IMG/VR virus record: IMGVR_UViG_3300027749_000206
Coordinates: 1 to 42,006 of that record
Length of the DNA stretch: 42,006 bases
Reading direction: 5' to 3' (one strand)
Source: a virus
A model generated the notes under the pieces. It had not been told where the DNA came from. It made no database searches and was given only the letters and a program-made list of their open reading frames with translations. The position numbers and the translations under genes are program-made. Numbering within the stretch: the stretch's first letter is position 1; every line of letters starts with the position of its first letter. Positions 1-42,006 of this stretch are shown here, piece by piece.

Positions 1-2
1 GA

Positions 3-1610
3 ACTGATGAATCTTTATCTACCCACTCCAAGTTTGTACCATTTGATGTTGACGATGTACCTATTGAAAAGCTAAAGGCTGATGCCCTAAAAGATGAGTA
101 TATATATGCTCTGTGGAAGAGTCCTTCCGGAACTGGATGTCATGGATTAATTAAGATAGCTGATGGTAATAAGCACGATGAACATTATACTGCACTGCTA
201 AAACGCTATCCGATATTCGACCCTACTGCAAGGAATCCCTCAAGAGTATTGTTTTTCAGCTATGACCCAGAAATATACATTAATGAGAATGCTAAAACTT
301 TCTTTGAAGTATCTGAGAAAGCCGTAAGCAAAGGAGTTAATATGTCAAGTGGGTTCACGGACTATAAGAGGCTCGGTGTTGCCGCCAAAATGATTAGAAT
401 ATCAGAGCAGGGCGGTAGGCATAACGCGGTCATAAAGGCTTCCTATTTGGTAGGAGGATTAATCAGTGGTGGAATAATAGAGTATGAGATAGGTAAGATG
501 GTTCTTGAGCATGAAGTCATGCAGAAGTTCGATGCAAGCGATGTTGACATTGAATTAAAGGCGGTAGATGATGGAATAAAAGCTGGACAATACCTTCCAA
601 TATCTGATATTGATAGGTATGAGAAAGAAGTAATGGAAGAGGTTGGAGCTATTGAAGAAGAGCTATCATTCTTATCTGATAATAGGTCTGATGAAGACTT
701 TATGAGAAGGTATAGAGCCGGTCTTATTCCTGTGGGTAAGCCGTTTGGGTATGAAGACATGGATAAATATCTACTAATTAAGGAAGGAGAATTCTATGCT
801 ACTCTGTCACATTCTCATACCGGTAAAACTACAGTAAATCTATGGCTGATATTCTTATCAGCACTTAAGTATGATTGGTGTTGGGTTATCTATACTGGAG
901 AGAATCGGGTGGCATCTGTTAAGATGAGAATCATTGAGTTCTATACTGGATACAAGATTAAGGAATGTCCAGAGGATTTCTTTCAGCAAGCAATGAAATG
1001 GATTAACGATAGGTTCTTTTTTGTCAACAATGACAATATGCACGAGTACACCGAACTATTAAGCTATACCGAATCTGTATCAAAGTTCCATGCGGTTAAA
1101 GGATTGCTTATTGACCCTATCAACTCATTGAAGGTATCAATGAAGAACTCTAAGTATGATTATGATATGGAGATGTACACGAACATGTTGTTGTTTACTA
1201 AGCGAACTAACATATCAATATTAATATCTATACATACTAGGACTCAAGCTCAAAGAGAAAGGACTAAAGAAGGCAATCAGCTTATGCCATTCCCTGCTGA
1301 TGCTGATGGAGGTGCAGTTCTATACAACAAGGCTGATGTATTTATTGTTATGAACAGAAACATACAAGACCCAGAGACTTGGATGGTTACAGAACTATTT
1401 GTTTCTAAAAATAGAAATAAGGAGACTGGTGGAGATGTTACTCCAAGAGGTTCGGCAATCTTATTAAGGATGCAGAAAGGTCTTGAGTTCACCGACAACT
1501 TTGGCTCTCTTCCATTCGATAGGAATTACTTAAGGATGGACAACAAGTTAGTTGATGACAAGCCTAATGATGAAGATATTAAAAGATTTTTAGACGAAAC
1601 CCCATTCTAA
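3..1610 (+). CDS. Primase-helicase, 5'-partial (BT4734-like domain plus DnaB/Twinkle-type helicase)
   Basis: The reading frame is open from the left edge, so this is the 3' part of a larger gene; a TTG at 249 is not a convincing start. The first ~95 visible residues (ALWKSPSGTG at 36-45, then FDPTARNPSR and FSYDPEIYIN) look like the end of a BT4734-like domain, a module found in Bacteroidetes primase-type proteins. The rest is a RecA-like helicase core: Walker A LSHSHTGKTT (G274, K275, T276, with Ser where the first Gly/Ala is usual), Walker B LLIDPIN (D371), and later H and R motifs (SIHTR). By family it should unwind DNA at the phage fork and may prime it. The last residues (FLDETPF) are acidic-hydrophobic, like an SSB tip. 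The stop overlaps the next start by one base (TAATG), which suggests one operon. Helicase call strong, primase part moderate. Confidence 0.82.
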   Translation, partial: TDESLSTHSKFVPFDVDDVPIEKLKADALKDEYIYALWKSPSGTGCHGLIKIADGNKHDEHYTALLKRYPIFDPTARNPSRVLFFSYDPEIYINENAKTFFEVSEKAVSKGVNMSSGFTDYKRLGVAAKMIRISEQGGRHNAVIKASYLVGGLISGGIIEYEIGKMVLEHEVMQKFDASDVDIELKAVDDGIKAGQYLPISDIDRYEKEVMEEVGAIEEELSFLSDNRSDEDFMRRYRAGLIPVGKPFGYEDMDKYLLIKEGEFYATLSHSHTGKTTVNLWLIFLSALKYDWCWVIYTGENRVASVKMRIIEFYTGYKIKECPEDFFQQAMKWINDRFFFVNNDNMHEYTELLSYTESVSKFHAVKGLLIDPINSLKVSMKNSKYDYDMEMYTNMLLFTKRTNISILISIHTRTQAQRERTKEGNQLMPFPADADGGAVLYNKADVFIVMNRNIQDPETWMVTELFVSKNRNKETGGDVTPRGSAILLRMQKGLEFTDNFGSLPFDRNYLRMDNKLVDDKPNDEDIKRFLDETPF

Positions 1611-1915
1611 TGACACGAGGACAACAAGAATCGCTATTTCTTATTTACGTAAACGTATGCAACGGACTTATGTATTCTGATGACTTATGCAATGATGATA
1701 CCTTGTCAACGATTGCCAAGAGTTCTGTCAGACTTCTAAGGGATAAGTTCAAGTGGATGAAGACCGCTATGGAGCTGAAGACTGATAGCAAATTACTTAA
1801 GAGTGTTGACACCCTAAGATTTGATGAGGTTCTTAGGATAATGACTGAACTGGAGGAAGACGAGCTTAACGGTCTTGAGAAAACTATACAGGAATATCTA
1901 AATACTTTGAAATGA
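1610..1915 (+). CDS. Hypothetical protein, 101 aa
   Basis: The start overlaps the stop of the helicase gene by one base, and the stop overlaps the next small gene as ATGA, so it is embedded in a tightly coupled operon. The product is predicted mostly helical, with a basic middle (LLRDKFKWMK) and an acidic C-terminal half (MTELEEDELNG). There is no signal peptide, membrane segment or recognisable catalytic motif. Position suggests a replication accessory role, but that is inference from neighbours only. I do not recognise the family. Confidence 0.7.
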   Translation: MTRGQQESLFLIYVNVCNGLMYSDDLCNDDTLSTIAKSSVRLLRDKFKWMKTAMELKTDSKLLKSVDTLRFDEVLRIMTELEEDELNGLEKTIQEYLNTLK

Positions 1916-2019
1916 AATTTGTAAAATGTATAAATTGTCGTAAATTGTTTACTCAAACTATATATAAAAAGAAAAAGAGCATACCAGTATGCCCACATTG
2001 TAAAACAATAAATCAATAG
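1912..2019 (+). CDS. Mini zinc-ribbon protein, 35 aa
   Basis: ATG at 1912 overlaps the preceding stop (ATGA), and the frame runs 35 codons to TAG at 2017-2019, two bases before the next start. The peptide holds two CxxC pairs (CINC near residue 6 and CPHC near residue 27) separated by a Lys-rich stretch (KKKKS). That is the layout of a rubredoxin/zinc-ribbon knuckle. It probably binds one zinc ion and could contact nucleic acid or a protein partner. Coupling on both sides and the conserved Cys spacing support a real gene despite its size. Confidence 0.6.
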   Translation: MKFVKCINCRKLFTQTIYKKKKSIPVCPHCKTINQ

Positions 2020-2021
2020 TT

Positions 2022-2276
2022 ATGAAGCACTTATTACTTATTATGATTATTATTATGTTTGGATGCGAGATTCCAATTAGGATTACCGAAACCTACACTA
2101 CGGATAGCTCTGGAAAAGTTACTAAGACGATAACGAAGTATTACGATAGTACACACCATGACTACTCTACACCTATGTACTTTCAACCGTACCCTTACTG
2201 GCAGAGACCTTACTATAATCCGATATACGTCATGCCAAGACCCATATATCATTATATCCCAAAGCATGGACATTAA
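2022..2276 (+). CDS. Small Tyr/Pro-rich lipoprotein, 84 aa
   Basis: The N-terminus MKHLLLIMIIIMFGC is a short lipoprotein signal peptide with a lipobox Cys at residue 15, so the mature protein should be lipid-anchored in the envelope. The mature part has a Thr-rich segment (TETYTTDSSGKVTKTITKYY) and a C-terminal half very rich in Tyr, Pro and His (for example PYPYWQRPYYNP). No enzyme motif is visible. It is the first of several exported proteins encoded between 2.0 and 4.3 kb. A role in modifying the host envelope or blocking superinfection is possible but inferred only. Confidence 0.65.
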   Translation: MKHLLLIMIIIMFGCEIPIRITETYTTDSSGKVTKTITKYYDSTHHDYSTPMYFQPYPYWQRPYYNPIYVMPRPIYHYIPKHGH

Positions 2277-2298
2277 AAAAATGGGGAGATTGCTCCCC
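2275..2298 (-). terminator. Rho-independent terminator for the minus-strand holin gene
   Basis: GGGGAG at 2283-2288 pairs with CTCCCC at 2293-2298 around a 4-base loop (6 bp, no mismatch). Read on the minus strand, it is followed by a run of seven T. It lies 28 bp past the stop of the minus-strand gene at 2326-2487, so that gene forms a self-contained unit. The T-run overlaps the stop codon of the plus-strand lipoprotein gene. Confidence 0.75.
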
Positions 2299-2325
2299 CC
2301 ACCAAATCAAGCAATCAAAATAAAA

Positions 2326-2487
2326 CTAAGCTTTTTTAGAAGCTACTGACCAGATGGAGCCAACGATTGTCATAACGCCACCAAGGATTTCTCCGATAAG
2401 TGCATCACTAACAAGCCCTTTAGCAACGATGATACCACCAGCAAAAGTCAAAGCGTGTCTAACAAGACCAAGAATTTGTTCTTTCAT
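2326..2487 (-). CDS. Holin-like small membrane protein, 53 aa (Pam3-gp28-type)
   Basis: The ATG at 2487 is preferred over an upstream TTG at 2514, because a -7 box lies at 2502-2509. The product begins MKEQILGLVRHALTFAGG and carries one to two short hydrophobic segments and a basic end (SVASKKA). The LVRHALTFAGG...AKGLVS...VMTIVGSIWSVA pattern resembles small phage holins of the Pam3-gp28 kind. It would insert in the inner membrane and help time lysis. Oddly, it lies alone on the minus strand inside a plus-strand region, 10 kb from the main lysis cassette, with its own promoter and terminator. Confidence 0.65.
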   Translation of the reverse strand: MKEQILGLVRHALTFAGGIIVAKGLVSDALIGEILGGVMTIVGSIWSVASKKA

Positions 2488-2501
2488 AAAATTTATTTTA
2501 C

Positions 2502-2509
2502 CAAAAATA
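2502..2509 (-). promoter_or_regulatory. Bacteroidetes-type -7 promoter box (TATTTTTG) for the holin-like gene
   Basis: On the minus strand this reads TATTTTTG, matching TAnnTTTG, 15 bp upstream of the ATG at 2487. The distance equals that of several late-gene boxes in the window. No clear -33 TTTG is visible. Confidence 0.5.
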
Positions 2510-2565
2510 AACAAAATTGTTTAAATAGTTAATTAATTCATTTACAACACTTTAAAATTAAGCAC

Positions 2566-2655
2566 ATGAAATTATTATTGCTTTTTTATATCATATCATT
2601 GATATGGTTAGCCTACGAATTCTATAACGCTCCAATGATTGACGATGAATATTGA
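2566..2655 (+). CDS. Tiny membrane peptide, 29 aa
   Basis: The frame runs from ATG 2566 to TGA 2653-2655. It encodes a hydrophobic N-terminal segment (MKLLLLFYIISLIWLAYEFY) followed by a short acidic tail (MIDDEY). It overlaps the start of the next gene by 11 bases. The composition looks like a single-pass membrane peptide with the tail on the far side. It is the first plus-strand frame after the divergent holin promoter. Support is limited to composition and coupling. Confidence 0.45.
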   Translation: MKLLLLFYIISLIWLAYEFYNAPMIDDEY

Positions 2656-2881
2656 TGAAATAGGAGATTCTAAAAGAGAGTACCTCAAAACGATTTTAGA
2701 AAATACAACTTACGATGATGATAGTAAAGAGATATTGTCAATTAGAATAGAATGCCTAATGACTATGAAAGAGTACGAGAAAGCATTAAATAACTTAACA
2801 ATGAACTACATCCAAGATAAGCATAGGATTTCTCTTGGATTAAACTACAACCAATCAGATATTAAAAAAACATTATCATGA
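2645..2881 (+). CDS. Hypothetical protein, 78 aa
   Basis: ATG 2645 is preferred to the TTG two codons upstream. The stop overlaps the next start as ATGA (2878-2881), so the two are translationally coupled. The product is acidic and helical (NIDEIGDSKREYLKTILEN near the N-terminus, MKEYEKALNNL in the middle), with a pattern like a single TPR-type helix pair. No signal peptide or catalytic motif is visible. I do not recognise it. Confidence 0.6.
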   Translation: MNIDEIGDSKREYLKTILENTTYDDDSKEILSIRIECLMTMKEYEKALNNLTMNYIQDKHRISLGLNYNQSDIKKTLS

Positions 2882-3066
2882 AGAACAAATTAGCATTTAT
2901 TTTAATATGTACAATATTTTGTACATCTTGCAGGCTTTTAGATAGAACTATTAGTAGAACGTTCCCGAGTAGGGCGTCTGTATGTCCTACTAACGACTCA
3001 AGGTTTTTCTTTAGACAGGCTGGAGCAAGACCTAGCAAGCAGTATTTAAGAAACAATAGACATTAA
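2878..3066 (+). CDS. Small lipoprotein, 62 aa
   Basis: MKNKLAFILICTIFCTSC is a lipoprotein signal peptide with a lipobox ending in Cys18. The mature peptide is about 45 residues, basic and Arg-rich (RTISRTFPSRAS, RQAGARPSKQYLRNNRH). It is coupled to the preceding gene by ATGA and followed three bases later by the next ATG. This is the second lipoprotein of the exported-protein run; its basic mature part contrasts with the Tyr/Pro-rich first one. A lysis (outer-spanin-like) or exclusion role is possible, but nothing decides between them. Confidence 0.6.
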   Translation: MKNKLAFILICTIFCTSCRLLDRTISRTFPSRASVCPTNDSRFFFRQAGARPSKQYLRNNRH

Positions 3067-3068
3067 TC

Positions 3069-3290
3069 ATGATTCATCAATTCCCTACCTCAATTTCAGT
3101 GCATACCCCTCATGGAGAAGGTCAAGCAATATTAATGATAGATTACGGCTTAGAAATAAATTCCGTTTGGGTTGTTAGGCTGAAAGGAGGAGAGGTAAAG
3201 CACTATTATTCAGACGATATAAGGGTGTATGATAATCCCATGAATAGAGATGGATGGGATGTGGTCATTCCTGATAACTGGAAGAAATAA
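3069..3290 (+). CDS. Hypothetical protein, 73 aa (small beta-rich)
   Basis: The start is two bases after the preceding stop. The product is predicted mostly beta strand (TSISVHTPHGEGQAILMIDYG, VWVVRLKGGEVKHYYSDDIRVYD), which resembles small SH3-like barrel proteins that recur in phages. No export signal is visible, unlike its neighbours, so it is probably cytoplasmic. A 5-bp stem (TGAGC 3291-3295 with GCTCA 3315-3319) follows the stop but lacks a T-run, so I do not call a terminator. Confidence 0.6.
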   Translation: MIHQFPTSISVHTPHGEGQAILMIDYGLEINSVWVVRLKGGEVKHYYSDDIRVYDNPMNRDGWDVVIPDNWKK

Positions 3291-3356
3291 TGAGCCGATA
3301 ACAAGGATTAATCAGCTCAAGGGTTAAAATTATTTATTAAAATTAAAATTCAAAAG

Positions 3357-3689
3357 ATGAAAACAGCATTATTAGTTCTATTTATTGCATTATCAGTTAA
3401 TTTAAGCGCTCAAGATTCGCAGAAATTCTACAGACTGCATCATTTTAGTGCAGGATTTGTTACAGGTACGGTTACGCAATTCTATTTTAAAAAGCCATTT
3501 GTATATCCGGTATTAATATCAACAGGATTAGGCGTTCTAAAGGAAAGCTATGACGTTTCAAAAGGTGCTAAGTTTTCTGCTGATGATGTTTTGTTTACTG
3601 CTATTGGAGGCGTAGTAGGCTCTTTTATAACATCTAATACGAGAGAGTTGTTTAAGCGTAAAAAGAAGAAACAAGTAATTAAGATATAA
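3357..3689 (+). CDS. Exported YfiM-like protein, 110 aa
   Basis: The N-terminus MKTALLVLFIALSVNLSAQ is a clear Sec signal peptide cleaved near SAQ. The mature part has the pattern HHFSAGFVTG, then a hydrophobic stretch with GLGVLKESYD, then FSADDVLFTAIGGVVG, and a Lys-rich tail (KRKKKKQ). This H..G / G..KE..D / FS..D / G spacing resembles the YfiM/DUF2279 family of small envelope proteins. It probably sits at the inner membrane facing the periplasm. It lies three bases upstream of the secreted nuclease gene, so the two are likely co-expressed. Function unknown. Confidence 0.6.
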   Translation: MKTALLVLFIALSVNLSAQDSQKFYRLHHFSAGFVTGTVTQFYFKKPFVYPVLISTGLGVLKESYDVSKGAKFSADDVLFTAIGGVVGSFITSNTRELFKRKKKKQVIKI

Positions 3690-3692
3690 TGT

Positions 3693-4319
3693 ATGAAACT
3701 AATATTATCATTTTTAATAATATGTTCTTCTTGTTATTCTCAAGACACTATAAGACTTAAGCATAAGAGCTACACATCTCTTTATAGCAATTCTTTACGA
3801 TACCCATTGCTCGTAGAATGGTGGGAGACTAAATCAAATACGAGCTGTAATAATAAGTTAGGTCGTAAAGATAGCTTTACTCCGGACCCATTGCTTAGGA
3901 ATGAGACAAACGTAAATTCGTATTACGTAGGCTCTGGATTAGATAGAGGACACATGACACCATCTGCTAGCAATGAATGTAATGGTATTGACGTACTGAA
4001 CGAGTGCTTCTATTTCAGCAATATAGCCCCACAGTACCATGTATTGAATGCAGGAGACTGGTTCCAGTTAGAAGACTTTACTAGGAAGATTGCTCAAGAC
4101 AAAGACTCTGTTCATATATGGGCAGGTTCTATAGGAGTTGCCAAGAAAATTGGAGCAGTATCCGTTCCTGAGAAATGCTGGAAAGTATATTATATAGTAA
4201 AGACAAAGAAGTATTATGCTTATATATTCAATAATTCAGCTGACAAACAAACTGGAGTCAAGGCTCATAAAATAAACAAATCAGATTTAGAAAAACTAAT
4301 TAAACTAAAAATACAATGA
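3693..4319 (+). CDS. Secreted DNA/RNA non-specific endonuclease (DRGH family), 208 aa
   Basis: The signal peptide MKLILSFLIICSSCYSQ is followed by a NUC-type nuclease domain. The key motif DRGHMTPSASN lies at 84-94 (H87 as the general base), with the downstream N110...PQ...N119...W123...E127 arrangement that builds the metal site in Serratia-nuclease relatives. Several Cys pairs in the mature part fit an extracytoplasmic protein. It should cut single- and double-stranded DNA and RNA with Mg2+ in the periplasm or outside the cell. The stop overlaps the next start (ATGA). A phage-borne secreted nuclease could degrade incoming phage DNA or released DNA; this is inference. Fold assignment is strong. 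Confidence 0.88.
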   Translation: MKLILSFLIICSSCYSQDTIRLKHKSYTSLYSNSLRYPLLVEWWETKSNTSCNNKLGRKDSFTPDPLLRNETNVNSYYVGSGLDRGHMTPSASNECNGIDVLNECFYFSNIAPQYHVLNAGDWFQLEDFTRKIAQDKDSVHIWAGSIGVAKKIGAVSVPEKCWKVYYIVKTKKYYAYIFNNSADKQTGVKAHKINKSDLEKLIKLKIQ

Positions 4320-4573
4320 AAACAGCAATGCAAGAATTAATAGATTATTTAGACCCAATTCATAGCGCAATAAAAGATAAGGCTATAGAATTGCTAAAGA
4401 TGGAGAAGGAGCAAAAAAAAGTTGAGATTACCCGTCTGGAGGTAATTAACCATGCAAAAAACGATATGCCTATTGGTCGAATTTTGACTATTTATAAAGA
4501 GTTAGAGCAATTTAATAGCATGGAATTATCTTATCAGGATGGTGGAATGACCCTAAAGATTTTTTTAGATTAA
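4316..4573 (+). CDS. Hypothetical protein, 85 aa
   Basis: It is coupled to the nuclease gene by a 4-base ATGA overlap. The product is helical and Lys/Glu-rich in the middle (LLKMEKEQKKVEITRLEV), with a hydrophobic-beta end (MTLKIFLD). It lacks a signal peptide, so it should be cytoplasmic. It could be a partner of the secreted nuclease (for example an inhibitor protecting the host during synthesis), but only the coupling suggests that. The TAA stop is the first three bases of a 28-bp repeat. Confidence 0.6.
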   Translation: MKTAMQELIDYLDPIHSAIKDKAIELLKMEKEQKKVEITRLEVINHAKNDMPIGRILTIYKELEQFNSMELSYQDGGMTLKIFLD

Positions 4574-4598
4574 TTGGAAATATATATCTAAAAATAAG
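4571..4598 (+). repeat. Direct repeat copy 1 (28 bp)
   Basis: TAATTGGAAATATATATCTA followed by AAAATAAG. It matches 26 of 28 bases of the copy at 4631-4658, exactly 60 bp away. It lies between the gene ending at 4573 and the gene starting at 4678, in an otherwise AT-rich non-coding stretch, so a regulatory or protein-binding role is likely. Confidence 0.6.
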
Positions 4599-4630
4599 AT
4601 TATAATATCATTATAATACACTTTTATATA

Positions 4631-4658
4631 TAATTGGAAATATATTTCTAAAAATCAG
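4631..4658 (+). repeat. Direct repeat copy 2 (28 bp)
   Basis: TAATTGGAAATATATTTCTA followed by AAAATCAG. This copy contains a perfect 12-bp palindrome, GAAATATATTTC (4637-4648), which the first copy lacks by one base. It sits 20 bp upstream of the ATG at 4678, where an operator or promoter element for that gene would be expected. Confidence 0.6.
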
Positions 4659-4677
4659 CTGATAAAACATATAATAA

Positions 4678-4884
4678 ATGAAAATAACATATTCAATGTA
4701 CGAGTACATAGAGAAGAATCAGCAAAGAAAGAACATATATGCAAAGTTTTCTAATGGAGAACTTTCGTATAATCATAATGGTCAGTGGATTACTGCTGAT
4801 GAATATGAAAAAGAGTACCCTAAATATGAATATCGTTCCCATAAGTACAAGGGGGAGAATCCAGACAGCACATCACTTTCTTAA
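4678..4884 (+). CDS. Hypothetical protein, 68 aa
   Basis: The gene follows the repeat pair and is the first of a new set of small genes. The product is polar with many Tyr, Lys and Glu residues (MYEYIEKNQQRKN, ADEYEKEYPKYEYRSHKYKG) and a short Asn/Gly strand segment (NGELSYNHNGQWIT). There is no membrane segment or known motif. Not recognised. Confidence 0.55.
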   Translation: MKITYSMYEYIEKNQQRKNIYAKFSNGELSYNHNGQWITADEYEKEYPKYEYRSHKYKGENPDSTSLS

Positions 4885-4902
4885 CCAATAAATCAATAAA
4901 CA

Positions 4903-5040
4903 ATGAAGAAGCTATTAAAGAAGACGCTATGCGTTATTTTAGGACACAAATGGAAGATTAGACATATCTATGGAGCATCAGCAGTAGGTACTTGTAAAAG
5001 ATGTAACGAGCATAAGCATGATTTAATTTGTCAATTTTAA
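4903..5040 (+). CDS. Small zinc-finger-like protein, 45 aa (DUF1660-like)
   Basis: ATG 4903 opens a 45-codon frame ending at TAA 5038-5040. The residues LCVILGHKWKIRH near the N-terminus and GTCKRCNEHKH near the C-terminus give the C..GH.W....CxRC pattern of DUF1660-type small prophage proteins, which probably bind one zinc ion. It lies in an orderly run of plus-strand genes with AT-rich leaders. Role unknown. Confidence 0.6.
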   Translation: MKKLLKKTLCVILGHKWKIRHIYGASAVGTCKRCNEHKHDLICQF

Positions 5041-5069
5041 AAAAATAGTCATCAAATAAAACAAATAAA

Positions 5070-5297
5070 ATGAAAAAACAAAAAACGTTAGTTTACGGAA
5101 ACTTTTACCATGTGTACACAAGAGAGACGTACCTTGGAATTGCTGAATGCAAACTTATTAACGGAGAAACTAAGTTCTTACAAAGTTTTCCAGATGCTGA
5201 TGGTGATGAAGAGCAAATAGAATGCTCGTTCATTTCAGAATACCATCTTGCTACAGATGAAGAGGTAAAAAAATTTAAAGATTTAATTTGGAATTAA
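5070..5297 (+). CDS. Hypothetical protein, 75 aa
   Basis: The product is predicted beta-rich (TLVYGNFYHVYTRETYLGIAEC, KFLQSFP), then has an acidic loop (DADGDEEQIEC) and a helical end (ATDEEVKKFKDLIWN). No export signal is present. Its last codons overlap the -33 region of the small RNA promoter just downstream. Not recognised. Confidence 0.6.
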   Translation: MKKQKTLVYGNFYHVYTRETYLGIAECKLINGETKFLQSFPDADGDEEQIECSFISEYHLATDEEVKKFKDLIWN

Positions 5298-5316
5298 TAA
5301 ATATTCCATATATTTG
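5287..5316 (+). promoter_or_regulatory. Bacteroidetes-type promoter for the small RNA
   Basis: TTTG at 5287-5290 and TATATTTG at 5309-5316 match the -33 TTTG and -7 TAnnTTTG boxes, with an 18-bp spacer. Transcription would begin around 5320-5325, just before the first hairpin of the downstream RNA. This is the only complete match I noticed on the plus strand. Confidence 0.65.
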
Positions 5317-5320
5317 TCTT

Positions 5321-5426
5321 GTCAATCCGAATTGATAGTCGCAGTATGAATTCGGGTTTGGTTAAACAGAGATATTAAACCCTGTTTTATTAAACCCACA
5401 TAGCTGCGACCTGTGTGGGTTTTTTT
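5321..5426 (+). ncRNA. Compact three-hairpin small RNA with complementary loops
   Basis: Three stems follow the promoter. Stem 1 pairs 5327-5333 with 5349-5355 (7 bp). Stem 2 pairs AAACAG 5364-5369 with CTGTTT 5382-5387. Stem 3 is the terminator, pairing 5392-5400 with 5414-5422 (9 bp, then a T-run). The loop of stem 1 contains GTCGCAG (5338-5344), the exact reverse complement of CTGCGAC (5404-5410) in the loop of stem 3. A 7-bp kissing interaction could therefore fold the RNA back on itself. No ORF is present. Promoter, start, structure and terminator fit a stand-alone ~100-nt RNA. Function unknown; no match to a known family by eye. Confidence 0.65.
5392..5426 (+). terminator. Rho-independent terminator of the small RNA
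   Basis: Nine-bp perfect stem, AAACCCACA (5392-5400) with TGTGGGTTT (5414-5422), 13-base loop, and T-run at 5420-5426. The loop carries the CTGCGAC segment that can pair with the first hairpin. It would also stop read-through from the upstream small genes. Confidence 0.8.
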
Positions 5427-5459
5427 ATTATACTACTTACATACATTAATAAGATTGAT

Positions 5460-5790
5460 ACCGTTTAGAAGTAATCCCTGATAATTACGCACCATCGTAC
5501 AGGATAGAATAACTAAATGGTAGGCGTTCCGAAAGGCGTTATACGTTGGTGGTGCTGAAATAGCAGCATAAATCTGTAGTGAAATTGAATAGTGAGCATG
5601 AGGTGATAATTGGTAATACCGCAGATGAACAGTCCGAGAGGGGAATTATTCCGACCACGAGTTAATAACGAAGCCGAACAGGGCAGGTATATGGTAGCTA
5701 ACCTGCGAATTGAGAGTCTTGGAGTATAACCAGAATTGATACCAAGATAAACTCAGCGAGATTTAAAAATCTTCCTCTGCCTTTATAATA
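5460..5790 (+). ncRNA. Large structured RNA upstream of an HNH gene (possible intron core or element-associated RNA)
   Basis: About 330 bases with no ORF but many helices: GTAAT 5471-5475/ATTAC 5484-5488; GCACCA 5489-5494/TGGTGC 5550-5555; TGCTG 5553-5557/CAGCA 5563-5567 (competing with the last); ATCTGT 5572-5577/GCAGAT 5621-5626; GTC 5632-5634 plus GGAAT 5642-5646/ATTCC 5648-5652 plus GAC 5653-5655; GCAGGT 5683-5688/ACCTGC 5701-5706; a long stem 5711-5727/5739-5755; and AGATT 5759-5763/AATCT 5768-5772. CCGAAAGG at 5529-5536 is a GNRA-capped stem. The base composition is less AT-rich than the flanks. The RNA ends a few bases before the HNH start codon, as in homing introns or HNH-associated RNAs. 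I could not place group I P7 or group II domain V, so the class stays open. Confidence 0.5.
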
Positions 5791-5798
5791 GGATTATT

Positions 5799-6221
5799 AT
5801 GTCTTATCGTAAACAGGGATTTAATATGAGTAGCAATAGGTATAAAAGACTTTTAAATACTAAAGCATGGAGGATATTTGCTGATATTGTAAAGAAAAGA
5901 GATGATTATAAGTGTGTTAGATGTGGTAGTGATAAAAATTTACAAGCTCATCACAAAATATATTATGATTTTAAAATGCCTTGGGAATATAATATAGACT
6001 TTCTTGAAACACTATGTTCTTTATGTCATTTATCAGCACATAGCGAAAAAACAATTAAAGAATTTGAAGTAGATAAAATTACTTTTAAAAAAATGAGAAG
6101 AGAAAACAGAGAAATTAGTAGGTTAAAAAATATAAAACCACCAAAAAATAGAACTTCTGATGAGATATATAAAGATATGTTTGGTGAGTCTAATCACCCA
6201 GAAAATGATGTTCCTTGGTAG
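5799..6221 (+). CDS. HNH homing-type endonuclease, 140 aa
   Basis: A conventional HNH nuclease: CVRCG (two Cys for structural zinc), then AHHKIYY (catalytic HH), then CSLCH with the second CxxC and the last His. It has an N-terminal basic helix (KRLLNTKAWRIFADIVKKRDDYK) and a Lys-rich C-terminal half that may bind DNA. The size fits phage free-standing or intron-borne HNH enzymes, and it is too small for IscB. It may start at ATG 5799 or at the internal ATG nine codons later. It follows a structured RNA directly, and its codons look more AT-rich than its neighbours, both pointing to a mobile unit. The C-terminus ends ENDVPW, an acidic-aromatic tip. Confidence 0.85.
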   Translation: MSYRKQGFNMSSNRYKRLLNTKAWRIFADIVKKRDDYKCVRCGSDKNLQAHHKIYYDFKMPWEYNIDFLETLCSLCHLSAHSEKTIKEFEVDKITFKKMRRENREISRLKNIKPPKNRTSDEIYKDMFGESNHPENDVPW

Positions 6222-6263
6222 TATTATTATATAAAATATTTTTTAAACACTTAAACAACAATT

Positions 6264-6599
6264 ATGAAACAAGAAAAGAAAGCTGATAAAGTAATCAGCA
6301 AAAAGGCTACGCCAAAGAAAGATGTAAAAAAGAAAGTAAAAAAAGAAGAGCCTGTCGCAATGACTGGTAGGTATGGTAGGGAAAGAGTTAAGAAAACAAG
6401 AGTACCTATAGAATGGTCTTACGGTGAGTGGGTTGAGCTTAATGGAACTCCTTGGACTAATGAAGTAGATAAAGCTTCTACAACGTTACCAGAGTTTAAG
6501 AAGGTTCCTGTCAGAAAGGTTTACTTAGGTATCAGCTGGACTTACTTTAAGTTATTTATTAAATCATTATTTAAAAAAGATACTAATGGCGATTTTTGA
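6264..6599 (+). CDS. Hypothetical protein with Lys-rich N-terminus, 111 aa
   Basis: The first ~45 residues are strongly basic (KKATPKKDVKKKVKKEE), like a nucleic-acid-binding or low-complexity tail. They are followed by a folded-looking segment with several Trp residues (IEWSYGEWVELNGTPWTNE) and a C-terminal hydrophobic-basic helix (YFKLFIKSLFKK). It overlaps the next gene by 14 bases. No family was recognised; DNA binding is inferred from charge only. Confidence 0.6.
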   Translation: MKQEKKADKVISKKATPKKDVKKKVKKEEPVAMTGRYGRERVKKTRVPIEWSYGEWVELNGTPWTNEVDKASTTLPEFKKVPVRKVYLGISWTYFKLFIKSLFKKDTNGDF

Positions 6600-6981
6600 T
6601 GATAAAGACCTTGAAGCTAAGTTTATAAGAGCTAAAGATATGCACGAAGAGTTTAGAAAAGTAATATCAGCAAAGGTTGACTTTACTAATCCAATGGAAG
6701 TACTTAAGCAACTTGGGGAGCTTAATAACGTAGCGTCAATGGGAGCTGAATGTGAGGCAATGTTTGAGTTCCTTAATGACAAGCATGCCATGAAGAAGCT
6801 GAGTGTAATGGATATGGATTCAAGAGGTGCTATGGAGAAGAAGATTATATTATCAGCTGAACTTGGTAGTACATCATTTTGGCTTACTCTAATACGTTTG
6901 CTGATAAAGGAAAGCCATTACTCCTCAGATAGGTTGAGGTCTGCTTTAAGCTATTTGAAGCAAGAAATAAATGGCTTATAA
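6586..6981 (+). CDS. Hypothetical helical protein, 131 aa
   Basis: The start lies inside the preceding gene (14-base overlap, different frame), which suggests coupled translation. The product is almost entirely helical (FDDKDLEAKFIRAKDMHEEF, MEVLKQLGELNNV, DRLRSALSYLKQEIN). It has no membrane segment, Cys cluster or catalytic motif. This is a neighbourhood of small genes preceding the terminase. Not recognised. Confidence 0.65.
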   Translation: MAIFDDKDLEAKFIRAKDMHEEFRKVISAKVDFTNPMEVLKQLGELNNVASMGAECEAMFEFLNDKHAMKKLSVMDMDSRGAMEKKIILSAELGSTSFWLTLIRLLIKESHYSSDRLRSALSYLKQEINGL

Positions 6982-7012
6982 ACAATAATTTGTAACTTAG
7001 TGAGGGTAAATT

Positions 7013-7117
7013 ATGAAAAAAGATGTAACATATTGGACAAAAAAAGAGAGTACTATATACGTTATAGTAATGTCTATTATATTAATATCTCTTTTATTTA
7101 TTATTTTATTTCCCTAA
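7013..7117 (+). CDS. Small single-pass membrane protein, 34 aa
   Basis: ATG 7013 to TAA 7115-7117. The N-terminal 14 residues are polar and basic (MKKDVTYWTKKEST), followed by a long hydrophobic helix (IYVIVMSIILISLLFIILF) running to the C-terminus. That is a plausible tail-anchored inner-membrane peptide. It is supported by position in a gap between coupled genes and by composition; there is no homology call. Confidence 0.5.
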   Translation: MKKDVTYWTKKESTIYVIVMSIILISLLFIILFP

Positions 7118-7127
7118 AAACTAAGTT

Positions 7128-7391
7128 ATGGCAAAGGTTAGACTAAAAAGCGGTTACAAGACAGCAGCTTGGCAAAGAAAAGAAGGTAAGAATCCGGAAG
7201 GTGGATTAAACGCTAAAGGAAGAGCCGCTTATAATAAGCAAACTGGCGGTAATCTAAAAGCTCCACAACCAGAAGGAGGACCCAGAAAGAAATCTTTTTG
7301 CGCTCGGATGGGTGGCGTAAAAGGTCCTATGAAAAAACCAAACGGAGAGCCTACGAGAAAAGCGTTGGCTCTTAAAAAATGGAAATGTTAA
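7128..7391 (+). CDS. Small basic protein, DUF6321-like, 87 aa
   Basis: The product is rich in Lys, Gly, Arg and Pro, with the segments AWQRKEGKNPEGGLNAKGRA, PQPEGGPRKKSFCARMGG and a C-terminal KKWKC. This pattern is one I associate with DUF6321 proteins widespread in environmental phages. The basic composition suggests nucleic-acid binding; the biochemical role is not known to me. It lies in the small-gene run leading to the terminase. Family recognition is moderate, from pattern memory. Confidence 0.65.
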   Translation: MAKVRLKSGYKTAAWQRKEGKNPEGGLNAKGRAAYNKQTGGNLKAPQPEGGPRKKSFCARMGGVKGPMKKPNGEPTRKALALKKWKC

Positions 7392-7417
7392 TTATTAATA
7401 AAACAAAAACAACAATC

Positions 7418-7720
7418 ATGGCACAAGAAAAGAAAATTTTCTGCGGAAGCGGAAAGAAAAAGTCAGACACATGGATTCAAATCAGCATCAATCCAGAGAA
7501 GTTCGGTCAGTACATTAAAGAGTATAACGGTAATAAGTACCTAAAGCTTAACGTAAATCTACTTAATGAGCCGGATAAATACGGTAAGGATGTACAAGTA
7601 ACTATTGATACTTGGGAACCTAAGCAAGGTTACAATGGTGCTGAACCAAAGAATGACTGGAAAACTCCAAGCACAGCAACAAAAGCAGTGTACGAAGATA
7701 ACGGAGACTTACCATTCTAA
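7418..7720 (+). CDS. SSB-like single-stranded DNA-binding protein candidate, 100 aa
   Basis: ATG 7418 (MAQEKKIFCG) is preferred over the ATG at 7379, which lies inside the end of the preceding gene; the AT-rich leader just before 7418 is typical here. The core is beta-rich (DTWIQISINPEKFGQYIKEY, KYLKLNVNLLNEP, KDVQVTIDTWEP), consistent with a small OB-fold. A flexible stretch leads to an acidic tip, YEDNGDLPF, resembling the DDDIPF tip of bacterial SSB that recruits replication and repair partners. It sits between replication-type genes and a nuclease. The function is inferred from architecture, without a family match. Confidence 0.5.
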   Translation: MAQEKKIFCGSGKKKSDTWIQISINPEKFGQYIKEYNGNKYLKLNVNLLNEPDKYGKDVQVTIDTWEPKQGYNGAEPKNDWKTPSTATKAVYEDNGDLPF

Positions 7721-7721
7721 T

Positions 7722-8075
7722 ATGAAGTACAGCAGTTCGTTTACTTACGACTTACATTTAGGTGAGTATGCTGAAGATTGGGCTAAAGACTTATTTGATG
7801 GAAGTAAAAAAGTTGAAGTAAAGTCTGACTCAATGGCTCATAGAACCGGAAATATATTCGTAGAAGTTTATTCAAGAGGAAAGCAGAGTGGTATTTCTAC
7901 CACTACTGCTGACTTTTGGATATATAAGATTGAGAATAATGACTCGGCAATAATAATACCTACAAATAGACTTAAGTCACTTGTTAAGAAGTATTATAAC
8001 GGTAACTTTACAAAAGGCGGAGATGACAATACTTCACTTGGGGTACTCATACCTATCAGCGAAATATTCAAATAG
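7722..8075 (+). CDS. PD-(D/E)XK-type nuclease candidate, 117 aa
   Basis: The start is ATG 7722, two bases after the SSB-like gene stop; a longer frame from a TTG at 7605 would overlap that gene. The motifs GEYAEDWAKDLFDG (E15, D26), VEVKSD (E32, K34) and NIFVEV (E48), followed by SRGKQSGIS, fit a compact PD-(D/E)XK core such as phage endodeoxyribonucleases and junction resolvases. It would cut branched or mismatched DNA with Mg2+, plausibly to clear replication intermediates before packaging by the terminase encoded next. It ends one base before the terminase start. The exact substrate is unknown. Confidence 0.65.
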   Translation: MKYSSSFTYDLHLGEYAEDWAKDLFDGSKKVEVKSDSMAHRTGNIFVEVYSRGKQSGISTTTADFWIYKIENNDSAIIIPTNRLKSLVKKYYNGNFTKGGDDNTSLGVLIPISEIFK

Positions 8076-8076
8076 C

Positions 8077-10041
8077 ATGATTGAAATAATTTATGGTATA
8101 GAATGCCACACCCCAAATCCTCCTCCTTCAAAAGAAGTTGATGGGTATGGCACACCAAAAAATAATCAGCTATTCAATCGTATTGAAATACCGGAATCTT
8201 TTTACGAAATAGAACACGATGAAGATGACCTTCCAATGTATGATGAGCAACAAATAGTTTTTATACGTAGAGAATGGGATAGGATTAAAAACGGGTATTG
8301 GTTCTTTAACAAAGGTAATCCAACATTTATTACTGGAGACTATTATTTTTATTTAAACTATTGGCTACTTGAATCTGGAGGTTATCCGGAGTACAGAGAT
8401 GCTGATAGAAGATGGTTTTTATTCTATCAAGAGTGTTCTAATGATGAAGATATACTTGGAGTAATAAGGGTAAAGAAAAGAAGGGAAGGTGCTACGTCTC
8501 AAGCGTCATGCATTATAACGAAGGCTGCGTCAGTTGCAGAAAATACTCGTTGCGGTATTATCAGTAAGACTGGTAAGGATGCTGAAGATTTATTTCAGAA
8601 CATGGTAGTGTATGGATTTAGGGCTATGCCTTCATTCCTTCAGCCAAGAACTGATGGTACGGAAGACCCTAAAAAGAAGCTCGTATTTGTAAAACCTTCA
8701 AAGAAAAAGAAATCATCAAAAGGATTGTTCAATAGAAGAGAAGGTCTTAACTCATTTATAGAATGGCGTAATACTGCGCTGAACTCTTTTGACTCTGGAA
8801 GATGGTCAAGGCTATTGATTGATGAAAGCTCTAAATGGGATAGCTCTATTCCTATACAAGAATATTGGAACATTGCAAAGAAGACGCTGACCGAAGGAGC
8901 GAAGAAAGTTGGATTCGCTATTATGGTATCTACCGTAAATCCTCCTAACTCTGGAGGTCAAGCATTCAAAGAATTGTGGGATGACTCAGACCAATTTAGA
9001 CATGGCAATAAAACTCCTTCAAGACTTGTAAGATACTTTGCTCCTGCCTATGAAGGGTATGCAGGATTCATAGACAAGTGGGGATTCTCTAAAAGCGAAG
9101 AAGCTAAGGAGCATATCATGGAAGAGAGAGCTGCGTCAAAGCAAGACCAAGATATTAGAGATTACCCAATGAATGAAATGGAAGCATTCAAGTTTAATGA
9201 TATTGACTGCCACTTCAATCTTGATAACATAGAAAAACAAGAGAATTCTCTTAAAAATAAACCAGTACCACTCAGAAAGGGTAGGTTATATATGGATGGA
9301 GAAGACAAGGTAAAGTTTGCTGATGACTCAAGCGGTAAATGGCTTATATATAAGTTTCCTAAAGTAGAGAATAACTTCATATTAAAGAATAATGTAATGT
9401 ATCCTATGTCTTCAGCTGAGTACGGAATAGGATGCGACCCATTTAGGCACAACATAACTTCTGGAGAAGGCTCTATGGGTTCTGCTTGGGTTGGAGAAAA
9501 GCTTGACATAACTAAAGAAGAAGATACAGGACTTCCTGTAGCGCATTACTACGGCAGACCTAAGATGAAGGATTTGTTTTGGAAAGAAATGCTCATGGCT
9601 TCAATGTGGTATGGCGCTCCGGTAACGATAGAAAAAGACGCAGGCGATGACTATTATCCGTACTTTCAGAAGTATAATGACATGAAGTCTAACTGCCTAC
9701 CTATGCTTGGAAAGAAACCGGACTCCGTAATAAATCCGGACAGAAAAGCTAAGACAAACTTTTTGGATAGGGGTATAGCTTCAGCTGACGCATTTGCATT
9801 ATCAAAGCAGTTAGAGTATGGTATAAACTATGTTGAACACCACTGTCAGAAGATACACTACCCAGACCTATTGGATGAGATGAAAAGATATAGGCACGAT
9901 AACCGTACAAAGTTCGATAGTACGGTAAGCTTTCTCATTATGTTGTTGACACTTACTGGTCAGATGAAAGCTAATGCAACTGTAAAAAAGAAACAACCAC
10001 TTGTTGAGATGTATACAGCAGACCCATTCAAGTATTTATAA
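8077..10041 (+). CDS. Terminase large subunit, 654 aa
   Basis: ATG 8077 follows the nuclease stop by one base; the longer frame from TTG 7981 is rejected. The ATPase half has the Walker A-like KRREGATS (134-141) and Walker B LLIDE (246-250). The C-terminal nuclease half has acidic residues at D454 (GCDPF), E519 (VTIEKDAG) and D614 (KFDSTVS). It pumps DNA into the prohead through the portal and cuts concatemers. Length and the RREGAT-type motif match terminases of Bacteroidetes phages. No small subunit was recognised nearby. It is the last plus-strand gene and overlaps the convergent minus-strand gene by 6 bases, away from the other head genes. Confidence 0.92.
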   Translation: MIEIIYGIECHTPNPPPSKEVDGYGTPKNNQLFNRIEIPESFYEIEHDEDDLPMYDEQQIVFIRREWDRIKNGYWFFNKGNPTFITGDYYFYLNYWLLESGGYPEYRDADRRWFLFYQECSNDEDILGVIRVKKRREGATSQASCIITKAASVAENTRCGIISKTGKDAEDLFQNMVVYGFRAMPSFLQPRTDGTEDPKKKLVFVKPSKKKKSSKGLFNRREGLNSFIEWRNTALNSFDSGRWSRLLIDESSKWDSSIPIQEYWNIAKKTLTEGAKKVGFAIMVSTVNPPNSGGQAFKELWDDSDQFRHGNKTPSRLVRYFAPAYEGYAGFIDKWGFSKSEEAKEHIMEERAASKQDQDIRDYPMNEMEAFKFNDIDCHFNLDNIEKQENSLKNKPVPLRKGRLYMDGEDKVKFADDSSGKWLIYKFPKVENNFILKNNVMYPMSSAEYGIGCDPFRHNITSGEGSMGSAWVGEKLDITKEEDTGLPVAHYYGRPKMKDLFWKEMLMASMWYGAPVTIEKDAGDDYYPYFQKYNDMKSNCLPMLGKKPDSVINPDRKAKTNFLDRGIASADAFALSKQLEYGINYVEHHCQKIHYPDLLDEMKRYRHDNRTKFDSTVSFLIMLLTLTGQMKANATVKKKQPLVEMYTADPFKYL

Positions 10042-10308
10042 AGAGCCATCTTGCAAAGGAGTTGCGTTATCTTCATCAAATCTCCTATACCTTTCGTACC
10101 ATATAGTATTGCATAGTATGATACTATCTCTAACAACCTGCTCCTCCGTAAATGAAGGGTACAATGAATGAAGACATTCGTGTATTAAAATCTCAAGATG
10201 TTTTTTTGACTTAAGCCTTTCGTCAAGGAGTATGGCTCCATCGGAATCAGAAATACCCCAAGCTTTTTGTTTACCAAGTTTAGCATACTTAACTTTTAAT
10301 CTTTTCAT
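10036..10308 (-). CDS. Small zincin-like protein (HExxH), 90 aa
   Basis: HECLH at 43-47 is an HExxH zinc-peptidase motif, with further acidic residues (FTEEQ) soon after that could supply the third ligand. The N-terminal part (KAWGISDSDGAILLDERLK) is beta-rich, as in minimal zincins. It overlaps the upstream gene by 20 bases. It may be a peptidase or, like many tiny phage zincins, a metal-binding protein without proven proteolysis. It is the last gene of the minus-strand arm, and its end runs into the terminase gene. Confidence 0.65.
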   Translation of the reverse strand: MKRLKVKYAKLGKQKAWGISDSDGAILLDERLKSKKHLEILIHECLHSLYPSFTEEQVVRDSIILCNTIWYERYRRFDEDNATPLQDGSL

Positions 10309-10465
10309 CTAATTGCTTCTTTGGTTTTTCAAGTGTTCCGGTTCGTGCTTTAATCGCTACTTTCTTCCACTTATCAGCTAAAGCGTAATATGCATTAGCT
10401 ATCTCAACTGCCTTAACTTCTTGCTCATCCCTATCTAATTCGTAAAACTTATTTGAAATTGTCAT
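10289..10465 (-). CDS. Hypothetical protein, 58 aa
   Basis: ATG 10465 (MTISNKFYELD) is chosen over ATG 10507, because a TATATTTG promoter box lies at 10489-10496, inside the longer frame. The product is helical, first acidic (YELDRDEQEVKAVEI), then basic (KWKKVAIKARTGTLEKPKK). It overlaps the zincin gene by 20 bases and is probably co-transcribed with it. Not recognised. Confidence 0.55.
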   Translation of the reverse strand: MTISNKFYELDRDEQEVKAVEIANAYYALADKWKKVAIKARTGTLEKPKKQLDEKIKS

Positions 10466-10488
10466 GACTTGTGTTTTTGGAGTAAATC

Positions 10489-10496
10489 CAAATATA
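10489..10496 (-). promoter_or_regulatory. -7 promoter box TATATTTG
   Basis: On the minus strand this reads TATATTTG, 24 bp before the ATG at 10465. It decides the start of that gene and suggests a separate transcript for the last two minus-strand genes. Confidence 0.55.
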
Positions 10497-10556
10497 CGCA
10501 AAATCATAAACCTAAAAGAAGATAATTTGTTATCATCTGAATCACAATATATTACA

Positions 10557-11591
10557 TTAAAATATATGTGAAAATCTTGCTATCTGACCATAATCCTTAT
10601 GGTGAAGAAAGCATTCTATAGCTTTTGGAGCATGGACATAACCTTGTTTCATGTGCCAGCTGTCTGGTCCTGATGGACTCCTCATTGACTCTATGGTAAC
10701 ACCCATATAATCCCTTGACTTCTTGTGATGTATGTGGTGTGTATAGATGTATTTATGCTTACAAGAACTCCAGTCCGGAGACTCGTGAGCCATCAATAGT
10801 GGCAAGTCAGACTCTTTTGCTCCATCACCATGCGTAGTTCCTATTATATTGTTATGATACCTAAAGTATTTCCTGTGCATTGGGCTGATATTAAACGTAA
10901 TATTAGAAGCCTTATTAAACCAAGCTTCTATAGTCTGAGCTAAAAAAAATCCAGATGTGTAGTCGTGGTTTGACGGGTCATACTGAACGTGAACGGGAGC
11001 TATCTGCATAAGAAGTTCTATGCAGTCCGTAAGGAGCTTTTGCCCTAACTTAAAGGCATCATACCACATTAGGCTGACATCTTGGTGCGTTCCACCAGTA
11101 GTTGTATTCTTTGGATTATCAACGTGTAATATGTCGTTTCCTATAACAAATAATACTTTATCTATAGAGAATCCCTTAGACTTATTTATAAGCGATTTAA
11201 CGGCTTCTAATACCCTTTGGATGGCTATGTTATGGTTGTAATCTTCCCCTGTCTCTATTGCGCTTGCAAGCTTGTTTATATGTATGTCTGATGGGTCTAT
11301 TACAAGCAGATGGCTATCTGTTGATTTAGGGTAGGTTATCTTAGGGTACTTGGGGCTATATTTCTTAATATCCTTTAGTATATCTAATATTACGCTATCC
11401 ATTCCTACCGATGTGTTAGCTACGTTCATGCTGAACTTCTCGCTTTTGTACCAGTAGTACTTTACGTCTTCAAAGGGGATGCCACTTTCTTCGCACTCTT
11501 GTTTTAGTGCATCATGCTTCTTCTTGCTTTCTCTAAAATCCTCTATGACAGCACATTCGTCTGTTGATAATCTTAGTCTCTTGCTTGGCAT
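10557..11591 (-). CDS. Calcineurin-like metallophosphoesterase, 344 aa
   Basis: Metal-binding motifs appear in family order: DPSDIH (D102, H104), GND (151-153, followed by ILHVD), SNHD (208-210), THGDG (H255), and THHIHH (H285, H286, H288). These build the two-metal site of calcineurin-like phosphoesterases. The N-terminal ~90 residues are helical and may be a separate DNA- or protein-contact part. It could act on DNA ends or on a small phosphodiester; the sequence does not decide. It starts immediately after the upstream gene's stop and lies downstream of the lysis genes, an unusual place for a nucleic-acid enzyme. Confidence 0.8.
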   Translation of the reverse strand: MPSKRLRLSTDECAVIEDFRESKKKHDALKQECEESGIPFEDVKYYWYKSEKFSMNVANTSVGMDSVILDILKDIKKYSPKYPKITYPKSTDSHLLVIDPSDIHINKLASAIETGEDYNHNIAIQRVLEAVKSLINKSKGFSIDKVLFVIGNDILHVDNPKNTTTGGTHQDVSLMWYDAFKLGQKLLTDCIELLMQIAPVHVQYDPSNHDYTSGFFLAQTIEAWFNKASNITFNISPMHRKYFRYHNNIIGTTHGDGAKESDLPLLMAHESPDWSSCKHKYIYTHHIHHKKSRDYMGVTIESMRSPSGPDSWHMKQGYVHAPKAIECFLHHKDYGQIARFSHIF

Positions 11592-11915
11592 TTATTTGAT
11601 TTTTGTTGTGGCTTTTTTGTAGAGTTCAGTTACCTTTTTGGTAAAGCTCTTTGGTGGGGAGAAGTCTCCAATTAAAGCAATGTAGAACGCATCTATAAAA
11701 TCGTCTATATCGTTAACCATAAAAAAACCTTCAGCAGATTTGCCGCCAATAAAAATTCCATTATCAAGAACATAGCTTTCTATCTCTGATATATGTTCGA
11801 CAATCGTATTGTCATTCATTGGAAAATATCCACTATCGTATAACGAACATACCGCAATCTTGAAGTCTATCCCGTATGGAGATGATTCTATTATTTGATA
11901 TGCGGATTCTTTCAT
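11592..11915 (-). CDS. Hypothetical protein, 107 aa
   Basis: It is located between the amidase and the phosphoesterase, and its stop abuts the phosphoesterase start. The product is acidic in the middle (VEHISEIESYVLDNG, NDIDDFIDAFYIALIGD) and basic at the end (FTKKVTELYKKATTKIK). It is predicted mixed alpha/beta without signal peptide or membrane helix. No family recognised. Confidence 0.6.
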   Translation of the reverse strand: MKESAYQIIESSPYGIDFKIAVCSLYDSGYFPMNDNTIVEHISEIESYVLDNGIFIGGKSAEGFFMVNDIDDFIDAFYIALIGDFSPPKSFTKKVTELYKKATTKIK

Positions 11916-11930
11916 TCTGTAAATTTTAAA

Positions 11931-12581
11931 CTACAATGACTTTAGCATCTCAACCATTTTTGGATGAGGATATATGTCAACCTTATCTGTCCTAACTGAG
12001 TTGTGAGTATATACTCCATTGTCTCCTTTTAATGCTCTTGGGCAAATATCCCATATGTCTTCATTGTAAGTCAAGTCAATCTTGTACTTTCCTTTCCACA
12101 ACAAAAGCAAGTCTTTAACAGAAGCTATTTGGGCATCTGTATAATTATGAAAATACTTATATCCCTTAAATGGTTTATCTAAAGTGCATACATCTTCTTT
12201 TGCTACTTCCCTATTTACATAATTGTAAAACTTGCCATCTTTTACAGTAAGCTGACCCCAATTACAAATCTCAATAGCAACAGATATCCTATCTAAAGAC
12301 TTATACGGGATGCCATGCTTTTGAAATGTACTTTCTTTGAGACCAAGATGGAATGCAAAATACTTTGAGCTGAATCCTTGAATAATTTGACCATCAATGC
12401 AATTAGCTCCTTTACCAGATATAACAACACAGGTAGCTACACGTTCAGCGTTAGATTCCCATCCTTTAAAAGTTTGTTCACCAGAAGCGTTTCCTGCTGT
12501 ATGGTGTAAAAATATTTGTGACTTAGGGTGTTCTTCAGCTATATACTGGTTTGTCGGGAAGTCTATTTGCTTAATGTTCAT
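11931..12581 (-). CDS. N-acetylmuramoyl-L-alanine amidase endolysin (Amidase_2), 216 aa
   Basis: Amidase_2/PGRP-type fold: LHHTAG (H26, H27), FHLG (H78), VAIEICNWG (E104, N107) and the C-terminal H193...K200-x-D202 set, where the zinc ligands and catalytic Lys of this family lie. It cleaves the bond between N-acetylmuramic acid and the stem peptide to open the cell wall at lysis. It has no signal peptide, so it would need the holin encoded just upstream (12586-12777). The order XhlA-like protein, spanin candidate, holin, amidase makes a compact lysis cassette. No separate wall-binding domain is seen. Confidence 0.85.
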   Translation of the reverse strand: MNIKQIDFPTNQYIAEEHPKSQIFLHHTAGNASGEQTFKGWESNAERVATCVVISGKGANCIDGQIIQGFSSKYFAFHLGLKESTFQKHGIPYKSLDRISVAIEICNWGQLTVKDGKFYNYVNREVAKEDVCTLDKPFKGYKYFHNYTDAQIASVKDLLLLWKGKYKIDLTYNEDIWDICPRALKGDNGVYTHNSVRTDKVDIYPHPKMVEMLKSL

Positions 12582-12585
12582 ATGA

Positions 12586-12777
12586 TTATTTTTTAAATAT
12601 CTTCTCTATGGATGTTAAAGATAAACAAGCTCCAGCAGTTGCAGATATTGAAACTATTAATGTTTCTGGTGGAGGTACTTTCAAGAATATACTTCCACAT
12701 AATGACAATATGCACAATAACCCACATAGTCTTTTCATGCTTAACCTACCACTATCTTCTGTAAAAAATTCTTTCAT
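12586..12777 (-). CDS. Holin, 63 aa, two membrane segments
   Basis: The product has a polar N-terminus, then two hydrophobic segments (LCGLLCILSLCGSIFL and ETLIVSISATAGACLSL) separated by a Pro turn (KVPPPE), and a basic end (EKIFKK). This is the usual plan of a small two-helix phage holin. It lies four bases upstream of the amidase gene and two bases downstream of the spanin candidate. It would form the inner-membrane lesion that releases the amidase. Confidence 0.75.
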   Translation of the reverse strand: MKEFFTEDSGRLSMKRLCGLLCILSLCGSIFLKVPPPETLIVSISATAGACLSLTSIEKIFKK

Positions 12778-12779
12778 AA

Positions 12780-13364
12780 TTATAGCTTTATAAGTAAGTT
12801 CCCTTTTATAGAAACGCCACCATTTATATTATTGCTTAATCCTAATCCATATATTCTTCTCTTTGGAGTTTCCATAAAGAAACCAAATCCAACATCAGTC
12901 AATTTACCATTAAATCCAACACCGGCAGAAGGACCCCAGAAATAAGAGCGCTTAAATGCTTTTGTAATATACTCAGTATTTGTGATATACCTTTCTTTAA
13001 TATTCGCTACGTAGTACCTTGACTTAATGTTGTTCTCGCTGATGGTGTCGGTAATAAATATATTACTATCATCAATCTTTAGCGTGTCCTTGTAAACGTT
13101 TTGTGCGTAGTAATTTTCCTCAATAGAGTCAATCGCTGCACTATCTAAATATGGTACTTTTACGTATATTACCGTATCTATACGTATATATTTACCCTTG
13201 ATATACTTAGTTTTTGTAGTTGATACGTACTGAGTATCCATTACTGTACGGATAGAATCACGTATTTGTACGCTATCTGAAGTGTTTTTACCACATCCCT
13301 TAAAATAAAAAACAGCAGTTATTCCTAAAAAAAAGGAAAAAATGCTGACGCCCAGTGTTTTCAT
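12780..13364 (-). CDS. Membrane-anchored spanin-like protein, 194 aa
   Basis: A single N-terminal membrane anchor (VSIFSFFLGITAVFYFKGCG) is followed by a long periplasmic part with many Tyr, Thr and Ile in short repeated strand patterns (YVSTTKTKYIKGKYIRIDTV, KERYITNTEYITK). The C-terminal ~50 residues are Gly-rich and beta-barrel-like (WGPSAGVGFNGK...GFGFFMET). It is encoded inside the lysis cassette. By position and topology it could span the periplasm like a unimolecular spanin and fuse the membranes; the sequence alone cannot prove this. Confidence 0.55.
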   Translation of the reverse strand: MKTLGVSIFSFFLGITAVFYFKGCGKNTSDSVQIRDSIRTVMDTQYVSTTKTKYIKGKYIRIDTVIYVKVPYLDSAAIDSIEENYYAQNVYKDTLKIDDSNIFITDTISENNIKSRYYVANIKERYITNTEYITKAFKRSYFWGPSAGVGFNGKLTDVGFGFFMETPKRRIYGLGLSNNINGGVSIKGNLLIKL

Positions 13365-13369
13365 TATTG

Positions 13370-13651
13370 TTATTTTTTTATATCAATATACAACTTTAAA
13401 AAGAATTGGATTATTAATCCAAGACCCACTATCGCTGATACAGAATATAATATTCTTTTCTTAAAATCTTTTAATTCTTGAACTTCTTTTTCAAACTTTT
13501 CAAGCCTTGCAACAAGACCATCTGACTTAACAAGAGGATTACCAACTAAAGCGTCTACAACGGTTGACAGTTTGCTATCTATCTCATCAAGCTTAACTTC
13601 CATTTCGTTTAGCCTGTCTTCCATCTTATCAAATTTTAATTGGTAATCCAT
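13370..13651 (-). CDS. XhlA-like coiled-coil membrane protein, 93 aa
   Basis: Residues 1-70 form heptad-type coiled coil (FDKMEDRLNEMEVKLDEIDS, RLEKFEKEVQELKDFK), then one C-terminal membrane helix (ILYSVSAIVGLGLIIQFFL) and a short basic end. This matches the plan of hemolysin XhlA-type proteins that accompany holins. It lies at the head of the lysis cassette, five bases upstream of the spanin candidate. It probably assists holin assembly. Confidence 0.65.
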   Translation of the reverse strand: MDYQLKFDKMEDRLNEMEVKLDEIDSKLSTVVDALVGNPLVKSDGLVARLEKFEKEVQELKDFKKRILYSVSAIVGLGLIIQFFLKLYIDIKK

Positions 13652-13661
13652 GTTTTTTTTA

Positions 13662-14102
13662 TTAATCAGCCACTATTAGACTATATATTATATTGTAATT
13701 TTCACTTGTTTCAACATCTCCTAAGTCATTAATGCTCAATGGCTTATATTCAATTTCACGTTCTTCTTTAAGAAGTGCTGAATATTCTTTCTCAAACTCA
13801 ATGAATGCCGGGTTGAGAACTTGCTTATCTTCATCTCCTTTTATAAAAGTATCAATACCTATTTGACCATCTCCTTTTTCTTCTCCGTATTTCTTGATGA
13901 GTTCATTCTTTAAAGACTCACAAGCATCAGTTTCTGTCTTTACTTTCTTATGTAAATCAGTAAGCCAGTACTTTGTTTTTAATGATAATTTTTGACTAAG
14001 TAAGCCTTGAAATAATTTTTCACCTGTTTTAGTGTTATTTACTCCATTAAGTTCAGCCTCCAGATTAAAAAAATCCATTAATGACATAGTTTTCTTTTCC
14101 AT
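13662..14102 (-). CDS. Hypothetical phage protein, 146 aa (DUF1617-like)
   Basis: ATG 14102 is chosen; the longer frame uses TTG 14126, which lies within a promoter box (14124-14131). The helical product has the layout LSLKTKYWLTDLHKKVKTET, then CESLKNELIKKYGEE, an acidic middle and a C-terminal LNPAFIEFEKEYSALL. This resembles DUF1617-type phage proteins near tail genes. The function is not known to me. Similarity was judged from pattern only. Confidence 0.55.
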   Translation of the reverse strand: MEKKTMSLMDFFNLEAELNGVNNTKTGEKLFQGLLSQKLSLKTKYWLTDLHKKVKTETDACESLKNELIKKYGEEKGDGQIGIDTFIKGDEDKQVLNPAFIEFEKEYSALLKEEREIEYKPLSINDLGDVETSENYNIIYSLIVAD

Positions 14103-14123
14103 AAAATGTTGTGTTTTTATTGA

Positions 14124-14131
14124 CAAATATA
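14124..14131 (-). promoter_or_regulatory. -7 promoter box TATATTTG before the lysis gene set
   Basis: It reads TATATTTG on the minus strand, 22 bp before ATG 14102 and about 70 bp after a terminator. It probably drives the 14102 gene and the lysis cassette as a separate unit. Confidence 0.6.
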
Positions 14132-14200
14132 AGTATAATTACTAATTATTGAATATTTATGTATATTTTTATGATATATTGAATGTATTTCGCAATGCAT

Positions 14201-14229
14201 AAAAACCCCACTCAAAAATGAGCAGGGTT
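14201..14229 (-). terminator. Rho-independent terminator after the tail gene block
   Basis: AACCC 14204-14208 pairs with GGGTT 14225-14229, and CTCA 14211-14214 with TGAG 14219-14222 around an AAAA loop. Read on the minus strand it ends in a run of T. It separates the tail fibre region from the lysis region. Confidence 0.8.
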
Positions 14230-14249
14230 ATCGCCTAAGGTAGCGTCTC

Positions 14250-14537
14250 TTAAACGAGTATAAGATTTAATTGAACTGCTGCCCAATTATAAGCTTCTGT
14301 GTTGATATCAAGCGCACCATTCCACAGCTGATAGTCTTCTCCAGACATGGCTAAGTTACCGCACTGAAGCACTTGACCTTGAGTAGTCTCTTCGTCTACT
14401 ACCACGTCTGCTTCTTTAAGCTCCCAGTAGAAGTGTGCTGAAGTAGCTAAGTCATCTGAGATACTTCTTAAATTTAGTACGGAGGCTGTCTTTTCTTGAC
14501 CGCCCACCCATAGACTTTTTGGTTGAATGTTTGCCAT
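14250..14537 (-). CDS. Hypothetical virion-associated protein, 95 aa
   Basis: It is encoded 36 bases after the tail fibre gene and before a terminator, so it closes the tail transcription unit. The product is strand-rich with acidic turns (HFYWELKEADVVVDEETTQG, LAMSGEDYQLWNGALDINTE). No signal or membrane segment is visible. Position suggests a small fibre-associated or tail-tip protein; there is no motif to confirm it. Confidence 0.6.
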   Translation of the reverse strand: MANIQPKSLWVGGQEKTASVLNLRSISDDLATSAHFYWELKEADVVVDEETTQGQVLQCGNLAMSGEDYQLWNGALDINTEAYNWAAVQLNLILV

Positions 14538-14573
14538 TTTATTTGTTTTTATATTTTAAATTGTTTCATAATT

Positions 14574-17500
14574 CTAAATCGAGGTGATTACCTCCCAAGC
14601 CGTTCCATTATACACACATAGTTTAATAAGTGTTGTATCAAATACCATAAGACCAGCAGCAGGTGTTGCTATTGCGTTCTTTTGTGTTGTAGTCATTCTT
14701 GGAGGAAGAAATCCTTGAGTAGTACTTGTTACTTCAAGTACTGCACTTGCAGAAGTTGGAGTATTTATACTTAATTTTCCTTGCACCCTCGCAGTTCCGT
14801 TGACATCAAGTTTATAACCTGCATCTGTTGTTGTTCCTATAAGTAAGTTGCCCGCCAAATAGTTATTAGCTGCACCTGCTCCATACAATCCCCATCCTGT
14901 TGCGTTATCCCATTGTATGCTTCTCCAATTAGCAGCAGCAGTTAAAGTAGGACCAATATATATACCTGTTGTTTGCCCACTTGCACCTCCTGTTTGATTA
15001 ATAATAGGATTAATAGACATTATATTAAAACTACCTGTTCCGCTTGATGGAGCAAATGTAATTGGATTACCAATCGAAAGAATAGTCGCTCCACCACTCG
15101 TGTAAGTATAACTTACTCCACTATTATTAAAAGTAATAAAATTACCTTGTCCGCCTGACCCTGAAAAAGATATAGTAGTTGATGCAGAAGATTTCCCAAT
15201 CTGATTTAAGTAAATATAATTACCTGAATTAAATGTTGTTTGAGCATTTATATTTACAGCAGTACCTCCTGCAAAAAAAGGTCCGGCTGACAATGATGTT
15301 GCTGTTAACGCTCCACTTACTCTTAATGCTATATTACTAACTCCCGTAAAAGCACCATTTGTAAATGTAGGAGAAATATCCAAACCTACAAGCACATCGT
15401 TATTCGCAGCAGCAACGAGTGTATGATTCATTAAAATACCTCTTGCTATTAATGATGCAGCAGTATTGCTACCCGTAAACGTTAGGTTAAATCCACCACT
15501 TGTTACTGTTCTTGCACTTGTTAATGTACCATTACCAGTATAAAGACTTCCATCGGTAGTAGTTAAGAACCTTTGAAATCCACCACTTAATTTTACATAT
15601 AGTCCTTCTGTCGCATCAGTAGCATAAGCCATTAATCCCGTTGCAGGGGTAGCTATTGCCGTTAACTGTGCATTTGTCATTCTTGGAGGAAGAAATCCTT
15701 TTGTTGTAGATGAAATATGTAATTGTGCTGAAGGTACGTTTGTACTTGTATTTATACCAACATTCCCATTACTATTAGCATTTAAATATATAAAAGAACC
15801 ATCTACTTGTACAGGTATATAAGCAATACTTGTATAGTTGTAACCTTGGAAAAACGCATATCCACCTGCTGAATAATATCCTTCAGTTAATGATGCACCC
15901 GTACCTGCCGGTATAGTTGGGTTTCCTGTTAAAATAACACCACCTATTCTTCCTGTACCGTTAACATCTAATGGAGACAAAGGAGCTGAAATACCAATTC
16001 CTAATCTATTGTTAGTGTTATCCCAATACAGTCCTGTTCCTATTGTTCCAAACGCAACGTTACTTAATACTCTTAAAGCTATACTTGATGTTCCCGTAAA
16101 CGCACCTAAAGTAAACGTAGGATTAATATCGAGTCCTACTAACACATCACTATTAGCTGAAGCAATTAGTGTAGGCGTTAGATATAATCCTCTTGCAATA
16201 GCAGACGATGCTGTGTTTGTGCCTGTAAATGTTAGGTTGTATCCACCACTTGTTAGCGTTCTATTCCCTGTTAGCGTGCCGTCAGCAGTATATATATTAT
16301 TTAATACCCCTGTATTATCTATTGTAATTGTTCCACTTCCGTTAGTTATAGATATTCCAGTACCTGCTGATAGTGTTGACTTACTTAATGTATTACCCGT
16401 ACTATTCCCTATTAATAGTTGACCATCCGTATATGTTGACTGACCCGTACCACCTCTGTTAGGTTGAATAGTTGCACCATTCCAAGTAGCACCTGTTATA
16501 GAGCCAACATAGTCAAATGTATTTGTTGACCAACTTACGTTTGCAGGTGCTTGAAAGTGTCTATCCCAAGTTCCTGCTGCTGTCGTGTTGTCTATCAAAA
16601 TAACTTCAGAGTAACCCCCAGATGGAATTGATACTACTAAAGTGTTTGAGTTGTTATTTACAGAAACCGCTCCACTACTTTGATTATTATTAATTGAGTA
16701 AGTAGTTCCAGACGACAATGTTGTTGCGTTAGGTAACTTAATTGTTTGCCCACCAGAGCCACTTACCAATATCTCAGGAGCTGAATTTACTGTTAAAACT
16801 ACCTGTGTTCCTGATGCAGTAATATTTGTAAATGCATTATAAAATGCGTTTGCGTATATGTTATTTGTACCTAAATTAACGTTAGCAGATGCACCAGTAT
16901 ACGGAACATAACCTGTTAAGCTTATTGATGCCCAACTTGCTGTAGTTCCATCCGTAGTCAAGTACTGTCCTGCGTGTGTAGCTTGAGAAGGAAGGGCATC
17001 TACCGTCCACGTCCTATTAGCAGTTAAATCATACGTAGTTCCATTTATAGTTAGTGTCCTTGATGGAGGAACATAATCTGTACCTGACACAGCATTAGCT
17101 AAATATCCGTATGCATTTAATTTTAAAACTCCTTCTTGTAATTTTGTTACAGAGTTATTTACATTTGTAAATTTAAACCCTGTTGAATCAACTAATAGCT
17201 GATTATTATAATATGTTGTCGTTGATGTAGCATACCCATATGCAGATAATTGAAAATATGCACCATCTATGCCTGAGTATGTATATATTGACAGCTTATT
17301 TTCAAGGCCCGGAGTAGGAGACGTAGACCATGTATCCAAATACATCTCAGAGTAGTTATCAACTACATTCCTTCCTGTATATATTGAAGATACTACCTCA
17401 TTACTATAGTATCCATTTCCTATATAAGACTCTATATATCCATTTGAGAACTTCTTTGCTCCATAAAATGGTACATAACTTGAAAGGTCAGCAGACTGAA

Positions 17501-18761
17501 ACACAAGTTCGTAGTCTGTCTGTATGTACACAGTCCTATCTTCAGCGCTTATCGTGCCGTTTGAGTTATAAATGTTGGTCGTAACGTAATCCGTTCCTGC
17601 TATTGCAGCAACTAATACACCATTAGAATTAGTCTTTAATAATGAAGACAAAACAGAAGACTGTTGTATAGCTCCTGTAACCTGTAGTTTAGCTAATCCA
17701 GTATCTGTAGTAGAACCTAATAGTGTTGTACCGTTAAAGTAATGTTTTGTTACACTGTCAGGAGAATATATACCCCATCTATTAGTAATTGTTCCTGTAG
17801 CACCAACTACTGGAGTCTCTAAATAAAGTCCATAGTAGTTTGTTATGGTTCCTGTAGGACCACTTGTAGTACCCACATTTGTATTAGACCTAAATGACGC
17901 ATATTCATTTATTACTGATGTCTTTGCTGTTGCATATGATGCTACCCCAACTGTAGACCATACTCCAGTAGCTATATTTATGGTTCCAGTTTGATTTACG
18001 AGACTTGCGTATATTCCATACACACGCATAGTGTATATAGTTGTTGGAGGACCTACGCCGCTAATCAATTGATGACCAATATTAATTGAATGACCACTTA
18101 AGTAGTTTAGTGTACTTGAGCTAATATCTGTAGCTTCATTTCTTGATAAATAATACCTACTTGCATAGCTTTGCATAAACGCTCCTGTAGTTAGCGTCCT
18201 AACTACGTGCCATACTTCTATGCCCAAGTCATTACCGCCAGAGCTTCCTCCTGTTCCATCATTTGTAATAAGTTTACCAATTACGATTGCCTTATTTGAT
18301 GATGCTACAACTCCAGAACCAGTTACCGTCTGTTTAACGGTTATACCAACTGCTGTATTTGTATATGTATAATCTCCAGCAACTTGGTCTGAAACAGTCT
18401 TGTTACTAAGCCCTGTAAATACGCTGTTGTACATGGTAACATTACCGCCTAACGTAAGAGCAGGATTTAAAGTCAAACTATATCCACCGCTGCTTATAGT
18501 CCTGTTAGCCGTAAGCGTGCCGTCTGAGTTATATATGTTGGCAGATATATTTGAATCAAGCCTAACCCATCTACCTGTAGCTACTCCTGTAACTTGAATA
18601 TAATTAACGCCATCATCTGCCGTAGTGCTTGATGAATTCCAAAAGAACGTACCACCACCACCATCAGCTGCAACAGCTTGACCTGTTGCCATAAATAGTA
18701 CACCTATATTCTTATTTTGACCTCTTAAGTCAGTAACCAATCCTATACTCTGTACTACCAT
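14574..18761 (-). CDS. Tail fibre/receptor-binding protein, 1395 aa, repetitive
   Basis: Composition is dominated by Gly, Ser, Thr and Asn in short strand repeats, as in trimeric fibres. At least five IYNSDGTLTANRT-like units recur. Two ~90-residue blocks are near duplicates (about 840-930 and 1090-1180; both with SGGxNLTFTGxNTA and DVLVGLDIxPTF). Two GFLPPRMT...AIATPATGLM modules lie near 1020 and 1350, the second at the C-terminus. The N-terminal ~70 residues (VTDLRGQNKNIGVLFMATG, FFWNSSSTTADDG) look like a virion attachment part. It should bind the host surface; no depolymerase or chaperone domain is recognised. It is the longest gene of the window and ends a tail block. Confidence 0.78.
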   Translation of the reverse strand: MVVQSIGLVTDLRGQNKNIGVLFMATGQAVAADGGGGTFFWNSSSTTADDGVNYIQVTGVATGRWVRLDSNISANIYNSDGTLTANRTISSGGYSLTLNPALTLGGNVTMYNSVFTGLSNKTVSDQVAGDYTYTNTAVGITVKQTVTGSGVVASSNKAIVIGKLITNDGTGGSSGGNDLGIEVWHVVRTLTTGAFMQSYASRYYLSRNEATDISSSTLNYLSGHSINIGHQLISGVGPPTTIYTMRVYGIYASLVNQTGTINIATGVWSTVGVASYATAKTSVINEYASFRSNTNVGTTSGPTGTITNYYGLYLETPVVGATGTITNRWGIYSPDSVTKHYFNGTTLLGSTTDTGLAKLQVTGAIQQSSVLSSLLKTNSNGVLVAAIAGTDYVTTNIYNSNGTISAEDRTVYIQTDYELVFQSADLSSYVPFYGAKKFSNGYIESYIGNGYYSNEVVSSIYTGRNVVDNYSEMYLDTWSTSPTPGLENKLSIYTYSGIDGAYFQLSAYGYATSTTTYYNNQLLVDSTGFKFTNVNNSVTKLQEGVLKLNAYGYLANAVSGTDYVPPSRTLTINGTTYDLTANRTWTVDALPSQATHAGQYLTTDGTTASWASISLTGYVPYTGASANVNLGTNNIYANAFYNAFTNITASGTQVVLTVNSAPEILVSGSGGQTIKLPNATTLSSGTTYSINNNQSSGAVSVNNNSNTLVVSIPSGGYSEVILIDNTTAAGTWDRHFQAPANVSWSTNTFDYVGSITGATWNGATIQPNRGGTGQSTYTDGQLLIGNSTGNTLSKSTLSAGTGISITNGSGTITIDNTGVLNNIYTADGTLTGNRTLTSGGYNLTFTGTNTASSAIARGLYLTPTLIASANSDVLVGLDINPTFTLGAFTGTSSIALRVLSNVAFGTIGTGLYWDNTNNRLGIGISAPLSPLDVNGTGRIGGVILTGNPTIPAGTGASLTEGYYSAGGYAFFQGYNYTSIAYIPVQVDGSFIYLNANSNGNVGINTSTNVPSAQLHISSTTKGFLPPRMTNAQLTAIATPATGLMAYATDATEGLYVKLSGGFQRFLTTTDGSLYTGNGTLTSARTVTSGGFNLTFTGSNTAASLIARGILMNHTLVAAANNDVLVGLDISPTFTNGAFTGVSNIALRVSGALTATSLSAGPFFAGGTAVNINAQTTFNSGNYIYLNQIGKSSASTTISFSGSGGQGNFITFNNSGVSYTYTSGGATILSIGNPITFAPSSGTGSFNIMSINPIINQTGGASGQTTGIYIGPTLTAAANWRSIQWDNATGWGLYGAGAANNYLAGNLLIGTTTDAGYKLDVNGTARVQGKLSINTPTSASAVLEVTSTTQGFLPPRMTTTQKNAIATPAAGLMVFDTTLIKLCVYNGTAWEVITSI

Positions 18762-18762
18762 T

Positions 18763-19302
18763 TTATATGTATATAATAGTTAAAACTTGATTCAAACTCA
18801 AATTTGCACTAAATGTAATTGTTCCTGTTACAGTATTAAAAGAATATGTTACACCACCACCTGATGTCTGAATAACTACGTTATCCAATATCACTATGAT
18901 TGTTCTTGACGCAATTATAGTATTTGTATACTGATTTGTATTTGCTGGTATAGGACTCCCAGACGCTCCAACAACTATCATTATTGTTCCTGCTGCTCCA
19001 GCTGTAGATGTAGGTATTACAGGCGTTCCGATAACTAATCCAGTTCCAGTTATGGCTGATGCTTGTAATAACCATTGACCAAATAATGAATACAAGTAGT
19101 TCCCAGCCTCATCATATCCTTGACTACCAACAAGATATGGTTGACCCCATTTCATGGACTCGTTAACCATGTAAAGCATTCTTGTCTTCTTTCTTTGGTC
19201 TACCCAATTATAATACCTTGTCTTTTGGTAATCATTCATAGACAGATATATTGATATATCTGCCCATTTTATATAATCGGTTATAACTTCGTTTGATAGC
19301 AT
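18763..19302 (-). CDS. Tail protein, 179 aa
   Basis: The first ~80 residues are helical with many aromatic residues (YIKWADISIYLSMNDYQKTR, SMKWGQPYLVG). The second half is a Thr/Ile/Val-rich strand domain (VIGTPVIPTSTAGAAGTIMI, TYSFNTVTGTITFSANLSLN) like a small virion beta sandwich. The start overlaps the stop of the upstream tail gene by one base, and the stop precedes the fibre start by one base. It may link the fibre to the tail. The function is inferred from position. Confidence 0.6.
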   Translation of the reverse strand: MLSNEVITDYIKWADISIYLSMNDYQKTRYYNWVDQRKKTRMLYMVNESMKWGQPYLVGSQGYDEAGNYLYSLFGQWLLQASAITGTGLVIGTPVIPTSTAGAAGTIMIVVGASGSPIPANTNQYTNTIIASRTIIVILDNVVIQTSGGGVTYSFNTVTGTITFSANLSLNQVLTIIYI

Positions 19303-19841
19303 TAGAACCTTAGTATTGACTGATTAATAATTGTTTTAGCTCTTTTTAACGCTGCATCAGCACTTAACTGGTCTCCATACGTACCAGCTACCACAGCAGC
19401 GTCTTTCTCTGTTTGAAGTTCGCTCCAGCTATCATAAAATACCGGGTCGTCTACTCTTGATGGACTTGTAGCTGCAATCTGAACTACGTTGTAAAGAGCT
19501 GTATTTGTGTAGCAAGTAAGAGCAACTACACTTGTTTTCGTGTATATGCTACCAGAAACAGGCGAATTTGAGCTTAACTCCATTACAACCCTTAATCCGT
19601 AGTCTTGGTCTATTCCTGTGATAGTTATTTGGTCAGTCGGGTATGACGCAAAACTAAAGTTTATATAGGTTGTCGTAGAGTTAGATGGGAACTTAATAGT
19701 CGTACCATCAGCTTTATAAAGATATAGTCTTCTGTAGCTAAAAGTGCTTTTTGCTTCTGAAGAGTAACTTGAGGTATCGGTAATGACTACAGAGCTACAA
19801 TCTAAACCCTGTGCTACCGTATAATTTGCTACAAAAGCCAT
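19302..19841 (-). CDS. Tail protein, 179 aa
   Basis: Strand-rich N-terminal two thirds (TVAQGLDCSSVVITDTSSYS, ITITGIDQDYGLRVVMELSS), then a helical end (SELQTEKDAAVVAG, ADAALKRAKTIINQSIL). This resembles small structural tail proteins that precede fibres in Bacteroidetes phages. It has its own promoter box 16 bp upstream and is coupled to the next tail gene by a one-base overlap, so it heads the tail/fibre transcription unit. Confidence 0.6.
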   Translation of the reverse strand: MAFVANYTVAQGLDCSSVVITDTSSYSSEAKSTFSYRRLYLYKADGTTIKFPSNSTTTYINFSFASYPTDQITITGIDQDYGLRVVMELSSNSPVSGSIYTKTSVVALTCYTNTALYNVVQIAATSPSRVDDPVFYDSWSELQTEKDAAVVAGTYGDQLSADAALKRAKTIINQSILRF

Positions 19842-19856
19842 GATTATATGTTTTTA

Positions 19857-19864
19857 CAAATATA
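19857..19864 (-). promoter_or_regulatory. -7 promoter box TATATTTG for the tail/fibre unit
   Basis: It reads TATATTTG on the minus strand, 16 bp before the ATG at 19841. This short distance matches other late boxes and implies a very short leader. Confidence 0.6.
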
Positions 19865-19885
19865 AGATATTTAGGGTTATGGACT

Positions 19886-22876
19886 TTATAGACCACCACC
19901 AGATAACTTGCTTCCTCCAAATCCACTTCCAGAGAAAGTACTCTTACCAACAGACTTCTTAAATCTTGTACTTTTTGGTGCTACACCAGTCTCTTCTTTG
20001 ATAGCAGTTTTTCCTGTCTTCTTTTCTTGTATTTTAAGTTGTTCTGCTTTCTTATCGTTATCTATATGATTCTTAAAGATATTTGGAAATGTTATATCAA
20101 GTATTGTCTTAAGAACTACCTTGTCTGCAATACCCATAATTTTCTCAGAAGTTGTTTCTGGCTTATCTTCTTCTTCTACAGCATATTTTGGTTTAAATGA
20201 CATACCAAAACCATTTTCTGCTACATTAGCCAATAATGGATTTATTTTAATAAAACCTTCAGCCGCATTTGCCCCAAGTTGTTTAAATTGATTATCCATA
20301 GTTCTAACGTCTCTAACAAATTCTAATCCTTGCGCTCCTGTAGTATAATCCCTTAAAGATTGTATGTATGGAGCATGACCCGTTACTGCTGTTGTAGCAA
20401 AGTGTATTCCGGGAGAACTAACTAATGGCGTTAAAAATGAATTTAATACATCTTTTTCAGCAGCTTCTGCCGATTGAGATAAACTTGCTCCTTGCATTTG
20501 TGTATCATAAATAGCTCCTATACCTAATCCCCTTGAACCTCTTTCTAATGTTTTATTAAAGAATCCAAAATTTATATCTTGCCATTTACCATCTTTATAA
20601 AAATGAGACTTAAGTAACGGTCTTTCTGATATATAATCTTTCATATCATCTGTTAATGGTATCTTTAAAAAATTAGAATTTTCATCTTCCCAAGGATATT
20701 TTTTTGTAAATGCATAATATGTAGCAGCCCAAGCACCAGTTAATCCAATAGCACCTGCTGATAATAATTGAGCTGCCCTCATTGTTGCAACTCTTTGAAA
20801 AGACATACCTTCTGTTGGTAATGGCGTTATTCCAAGCCAACCTTTAATCCCATTCTTAAGGAATGTAGATGATGCAGTAAAAAATGGAGCCATTCCATTT
20901 CTTTTTACTGTTCTTTCAAGTTGACTTTCCATTCCTTTTAGATAATTACCAAGTTGATTTGCAAATCTTCTTCTTTGTTCTGGTGTTGAATTTGGATTTA
21001 TTTCTAAACAAATTCTATCCATTAATACCCTACCTTTTAAATCAACACCTTTTCTTCCATATAGAACTGGAGAAAAATCCCAAAAAGAAACTTTTTTAGC
21101 ACCTGTTTGTTCAGCAATTAATTTACTTGATGTTACTTTACCTGTTTTACCAGAAAGCAAACCAATATTAGCCATTTCCTGTATATGCTTTATTGCTTTA
21201 TCACTTGTAACGTCTTCAGTTACAATATTAAATATTCCTGTAAAAACTTTTGTTAATGGAGTATTACCTATTGTTTTTGATGCTAATGAAGTTCCCGGAA
21301 ATGGAGTTCCATTAACAATAGCACCAACAAGATTTGCTGTGTGCATAGCAGGTTCAACAACACCACCAAGTGCAAAAGCAGTTATTTTATCCATAACTTT
21401 ACCAAACATAGTTCTGTCAGTATCTCTATCTTCTAACATCGGCTTTAATTCTTTTTCAAGCCATTTAGGTATTAATACTTTTTTTGCTGGTATTACTCTT
21501 CCATCTTTAATTATAGGCTCTCCTATAGGGATAGTGACTGCTTCGTATTCTTTACCATTTATTGTTATAACATTCCTTCCTTTATCCATTGGAGCTAACA
21601 TCACAGCAATACCAGATTTTTCTAATTGATTTATAAATGCTGTTTTGTTATTAGATTTAAATGCTGATGTTAAATCAGATGATAATTTTTCTACAGAAAC
21701 GTCATATGCATTTGATAAACCAGTAGCAAATTCATTTGACCTGTTTTTTGTTGGATTTAGTTTTTTAGAACCTTTCATTGAAAAAAACTGTCTACCTTTT
21801 TCATCTAAAGCCATTAATGGGAAATATGTATCTAATTCTCCAAGAGCATCGGAAAATATTCCATCATTTGAAGCATGGTTTTCAGCTATTGGTTTTTCAA
21901 CTAAGTCTTTATATACACCTAATGCTGATTTTACTTTAGGGTCATTTTTTATTTCTTCATAACTTCTTCCTCCACTAAAATCTAATTTAGCAACATTGTC
22001 AGAAGCATAATCAAATGCATGACTTATCAATGTTCTTACTCCATCATAGTCTTCATTAGATATTAATGTAGCAACATCTTTAGATAAATCATCAAGTGGA
22101 GTTCTTCCTTCTATTTGACTTAATAAGTCTTTATAGTTTCCTTTATTTATTTCATCTACTAATTGTTCGTCAGACATTAACTTTACGCCTTCAGACATTT
22201 GTCTCCATCTATTTTTTACACCATTAAGTCTACTCTGAACAAGAGCTTTTCTTAATTCCAGCCAAGTTTCTCCACCAAACCTTTTTGTTATGTTAGCTAT
22301 TGCTACACGTAATATAGCAGAAGCTTGTGCCTCAGAACCATGATACGTAGCTGCTGCATCTTTTGACTCTTGAGATTCTTTTCCAAGTATATTATAATTT
22401 CCAGTAAAAAAATCTCTTACTCTTGGAATTAATCCCGGATAAGCAGGTTTACCTTCTTGTCTTTGTTTTTCAGCTACTGCATTTGAAAATAATCCTTCTG
22501 CTGCTTTTTCTGCACCATATCTTAATTTAGCCTGCTCGTATATCTTATCTATATTAGGGTCAGTTATATCAAGACCAAATCTTTCTGAAAATGATTTCTT
22601 AAAATCATCAAGACTTAAATCTCCTTGATTATTTATTATCTGACCTTTACCATAATTAATCCATCCATCAAGAGTTGCTTCTTCTTTATTAACTGTCCTA
22701 CTTGTATAATTAATAGCCTTCTCAATAGGAGGTATATCACCATACCTAATAAATGCCAAATGAGCTAACTTATCAATTTCAGCATCAGAATATTCTTTTC
22801 CTTCAAGCTTAAATCTCCTTGTTAAATCTTCTATTAATTTTTTCCATTGAACGGAACTCTTATTTGGACAAGCCAT
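19886..22876 (-). CDS. Large internal virion/ejection-type protein, 996 aa
   Basis: ATG 22876 (MACPNKSSVQ) is chosen over TTG 22921, which would overlap the small gene before it. The product is mostly helical and charged, with one Ala/Gly-rich hydrophobic stretch near residues 715-740 (AAQLLSAGAIGLTGAWAATY) after a basic helix region (LERTVKRNGMAPFFTASSTF). It ends in a Gly/Ser-rich tail (SGSGFGGSKLSGGGL). Such giant helical proteins in late blocks are usually packaged in the head and ejected with DNA; the MAPF...A.STFLKNGI region recalls large polyvalent proteins. No enzymatic motif was recognised. DNA here looks more AT-rich than the flanking 23-24.7 kb genes. Confidence 0.65.
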   Translation of the reverse strand: MACPNKSSVQWKKLIEDLTRRFKLEGKEYSDAEIDKLAHLAFIRYGDIPPIEKAINYTSRTVNKEEATLDGWINYGKGQIINNQGDLSLDDFKKSFSERFGLDITDPNIDKIYEQAKLRYGAEKAAEGLFSNAVAEKQRQEGKPAYPGLIPRVRDFFTGNYNILGKESQESKDAAATYHGSEAQASAILRVAIANITKRFGGETWLELRKALVQSRLNGVKNRWRQMSEGVKLMSDEQLVDEINKGNYKDLLSQIEGRTPLDDLSKDVATLISNEDYDGVRTLISHAFDYASDNVAKLDFSGGRSYEEIKNDPKVKSALGVYKDLVEKPIAENHASNDGIFSDALGELDTYFPLMALDEKGRQFFSMKGSKKLNPTKNRSNEFATGLSNAYDVSVEKLSSDLTSAFKSNNKTAFINQLEKSGIAVMLAPMDKGRNVITINGKEYEAVTIPIGEPIIKDGRVIPAKKVLIPKWLEKELKPMLEDRDTDRTMFGKVMDKITAFALGGVVEPAMHTANLVGAIVNGTPFPGTSLASKTIGNTPLTKVFTGIFNIVTEDVTSDKAIKHIQEMANIGLLSGKTGKVTSSKLIAEQTGAKKVSFWDFSPVLYGRKGVDLKGRVLMDRICLEINPNSTPEQRRRFANQLGNYLKGMESQLERTVKRNGMAPFFTASSTFLKNGIKGWLGITPLPTEGMSFQRVATMRAAQLLSAGAIGLTGAWAATYYAFTKKYPWEDENSNFLKIPLTDDMKDYISERPLLKSHFYKDGKWQDINFGFFNKTLERGSRGLGIGAIYDTQMQGASLSQSAEAAEKDVLNSFLTPLVSSPGIHFATTAVTGHAPYIQSLRDYTTGAQGLEFVRDVRTMDNQFKQLGANAAEGFIKINPLLANVAENGFGMSFKPKYAVEEEDKPETTSEKIMGIADKVVLKTILDITFPNIFKNHIDNDKKAEQLKIQEKKTGKTAIKEETGVAPKSTRFKKSVGKSTFSGSGFGGSKLSGGGL

Positions 22877-22877
22877 A

Positions 22878-23033
22878 TTATTTCTTTTTATCTCCTCTTG
22901 CTGATGACAAAGCAATGGCAATTATTTGTTTTTGTGGTCTTTTTGTTTTTGACGCTTTAAGCTCTCTAATATTAGCACTTACTGCTTGCTGTATAGCTTT
23001 CTTGCTTTTACCTTTAGCTTCTTTAAGTGGCAT
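22878..23033 (-). CDS. Tiny Lys-rich protein, 51 aa (DUF6496-like)
   Basis: The frame runs from ATG 23033 to TAA 22878-22880, ending one base before the next ATG. Residues: MPLKEAKGKSKKAIQQAVSA, then NIRELKASKTKRPQKQIIAI, ending in SARGDKKK. The KGKSKKxIxxNI...RPQKQxxAIAL pattern is that of DUF6496-type small phage proteins. It is very basic and probably binds nucleic acid or a virion partner. It lies directly downstream of the ATP-grasp gene, so it could also be a peptide substrate, which is speculative. Confidence 0.65.
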   Translation of the reverse strand: MPLKEAKGKSKKAIQQAVSANIRELKASKTKRPQKQIIAIALSSARGDKKK

Positions 23034-23037
23034 AATT

Positions 23038-24348
23038 TTATTTTTTTGAGTTTTTAATCATTATGTCAAACGCTTCAGTTGCTTCATTAAGACCTTCTGT
23101 TTTAATATGTAGGTCGTAGCCTTCAATCAATTTAGCCATTTTTTCTATCTTCTTAGCACATTCTTCGTGGCTTTTACCAACAGCTACTAAACTTCCTATT
23201 GTAGAAGAATCACCAATTCTAAGAACATGGTATGTTCCGTCTATCTTGATAGGATTAATCAACTTAACCCACTGCCTTATTTCTGGTGGAAAGTAAACCG
23301 TTTGATGATTACCGCTATGCCACCCAGAACTTATGAGTACTTCCATTCCATACATATTATCTATGTTAGGCTCAACAAGAATTCCATTTCCTCCTCCCCA
23401 TATAATCTCACCAAGATTCTTATATATCTCTTGATATAGTGCATTTGGAGGTAATCCTAAGCGCATACATGGGTCTATAAAGTAGTTCTTTCCATCCTTA
23501 GTAGTTCTTACCTCAGTTGAAAAGAATCCATTATGGTCGTATTTCTTAAGTAGTCTTAAGAACTTTTCGTTTACTTTTTTGTTACCTATTGACAAATCTT
23601 TTTGGTCAACAACAGAACCTGCATACGCAACGTCTTTAATTTCACATCCAGTGAACATCTTTGTTGGCAGTTGCCCATTAACAGCATATGCATCTATTCC
23701 TTCCTCTACAATAGCGTCTATAGAATCAACTACTATAAACTCAACAATATATTTAAGCGGTCCTAATGTAGCTTCTACATTGTCAAGCAATGGCTCACTA
23801 AGCCTATAATTAATATGATGAAATGTTTCAAATGTTTTTCTGTATTTTGAAATCTTAATCCACTTGTCTTCATTCTTTTTAAGATGTTCCCTAAGTGCTG
23901 CCATACCAACAATTCTTATCGTTGGAGCAACATCCATACCAATAGCCTTCATCTCCTTAGCAGTCTCATACCTATCAAGCTCAAGCTTCTCGGCTTTACC
24001 AGAACCAAATGAAGGTATTCCAGATGCTTCTAATGTCTCAAGAAGGTCGCCATCGTAAATATCTGGAGTAAAGAAACAGTCAACCTCATCAAGAATGCTG
24101 AACATATTCTCAATCCTTTCTATGTTTTTACCATCAAAAGTATTTAACCTTTTACCATTTTTCCACTCCGTACCAATCATAGCTTCAGCCATTCCGGGAT
24201 ACGCATTCTTCCATTCTGTGTAATAATAAACTTTCTTAAAATGGTCAGCAAGCTTTAGGGCAAATTCAAAGAATAGCCCATTATCACAAACAAGTAAAAC
24301 TTTATCTTTACAACTTCCAATATTCTTTATGTCAAGCTTTTCCATCAA
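23038..24348 (-). CDS. ATP-grasp protein, PurD-like, 436 aa
   Basis: The N-terminal ~110 residues look like a pre-ATP-grasp Rossmann part (KVLLVCDNGLFFEFALKLAD). Then follow SFGSGKAEKLELDRYETAKE (113-132), DKWIKISKYRKTFETFHH (161-178) as the ATP-binding lysine strand, and the metal region STEVRTTKDGKNYFIDPCMR (277-296). This order resembles phosphoribosylamine-glycine ligase and related carboxylate-amine ligases. The usual E/N metal pair in FIExN appears as D292 and C294, so catalysis may be altered or lost. Among virion genes, purine synthesis seems unlikely; peptide or small-molecule ligation is possible. It overlaps the zincin gene by 17 bases. Confidence 0.75.
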   Translation of the reverse strand: MMEKLDIKNIGSCKDKVLLVCDNGLFFEFALKLADHFKKVYYYTEWKNAYPGMAEAMIGTEWKNGKRLNTFDGKNIERIENMFSILDEVDCFFTPDIYDGDLLETLEASGIPSFGSGKAEKLELDRYETAKEMKAIGMDVAPTIRIVGMAALREHLKKNEDKWIKISKYRKTFETFHHINYRLSEPLLDNVEATLGPLKYIVEFIVVDSIDAIVEEGIDAYAVNGQLPTKMFTGCEIKDVAYAGSVVDQKDLSIGNKKVNEKFLRLLKKYDHNGFFSTEVRTTKDGKNYFIDPCMRLGLPPNALYQEIYKNLGEIIWGGGNGILVEPNIDNMYGMEVLISSGWHSGNHQTVYFPPEIRQWVKLINPIKIDGTYHVLRIGDSSTIGSLVAVGKSHEECAKKIEKMAKLIEGYDLHIKTEGLNEATEAFDIMIKNSKK

Positions 24349-24712
24349 ATACTTTATTTAGGTCTTCGTTATATTTAATCCAATCTATTCCAAGTTCGTG
24401 ACAAATCATCTTTTCAATCATCTCCGCAAATCTATGCTCATTTCTGTATGGGGCATCTATTTGGTCTCCGGGTTCGCCTTCCTGCTTACTATCATCAAAT
24501 TTTAGGTCGAATTCAAGTATGTCTTTTTCACTTATCCCCCTGTGCCTCGTCATAAGCTCTTCGATAAGTTCGTGTATCAGAATAAGCTTATTATACTCGT
24601 CATTACCCGTATCTGTTATCCTAAAATGAAGCGCATCTCCATTGTCAAAATAATCCCCAAGCGTATCATACCTTTGCCAATCCAAAGGTACTACTTTAGT
24701 TATTATTCTCAT
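24332..24712 (-). CDS. Zincin-like protein with HELIEE motif, 126 aa
   Basis: ILIHELIEELMTRHRG places H47-E48 and E51-E52 on a helix, a variant of the HExxH zinc motif, with H57 and a later H as possible further ligands. The rest is acidic (DLKFDDSKQEGEPGDQ) and helical (HRFAEMIEKMICHELGIDW, with a second HE). It is coupled to the overprinted ORF (ATGA) and to the ATP-grasp gene (17-base overlap), so the three are likely co-translated. Peptidase activity is uncertain, since the second His of HExxH is replaced by Glu. Confidence 0.6.
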   Translation of the reverse strand: MRIITKVVPLDWQRYDTLGDYFDNGDALHFRITDTGNDEYNKLILIHELIEELMTRHRGISEKDILEFDLKFDDSKQEGEPGDQIDAPYRNEHRFAEMIEKMICHELGIDWIKYNEDLNKVFDGKA

Positions 24713-25044
24713 TTTTTACGCTTAATCTTAAATATCTTTTTTGCACTATTGGCAATGTTTCCAAGAAAGGTATTCTTCTTTTGTCCATCCTGATTTTGAG
24801 AATCCATCTCGCTCATAGGCTGCATCAACTCCATCTTTCCCTCCGAGCTTATTGAATTGGTCATCAATTGATTCTCGTTCTCCTTCTGTATAAGGTCGCT
24901 GGAGCTGTTCTTCTCTTGGTAAAGGTCTTGACTGTCTATCTCTTTCTTCGATTGTAATCGGTTGCTTAGATTCTGTTGGAACTTCTCCTGCAACTCCTTC
25001 GGGAGCTGATTCACGAAGTCCAAGATTTCTTGCTTGCTGTTCAT
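24709..25044 (-). CDS. Overprinted small protein, 111 aa
   Basis: This frame lies almost entirely (about 300 bases) inside the 3' end of the 835-aa gene, in another frame. Its stop overlaps the zincin ATG as ATGA, the usual coupling in this genome, which supports real translation. The product begins with a helix (ILDFVNQLPKELQEKFQQNL), continues with a Gln/Ser/Glu-rich disordered part, and ends in a basic helix (FLGNIANSAKKIFKIKRKK). It could also be reached by frameshifting from the long gene. It may be a membrane- or DNA-touching accessory. Moderate-to-low confidence because overlap creates chance ORFs. Confidence 0.45.
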   Translation of the reverse strand: MNSKQEILDFVNQLPKELQEKFQQNLSNRLQSKKEIDSQDLYQEKNSSSDLIQKENENQLMTNSISSEGKMELMQPMSEMDSQNQDGQKKNTFLGNIANSAKKIFKIKRKK

Positions 25045-27253
25045 ATTCTGTGTCTTTTATAGTTTGATTTAACGCATCTACATGAGCTTGTTCTTCTGCT
25101 TTTACAGGGTCGATGGGTTCAACAATTTTTTCCTCTACTGGTTTTGCTGCTGTTCTATCTTCTTCTGGTATTTTTAAGCTTTTCTCCAAAGCATCTATAT
25201 TATCTTCATTTTGTTTTAATAATGCTCTTATGCCATCTTTACGTTCTTCTGGAATAGTATCATCAGCTAACTTATCTTGAAAAGATTTGTTTTCATCTTT
25301 CATTCTTTGTAATGCAGCTGATTTTGGAGATTCATCATACAATTCCTTATACTCGTAATCTTTCATGTTATTACGATTAGCAGTCTCATTGGCTACAATT
25401 GACTCTACTTTTGCCGTATTCTTTTCTTCATTATCTCTTTCTTCTTGAGTTAATGGTTTTGGTTGTTCATCTACAGCTGCTGCTTTTTGCTCTTCTGTAG
25501 CATTTGGCATAGTATTTTCTGCCATTTTTGTTCTAAGTTCTTGAACCCTCTTATCAACTCTTTCTGCCTCTTCTTTGGCATACTCATAGTCGTGCCTTTC
25601 TTTTGAAATTTCTTCTGTAGGATTATCACCAAATTGTTTATAATACTTACCATCTTGTTCAGTAAATTTCAATTCAATACCATCTGTAATTGACTTTATT
25701 TCATCATTTATAGATTCTCTTTTTGCTTGTAAAGCACTTGTTGTCTTCTGTGCATCTTCTTTATACGCTTCATCTACACCTTCTGAACTTTTTTTGGCTG
25801 ATTCTATAGACTCATCTAATCCTCTTCTTTCTTTTATAAGAGGTATAACTTTTGTTACTACTTCTGGAGTAGCGTGTACTGGTATAGTCCTTTTAATATC
25901 AGCGTATGTTTGAGCATTTTGAAGTACAGCAGTTTTTTCTTCATCAGAAAATCTATACTTATCCATTGTTTTAGTAAGGTCACCTATTGCAGTTTCTACC
26001 TCAGCATCATTTTTTGCATTTGCTATAGTTTCAAGAACATGATTATCTGTATGTTTTCCAATAGAAGTAACCATTGCTAATGGAGTTGTACTTAAAAATC
26101 CCATAGCAGAATTATTAACGAGATTTTTTAAATAATCTTTTTTTGTTTGCTCAACATCAAATAATTGGTCGTCTTGTACTTTATTTGTAAGTGCTTGTAT
26201 AACTGGTTCTACTGTAGTAGTAACTGCTGGTATAGCAGCACCGATAGCATTTGAGTGTAATACTCTAAGACCATATTTTTTAAATCCAGACATTTCAGCT
26301 GTAACTGCTTTTTGAGCAGCTTTTTCAATAGCCTCATGCGTTATTGCTGTACCTTCTAATGAAATATCTTTTAGTACATTAGCAGTTATTTTTTTTAATA
26401 TATTATTGCCAATCTTACCTCCACCAAGTATTTTATCAAATCCAATTTTAGTAATAAGTGCTGATACAGTACCTTGTGCTATTCCATATACCTGTCTTGC
26501 TTTTTCATTAGATTTGATTTCTTTGTTCTCTACCATTTCATCATAACTCTTTAACCCATCAGCATATCCAGTTGCGCCAAATGTAACACCCATTGGCACT
26601 CCAGCTTCTTGAGCAAGTAGAGCAACACCTAAATCAGATGTCATTTTTACTGCATGATATCCAGCTGCCTTTAAATCATCTAAACCAAGTCCATCTGTAA
26701 CATTAAATTTTGACATTACTTTTTCCCTATACTCTTTAGGAGCTAAATCAGGCATACTCATATCTTGAGCAATTTTACCAATACCCCTTAAAGCTTTTCT
26801 TTCCGGTTCAGATATTTTTTTACCAGATGCTGTTTCGTATAGATTCATTATTCCTTCTTCAGCAAGATATACTAATGGGTCTTTTGCTGATTTTACGAGG
26901 TCTAACATACCACCTAAATAAGTAAGTACACCGCCTCTGTCTTTATTAATAGCTTTTTCTGTATTTGTTTTTGGTGCAGATAAATCTTTAGACGATTCTG
27001 GGAATAATTGAAATTGAGGCTGATAGCCAGCTGTCATTGATGGAGCTTTAGGCTTTTCACCCTTTACAAATCCAATCTTCCCCTCAAATTCATCATAAGT
27101 TCCAAGGGAATAGTCTTTTGATAAAGCATCATAAAATGTTTTTCTTTTTGATGAATCATTCAATTTTGTTTTAAATTCATCATATGTACCAAGGTTGTAG
27201 TCCTTAGATACTGCATCATATAATATCTTTGATTTATCTATTGTATCAGGCAT
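24746..27253 (-). CDS. Large coiled-coil internal virion protein, 835 aa
   Basis: The N-terminus has a tandem ~29-residue repeat: YDAVSKDYNLGTYDEF (12-27) and YDALSKDYSLGTYDEF (41-56). A central hydrophobic, Gly/Ala-rich region (about 190-340) precedes long charged coiled coil (KAVDE-, KKSSEG-, EERDNEEKN-type segments), then a disordered acidic C-terminal part. Length, helicity and place behind the muzzle and ejection-type genes suggest packaging in the capsid and release with DNA. The 3' end contains an overprinted ORF in another frame. No catalytic motif recognised. Confidence 0.65.
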   Translation of the reverse strand: MPDTIDKSKILYDAVSKDYNLGTYDEFKTKLNDSSKRKTFYDALSKDYSLGTYDEFEGKIGFVKGEKPKAPSMTAGYQPQFQLFPESSKDLSAPKTNTEKAINKDRGGVLTYLGGMLDLVKSAKDPLVYLAEEGIMNLYETASGKKISEPERKALRGIGKIAQDMSMPDLAPKEYREKVMSKFNVTDGLGLDDLKAAGYHAVKMTSDLGVALLAQEAGVPMGVTFGATGYADGLKSYDEMVENKEIKSNEKARQVYGIAQGTVSALITKIGFDKILGGGKIGNNILKKITANVLKDISLEGTAITHEAIEKAAQKAVTAEMSGFKKYGLRVLHSNAIGAAIPAVTTTVEPVIQALTNKVQDDQLFDVEQTKKDYLKNLVNNSAMGFLSTTPLAMVTSIGKHTDNHVLETIANAKNDAEVETAIGDLTKTMDKYRFSDEEKTAVLQNAQTYADIKRTIPVHATPEVVTKVIPLIKERRGLDESIESAKKSSEGVDEAYKEDAQKTTSALQAKRESINDEIKSITDGIELKFTEQDGKYYKQFGDNPTEEISKERHDYEYAKEEAERVDKRVQELRTKMAENTMPNATEEQKAAAVDEQPKPLTQEERDNEEKNTAKVESIVANETANRNNMKDYEYKELYDESPKSAALQRMKDENKSFQDKLADDTIPEERKDGIRALLKQNEDNIDALEKSLKIPEEDRTAAKPVEEKIVEPIDPVKAEEQAHVDALNQTIKDTEYEQQARNLGLRESAPEGVAGEVPTESKQPITIEERDRQSRPLPREEQLQRPYTEGERESIDDQFNKLGGKDGVDAAYERDGFSKSGWTKEEYLSWKHCQ

Positions 27254-27255
27254 TA

Positions 27256-28932
27256 TTAAAACCCTTTAATTGTTTTTTTACCACCAGCTATAGATGGTTT
27301 TTCTACATTAATAGTAGGAGCTTGACCAATAGCTGATAAAACATTACTTTTTACATATTCACGTTTTTGTTTTGCCGTCATTTGTGGTAACTTTATTTTA
27401 CTTGATAAATACGCTATTGCATTGCTATCAGTAACATCACTAACAATTACTACAGGAGGATTTCCCGGAGTAGATGAAGGAGATACATTAACAAGAATTT
27501 TACCAGAACTGATAGATTGAGGTGTAACTTTTAAATTTGATACACCAACTTTAGCATTATTTTCATTTATTTTTTCTGCATTTTTAGCTAATTGTTCTTT
27601 ACCTTCTGGTGAATTAGGGTCATTTACTACTTTAAAACCAATATTAGCATCTTTTAATGCTTGTATTCCTCCTTGATATATAGGGTTATCTTTATATCTT
27701 GCAGCTCCTGTAGCTGCAAAAATTTTATCAGTAAATCCTGATGAATTATATACGTTAACAATTTGTTTTGCTGCTTTAGGACCTTCTGTTCCACCTGCTG
27801 CCCATATATTTAATCCCGGTGTAAAATCAACAATAGCAGTTTCTTCACCTTTATCATCTAAACTCTTCCTAAGCATTACCATACCAACATTTTCTGCATG
27901 GTTTAATGCTCTTGTATATGCTCCATATGCTAATGTATCTTTTTCTTCTTTAGCTTCTTTTGATGGGTTTCTCCATCTGTCTAAGAACTCTTTAGCTGCA
28001 ATATAATGAGAATAAGATGTTAATGGTTCTTTTTTTGGGTCTGTGCTAAACATATCTGCTGATGCACCATGAAGGTTATATTTCTTAGCTCCATTAGGAT
28101 TTTTATCATCAAAAAATTGATTAAATTCTTCAACAGTTTTTTGATAATCACCACTTGCAATAACTTTATCTAATTGTTGTGCGGCAAATTTTGGCTTATT
28201 TGGTATAGTAGTACCACTTTCTTCAAATGATTTATCTACAGCAGTTAATACTCTACTTAAGTCTGTTGGAACATTTTTATAATTAACAAAATATGATATA
28301 CCGTGCTGTGATTTTTTTGTTCCGTCTGGTATAGGATATTCTGAATCAATCGCTCCTTTAATATTACTATCAAGTCGCTCATAGAATGGTTTACCATCTA
28401 TTGTTTCAGAAAGATATCTTGACGGGTCAGCTGTATTTTTTTCTTTAATATAACTTAATGGCTTATCAATTACTTCTCTTTTATATTCTCCTGCTGCTCC
28501 TTCTCTATAATAATGACCTTTACTTGGGTCTCTTAATTGATTATATATAAACTCCTCTTCTTTCTTTTGAGTTTTACTTGCTGCAACACCAGCCCTTATT
28601 TGAGCGTGTAATTCATTATATTGACTATTTAATTCACCGTATTTCTTAGGATTCTTATTAATTAAATTAGGATTAGAAGCTAATAAAGTTCCAATACCTT
28701 TCCATTTTGTATATTTATCCATTATCTCAGAAGTATCATATTCTTTTATACCCTCTGTATTTTTGTATAGTTCAGCTGATTCAGTAGCAAATTGTTTTTT
28801 AGCTTCTTGTCTATAAAATTTATCTTCAGCTGCTAACCTTTGCGTAACTGCTGCAATATTTTTATATACATAAGAGAAGTCCTGCGGACCGTAAGCCTTC
28901 TCTATCATCCTTTCTCCTATACCAAATGGCAT
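27256..28932 (-). CDS. Internal virion/ejection-type protein, 558 aa
   Basis: Helical N-terminal third (AAVTQRLAAEDKFYRQEAKK, SQYNELHAQIRAGVAASKTQ), then a mixed alpha/beta centre and a polar C-terminus (VKVT-, SKIKLPQMTAKQKREYVKSN). No signal peptide or membrane helix is visible. It is encoded two bases upstream of the 835-aa protein and after the Gly/Ala-rich gp14-like protein, the usual neighbourhood of T7 gp15/gp16-like ejection proteins. There is no direct sequence match I can name. Confidence 0.6.
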   Translation of the reverse strand: MPFGIGERMIEKAYGPQDFSYVYKNIAAVTQRLAAEDKFYRQEAKKQFATESAELYKNTEGIKEYDTSEIMDKYTKWKGIGTLLASNPNLINKNPKKYGELNSQYNELHAQIRAGVAASKTQKKEEEFIYNQLRDPSKGHYYREGAAGEYKREVIDKPLSYIKEKNTADPSRYLSETIDGKPFYERLDSNIKGAIDSEYPIPDGTKKSQHGISYFVNYKNVPTDLSRVLTAVDKSFEESGTTIPNKPKFAAQQLDKVIASGDYQKTVEEFNQFFDDKNPNGAKKYNLHGASADMFSTDPKKEPLTSYSHYIAAKEFLDRWRNPSKEAKEEKDTLAYGAYTRALNHAENVGMVMLRKSLDDKGEETAIVDFTPGLNIWAAGGTEGPKAAKQIVNVYNSSGFTDKIFAATGAARYKDNPIYQGGIQALKDANIGFKVVNDPNSPEGKEQLAKNAEKINENNAKVGVSNLKVTPQSISSGKILVNVSPSSTPGNPPVVIVSDVTDSNAIAYLSSKIKLPQMTAKQKREYVKSNVLSAIGQAPTINVEKPSIAGGKKTIKGF

Positions 28933-28970
28933 ATTGTATGTTTAAATTATTACTTATACTAATAAATTCA

Positions 28971-29546
28971 TTATTCTCCGCCCGGAGCTGACGCAGCACT
29001 TGTTAATCCACTAACAGCACCTTGAAGACCTTGAGCAACCATAGCTCTTTTAGCTGCTAATTGCTGAAGTTTTACATTTGCTTTAAGTTGCTGTTTTTCT
29101 TGTTGAGAAGCAAACTGTTTATATTTTTCTGCTCCTGCCATACCAATAGCTTGTCCAAGACCTGCCATATTTTGTTGTTCAGCACGAGATGCTTGACCTG
29201 CAAGTCCTTCGTATCCTCTTTCTTTTCCTTTTTGAATAGCTCCAATCATTCCAAGACCTCTTCCTCCTCCCATTCTTTGAGCAGAAGAAACTGCTTGAGT
29301 AGCAGCAGATTCTATCCCTTGTTTTTCAATCAAAGTAGCATCTGCTCCAAGACCAGCACCAACTTTTCTTTTTCTTAAAGCTAAGTATTTAGCTGTTTCC
29401 GGGTCTGCTGAATATGTTGAAATATCTTCAACGGATTTATCGGCTGCTCTTTTTGCTTTTCCCATTCCAATCATGCCTAATCCACCTTGAAGTAATCCAA
29501 GTCCAGCTCCAGCTAATCCCATTATTTGACCGGGTCCTAATGCCAT
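28971..29546 (-). CDS. Gly/Ala-rich internal virion protein, gp14-like, 191 aa
   Basis: A hydrophobic glycine-rich N-terminus (GPGQIMGLAGAGLGLLQGGL, GMIGMGKAKRAAD) is followed by an Ala/Gln-rich helical body (QQEKQQLKANVKLQQLAAKR) and another Gly/Ala end. This is the composition of T7 gp14-like proteins that leave the head first and build a membrane channel for DNA. It lies directly after the muzzle-like gene, as in crAss-like and T7-like layouts. A -7 box at 29604-29611 inside the upstream gene may give it extra expression. Confidence 0.65.
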   Translation of the reverse strand: MALGPGQIMGLAGAGLGLLQGGLGMIGMGKAKRAADKSVEDISTYSADPETAKYLALRKRKVGAGLGADATLIEKQGIESAATQAVSSAQRMGGGRGLGMIGAIQKGKERGYEGLAGQASRAEQQNMAGLGQAIGMAGAEKYKQFASQQEKQQLKANVKLQQLAAKRAMVAQGLQGAVSGLTSAASAPGGE

Positions 29547-29558
29547 AATATATTTATT

Positions 29559-32500
29559 TTATGCGTTTCTTTGACTTACTGTAAAATTAACGTAAACTCC
29601 TGACAAATATACAAAATTAGTACTACTGTTGCTCAATTTGCTTTGCAACCAACTTCCCTTAAGGTAATCACCCTCAATTACGCCACCAATACTATTGCCA
29701 TCCTTTAAAAATGCTGCGTGATAGAATCCTTCATTTATCTCATAGTCAGATGTAACAAGGTTACTTATTTGACCTAAGGAAGTGTTTATATCAGAGGCTC
29801 CAGATGAAATCCAAGGAGATAGAGTATCTTGAGTAATAGTATTAAAATCTTTCTTAATTATTGGATTTATATTATAAACAAGCGTAATTGATGATGGGTA
29901 GCTTACTCCATAAAAAGTATTATAGTTTGTTGTATTATCATGTAAATAAAGTTCCCCTGCCTTAAAGCTAACAACTGAACTGTCTACCGATGAAACCCAT
30001 TCTGGGGCATAATCGTAAAAAGAAGAATAAGCGTTTTTATTTTCATTAAACGCTATTGTAGTATTAGACTGACCGCTAAATGCTTGAAATATAGACACAT
30101 ACTGTTCTTCATAGAAATCAAAAATACCAAGAACTTTAGCCTTACCACCAAGTGTTCCAGCTACTGGACTTATGTATTTTTTACTTAAATTAGTTATATA
30201 GAATTGAGCTTTATAGAGTTCGCTGATTGGAGTTATGCCATCTTGAGATAATCTTACTTGGTATCCTCTTACGGGGTCTACAAAATAATCAGCATTTGCT
30301 GACGAAGTTAAACTTGTGTTCATCCATCCTACACCGTATTCACCTTGATAATAGTGTATTTTGTTTATTATAGTATCTGTTTGAATTAAATTTTCAGAAC
30401 CATTTGCATTAAATATCATGTTCTCAAGTACGCCTACAACACCGCATCCTCTACTTTGGAATACCCTTATTTGGTTTCCTCGAACCTTTAATCTACGTAT
30501 ATCACCCTTTTGCCTATCGTACTCATCGTAGTTTGCTACGTAAAACATATTTGTATCATTAATCTGAGTTCCCTGCTGATAGTTTAATGAATACCTAACA
30601 AGAGTTGGGTAGTACGTTTCTTTTGCATAAGAATCTTGAATAAGAGGTCTACCAAGACCATCTACTTCTGAACTGTACAAATCAGACATAGACTTATCAA
30701 GTATTGAAACTGATTCTCTATACCTTGAATACATATCTCCTCTAAAAAATTGAAATATTGCAGGTTGTGAACCGCTTCCTATTATTTGATTTTGTGTTTT
30801 ACCTGTATGTATTCTATTTCCATTTATATCAGTTGAAATAAAATATGTTTCCCCAAATTCATAATACACTTGAGTGTCAGATGCTATAGTATTTTGAGAT
30901 GGAGTGTACACCTCTATGTAGTAGTTATTGTATCCAGCAGTTCCAAAATTACCCATTACTCCACCATCGTATTGAACTTTTATAAATGTTCCAGTCTGAG
31001 CAACAGAATTTATTGTTGGATTTTCTAATAAATCTATAATTGGATAATTATTTACAACTGAATATGCATTTAATACAACGGAGTTATTTTTTCTTCCAAC
31101 AATTCTAATCCTATCTCCTTTAACAAAATCATAAGCAGTAGTATTGATGGTATTGACTTGATAACTTGTTATATTTAAGTATGCATATGCAGGCGTTCCA
31201 CCAGAATCCTTTAGTGTTGTATCTGAAATTATTGTTTTAAGTGTATTTAGGGTTAAGTTTGATGTCCTTACAAAAGAAAAAGATTCAGCCCAAGAAGGAG
31301 GGGCATTACTTACATTAAACGTAATTGATGGTATTGTTAATGGAGTTCCTCCAAGGTCTGTTGAAGCTATTTCTGGAGTATTTATATTCATGTTATTAGT
31401 AACATTAACTCCATTTGTTACGCCATATTTATCAAAATAACATATACCAAAACTATACTTTGAGTTATGTTTAAAACAAGCTGTATTTACTCCTGTTGGG
31501 TCCGGAGGCAAACCACCTCCTGCATAAGCAACAACGTTCATCGAGGCAGTAACTATAAATGAATGTACGCTTAAGTTTGTTCCTATTCTTATACCATATC
31601 TTCCGGGATACCTTGTATCTCCAGAACCATTTAATTTTGTTATATAAGAAGTAAGACCGTAAGTTCCAAATGTCGCATCTACGGTCAACCTATTAAACAT
31701 TTTTGTTTCTAATCCAGCCAATGAGTTTTCTCCTGCACCAATAACAAGGGATGTCGTAACAGTTGTTGATGAACCGGGAGACATACCTAATATAGAAACA
31801 ACGCTATATGAGTCACCAACTTGAGGTAACCCATCAAAAAGATAATAATAGTAATCTCCTGTTGGAGGTCTACCACCAGCATACCAGTTCTGCGTTATTG
31901 CAGTAAATGGATTTGTCGGAGGTGTGTTTATTACAAGTTCTTGAGTTGCTGATACGCTTAATGTTGTATCAAACGTTTTCCCCTCAGTTATTCCACCGTA
32001 TATAATTTGATTTCCATTTAATAATTCTTGTGCATTTGCTTTTGCTGGAACATAACTAAATAATATCGTTGTTTCATTAACATTAACAAATGGGTAAGAT
32101 TCTGAATTATAAAAATTATAAGTAAATATGTTATCGTTTACGTATCCAAGAACTGTTTTGTCTAATACTGCAACAAGAAATGAATCAGAAAATGTATTTA
32201 CAATACTTTGCCTTGCTGTTATTTCTATTTTATATACATCAGCACCACCAGAATAGCAGTCAACCTGTATCTTATTATTTTTTGTTGGATTTATTTCTGT
32301 CGCAAGAGTATCAACATCAGCAGGAGCAAATAACCTGCTCCAAGGACTAAATGTAGACTTTGTTCCATCTTTGTACACCCATCTATAACAAAATTGGAAT
32401 ACTCTGTTTTTTAAGTTATTTATGCCAATGGACGTATCATTAGCATATTTACACAGCGGAGATATTAATGGAACTTTTCTTGCTACTGTTAAGTATTCAT

Positions 32501-32999
32501 TTTTCCATAAAGAGCCATATAGATTTGGAGAACCAGTAGCATCTTTAATATTTAATTTCATTGGTCTATTTAGACCATCCGTCCAATGCAATACATCTCC
32601 GTCATCATCTGTTCTATAAAGTATATTTACTGAAGCTATTGGATAATCTGGGTTAAAACTAAATAATGCTTCACTGCTATTTACAAGTGATATTAAAAGT
32701 GGTGTTATTGTACCTGCAACAGTATTGTACATATAAATACCGTCTTTACCATTAGAGTTATATATAAAATAAAATAACCTTTGTTTTAATTGGTCGTAAT
32801 ATGAACCTATACAAATATTTGTTCCAGCTTGAAGTGTATTAGTAATCTTTCTGTTACCATAAATATTTTGAACTATTTGGTTAATGCCATTACCCCTAAA
32901 GACTACGTTCTTAGCATCTTTATGATGAGACTGTGGTATGACATCGTTATTGTCATCTAAGTTCATTACTCCCGAAAAACCCTTCTGTGTTGTAGGCAT
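29559..32999 (-). CDS. Tail muzzle/stabilization-type protein, 1146 aa
   Basis: The N-terminus (TTQKGFSGVMNLDDNNDVIP, then KNVVFRGNGINQIVQNIYGN) and the early segment IGSYYDQLKQRLFYFIYNSN are typical of the large beta-rich proteins annotated as stabilization or muzzle proteins in crAss-like phages, functionally like the T7 gp12 nozzle. The body is strand-rich with Asn, Tyr and Ser throughout and no membrane or catalytic motif. It should close the distal end of the short tail. It follows the ring/connector genes in the expected order. Confidence 0.75.
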   Translation of the reverse strand: MPTTQKGFSGVMNLDDNNDVIPQSHHKDAKNVVFRGNGINQIVQNIYGNRKITNTLQAGTNICIGSYYDQLKQRLFYFIYNSNGKDGIYMYNTVAGTITPLLISLVNSSEALFSFNPDYPIASVNILYRTDDDGDVLHWTDGLNRPMKLNIKDATGSPNLYGSLWKNEYLTVARKVPLISPLCKYANDTSIGINNLKNRVFQFCYRWVYKDGTKSTFSPWSRLFAPADVDTLATEINPTKNNKIQVDCYSGGADVYKIEITARQSIVNTFSDSFLVAVLDKTVLGYVNDNIFTYNFYNSESYPFVNVNETTILFSYVPAKANAQELLNGNQIIYGGITEGKTFDTTLSVSATQELVINTPPTNPFTAITQNWYAGGRPPTGDYYYYLFDGLPQVGDSYSVVSILGMSPGSSTTVTTSLVIGAGENSLAGLETKMFNRLTVDATFGTYGLTSYITKLNGSGDTRYPGRYGIRIGTNLSVHSFIVTASMNVVAYAGGGLPPDPTGVNTACFKHNSKYSFGICYFDKYGVTNGVNVTNNMNINTPEIASTDLGGTPLTIPSITFNVSNAPPSWAESFSFVRTSNLTLNTLKTIISDTTLKDSGGTPAYAYLNITSYQVNTINTTAYDFVKGDRIRIVGRKNNSVVLNAYSVVNNYPIIDLLENPTINSVAQTGTFIKVQYDGGVMGNFGTAGYNNYYIEVYTPSQNTIASDTQVYYEFGETYFISTDINGNRIHTGKTQNQIIGSGSQPAIFQFFRGDMYSRYRESVSILDKSMSDLYSSEVDGLGRPLIQDSYAKETYYPTLVRYSLNYQQGTQINDTNMFYVANYDEYDRQKGDIRRLKVRGNQIRVFQSRGCGVVGVLENMIFNANGSENLIQTDTIINKIHYYQGEYGVGWMNTSLTSSANADYFVDPVRGYQVRLSQDGITPISELYKAQFYITNLSKKYISPVAGTLGGKAKVLGIFDFYEEQYVSIFQAFSGQSNTTIAFNENKNAYSSFYDYAPEWVSSVDSSVVSFKAGELYLHDNTTNYNTFYGVSYPSSITLVYNINPIIKKDFNTITQDTLSPWISSGASDINTSLGQISNLVTSDYEINEGFYHAAFLKDGNSIGGVIEGDYLKGSWLQSKLSNSSTNFVYLSGVYVNFTVSQRNA
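29604..29611 (-). promoter_or_regulatory. Possible internal -7 box TATATTTG
   Basis: It reads TATATTTG on the minus strand inside the last codons of the muzzle-like gene, 58 bp before the gp14-like start. The box is farther from the start than the others and lies in coding sequence, so confidence is low. Confidence 0.35.
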
Positions 33000-33012
33000 A
33001 AGTTATTTTATA

Positions 33013-33789
33013 TTATCCCTTTACGGCTAAACGTTGCGCTTCTCTAAAGTATTGTTCAGCGACTTGAACTCTAAATGGTTTAATTCTCTTACGAGCTAAT
33101 TTCTTTTGAGTATAATACTCTTTTTGTCTCATTGATTTTTCGCTGATGTTTACCATCCTACTACTTGGCATTGATTGAATATCCTTCCATCTTAACCAAG
33201 CTATTAAAGCTTCTTGGCACTGCAACTCTGTTGCATAGTCATCATCCATCATAGGGCTGCTAACATATTCAAGAACTATCTGAGTCATTGATGAGTCTGG
33301 AGCAAGCAAGATAACTCCTGCTGATGAATCTACCCTGCACTCTCCTGCTTGAACTAAACCACTGCCAGCACCAAATCCATGCTCATATCCAGAATCATCC
33401 CATCCTCCAATCCAGTAAGGATACTGAAGATAGTTTTGACCAATATTCGTATCAGACTGAATATCACTAAGTCTGTCTGAATTATTTCCTTTATATGTAG
33501 TAAGCTGCTCATTCACTCGTAATGTAGCAAGCTCTCCAAGTGCATTAAACATACCAACTCTTACCCAATTTATGTAATCTATTGGTAATGTTGCTGTTAG
33601 ATTAGAATTTACGTCAATTAAAGTTTGTTTAGGACTCCAAGAAACATCAAGACCAATATCCGTCAATCCTCTAAACGATAATGCCCACAACCTCCTAAAT
33701 TCTTTAGAAGTTTGTTTACTTTCGTCTATGTACATATTTACACAGTCTGAAAGCTTAACATTTTGTTTTATATAATTCTGTGCATCCAT
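33013..33789 (-). CDS. Tail connector/ring protein, 258 aa
   Basis: An N-terminal helical part (NYIKQNVKLSDCVNMYIDES, FRRLWALSFRGLTDIGLD) leads into a strand-rich centre (TLIDVNSNLTATLPIDYINW) and a C-terminal helical, basic end (KKLARKRIKPFRVQVAEQYF). The TLPIDYINWVRVG segment is typical of phage head-tail connector or ring proteins. It is encoded between another ring protein and the muzzle. It probably forms one dodecameric layer of the short tail. Confidence 0.65.
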   Translation of the reverse strand: MDAQNYIKQNVKLSDCVNMYIDESKQTSKEFRRLWALSFRGLTDIGLDVSWSPKQTLIDVNSNLTATLPIDYINWVRVGMFNALGELATLRVNEQLTTYKGNNSDRLSDIQSDTNIGQNYLQYPYWIGGWDDSGYEHGFGAGSGLVQAGECRVDSSAGVILLAPDSSMTQIVLEYVSSPMMDDDYATELQCQEALIAWLRWKDIQSMPSSRMVNISEKSMRQKEYYTQKKLARKRIKPFRVQVAEQYFREAQRLAVKG

Positions 33790-33799
33790 ATTTTATATT

Positions 33800-34438
33800 T
33801 TATGGTCTTTCTATACCATCGGTAATCAAGTCTGGAATAATTCCTTTTCTTTGAAGTATCTTTTGTACTACAGATGCAAATACTAAGTCAACTGCTTCTG
33901 GTGGTATATTTAAAATATTATTTGCTCCACTCTGAATATTTGTTGCCATACGAATATAAATCTTATCTGTCGTATGCGACAAATCAGTTCTACACCAAAA
34001 ATAAATAGTTGAATTCTCTATCCAGTAAAATGCTGCTTGAGGAGGCTTTGGCATAAATGCAAAATAGTCCATTTCTCTTGGAGAAACGTATAAAATTGGC
34101 TTACTTTGACCTCTTGCTCCACCAAAATAAACGCCAGTAACGCTTGCTAAGTCTGGCAGCCCTATTGGGGGATGCGGTATTGCAGTGCTATAAAATCCTG
34201 TGTAATCATCAAGCGTTGGTGTAGTAAGAGTATATGTTGTAATATATCCTTCTGGAACAGATACTATACCAGTGATATTGTATGCGTCCATAGCCTGTTT
34301 AGTAGCCACAGAAGCAATAGCATCATTTATATATAAGTCTATCTCATTATTAGATATAGTAGCGTCATCATCAGGAAAATCATTATAATAAAACCTAAGT
34401 ATTCTATCTATAAGCTGTTGTCTTGTAGTGTATGCCAT
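33800..34438 (-). CDS. Head-tail adaptor/ring protein, 212 aa
   Basis: The N-terminus TRQQLIDRILRFYYNDFPDD...SNNEIDLYINDAIASVATKQ is the helical bundle seen in phage adaptor proteins that dock under the portal. The rest is strand-rich (YITTYTLTTPTLDDYTGFYS, IYFWCRTDLSHTTDKIYIRM). It ends one base before the start of the upstream adaptor's stop region (34438/34439), so the two are adjacent and coupled. No enzyme motif. Confidence 0.65.
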   Translation of the reverse strand: MAYTTRQQLIDRILRFYYNDFPDDDATISNNEIDLYINDAIASVATKQAMDAYNITGIVSVPEGYITTYTLTTPTLDDYTGFYSTAIPHPPIGLPDLASVTGVYFGGARGQSKPILYVSPREMDYFAFMPKPPQAAFYWIENSTIYFWCRTDLSHTTDKIYIRMATNIQSGANNILNIPPEAVDLVFASVVQKILQRKGIIPDLITDGIERP

Positions 34439-35416
34439 CTATTCTCCTTTTTGTATTACTTGTTCACCGTATGTAAGTAATGCACTTTCTTTTATGCTGA
34501 CCCCAAGTATCTTCAATGCTCTTGCTATAACCTCATCCATATCATTATCTAACCATAATGGGTCTACGCTTGGAGCTTTTAAGCTAAGTGTAATAGTACC
34601 ATTAAAGTCAGATGTAGGAGTTATTGTCAAAGAAGTGTCATCAATAGCTGTTGCAGTAATGCTTGCGCTTCCTGTTATGCCACCAAAAGACTGTCCTCCA
34701 AATAATAATGTTATAGAACCAGCCGTTCTTCCTGTTATTGTCAATGTTCCCGTATAGTATGTTCCTATGTTCGGGATTATTGTAGTAGCAAGAGAATACC
34801 CTTGACCAGTAGTGTGCGTATATCCTGTAGCAAAGCTTGTTCCTGTCCAATTAGTGCCACTACCAGTAGTAGCTATATTTGTTCCATATGTGCTATACAC
34901 TGGTCTACCGCTTCCATCAAGATAGTATCCCCAAGCAACGTCAGTTGGCAAAGAAAGGTATTTAACTAATACTGATGTAGCAGGAGGAGCATAAACTCTC
35001 CAATTTGAAGTCTGCTCTACATAAAATCCATTTTCACTATCTATTGGGTCTATTGAATCGTAATATCTTGATGAGAATCTATTCTCTTCAACCCTATATA
35101 TAAGGCGAAAATCAGGGGTAGTCATTGATAATAACTTATTAAAATCAGTTGGTTTTGTAGTTAAATTAGATGATATTGCAATTGTTGCAGTTTTCTCAAA
35201 AGGCATAAGTCTTGTAACAACATTATCCGTCATTGATAGACCTATCCTTGGAGTAGGTTTATCATATCTGTATTGCTCTATCCTTCCAACAAGTAAATCG
35301 TAATAATTCCTTTGTGCTGTGTTGAAGGCGTATTGAAAATCAGAAGGAGATAAACTCCCAAGTTGATTCTTCCTTGCAATAAATCGCATTATGTTATATG
35401 CAGTATTTACCGTCAT
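34439..35416 (-). CDS. Ring/adaptor protein with an inserted beta-sandwich domain, 325 aa
   Basis: Residues 1-180 (NIMRFIARKNQLGSLSPSDF, FNTAQRNYYDLLVGRIEQYR) and 282-325 (LWLDNDMDEVIARALKILGV) form the conserved adaptor. Residues about 182-281 are an inserted Thr/Ser/Gly-rich strand domain (TGTLTITGRTAGSITLLFGG, GITGSASITATAIDDTSLTI), laid out like carbohydrate-binding/Ig-like jelly rolls. The insert could stick out from the tail and touch host glycans. The gene begins a new transcription unit: promoter box 16 bp upstream, terminator just before it. Confidence 0.65.
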   Translation of the reverse strand: MTVNTAYNIMRFIARKNQLGSLSPSDFQYAFNTAQRNYYDLLVGRIEQYRYDKPTPRIGLSMTDNVVTRLMPFEKTATIAISSNLTTKPTDFNKLLSMTTPDFRLIYRVEENRFSSRYYDSIDPIDSENGFYVEQTSNWRVYAPPATSVLVKYLSLPTDVAWGYYLDGSGRPVYSTYGTNIATTGSGTNWTGTSFATGYTHTTGQGYSLATTIIPNIGTYYTGTLTITGRTAGSITLLFGGQSFGGITGSASITATAIDDTSLTITPTSDFNGTITLSLKAPSVDPLWLDNDMDEVIARALKILGVSIKESALLTYGEQVIQKGE

Positions 35417-35431
35417 CTAAGCTAATTTACA

Positions 35432-35439
35432 CAAATATA
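35432..35439 (-). promoter_or_regulatory. -7 promoter box TATATTTG for the connector/tail unit
   Basis: It reads TATATTTG on the minus strand, 16 bp before ATG 35416. The T-run of the preceding terminator lies about 6 bp upstream, in the region where a -33 element would be. Confidence 0.6.
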
Positions 35440-35444
35440 CAATA

Positions 35445-35479
35445 AAAAAAGAACCCCATATATAGAAATATACGGGGTC
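35445..35479 (-). terminator. Rho-independent terminator after the 307-aa gene
   Basis: ACCCC 35453-35457 pairs with GGGGT 35474-35478, extended by ATATAT/ATATA pairs toward the loop. On the minus strand it is followed by a T-run. It sits directly before the connector promoter. Confidence 0.8.
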
Positions 35480-35515
35480 AAACCTTCATTAAAACTAAAC
35501 ATGAAAAACTATTAA

Positions 35516-36439
35516 TTAGCCCAATTGAGCTTTAAGTGTTCTTAAGAATGACTCTCCTTCGTCTGTGAGTGCGTAATCGGTGATGGCTTCGGCAGGTTTT
35601 TTATCAACTCCAATCAAAGCAATCATTTGCTTTGTTGCTGTCCAATGTAGCTGACCTTTTACCAAAGCAGTTGTGATTATATTTTTGTCAAGACCTTTGT
35701 CTACTAAATATAGAATTTTAAGTCTTGGATTGTTTGCGTATAATAAAAATTGTTCTGGATTTTCAAGAGCCTTTTGTTTATAATTCTCTCTTATTACATC
35801 AATATCCCTTTCTTCTCCTGTTGATGGATGCGAGAACGATATTCCAAGATACTTAGCGTGTGGAATCATTTCTTCCAATTCAGCACTTCTTGCAATGTCG
35901 TAAGCTCTATCTTTTTTCTTACCAAGCTCAACAACATCTTCGTCTCTTCCACCCATATCAACAAGTCTAAATGTATTTTTAACCTGTCTTAATTTATTTG
36001 TATTTTGTTCACACTGATTTGAACTCATTAAAAAGTCGTATAATGGTTTATTCCAAGATTGAACAATAAGATGACCAGTTTCAAAAGTTATTGTATTGCT
36101 TGGACTATTTACGGCTCCTTCTGGAACAGGAGATTTCTCTTCTTGCTCATCAATAAATATTGTTTTATATCCACTAAGATACCTTACCTGCCTTGGCATA
36201 AAATTAGGTTCTTCAGCAGTACCGTAATTAAATAAAACGGTATCCTTATTAGGGATTATAAATATTGGAGGAAATATGCTTGCTCCTTCATGAGACTTAG
36301 CGTGTTCCTCGCACAACCTAAAGATGTAAACTTCTGGTTGCTTCTTTGGTTTTTTTGTTGCAGGTTGTTTCTTTTGGCTTAAAGAAGTCTGCGAACTTTG
36401 AGTTGGTGTACTTGCCAACTCTGATGTTGTTTTAGACAT
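35516..36439 (-). CDS. Capsid-associated protein of unknown role, 307 aa
   Basis: The first ~35 residues are disordered (Ser/Thr/Gln/Lys/Pro-rich). Next comes a strand-rich part (EVYIFRLCEEHAKSHEGASI, YLSGYKTIFIDEQEEKSP) and a helical, charged C-terminal half (GKKKDRAYDIARSAELEEMI, ALENPEQFLLYANNPRLKIL). It lies immediately downstream of the capsid gene in its own terminator-promoter unit. Proteins of this type follow capsid genes in Bacteroidetes phages; I cannot say whether this one is a head completion, decoration or non-virion protein. Confidence 0.6.
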   Translation of the reverse strand: MSKTTSELASTPTQSSQTSLSQKKQPATKKPKKQPEVYIFRLCEEHAKSHEGASIFPPIFIIPNKDTVLFNYGTAEEPNFMPRQVRYLSGYKTIFIDEQEEKSPVPEGAVNSPSNTITFETGHLIVQSWNKPLYDFLMSSNQCEQNTNKLRQVKNTFRLVDMGGRDEDVVELGKKKDRAYDIARSAELEEMIPHAKYLGISFSHPSTGEERDIDVIRENYKQKALENPEQFLLYANNPRLKILYLVDKGLDKNIITTALVKGQLHWTATKQMIALIGVDKKPAEAITDYALTDEGESFLRTLKAQLG

Positions 36440-36469
36440 AAATTTGTTTTTTAATTAAAGAACTTATTA

Positions 36470-36477
36470 CAAATATA
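36470..36477 (-). promoter_or_regulatory. -7 promoter box TATATTTG with -33 TTTG for the 307-aa gene
   Basis: It reads TATATTTG on the minus strand, 31 bp before ATG 36439. A TTTG lies 20 bp upstream, at the edge of the capsid terminator T-run, giving the best -33/-7 pair among the late boxes. Confidence 0.65.
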
Positions 36478-36498
36478 TGTATATGCAAAGAATATGCC

Positions 36499-36533
36499 AA
36501 AAAAAAATAACCCCACCAAACGGCAGGGTTATT
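36499..36533 (-). terminator. Rho-independent terminator after the capsid gene
   Basis: AATAACCC 36506-36513 pairs with GGGTTATT 36526-36533 (8 bp, 12-base loop) and is followed on the minus strand by a run of T. It ends the scaffold-capsid transcript. Confidence 0.85.
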
Positions 36534-36555
36534 CTATTATTTATCAATCTAAGGA

Positions 36556-37971
36556 CTAAACTCCTTGGAAGATAGCGTATTGGTTAGCTGCAAAAACACG
36601 CACACCCGGATAAGACAACATAGAGATAGTCTTATTAGCTGTAGTTGTTTTGTTCTGAGGAGCAAGCATACCAGTTTCAGTAGTCAAGATTCTTTGACCG
36701 TTAACCTCTTGGAAAACAATTTGGAAGCTTGGGAACTGCTTACCAGTCTTAGCATCACTATTGATTTTTTGAGGAATCAAAAGACCATAGTTACGCTTTT
36801 CTGGAGTCAACGCACCAGCACTGATATGATATACAGACTCTGGAGAGAACATGTTGTTCAAGAAGAAGTGGAAAGTATATCCATCAATCATGAATGAGCT
36901 AAATCCATAAGAAGTAGCCGCTTCTTGACTTCCACCAACTGAACCATAACTAATTGCTCCATTGGTGTAAGTTCCAAATAACAAGTCATTTACCGCTTGA
37001 CGCTGATAGATGTCTTGTAAGAAATGATATTCACCAGTACCACCATAAAAGTTCAAAGAACGAGTAAGGTCATGGATATTATCAAGTGTAGGCTTTGTAC
37101 TTGCTGTATATTGAACAGTAGTACCAGCAGCTGCAACACGAGGAATAACACCAAGCGTACCAACAGAACCACCATAAGAACCAAGGTTATCAACTGCAAC
37201 GCCTTCCATAATTTTGAAGAAAGCATTGTTCATGTAACGTCTGTTCATATCGTCTTGAGCAAGATAGTAGTAGTAGTAGTTACCATTACCAAAATCAACC
37301 TCATTCTTTTCGATATCAGCTCTATCTGTAATAGTGAAATCATCTCTATGTTCAGTAGTGGTATTTGTAATCTTATCAAGGATAGGATTCATTCCATTAA
37401 GAACTGTAGAACCTTCACCAACGTTAACTGCTCCACGAAGCAATAACCAATCAGAAACTACAAGGTTTGCTGAACCAGCAGATGTAAACGCTTGAGAAGA
37501 CTTAAGTGGTCTAATGTCAGCAGACCAAGGATAAGAACTGCTTGTTACAGCAATAACTTGACCTTCAATACCTGATGTCATAATTCTTACTACTTCACCA
37601 ACACGTATTGGACATCCAGCTACTGTTCCGTTATAGTAAGAAGGGTCATTAGCATAAGATGATGCAGATGTGTTACCAATAGACACTGTAACTGTTGCAC
37701 CTGCTGATGGACCTGTTACAACTGTTTTTACTTGAACAGCTTGGTGCAAACCACGCTTTTCGTAATGGTAGAAAGCTCTGTTATCGCTTTTAGCTTCAGT
37801 AACTGAGTTACCAAGAGCCATTTGTACAAGTGCATAGTTTTCAGCACCATATTTTCTAACTAAGTTCTTTTCAAAAGAACGGTCAAAGATGTTCAAATCA
37901 TTCAACAGCGTTCTATTTGCTGCTGAGGTTGAAGTGGCTCCTTGAGTAAAAGAAGGATAAGTATTAGCCAT
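36556..37971 (-). CDS. Major capsid protein, 471 aa
   Basis: Length, place between scaffold-like protein and terminator, and sequence (FDRSFEKNLVRKYGAENYAL at the N-terminus, FHFFLNNMFSPESVYHISAG, then KRNYGLLIPQKINSDAKTGK in the last third) match HK97-fold capsid proteins of Bacteroidetes podoviruses. It forms the icosahedral shell. The GC and codon choice look more careful here (fewer homopolymers), as expected for a highly expressed gene. It lacks its own -7 box and is probably co-transcribed with the scaffold gene. Confidence 0.82.
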   Translation of the reverse strand: MANTYPSFTQGATSTSAANRTLLNDLNIFDRSFEKNLVRKYGAENYALVQMALGNSVTEAKSDNRAFYHYEKRGLHQAVQVKTVVTGPSAGATVTVSIGNTSASSYANDPSYYNGTVAGCPIRVGEVVRIMTSGIEGQVIAVTSSSYPWSADIRPLKSSQAFTSAGSANLVVSDWLLLRGAVNVGEGSTVLNGMNPILDKITNTTTEHRDDFTITDRADIEKNEVDFGNGNYYYYYLAQDDMNRRYMNNAFFKIMEGVAVDNLGSYGGSVGTLGVIPRVAAAGTTVQYTASTKPTLDNIHDLTRSLNFYGGTGEYHFLQDIYQRQAVNDLLFGTYTNGAISYGSVGGSQEAATSYGFSSFMIDGYTFHFFLNNMFSPESVYHISAGALTPEKRNYGLLIPQKINSDAKTGKQFPSFQIVFQEVNGQRILTTETGMLAPQNKTTTANKTISMLSYPGVRVFAANQYAIFQGV

Positions 37972-37988
37972 TTTTTATTGTTTTAAAT

Positions 37989-39215
37989 TTATAATTGTCG
38001 TTTTAAATGCCCCATAAAGAGTTGGTCTAACATAGACCTTTCCTCTTCTGCCGCACTTGGTTTAAATGTACCTGTAGGTTCAAGTTCCGATTGAATGTTT
38101 TTGCTCTGTCTCAACATCTCAAGTCTTGTCTGATTGACCGCTTGTGATATTGCAGAATTTACAATTTTGTCAAAGTTGTCTACCAGATATAACTCTTTAA
38201 CTAACTTGTCCGCTTGGTACTGACCGTCTTTGTAGTACCTGTTGACTTGGTAATTTTCTAAGTCTTCTGCTGCTTCACGATACCTTGATACGTCCTGTGA
38301 GGGAATATCAAACTTACCATTAACAGTTAAATTGGCTTTCTCATCCTTCCATGAAAAGGGTAGAGAGTTTACTCGGTTTTCAACACCTTGAAGACTGTTG
38401 ATGTACATTGACCTTTGTTCTTGAATCAATGCGTCCATCTCACTACTGTCTTCAGTTGGTTCTTGAACCATTTGCCTTGTTGACAACTCTGGAAATGTTA
38501 TTTCTTGAGCTAAACTATCAAAGAACTCTTTCGCAGCATCTACATCAGATTTCATGCGTTGAGTCAATTTCTTTTGTTCTCTTCTTAACTTAGACTCATC
38601 AAATTGATACTCGTCTATTGTATAAGAATCATTAAATTCTGCGTCTATATCTTCATCGTCAAATTCTGGATTATTAATCCTTATATATGCTTTAATAACT
38701 TCTTCGTCACTACCACCTTGAATATCTTCTGCAAATTTCTTTGCAGCAACAATTTCTACAATCTCATCAATATTACCTTCAGCAATCATGTTGTAAACTA
38801 ACTCCGACATTTCATTTTCAAATGTAGGAGCTACTTTTTCTTCATTAAGAGCTTCAATTAATTGTTCCCAAGACTCAAATTGACCATCTGTTTTTGTTTT
38901 GATGAAATCATCTTCATCAATAACATCTTCAAGTCCACTTGCATCTTCATCAAAATTAGAAGAATCAAGCTCTTCTATTTGATTTTGTTCTATTGTTTCT
39001 ATTGGTGCTGGCTCATTACTAACGTTTGTTTTACCTGTTAGTATTGAGTCGTAAGCACTTTCGTTTGAAGCTTCTTGCGGAGGAGCAGACTGAACTTCAG
39101 TCAATGCAACATCTGCTAATACTGCCTCTGATTTAAAAGAACTTTCTGTCTGTGGTTGCTCGGTTGTAGGATTTACCTGTTGTGCGTACTCTTTTACGAT
39201 GTCGTTAATTTCCAT
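37989..39215 (-). CDS. Scaffold-like protein, 408 aa
   Basis: Highly acidic and helical. The first 120 residues are disordered (many Glu, Gln, Ser; SSNFDEDASGLEDVIDEDDF), followed by helical segments (FNDSYTIDEYQFDESKLRRE, LTQRMKSDVDAAKEFFDSLA) and a basic, Lys/Arg-containing C-terminal end (MLDQLFMGHLKRQL) that could bind the capsid protein. Position between portal and capsid is the standard place of the scaffold. A terminator and a promoter box precede it, separating it from the portal gene. Confidence 0.75.
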   Translation of the reverse strand: MEINDIVKEYAQQVNPTTEQPQTESSFKSEAVLADVALTEVQSAPPQEASNESAYDSILTGKTNVSNEPAPIETIEQNQIEELDSSNFDEDASGLEDVIDEDDFIKTKTDGQFESWEQLIEALNEEKVAPTFENEMSELVYNMIAEGNIDEIVEIVAAKKFAEDIQGGSDEEVIKAYIRINNPEFDDEDIDAEFNDSYTIDEYQFDESKLRREQKKLTQRMKSDVDAAKEFFDSLAQEITFPELSTRQMVQEPTEDSSEMDALIQEQRSMYINSLQGVENRVNSLPFSWKDEKANLTVNGKFDIPSQDVSRYREAAEDLENYQVNRYYKDGQYQADKLVKELYLVDNFDKIVNSAISQAVNQTRLEMLRQSKNIQSELEPTGTFKPSAAEEERSMLDQLFMGHLKRQL

Positions 39216-39259
39216 AATGTTTGTGTTTTTAGGATTTACTTGTCCTTAAACTAATATAG

Positions 39260-39267
39260 CAAATATA
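39260..39267 (-). promoter_or_regulatory. -7 promoter box TATATTTG for scaffold and capsid
   Basis: It reads TATATTTG on the minus strand, 45 bp before ATG 39215 and about 20 bp after the T-run of the portal terminator. It probably drives the scaffold-capsid transcript. Confidence 0.6.
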
Positions 39268-39286
39268 TACAAAATTTTGAATTAAT

Positions 39287-39321
39287 AAAAAAAAGGCGGC
39301 TAAAGTAGAAACCCTGCCGCC
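39287..39321 (-). terminator. Rho-independent terminator after the portal gene
   Basis: GGCGGC 39295-39300 pairs with GCCGCC 39316-39321 (6 GC pairs), followed on the minus strand by eight T. It lies 32 bp past the portal stop. Confidence 0.85.
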
Positions 39322-39353
39322 ATCACAACCATGAAAACACAAACAAAAAATCG

Positions 39354-41729
39354 TTAATCAGTTTGTTCTGGCATTTGCTCAGGCATTTGTTCGCCTTCTT
39401 GTTCCGGTTGCCCTTGACCCTGTGGCATCTGCTCTTGCATAGCCTGTTGCTCTGCTGCTTGTTGTTGAGCAGCTTGCTCTTGAAGTTGTGGCTGGAGCGC
39501 ATTAGTTAAAATGGTATCAGCAAATCTCTTAAGCTCTTCTGGTAGTTGTTGCCCACTATTTAATGAGTTAGCATATATTGCAGAAGCAAACTTAATAAGT
39601 TCAACTTCTTTATCAGAATCTCCTTTAGACTTATTTATAGCTATTTTACTTTGAGCAGACATTTGCTCAAGCTGTGCGTCAGATTGCGCTTTAGCCTGTG
39701 CAGACTGCTGCTGTAACTGAGCATTCATTTGGCTATTAGCTTGTGCCGATGCTTCTGCCTCTTTCTTAGCTTTTTTCATAGCCCTTGCTAAATATAATTC
39801 AGCAAGCTTAGTATCTTCTATGTTTTTAACCTTAAAAGCCTGCTCGTAAGTAATCATTCCAGCCTGTATAGCCGTATTTAACATTTGATTTACTTCTGCT
39901 CTGACATTTTGGTCATTAGTCATATTAACTGATACATCAAATGTCATATCAAGTAAACTCATCTCATAGCCTTCAAATTCCTTAAATTTCTGTGCTTTTA
40001 GGACAACTGAGTCCCAGAGCATCATAGAAATCTTTTTGCAGGTATCTTCAAGTAGCTGCATAGAACCTTGATATATATATTCGGTAGCATTGTTTGATGC
40101 TTGAATCTGTTGTTGCATAACTCCTAAACCAGTCTTAACCGGAACACTTGAGCCATCTCTGTATTCAGAAACACCCATCTCTTCCCTAAGCCTATCAAGC
40201 TCAAAGTTGTATTGACCTATTAACGTATTAAGCTGAGACACGTTATTGTTTGAGTTCATAGGAGTAATTGGAGGAGCTTTTCTTTCCCCATCTTCTCCTG
40301 TAGAATCCCAATATACCCTACCAGTTTGGTCCCAAATCTTCATCAACTTAAGTGGTTCTACCGAATTACCTAACCCCAAGTCAACGTCCCTTAATCCAGA
40401 AATATCAATCATGTATCCATCCGGTCTCATGGTAGATATAAGCTGCTGCATCTTAAGTCTGATAACAATCATCTGACGAATAGGACTCATAGCCTTTTCA
40501 ATGATTGACGGTATCAAACTTCCATTAGCATTAGGGCATATAACAGAATAACTAAAGAATACATCCACGCCATTTTGATATGGTCTGATTTGATTAGGAG
40601 ATATTTCCCACGTAAGCATGATATCGGTGTCATTAACCCAAATACCATGATATATGTTATACCTCTTTGTTTCAATAACTTCGCCACCTATCTCTTGACC
40701 TTGTGGTGCTACTGGTCTGCCCTGTTTAGGTACTACCAGCATATTCCCAAATTTATTTTCTGTCTTAACAGAGTATTCTACATCTACCGTTTTGACTTCA
40801 AAATCGAACACAAGAACGGAATAGTCGTCATATGGACGTATTTCAGTGTACTTATAGGAATCCTTCCAGTACAAGTTTTCTGTTCGTTTAACTTCTCTTG
40901 AAGACTTTTGAGCAAGCTTAAAAATAGTTTCTTCATCTAAATTATATTTACGCCTAATTGATGAAATCTTCATAGGGTAAACCTCTCCAATATAAGATAT
41001 GTCTTTACCATTATCGCTTTCAAAAACGTTATATATCATATTTTCTGGCTTGCACCTTTTTACAACAATTTGTCCACCAGCACTATAGTATAATGATGTA
41101 GCAGCAAAATTGCAGTCTATGATATCACGAGTAATTTGTCTTTTTAGAATATTGTAATCATTGTCATCAAGAACTTTCTTAATCCTTTGCTCAAAAATTA
41201 TTTCTTCTGGCAACCTATACTCCATATCAAAATACAACGCAAGGTCATCTTCATCTTCTGGAGTAAACTTATGAGACTCAATGGTTTGACCCATTTCCTG
41301 CTCAATTTCTTGAATCTTGTCTTTATTAACCATCCTAAACTTCGCTTCTTGCTTTTCCATCTCTTTGATAGAAGAGCTTGTGTCATCAGTAGCTTTTACA
41401 ATAGGAGTTTCTTTCCTATTCATAAAAGTTCCAAGAAGTATCTCTACAAATTTTGGAGCTATCTTAATTGGAGTCCAGTCAATGTTTATGTACGACTGAT
41501 TACCTTCTATGCGAAGCAAGTCCATGAACTCCTTCATAGAGTTAGTACCTTGACTAAACTCTCTGTTGGCTCTCCAAGACCTATATCTTTTACCGTAGTA
41601 TCCGTCTGTGTTTCTATCTGCGCTGTTAAATATTCCTTGTGCAACTTTTAACCCATACTCCTTTCTCTTCTTCTGAGATGGTTTATCAAGATGCAAATTT
41701 AACAAATCGCTCATGCTTGAAAAATCCAT
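39354..41729 (-). CDS. Portal protein, 791 aa
   Basis: The N-terminal part (RYRSWRANREFSQGTNSMKE, PIKIAPKFVEILLGTFMNRK) and the centre (RQITRDIIDCNFAATSLYYS, IRQMIVIRLKMQQLISTMRP, MGVSEYRDGSSVPVKTGLGV) match portal proteins of Bacteroidetes podoviruses. The C-terminal ~120 residues are Gln/Ala-rich coiled coil and then a Gln/Pro/Glu-rich disordered tail (MPQGQGQPEQEGEQ), which may line or leave the barrel. It forms the dodecameric gate used by the terminase for packaging. It has its own promoter box and a terminator. Confidence 0.85.
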   Translation of the reverse strand: MDFSSMSDLLNLHLDKPSQKKRKEYGLKVAQGIFNSADRNTDGYYGKRYRSWRANREFSQGTNSMKEFMDLLRIEGNQSYINIDWTPIKIAPKFVEILLGTFMNRKETPIVKATDDTSSSIKEMEKQEAKFRMVNKDKIQEIEQEMGQTIESHKFTPEDEDDLALYFDMEYRLPEEIIFEQRIKKVLDDNDYNILKRQITRDIIDCNFAATSLYYSAGGQIVVKRCKPENMIYNVFESDNGKDISYIGEVYPMKISSIRRKYNLDEETIFKLAQKSSREVKRTENLYWKDSYKYTEIRPYDDYSVLVFDFEVKTVDVEYSVKTENKFGNMLVVPKQGRPVAPQGQEIGGEVIETKRYNIYHGIWVNDTDIMLTWEISPNQIRPYQNGVDVFFSYSVICPNANGSLIPSIIEKAMSPIRQMIVIRLKMQQLISTMRPDGYMIDISGLRDVDLGLGNSVEPLKLMKIWDQTGRVYWDSTGEDGERKAPPITPMNSNNNVSQLNTLIGQYNFELDRLREEMGVSEYRDGSSVPVKTGLGVMQQQIQASNNATEYIYQGSMQLLEDTCKKISMMLWDSVVLKAQKFKEFEGYEMSLLDMTFDVSVNMTNDQNVRAEVNQMLNTAIQAGMITYEQAFKVKNIEDTKLAELYLARAMKKAKKEAEASAQANSQMNAQLQQQSAQAKAQSDAQLEQMSAQSKIAINKSKGDSDKEVELIKFASAIYANSLNSGQQLPEELKRFADTILTNALQPQLQEQAAQQQAAEQQAMQEQMPQGQGQPEQEGEQMPEQMPEQTD

Positions 41730-41747
41730 GATGCTTTATTTTGTAAA

Positions 41748-41755
41748 CAAATATA
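41748..41755 (-). promoter_or_regulatory. -7 promoter box TATATTTG for the portal gene
   Basis: It reads TATATTTG on the minus strand, 19 bp before ATG 41729. No clear -33 TTTG is visible at the usual spacing. Confidence 0.6.
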
Positions 41756-41766
41756 GAATTTTATTA

Positions 41767-42006
41767 CTAAACCGTATGTAAAGCCTTTTGCCATTTAGCC
41801 AATAAGTGCGTATATAGTTCGCTGCTTCTTACTTCTGGCTCATATTTTATCCAATCTTCAAGTACTTCACACCTTTTTGCAACGTCTTTTGGAATCATTT
41901 TATACCCAGAATCCCAGAACGGTCTCATCATCGTATGGTAGTATTCGCTCCTTTGTTTCTTTATTTCATCAGAATACTTACCTTTGGCGTTAGTATTCAT
42001 AGACAT
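41767..42006 (-). CDS. Hypothetical protein, possibly 5'-partial, 79 aa visible
   Basis: The frame begins with an ATG exactly at the window edge (42004-42006) and has a second in-frame ATG at 42000, so it may be complete or may extend beyond the edge. The product is basic, helical and Trp-rich (KKQRSEYYHTMMRPFWDSGY, EDWIKYEPEVRSSELYTHLL). It lies upstream of the portal gene, where a small terminase or head accessory gene might be expected, but I see no DNA-binding motif that would prove either. Confidence 0.5.
   Translation of the reverse strand: MSMNTNAKGKYSDEIKKQRSEYYHTMMRPFWDSGYKMIPKDVAKRCEVLEDWIKYEPEVRSSELYTHLLAKWQKALHTV

Follow-up and report, generated by a model that had tools for sequence, protein, structure and literature searches.

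Comparison of viral contigs provides exceptionally strong support for a phage RNA family in which two hairpin loops of variable sequence match each other by exact complementarity. The family is new to the Rfam 15 catalogue, and its function is probably control of a replication-associated module, an assignment that we make with moderate confidence. The member described here lies in the window, by which we mean the whole stretch of 42,006 nucleotides analyzed, a 42-kb IMG/VR virus record (IMGVR_UViG_3300027749_000206). Among the isolates listed, the nearest relatives of the window terminase large subunit (TerL) are those of Cellulophaga and Flavobacterium phages (25–28% identity), which suggests that the host of the window phage is probably a Flavobacteriia-type bacterium.

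The RNA, termed the class-1 module, is approximately 105 nt long and extends on the plus strand from a conserved 5′ GUCAAUCC to a U-run (5321–5429, as delimited by fold, homologues and alignment). It is preceded on the same strand by a Bacteroidota-type promoter pattern at 5287–5316, consisting of TTTG (5287–5290), an 18-nt spacer and TATATTTG (5309–5316). The TTTG/TATATTTG pattern occurs in the window at chance level (2 sites versus 2.3 expected); across loci, 33 of 39 modules have its −7 box (TAnnTTTG) 2–5 nt upstream of where the RNA starts, a count that rises to 38 when TTCG is accepted as well. The other promoter-like site in the window lies on the minus strand at 36470–36501 and has CATATATTTG in common with the module promoter. 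Positions 5322–5429 are predicted to fold at −33.8 kcal/mol into three tandem hairpins, H1, H2 and H3 (z = −4.2; 0 of 200 shuffles). H1 (5324–5358, plus strand), identified by fold and compensatory changes, reads AAUCCGAAUU. AUA (GUCGCAG) UAU. AAUUCGGGUU, with the loop in brackets, and contains a 1x1 mismatch. H2 (5359–5392, plus strand; from the fold) varies in length and competes with H1 and H3 via GGGUU/AACCC. H3 (5393–5421, plus strand; fold and covariation) is an intrinsic-terminator stem with 11 bp shown and 12 possible, followed by a run of seven T (5420–5426, plus strand) that is kept in all modules of the alignment. GTCGCAG (5338–5344) and CTGCGAC (5404–5410), both on the plus strand, constitute the whole H1 loop and the whole H3 loop, respectively, and are exact 7-nt reverse complements. 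No ORF of at least 60 aa lies inside the class-1 module of the window. An earlier note on this DNA had described the promoter pair, the three tandem hairpins, the perfect 7-base loop complement and the absence of an ORF, all of which were borne out; of the 9-bp terminator with T-run that it also described, the T-run stands while the stem is longer, at 11–12 bp.

Homologues were retrieved from IMG/VR with an H1-stem pattern (22 loci) and with an independent pattern for the downstream RNA (30 loci). The module is readable in 43 loci representing 35 distinct sequences, all from IMG/VR and exclusively from assembled viral contigs, many of them fragments. The two loops are exact complements, 6–8 nt in length, in every one of the 43 loci. 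Among 32 aligned rows there are 16 loop sequences, with double compensatory changes at all seven of the loop-loop pairs and 57 compensatory cells. The share of loop cells that pair was 98.6%; the corresponding figures were 71.4% after shuffling (0 of 500) and 63% at most after sliding, and the loop covariation score was 0.717, versus 0.201 shuffled and at most 0.18 slid. Loop lengths also change together, one subgroup having the 6-nt loops GTAGAG/CTCTAC. In the near relative L003 the loops are AGGAGAG/CTCTCCT, with five of seven bases different and all of the differences compensated; L037 and L019 have a single difference in the flanks, yet in each of the two loops five of the seven positions differ. 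On a tree built from the rest of the module the loop word, by which we mean the variable loop sequence, changes at least 20 times, a count that is approximate because the tree is weakly resolved. G-U pairs are common in the stems and absent from the loop-loop helix, where pairing is strictly Watson-Crick: among 218 cells there is neither a G-U pair nor a one-sided change. This strictness may reflect a requirement of kissing for strict pairs, or a process at the level of DNA that keeps the copies alike. The stems covary as well: across the 32 rows H1 has compensatory changes at columns 11–31, 13–29 and 15–27, with five of its 10 stem pairs invariant, and H3 has an A-U to U-A change at column pair 84–94 (13 rows) together with a conserved U-G pair (23 of 32 rows).

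A sequence-blind search for the same architecture (promoter box, a pair of hairpins whose loops are complementary, T-run) gave no matches when run on 840 kb of simulated sequence; in phage DNA (1.15 Mb) it recovered essentially only the module, with one unrelated match. Judged from the alignment, selection on loop pairing is strong and leaves the sequence of the pair free to change. The proposal of a phage-made, folded RNA driven from its own promoter is supported, and so is loop complementarity maintained through compensatory change. Loss of both loops and stems among homologues, which the earlier note had said would count against its reading, was not seen, since all 43 loci retain complementary loops and the H1 and H3 stems covary. 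Its word "intramolecular" goes beyond the data, however, because the covariation fits pairing within or between molecules alike.

At gathering score, Rfam 15 models, including those for GOLLD, ROOL and group I introns, matched neither the window nor 16 loci. Relaxed thresholds again gave no match to GOLLD or ROOL, and the best sub-threshold scores were those of NsiR1 (27 bits, cutoff 39) and the trpB motif (25–30 bits, cutoff 59), none of them credible. The module was unmatched among isolate phages, plasmids and bacterial genomes in the searches run, and is absent from the stretches examined of phages with related terminases (Cellulophaga phi13:2, Flavobacterium elemoF and a spring podovirus). 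Fremin and colleagues reportedly collected over ten thousand candidates for structured viral RNAs, a set that could hold the module motif as an unnamed candidate.

Approximately 10–60 nt after the class-1 module lies a conserved non-coding region of ~230–400 nt, which belongs to one of several unrelated types: A (the window, L003, L016 and L021), B (~30 loci), C, D or E. The type A region of the window (5453–5819, plus strand; ~370 nt) follows the module within ~40 nt, is conserved and aligns with its three counterparts, and window positions 5287–5800 are 77% identical to L003. No ORF of at least 60 aa is confined to type A. Its 3′ end is overlapped by a small HNH endonuclease ORF that starts there (5799–6221, plus strand; PF01844, E 2e-4); this ORF is absent from L003, so it is not a fixed partner, and it looks like a later insertion. 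Covariance models gave no match for type A as a group I intron or other ribozyme. Type A contains the same-sense direct repeat AACAGGG, with an internal copy at 5677–5683 and a 3′-end copy at 5812–5818 (both plus strand), and L016 and L021 have AACGGT at both places. Type B likewise has two same-sense 7-nt copies, one internal and one at the 3′ end, which agree exactly in all 25 distinct sequences and use five words (GGAGTAG, GGAATAG, GGTATAG, GTAATAG and GGACTGT; examples are L018 ~4330–4440, L029, L034 and L037). Base pairing is no explanation for identical same-sense repeats in the two types. All type-B loci not cut at a contig end are preceded by the module. A pairing of the 5′ GUCAAUCC with GGAUUGAC beyond the terminator, noted by eye in several loci, proved inconsistent between types. 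Beside the module, tRNA-like sequences ending GGTTCGAATCCTG..CCTGACTAC occur in L048, on the reverse strand between the module and type B (~990–1160 in module orientation), and in L020, ~250–400 nt past the module; ARAGORN recognized neither.

Genomic context, through slot exchange within one phage group, suggests a connection of the module with replication. In the phage group of the window it occupies a slot flanked by a small zinc-ribbon gene and by gene 6586. The same slot holds, in different members, the module with type A, the module with type B, a class-2 leader with a DnaD/replication-initiator-like gene, a class-2 leader with a RepL-like gene, or a RepL-like gene without a detected leader. 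Class-2 leaders (L002, L004, L013 and L017) are unrelated to class 1 in sequence and have the loops GTACCAT/ATGGTAC or GGCTCAT/ATGAGCC, an H3 stem that is fully compensated between members, a promoter-like sequence upstream, and a T-run. The feature common to the two classes is the loop-loop contact. In L002, L004 and L017 the class-2 leader is directly upstream of the initiator gene; the T-run is followed within a few nt by the ATG of the DnaD/replication-initiator-like gene, and the encoded protein matches PHROG replication-initiation and DnaD-like loader families (E ~1e-10 to 1e-12). RepL (PF05732) scores above cutoff in L012, and two relatives have a RepL gene in the slot. The 3′ flank of L016, a class-1 locus, contains a sequence (AGATTACTCGTAACATA) resembling the one at which the DnaD-like initiator gene of L017 ends (3′), as expected after a module swap. 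Iteron-like repeats (CTCACCAGATGA.. / CTCACCACGTGATAGTACAA) occur upstream of the RepL-like gene in L013 (~3555–3625) and L014 (~2600).

This link to replication does not hold everywhere: in G006, G007 and G008 the module is directly behind TerL and a DnaD-like gene is elsewhere; in one further phage group the module adjoins dNMP-kinase and recombination-type genes (gene identities in both cases were read from the sequences). HTH_36, phrog_428 and RepL gave no match in the class-1 records G000, G001, G002, G003, G004, G010 and G011, which are incomplete, and HTH_36/phrog_428 genes are present in three records of the group that has the module behind TerL. GC skew tracks gene orientation and marks no origin at the RNA, and it was dropped as a guide to the replication origin. 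In Bacteroides and Alistipes phages whose initiators are related, the gene sits within an operon, with no leader gap, and the DnaD-like genes of group (ii) phages have no kissing leader of the module's design upstream.

We tentatively favor, at somewhat short of an even chance, a model that makes the RNA an attenuator-type leader for an exchangeable replication-initiation module, with loop contact at H3 setting readthrough. RNA polymerase would start at ~5321 and H1 would fold; the H1 loop, acting in cis or carried in trans by a copy that has terminated, would then pair with the H3 loop and set how often transcription stops at 5426 versus reading through into the replication determinant. Build-up of the short RNA could in this way signal how many phage copies are present, and the loop word, quick to change, would serve as a plasmid-like incompatibility determinant that separates the controls of related phages. 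Control of termination by the locked state of the loops, also raised in the earlier note, is still viable, since H3 is itself the terminator hairpin. The speed at which the loop word changes speaks against an external target that stays fixed and in favor of self-recognition, whether in cis, between trans copies or in a multimer. The choice between cis and trans action, copy-number sensing and specificity driven by the loops are points that we infer.

Plasmids offer the closest logic. In I-complex and IncL/M plasmids the leaders of replication initiators form pseudoknots, exemplified by repZ of ColIb-P9 (according to Asano and Mizobuchi 1998, as cited in PMC10724649), and a few loop bases set incompatibility in IncK1 and IncK2 (PMC10724649). 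In class 2, the RNA resembles these leaders in its loop-based long-range pairing ahead of a replication initiator, and incompatibility set by a few loop bases is the expected counterpart of a fast-changing loop word. The module differs in being from phage, in carrying both complementary loops as terminal loops of one RNA, in having an intrinsic terminator as its second hairpin, and in leading, in class 1 (the window included), into a non-coding RNA instead of an mRNA. An antisense RNA promoter was not found either: an antisense −7 box (CAAAnnTA) is absent within 260 nt in all 39 modules, and classical antisense control RNA is thus not apparent. If the logic of plasmid rep-leaders is shared, the short terminated RNA would, in the absence of such a promoter, be the trans-acting species. 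RNAI and RNAII of ColE1 interact by 7-nt loop-loop kissing, and pT181 uses transcription attenuation before its replication determinant. The module is like the former in its 7-nt loop kissing and, as proposed, would be like the latter in attenuation before a replication determinant. H3 and the U-run are present in all class-1 modules and non-coding sequence follows, and in class 2 the T-run is followed by ATG. Unlike either plasmid system, it shows no reverse promoter box for a countertranscript in the 39 modules, its complementarity lies inside a same-sense transcript, and no sequence relation exists. A bolder version, which we consider rather doubtful, is RNA-based replication control in which freely changing, self-matched loop words regulate an origin module, either in cis or across copies in trans, a structured non-coding RNA replaces the initiator protein, the loop word defines the "incompatibility group" of the phage, and types A–E, of which A and B have covarying same-sense 7-nt repeats, are replication RNAs such as primers.

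Pairing between molecules, giving dimers or closed rings as in phi29 pRNA or GOLLD/ROOL and hence a structural RNA, is fairly unlikely in our estimation. The pRNA of phi29 is a phage RNA of ~100–120 nt with matched interlocking loops that vary among phages. The module is similar in size and in its matched, phage-specific loops; unlike pRNA, it ends in an intrinsic terminator hairpin, occurs in several genomic contexts and is followed by a second non-coding RNA. Full complementarity of both loops (7-7 or 6-6) suits a multimer, and words that vary yet match would let subunits recognize each other without mixing among the RNAs of different phages. By rough geometry, however, a linker of 27–38 nt suffices for pairing within one molecule, and H3 doubles as the terminator stem. 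Placement directly downstream of TerL in one phage group is suggestive, but this adjacency is not general, and the class-2 version precedes an initiator gene. GOLLD and ROOL, non-coding RNAs encoded by phages, have kissing loops that covary, some of them documented as intermolecular (PMC12286853). The module shares covarying loops with these RNAs, but differs in the far shorter length of its first module and in the lack of an Rfam match.

A free-standing small RNA acting in trans, with loops directed at a host or phage target or with a host protein bound, is improbable. The RNA does have its own promoter and terminator, and strong conservation of the H1 stem, including its five invariant pairs, is what protein binding would yield. 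The loops, however, differ completely among close relatives and so are unable to match one conserved outside target, and a conserved non-coding RNA or, in class 2, an initiator gene always follows. "Stand-alone," the description in the earlier note, is accordingly correct only in part, and the action on a host protein that it suggested is unsupported by this analysis.

No more probable is a signal at the level of DNA, with H1 and H3 as arm-spacer-arm sites of a recombinase or as single-stranded DNA replication hairpins, and with identity of the spacers under selection. Inverted repeats of 11–13 bp around a 7-bp spacer resemble recombinase core sites, the strictly Watson-Crick loop match is what identity between DNA copies would give, and the type A and B regions also carry 7-nt copies required to be identical. 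Against this, promoter spacing and the U-run are conserved, and the conserved H3 U-G pair is tolerated in RNA but would be a mismatch in DNA. All uncut type-B loci, which were found independently of the module, are in a single orientation, which also led us to reject an invertible DNA element.

The least probable reading is a bistable terminator/antiterminator without kissing, in which a nested hairpin (AAUCCG:UGGGUU, the 7 bp and GGGUUUGA:UAUUAAACCC) competes with H1 and H3: RNAalifold picks this fold, and in most class-1 members its energy differs from that of the three-hairpin fold by no more than ~2 kcal/mol, but pairs unique to it lack the double changes seen in H1 and H3, loop length co-varies exactly with the loop boundaries, and in class 2 the three-hairpin fold is better by 7–10 kcal/mol. 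The near equality of the two class-1 folds, which use the same 7 bp, means that class 1 may be bistable according to the energy model, and that covariation alone is no proof of kissing geometry.

Loop pairs that combine a strong compensatory signal with free sequence are unusual. They suggest that complementarity itself is all that is recognized, a hallmark of systems that control copy number or tell self from non-self. Should the link to replication be true, the attenuator-type leader would do in phages what RNA copy control does in plasmids, minus the antisense RNA; one would then ask whether, in some Flavobacteriia phages, an RNA takes on the start of replication that an initiator protein performs in their relatives. 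The natural loop words also constitute ready orthogonal kissing pairs for RNA engineering. One extra loop pair, GTTGCGT/ACGCAAC in L074 (9879–9943, record G010), was seen only by the sequence-blind search.
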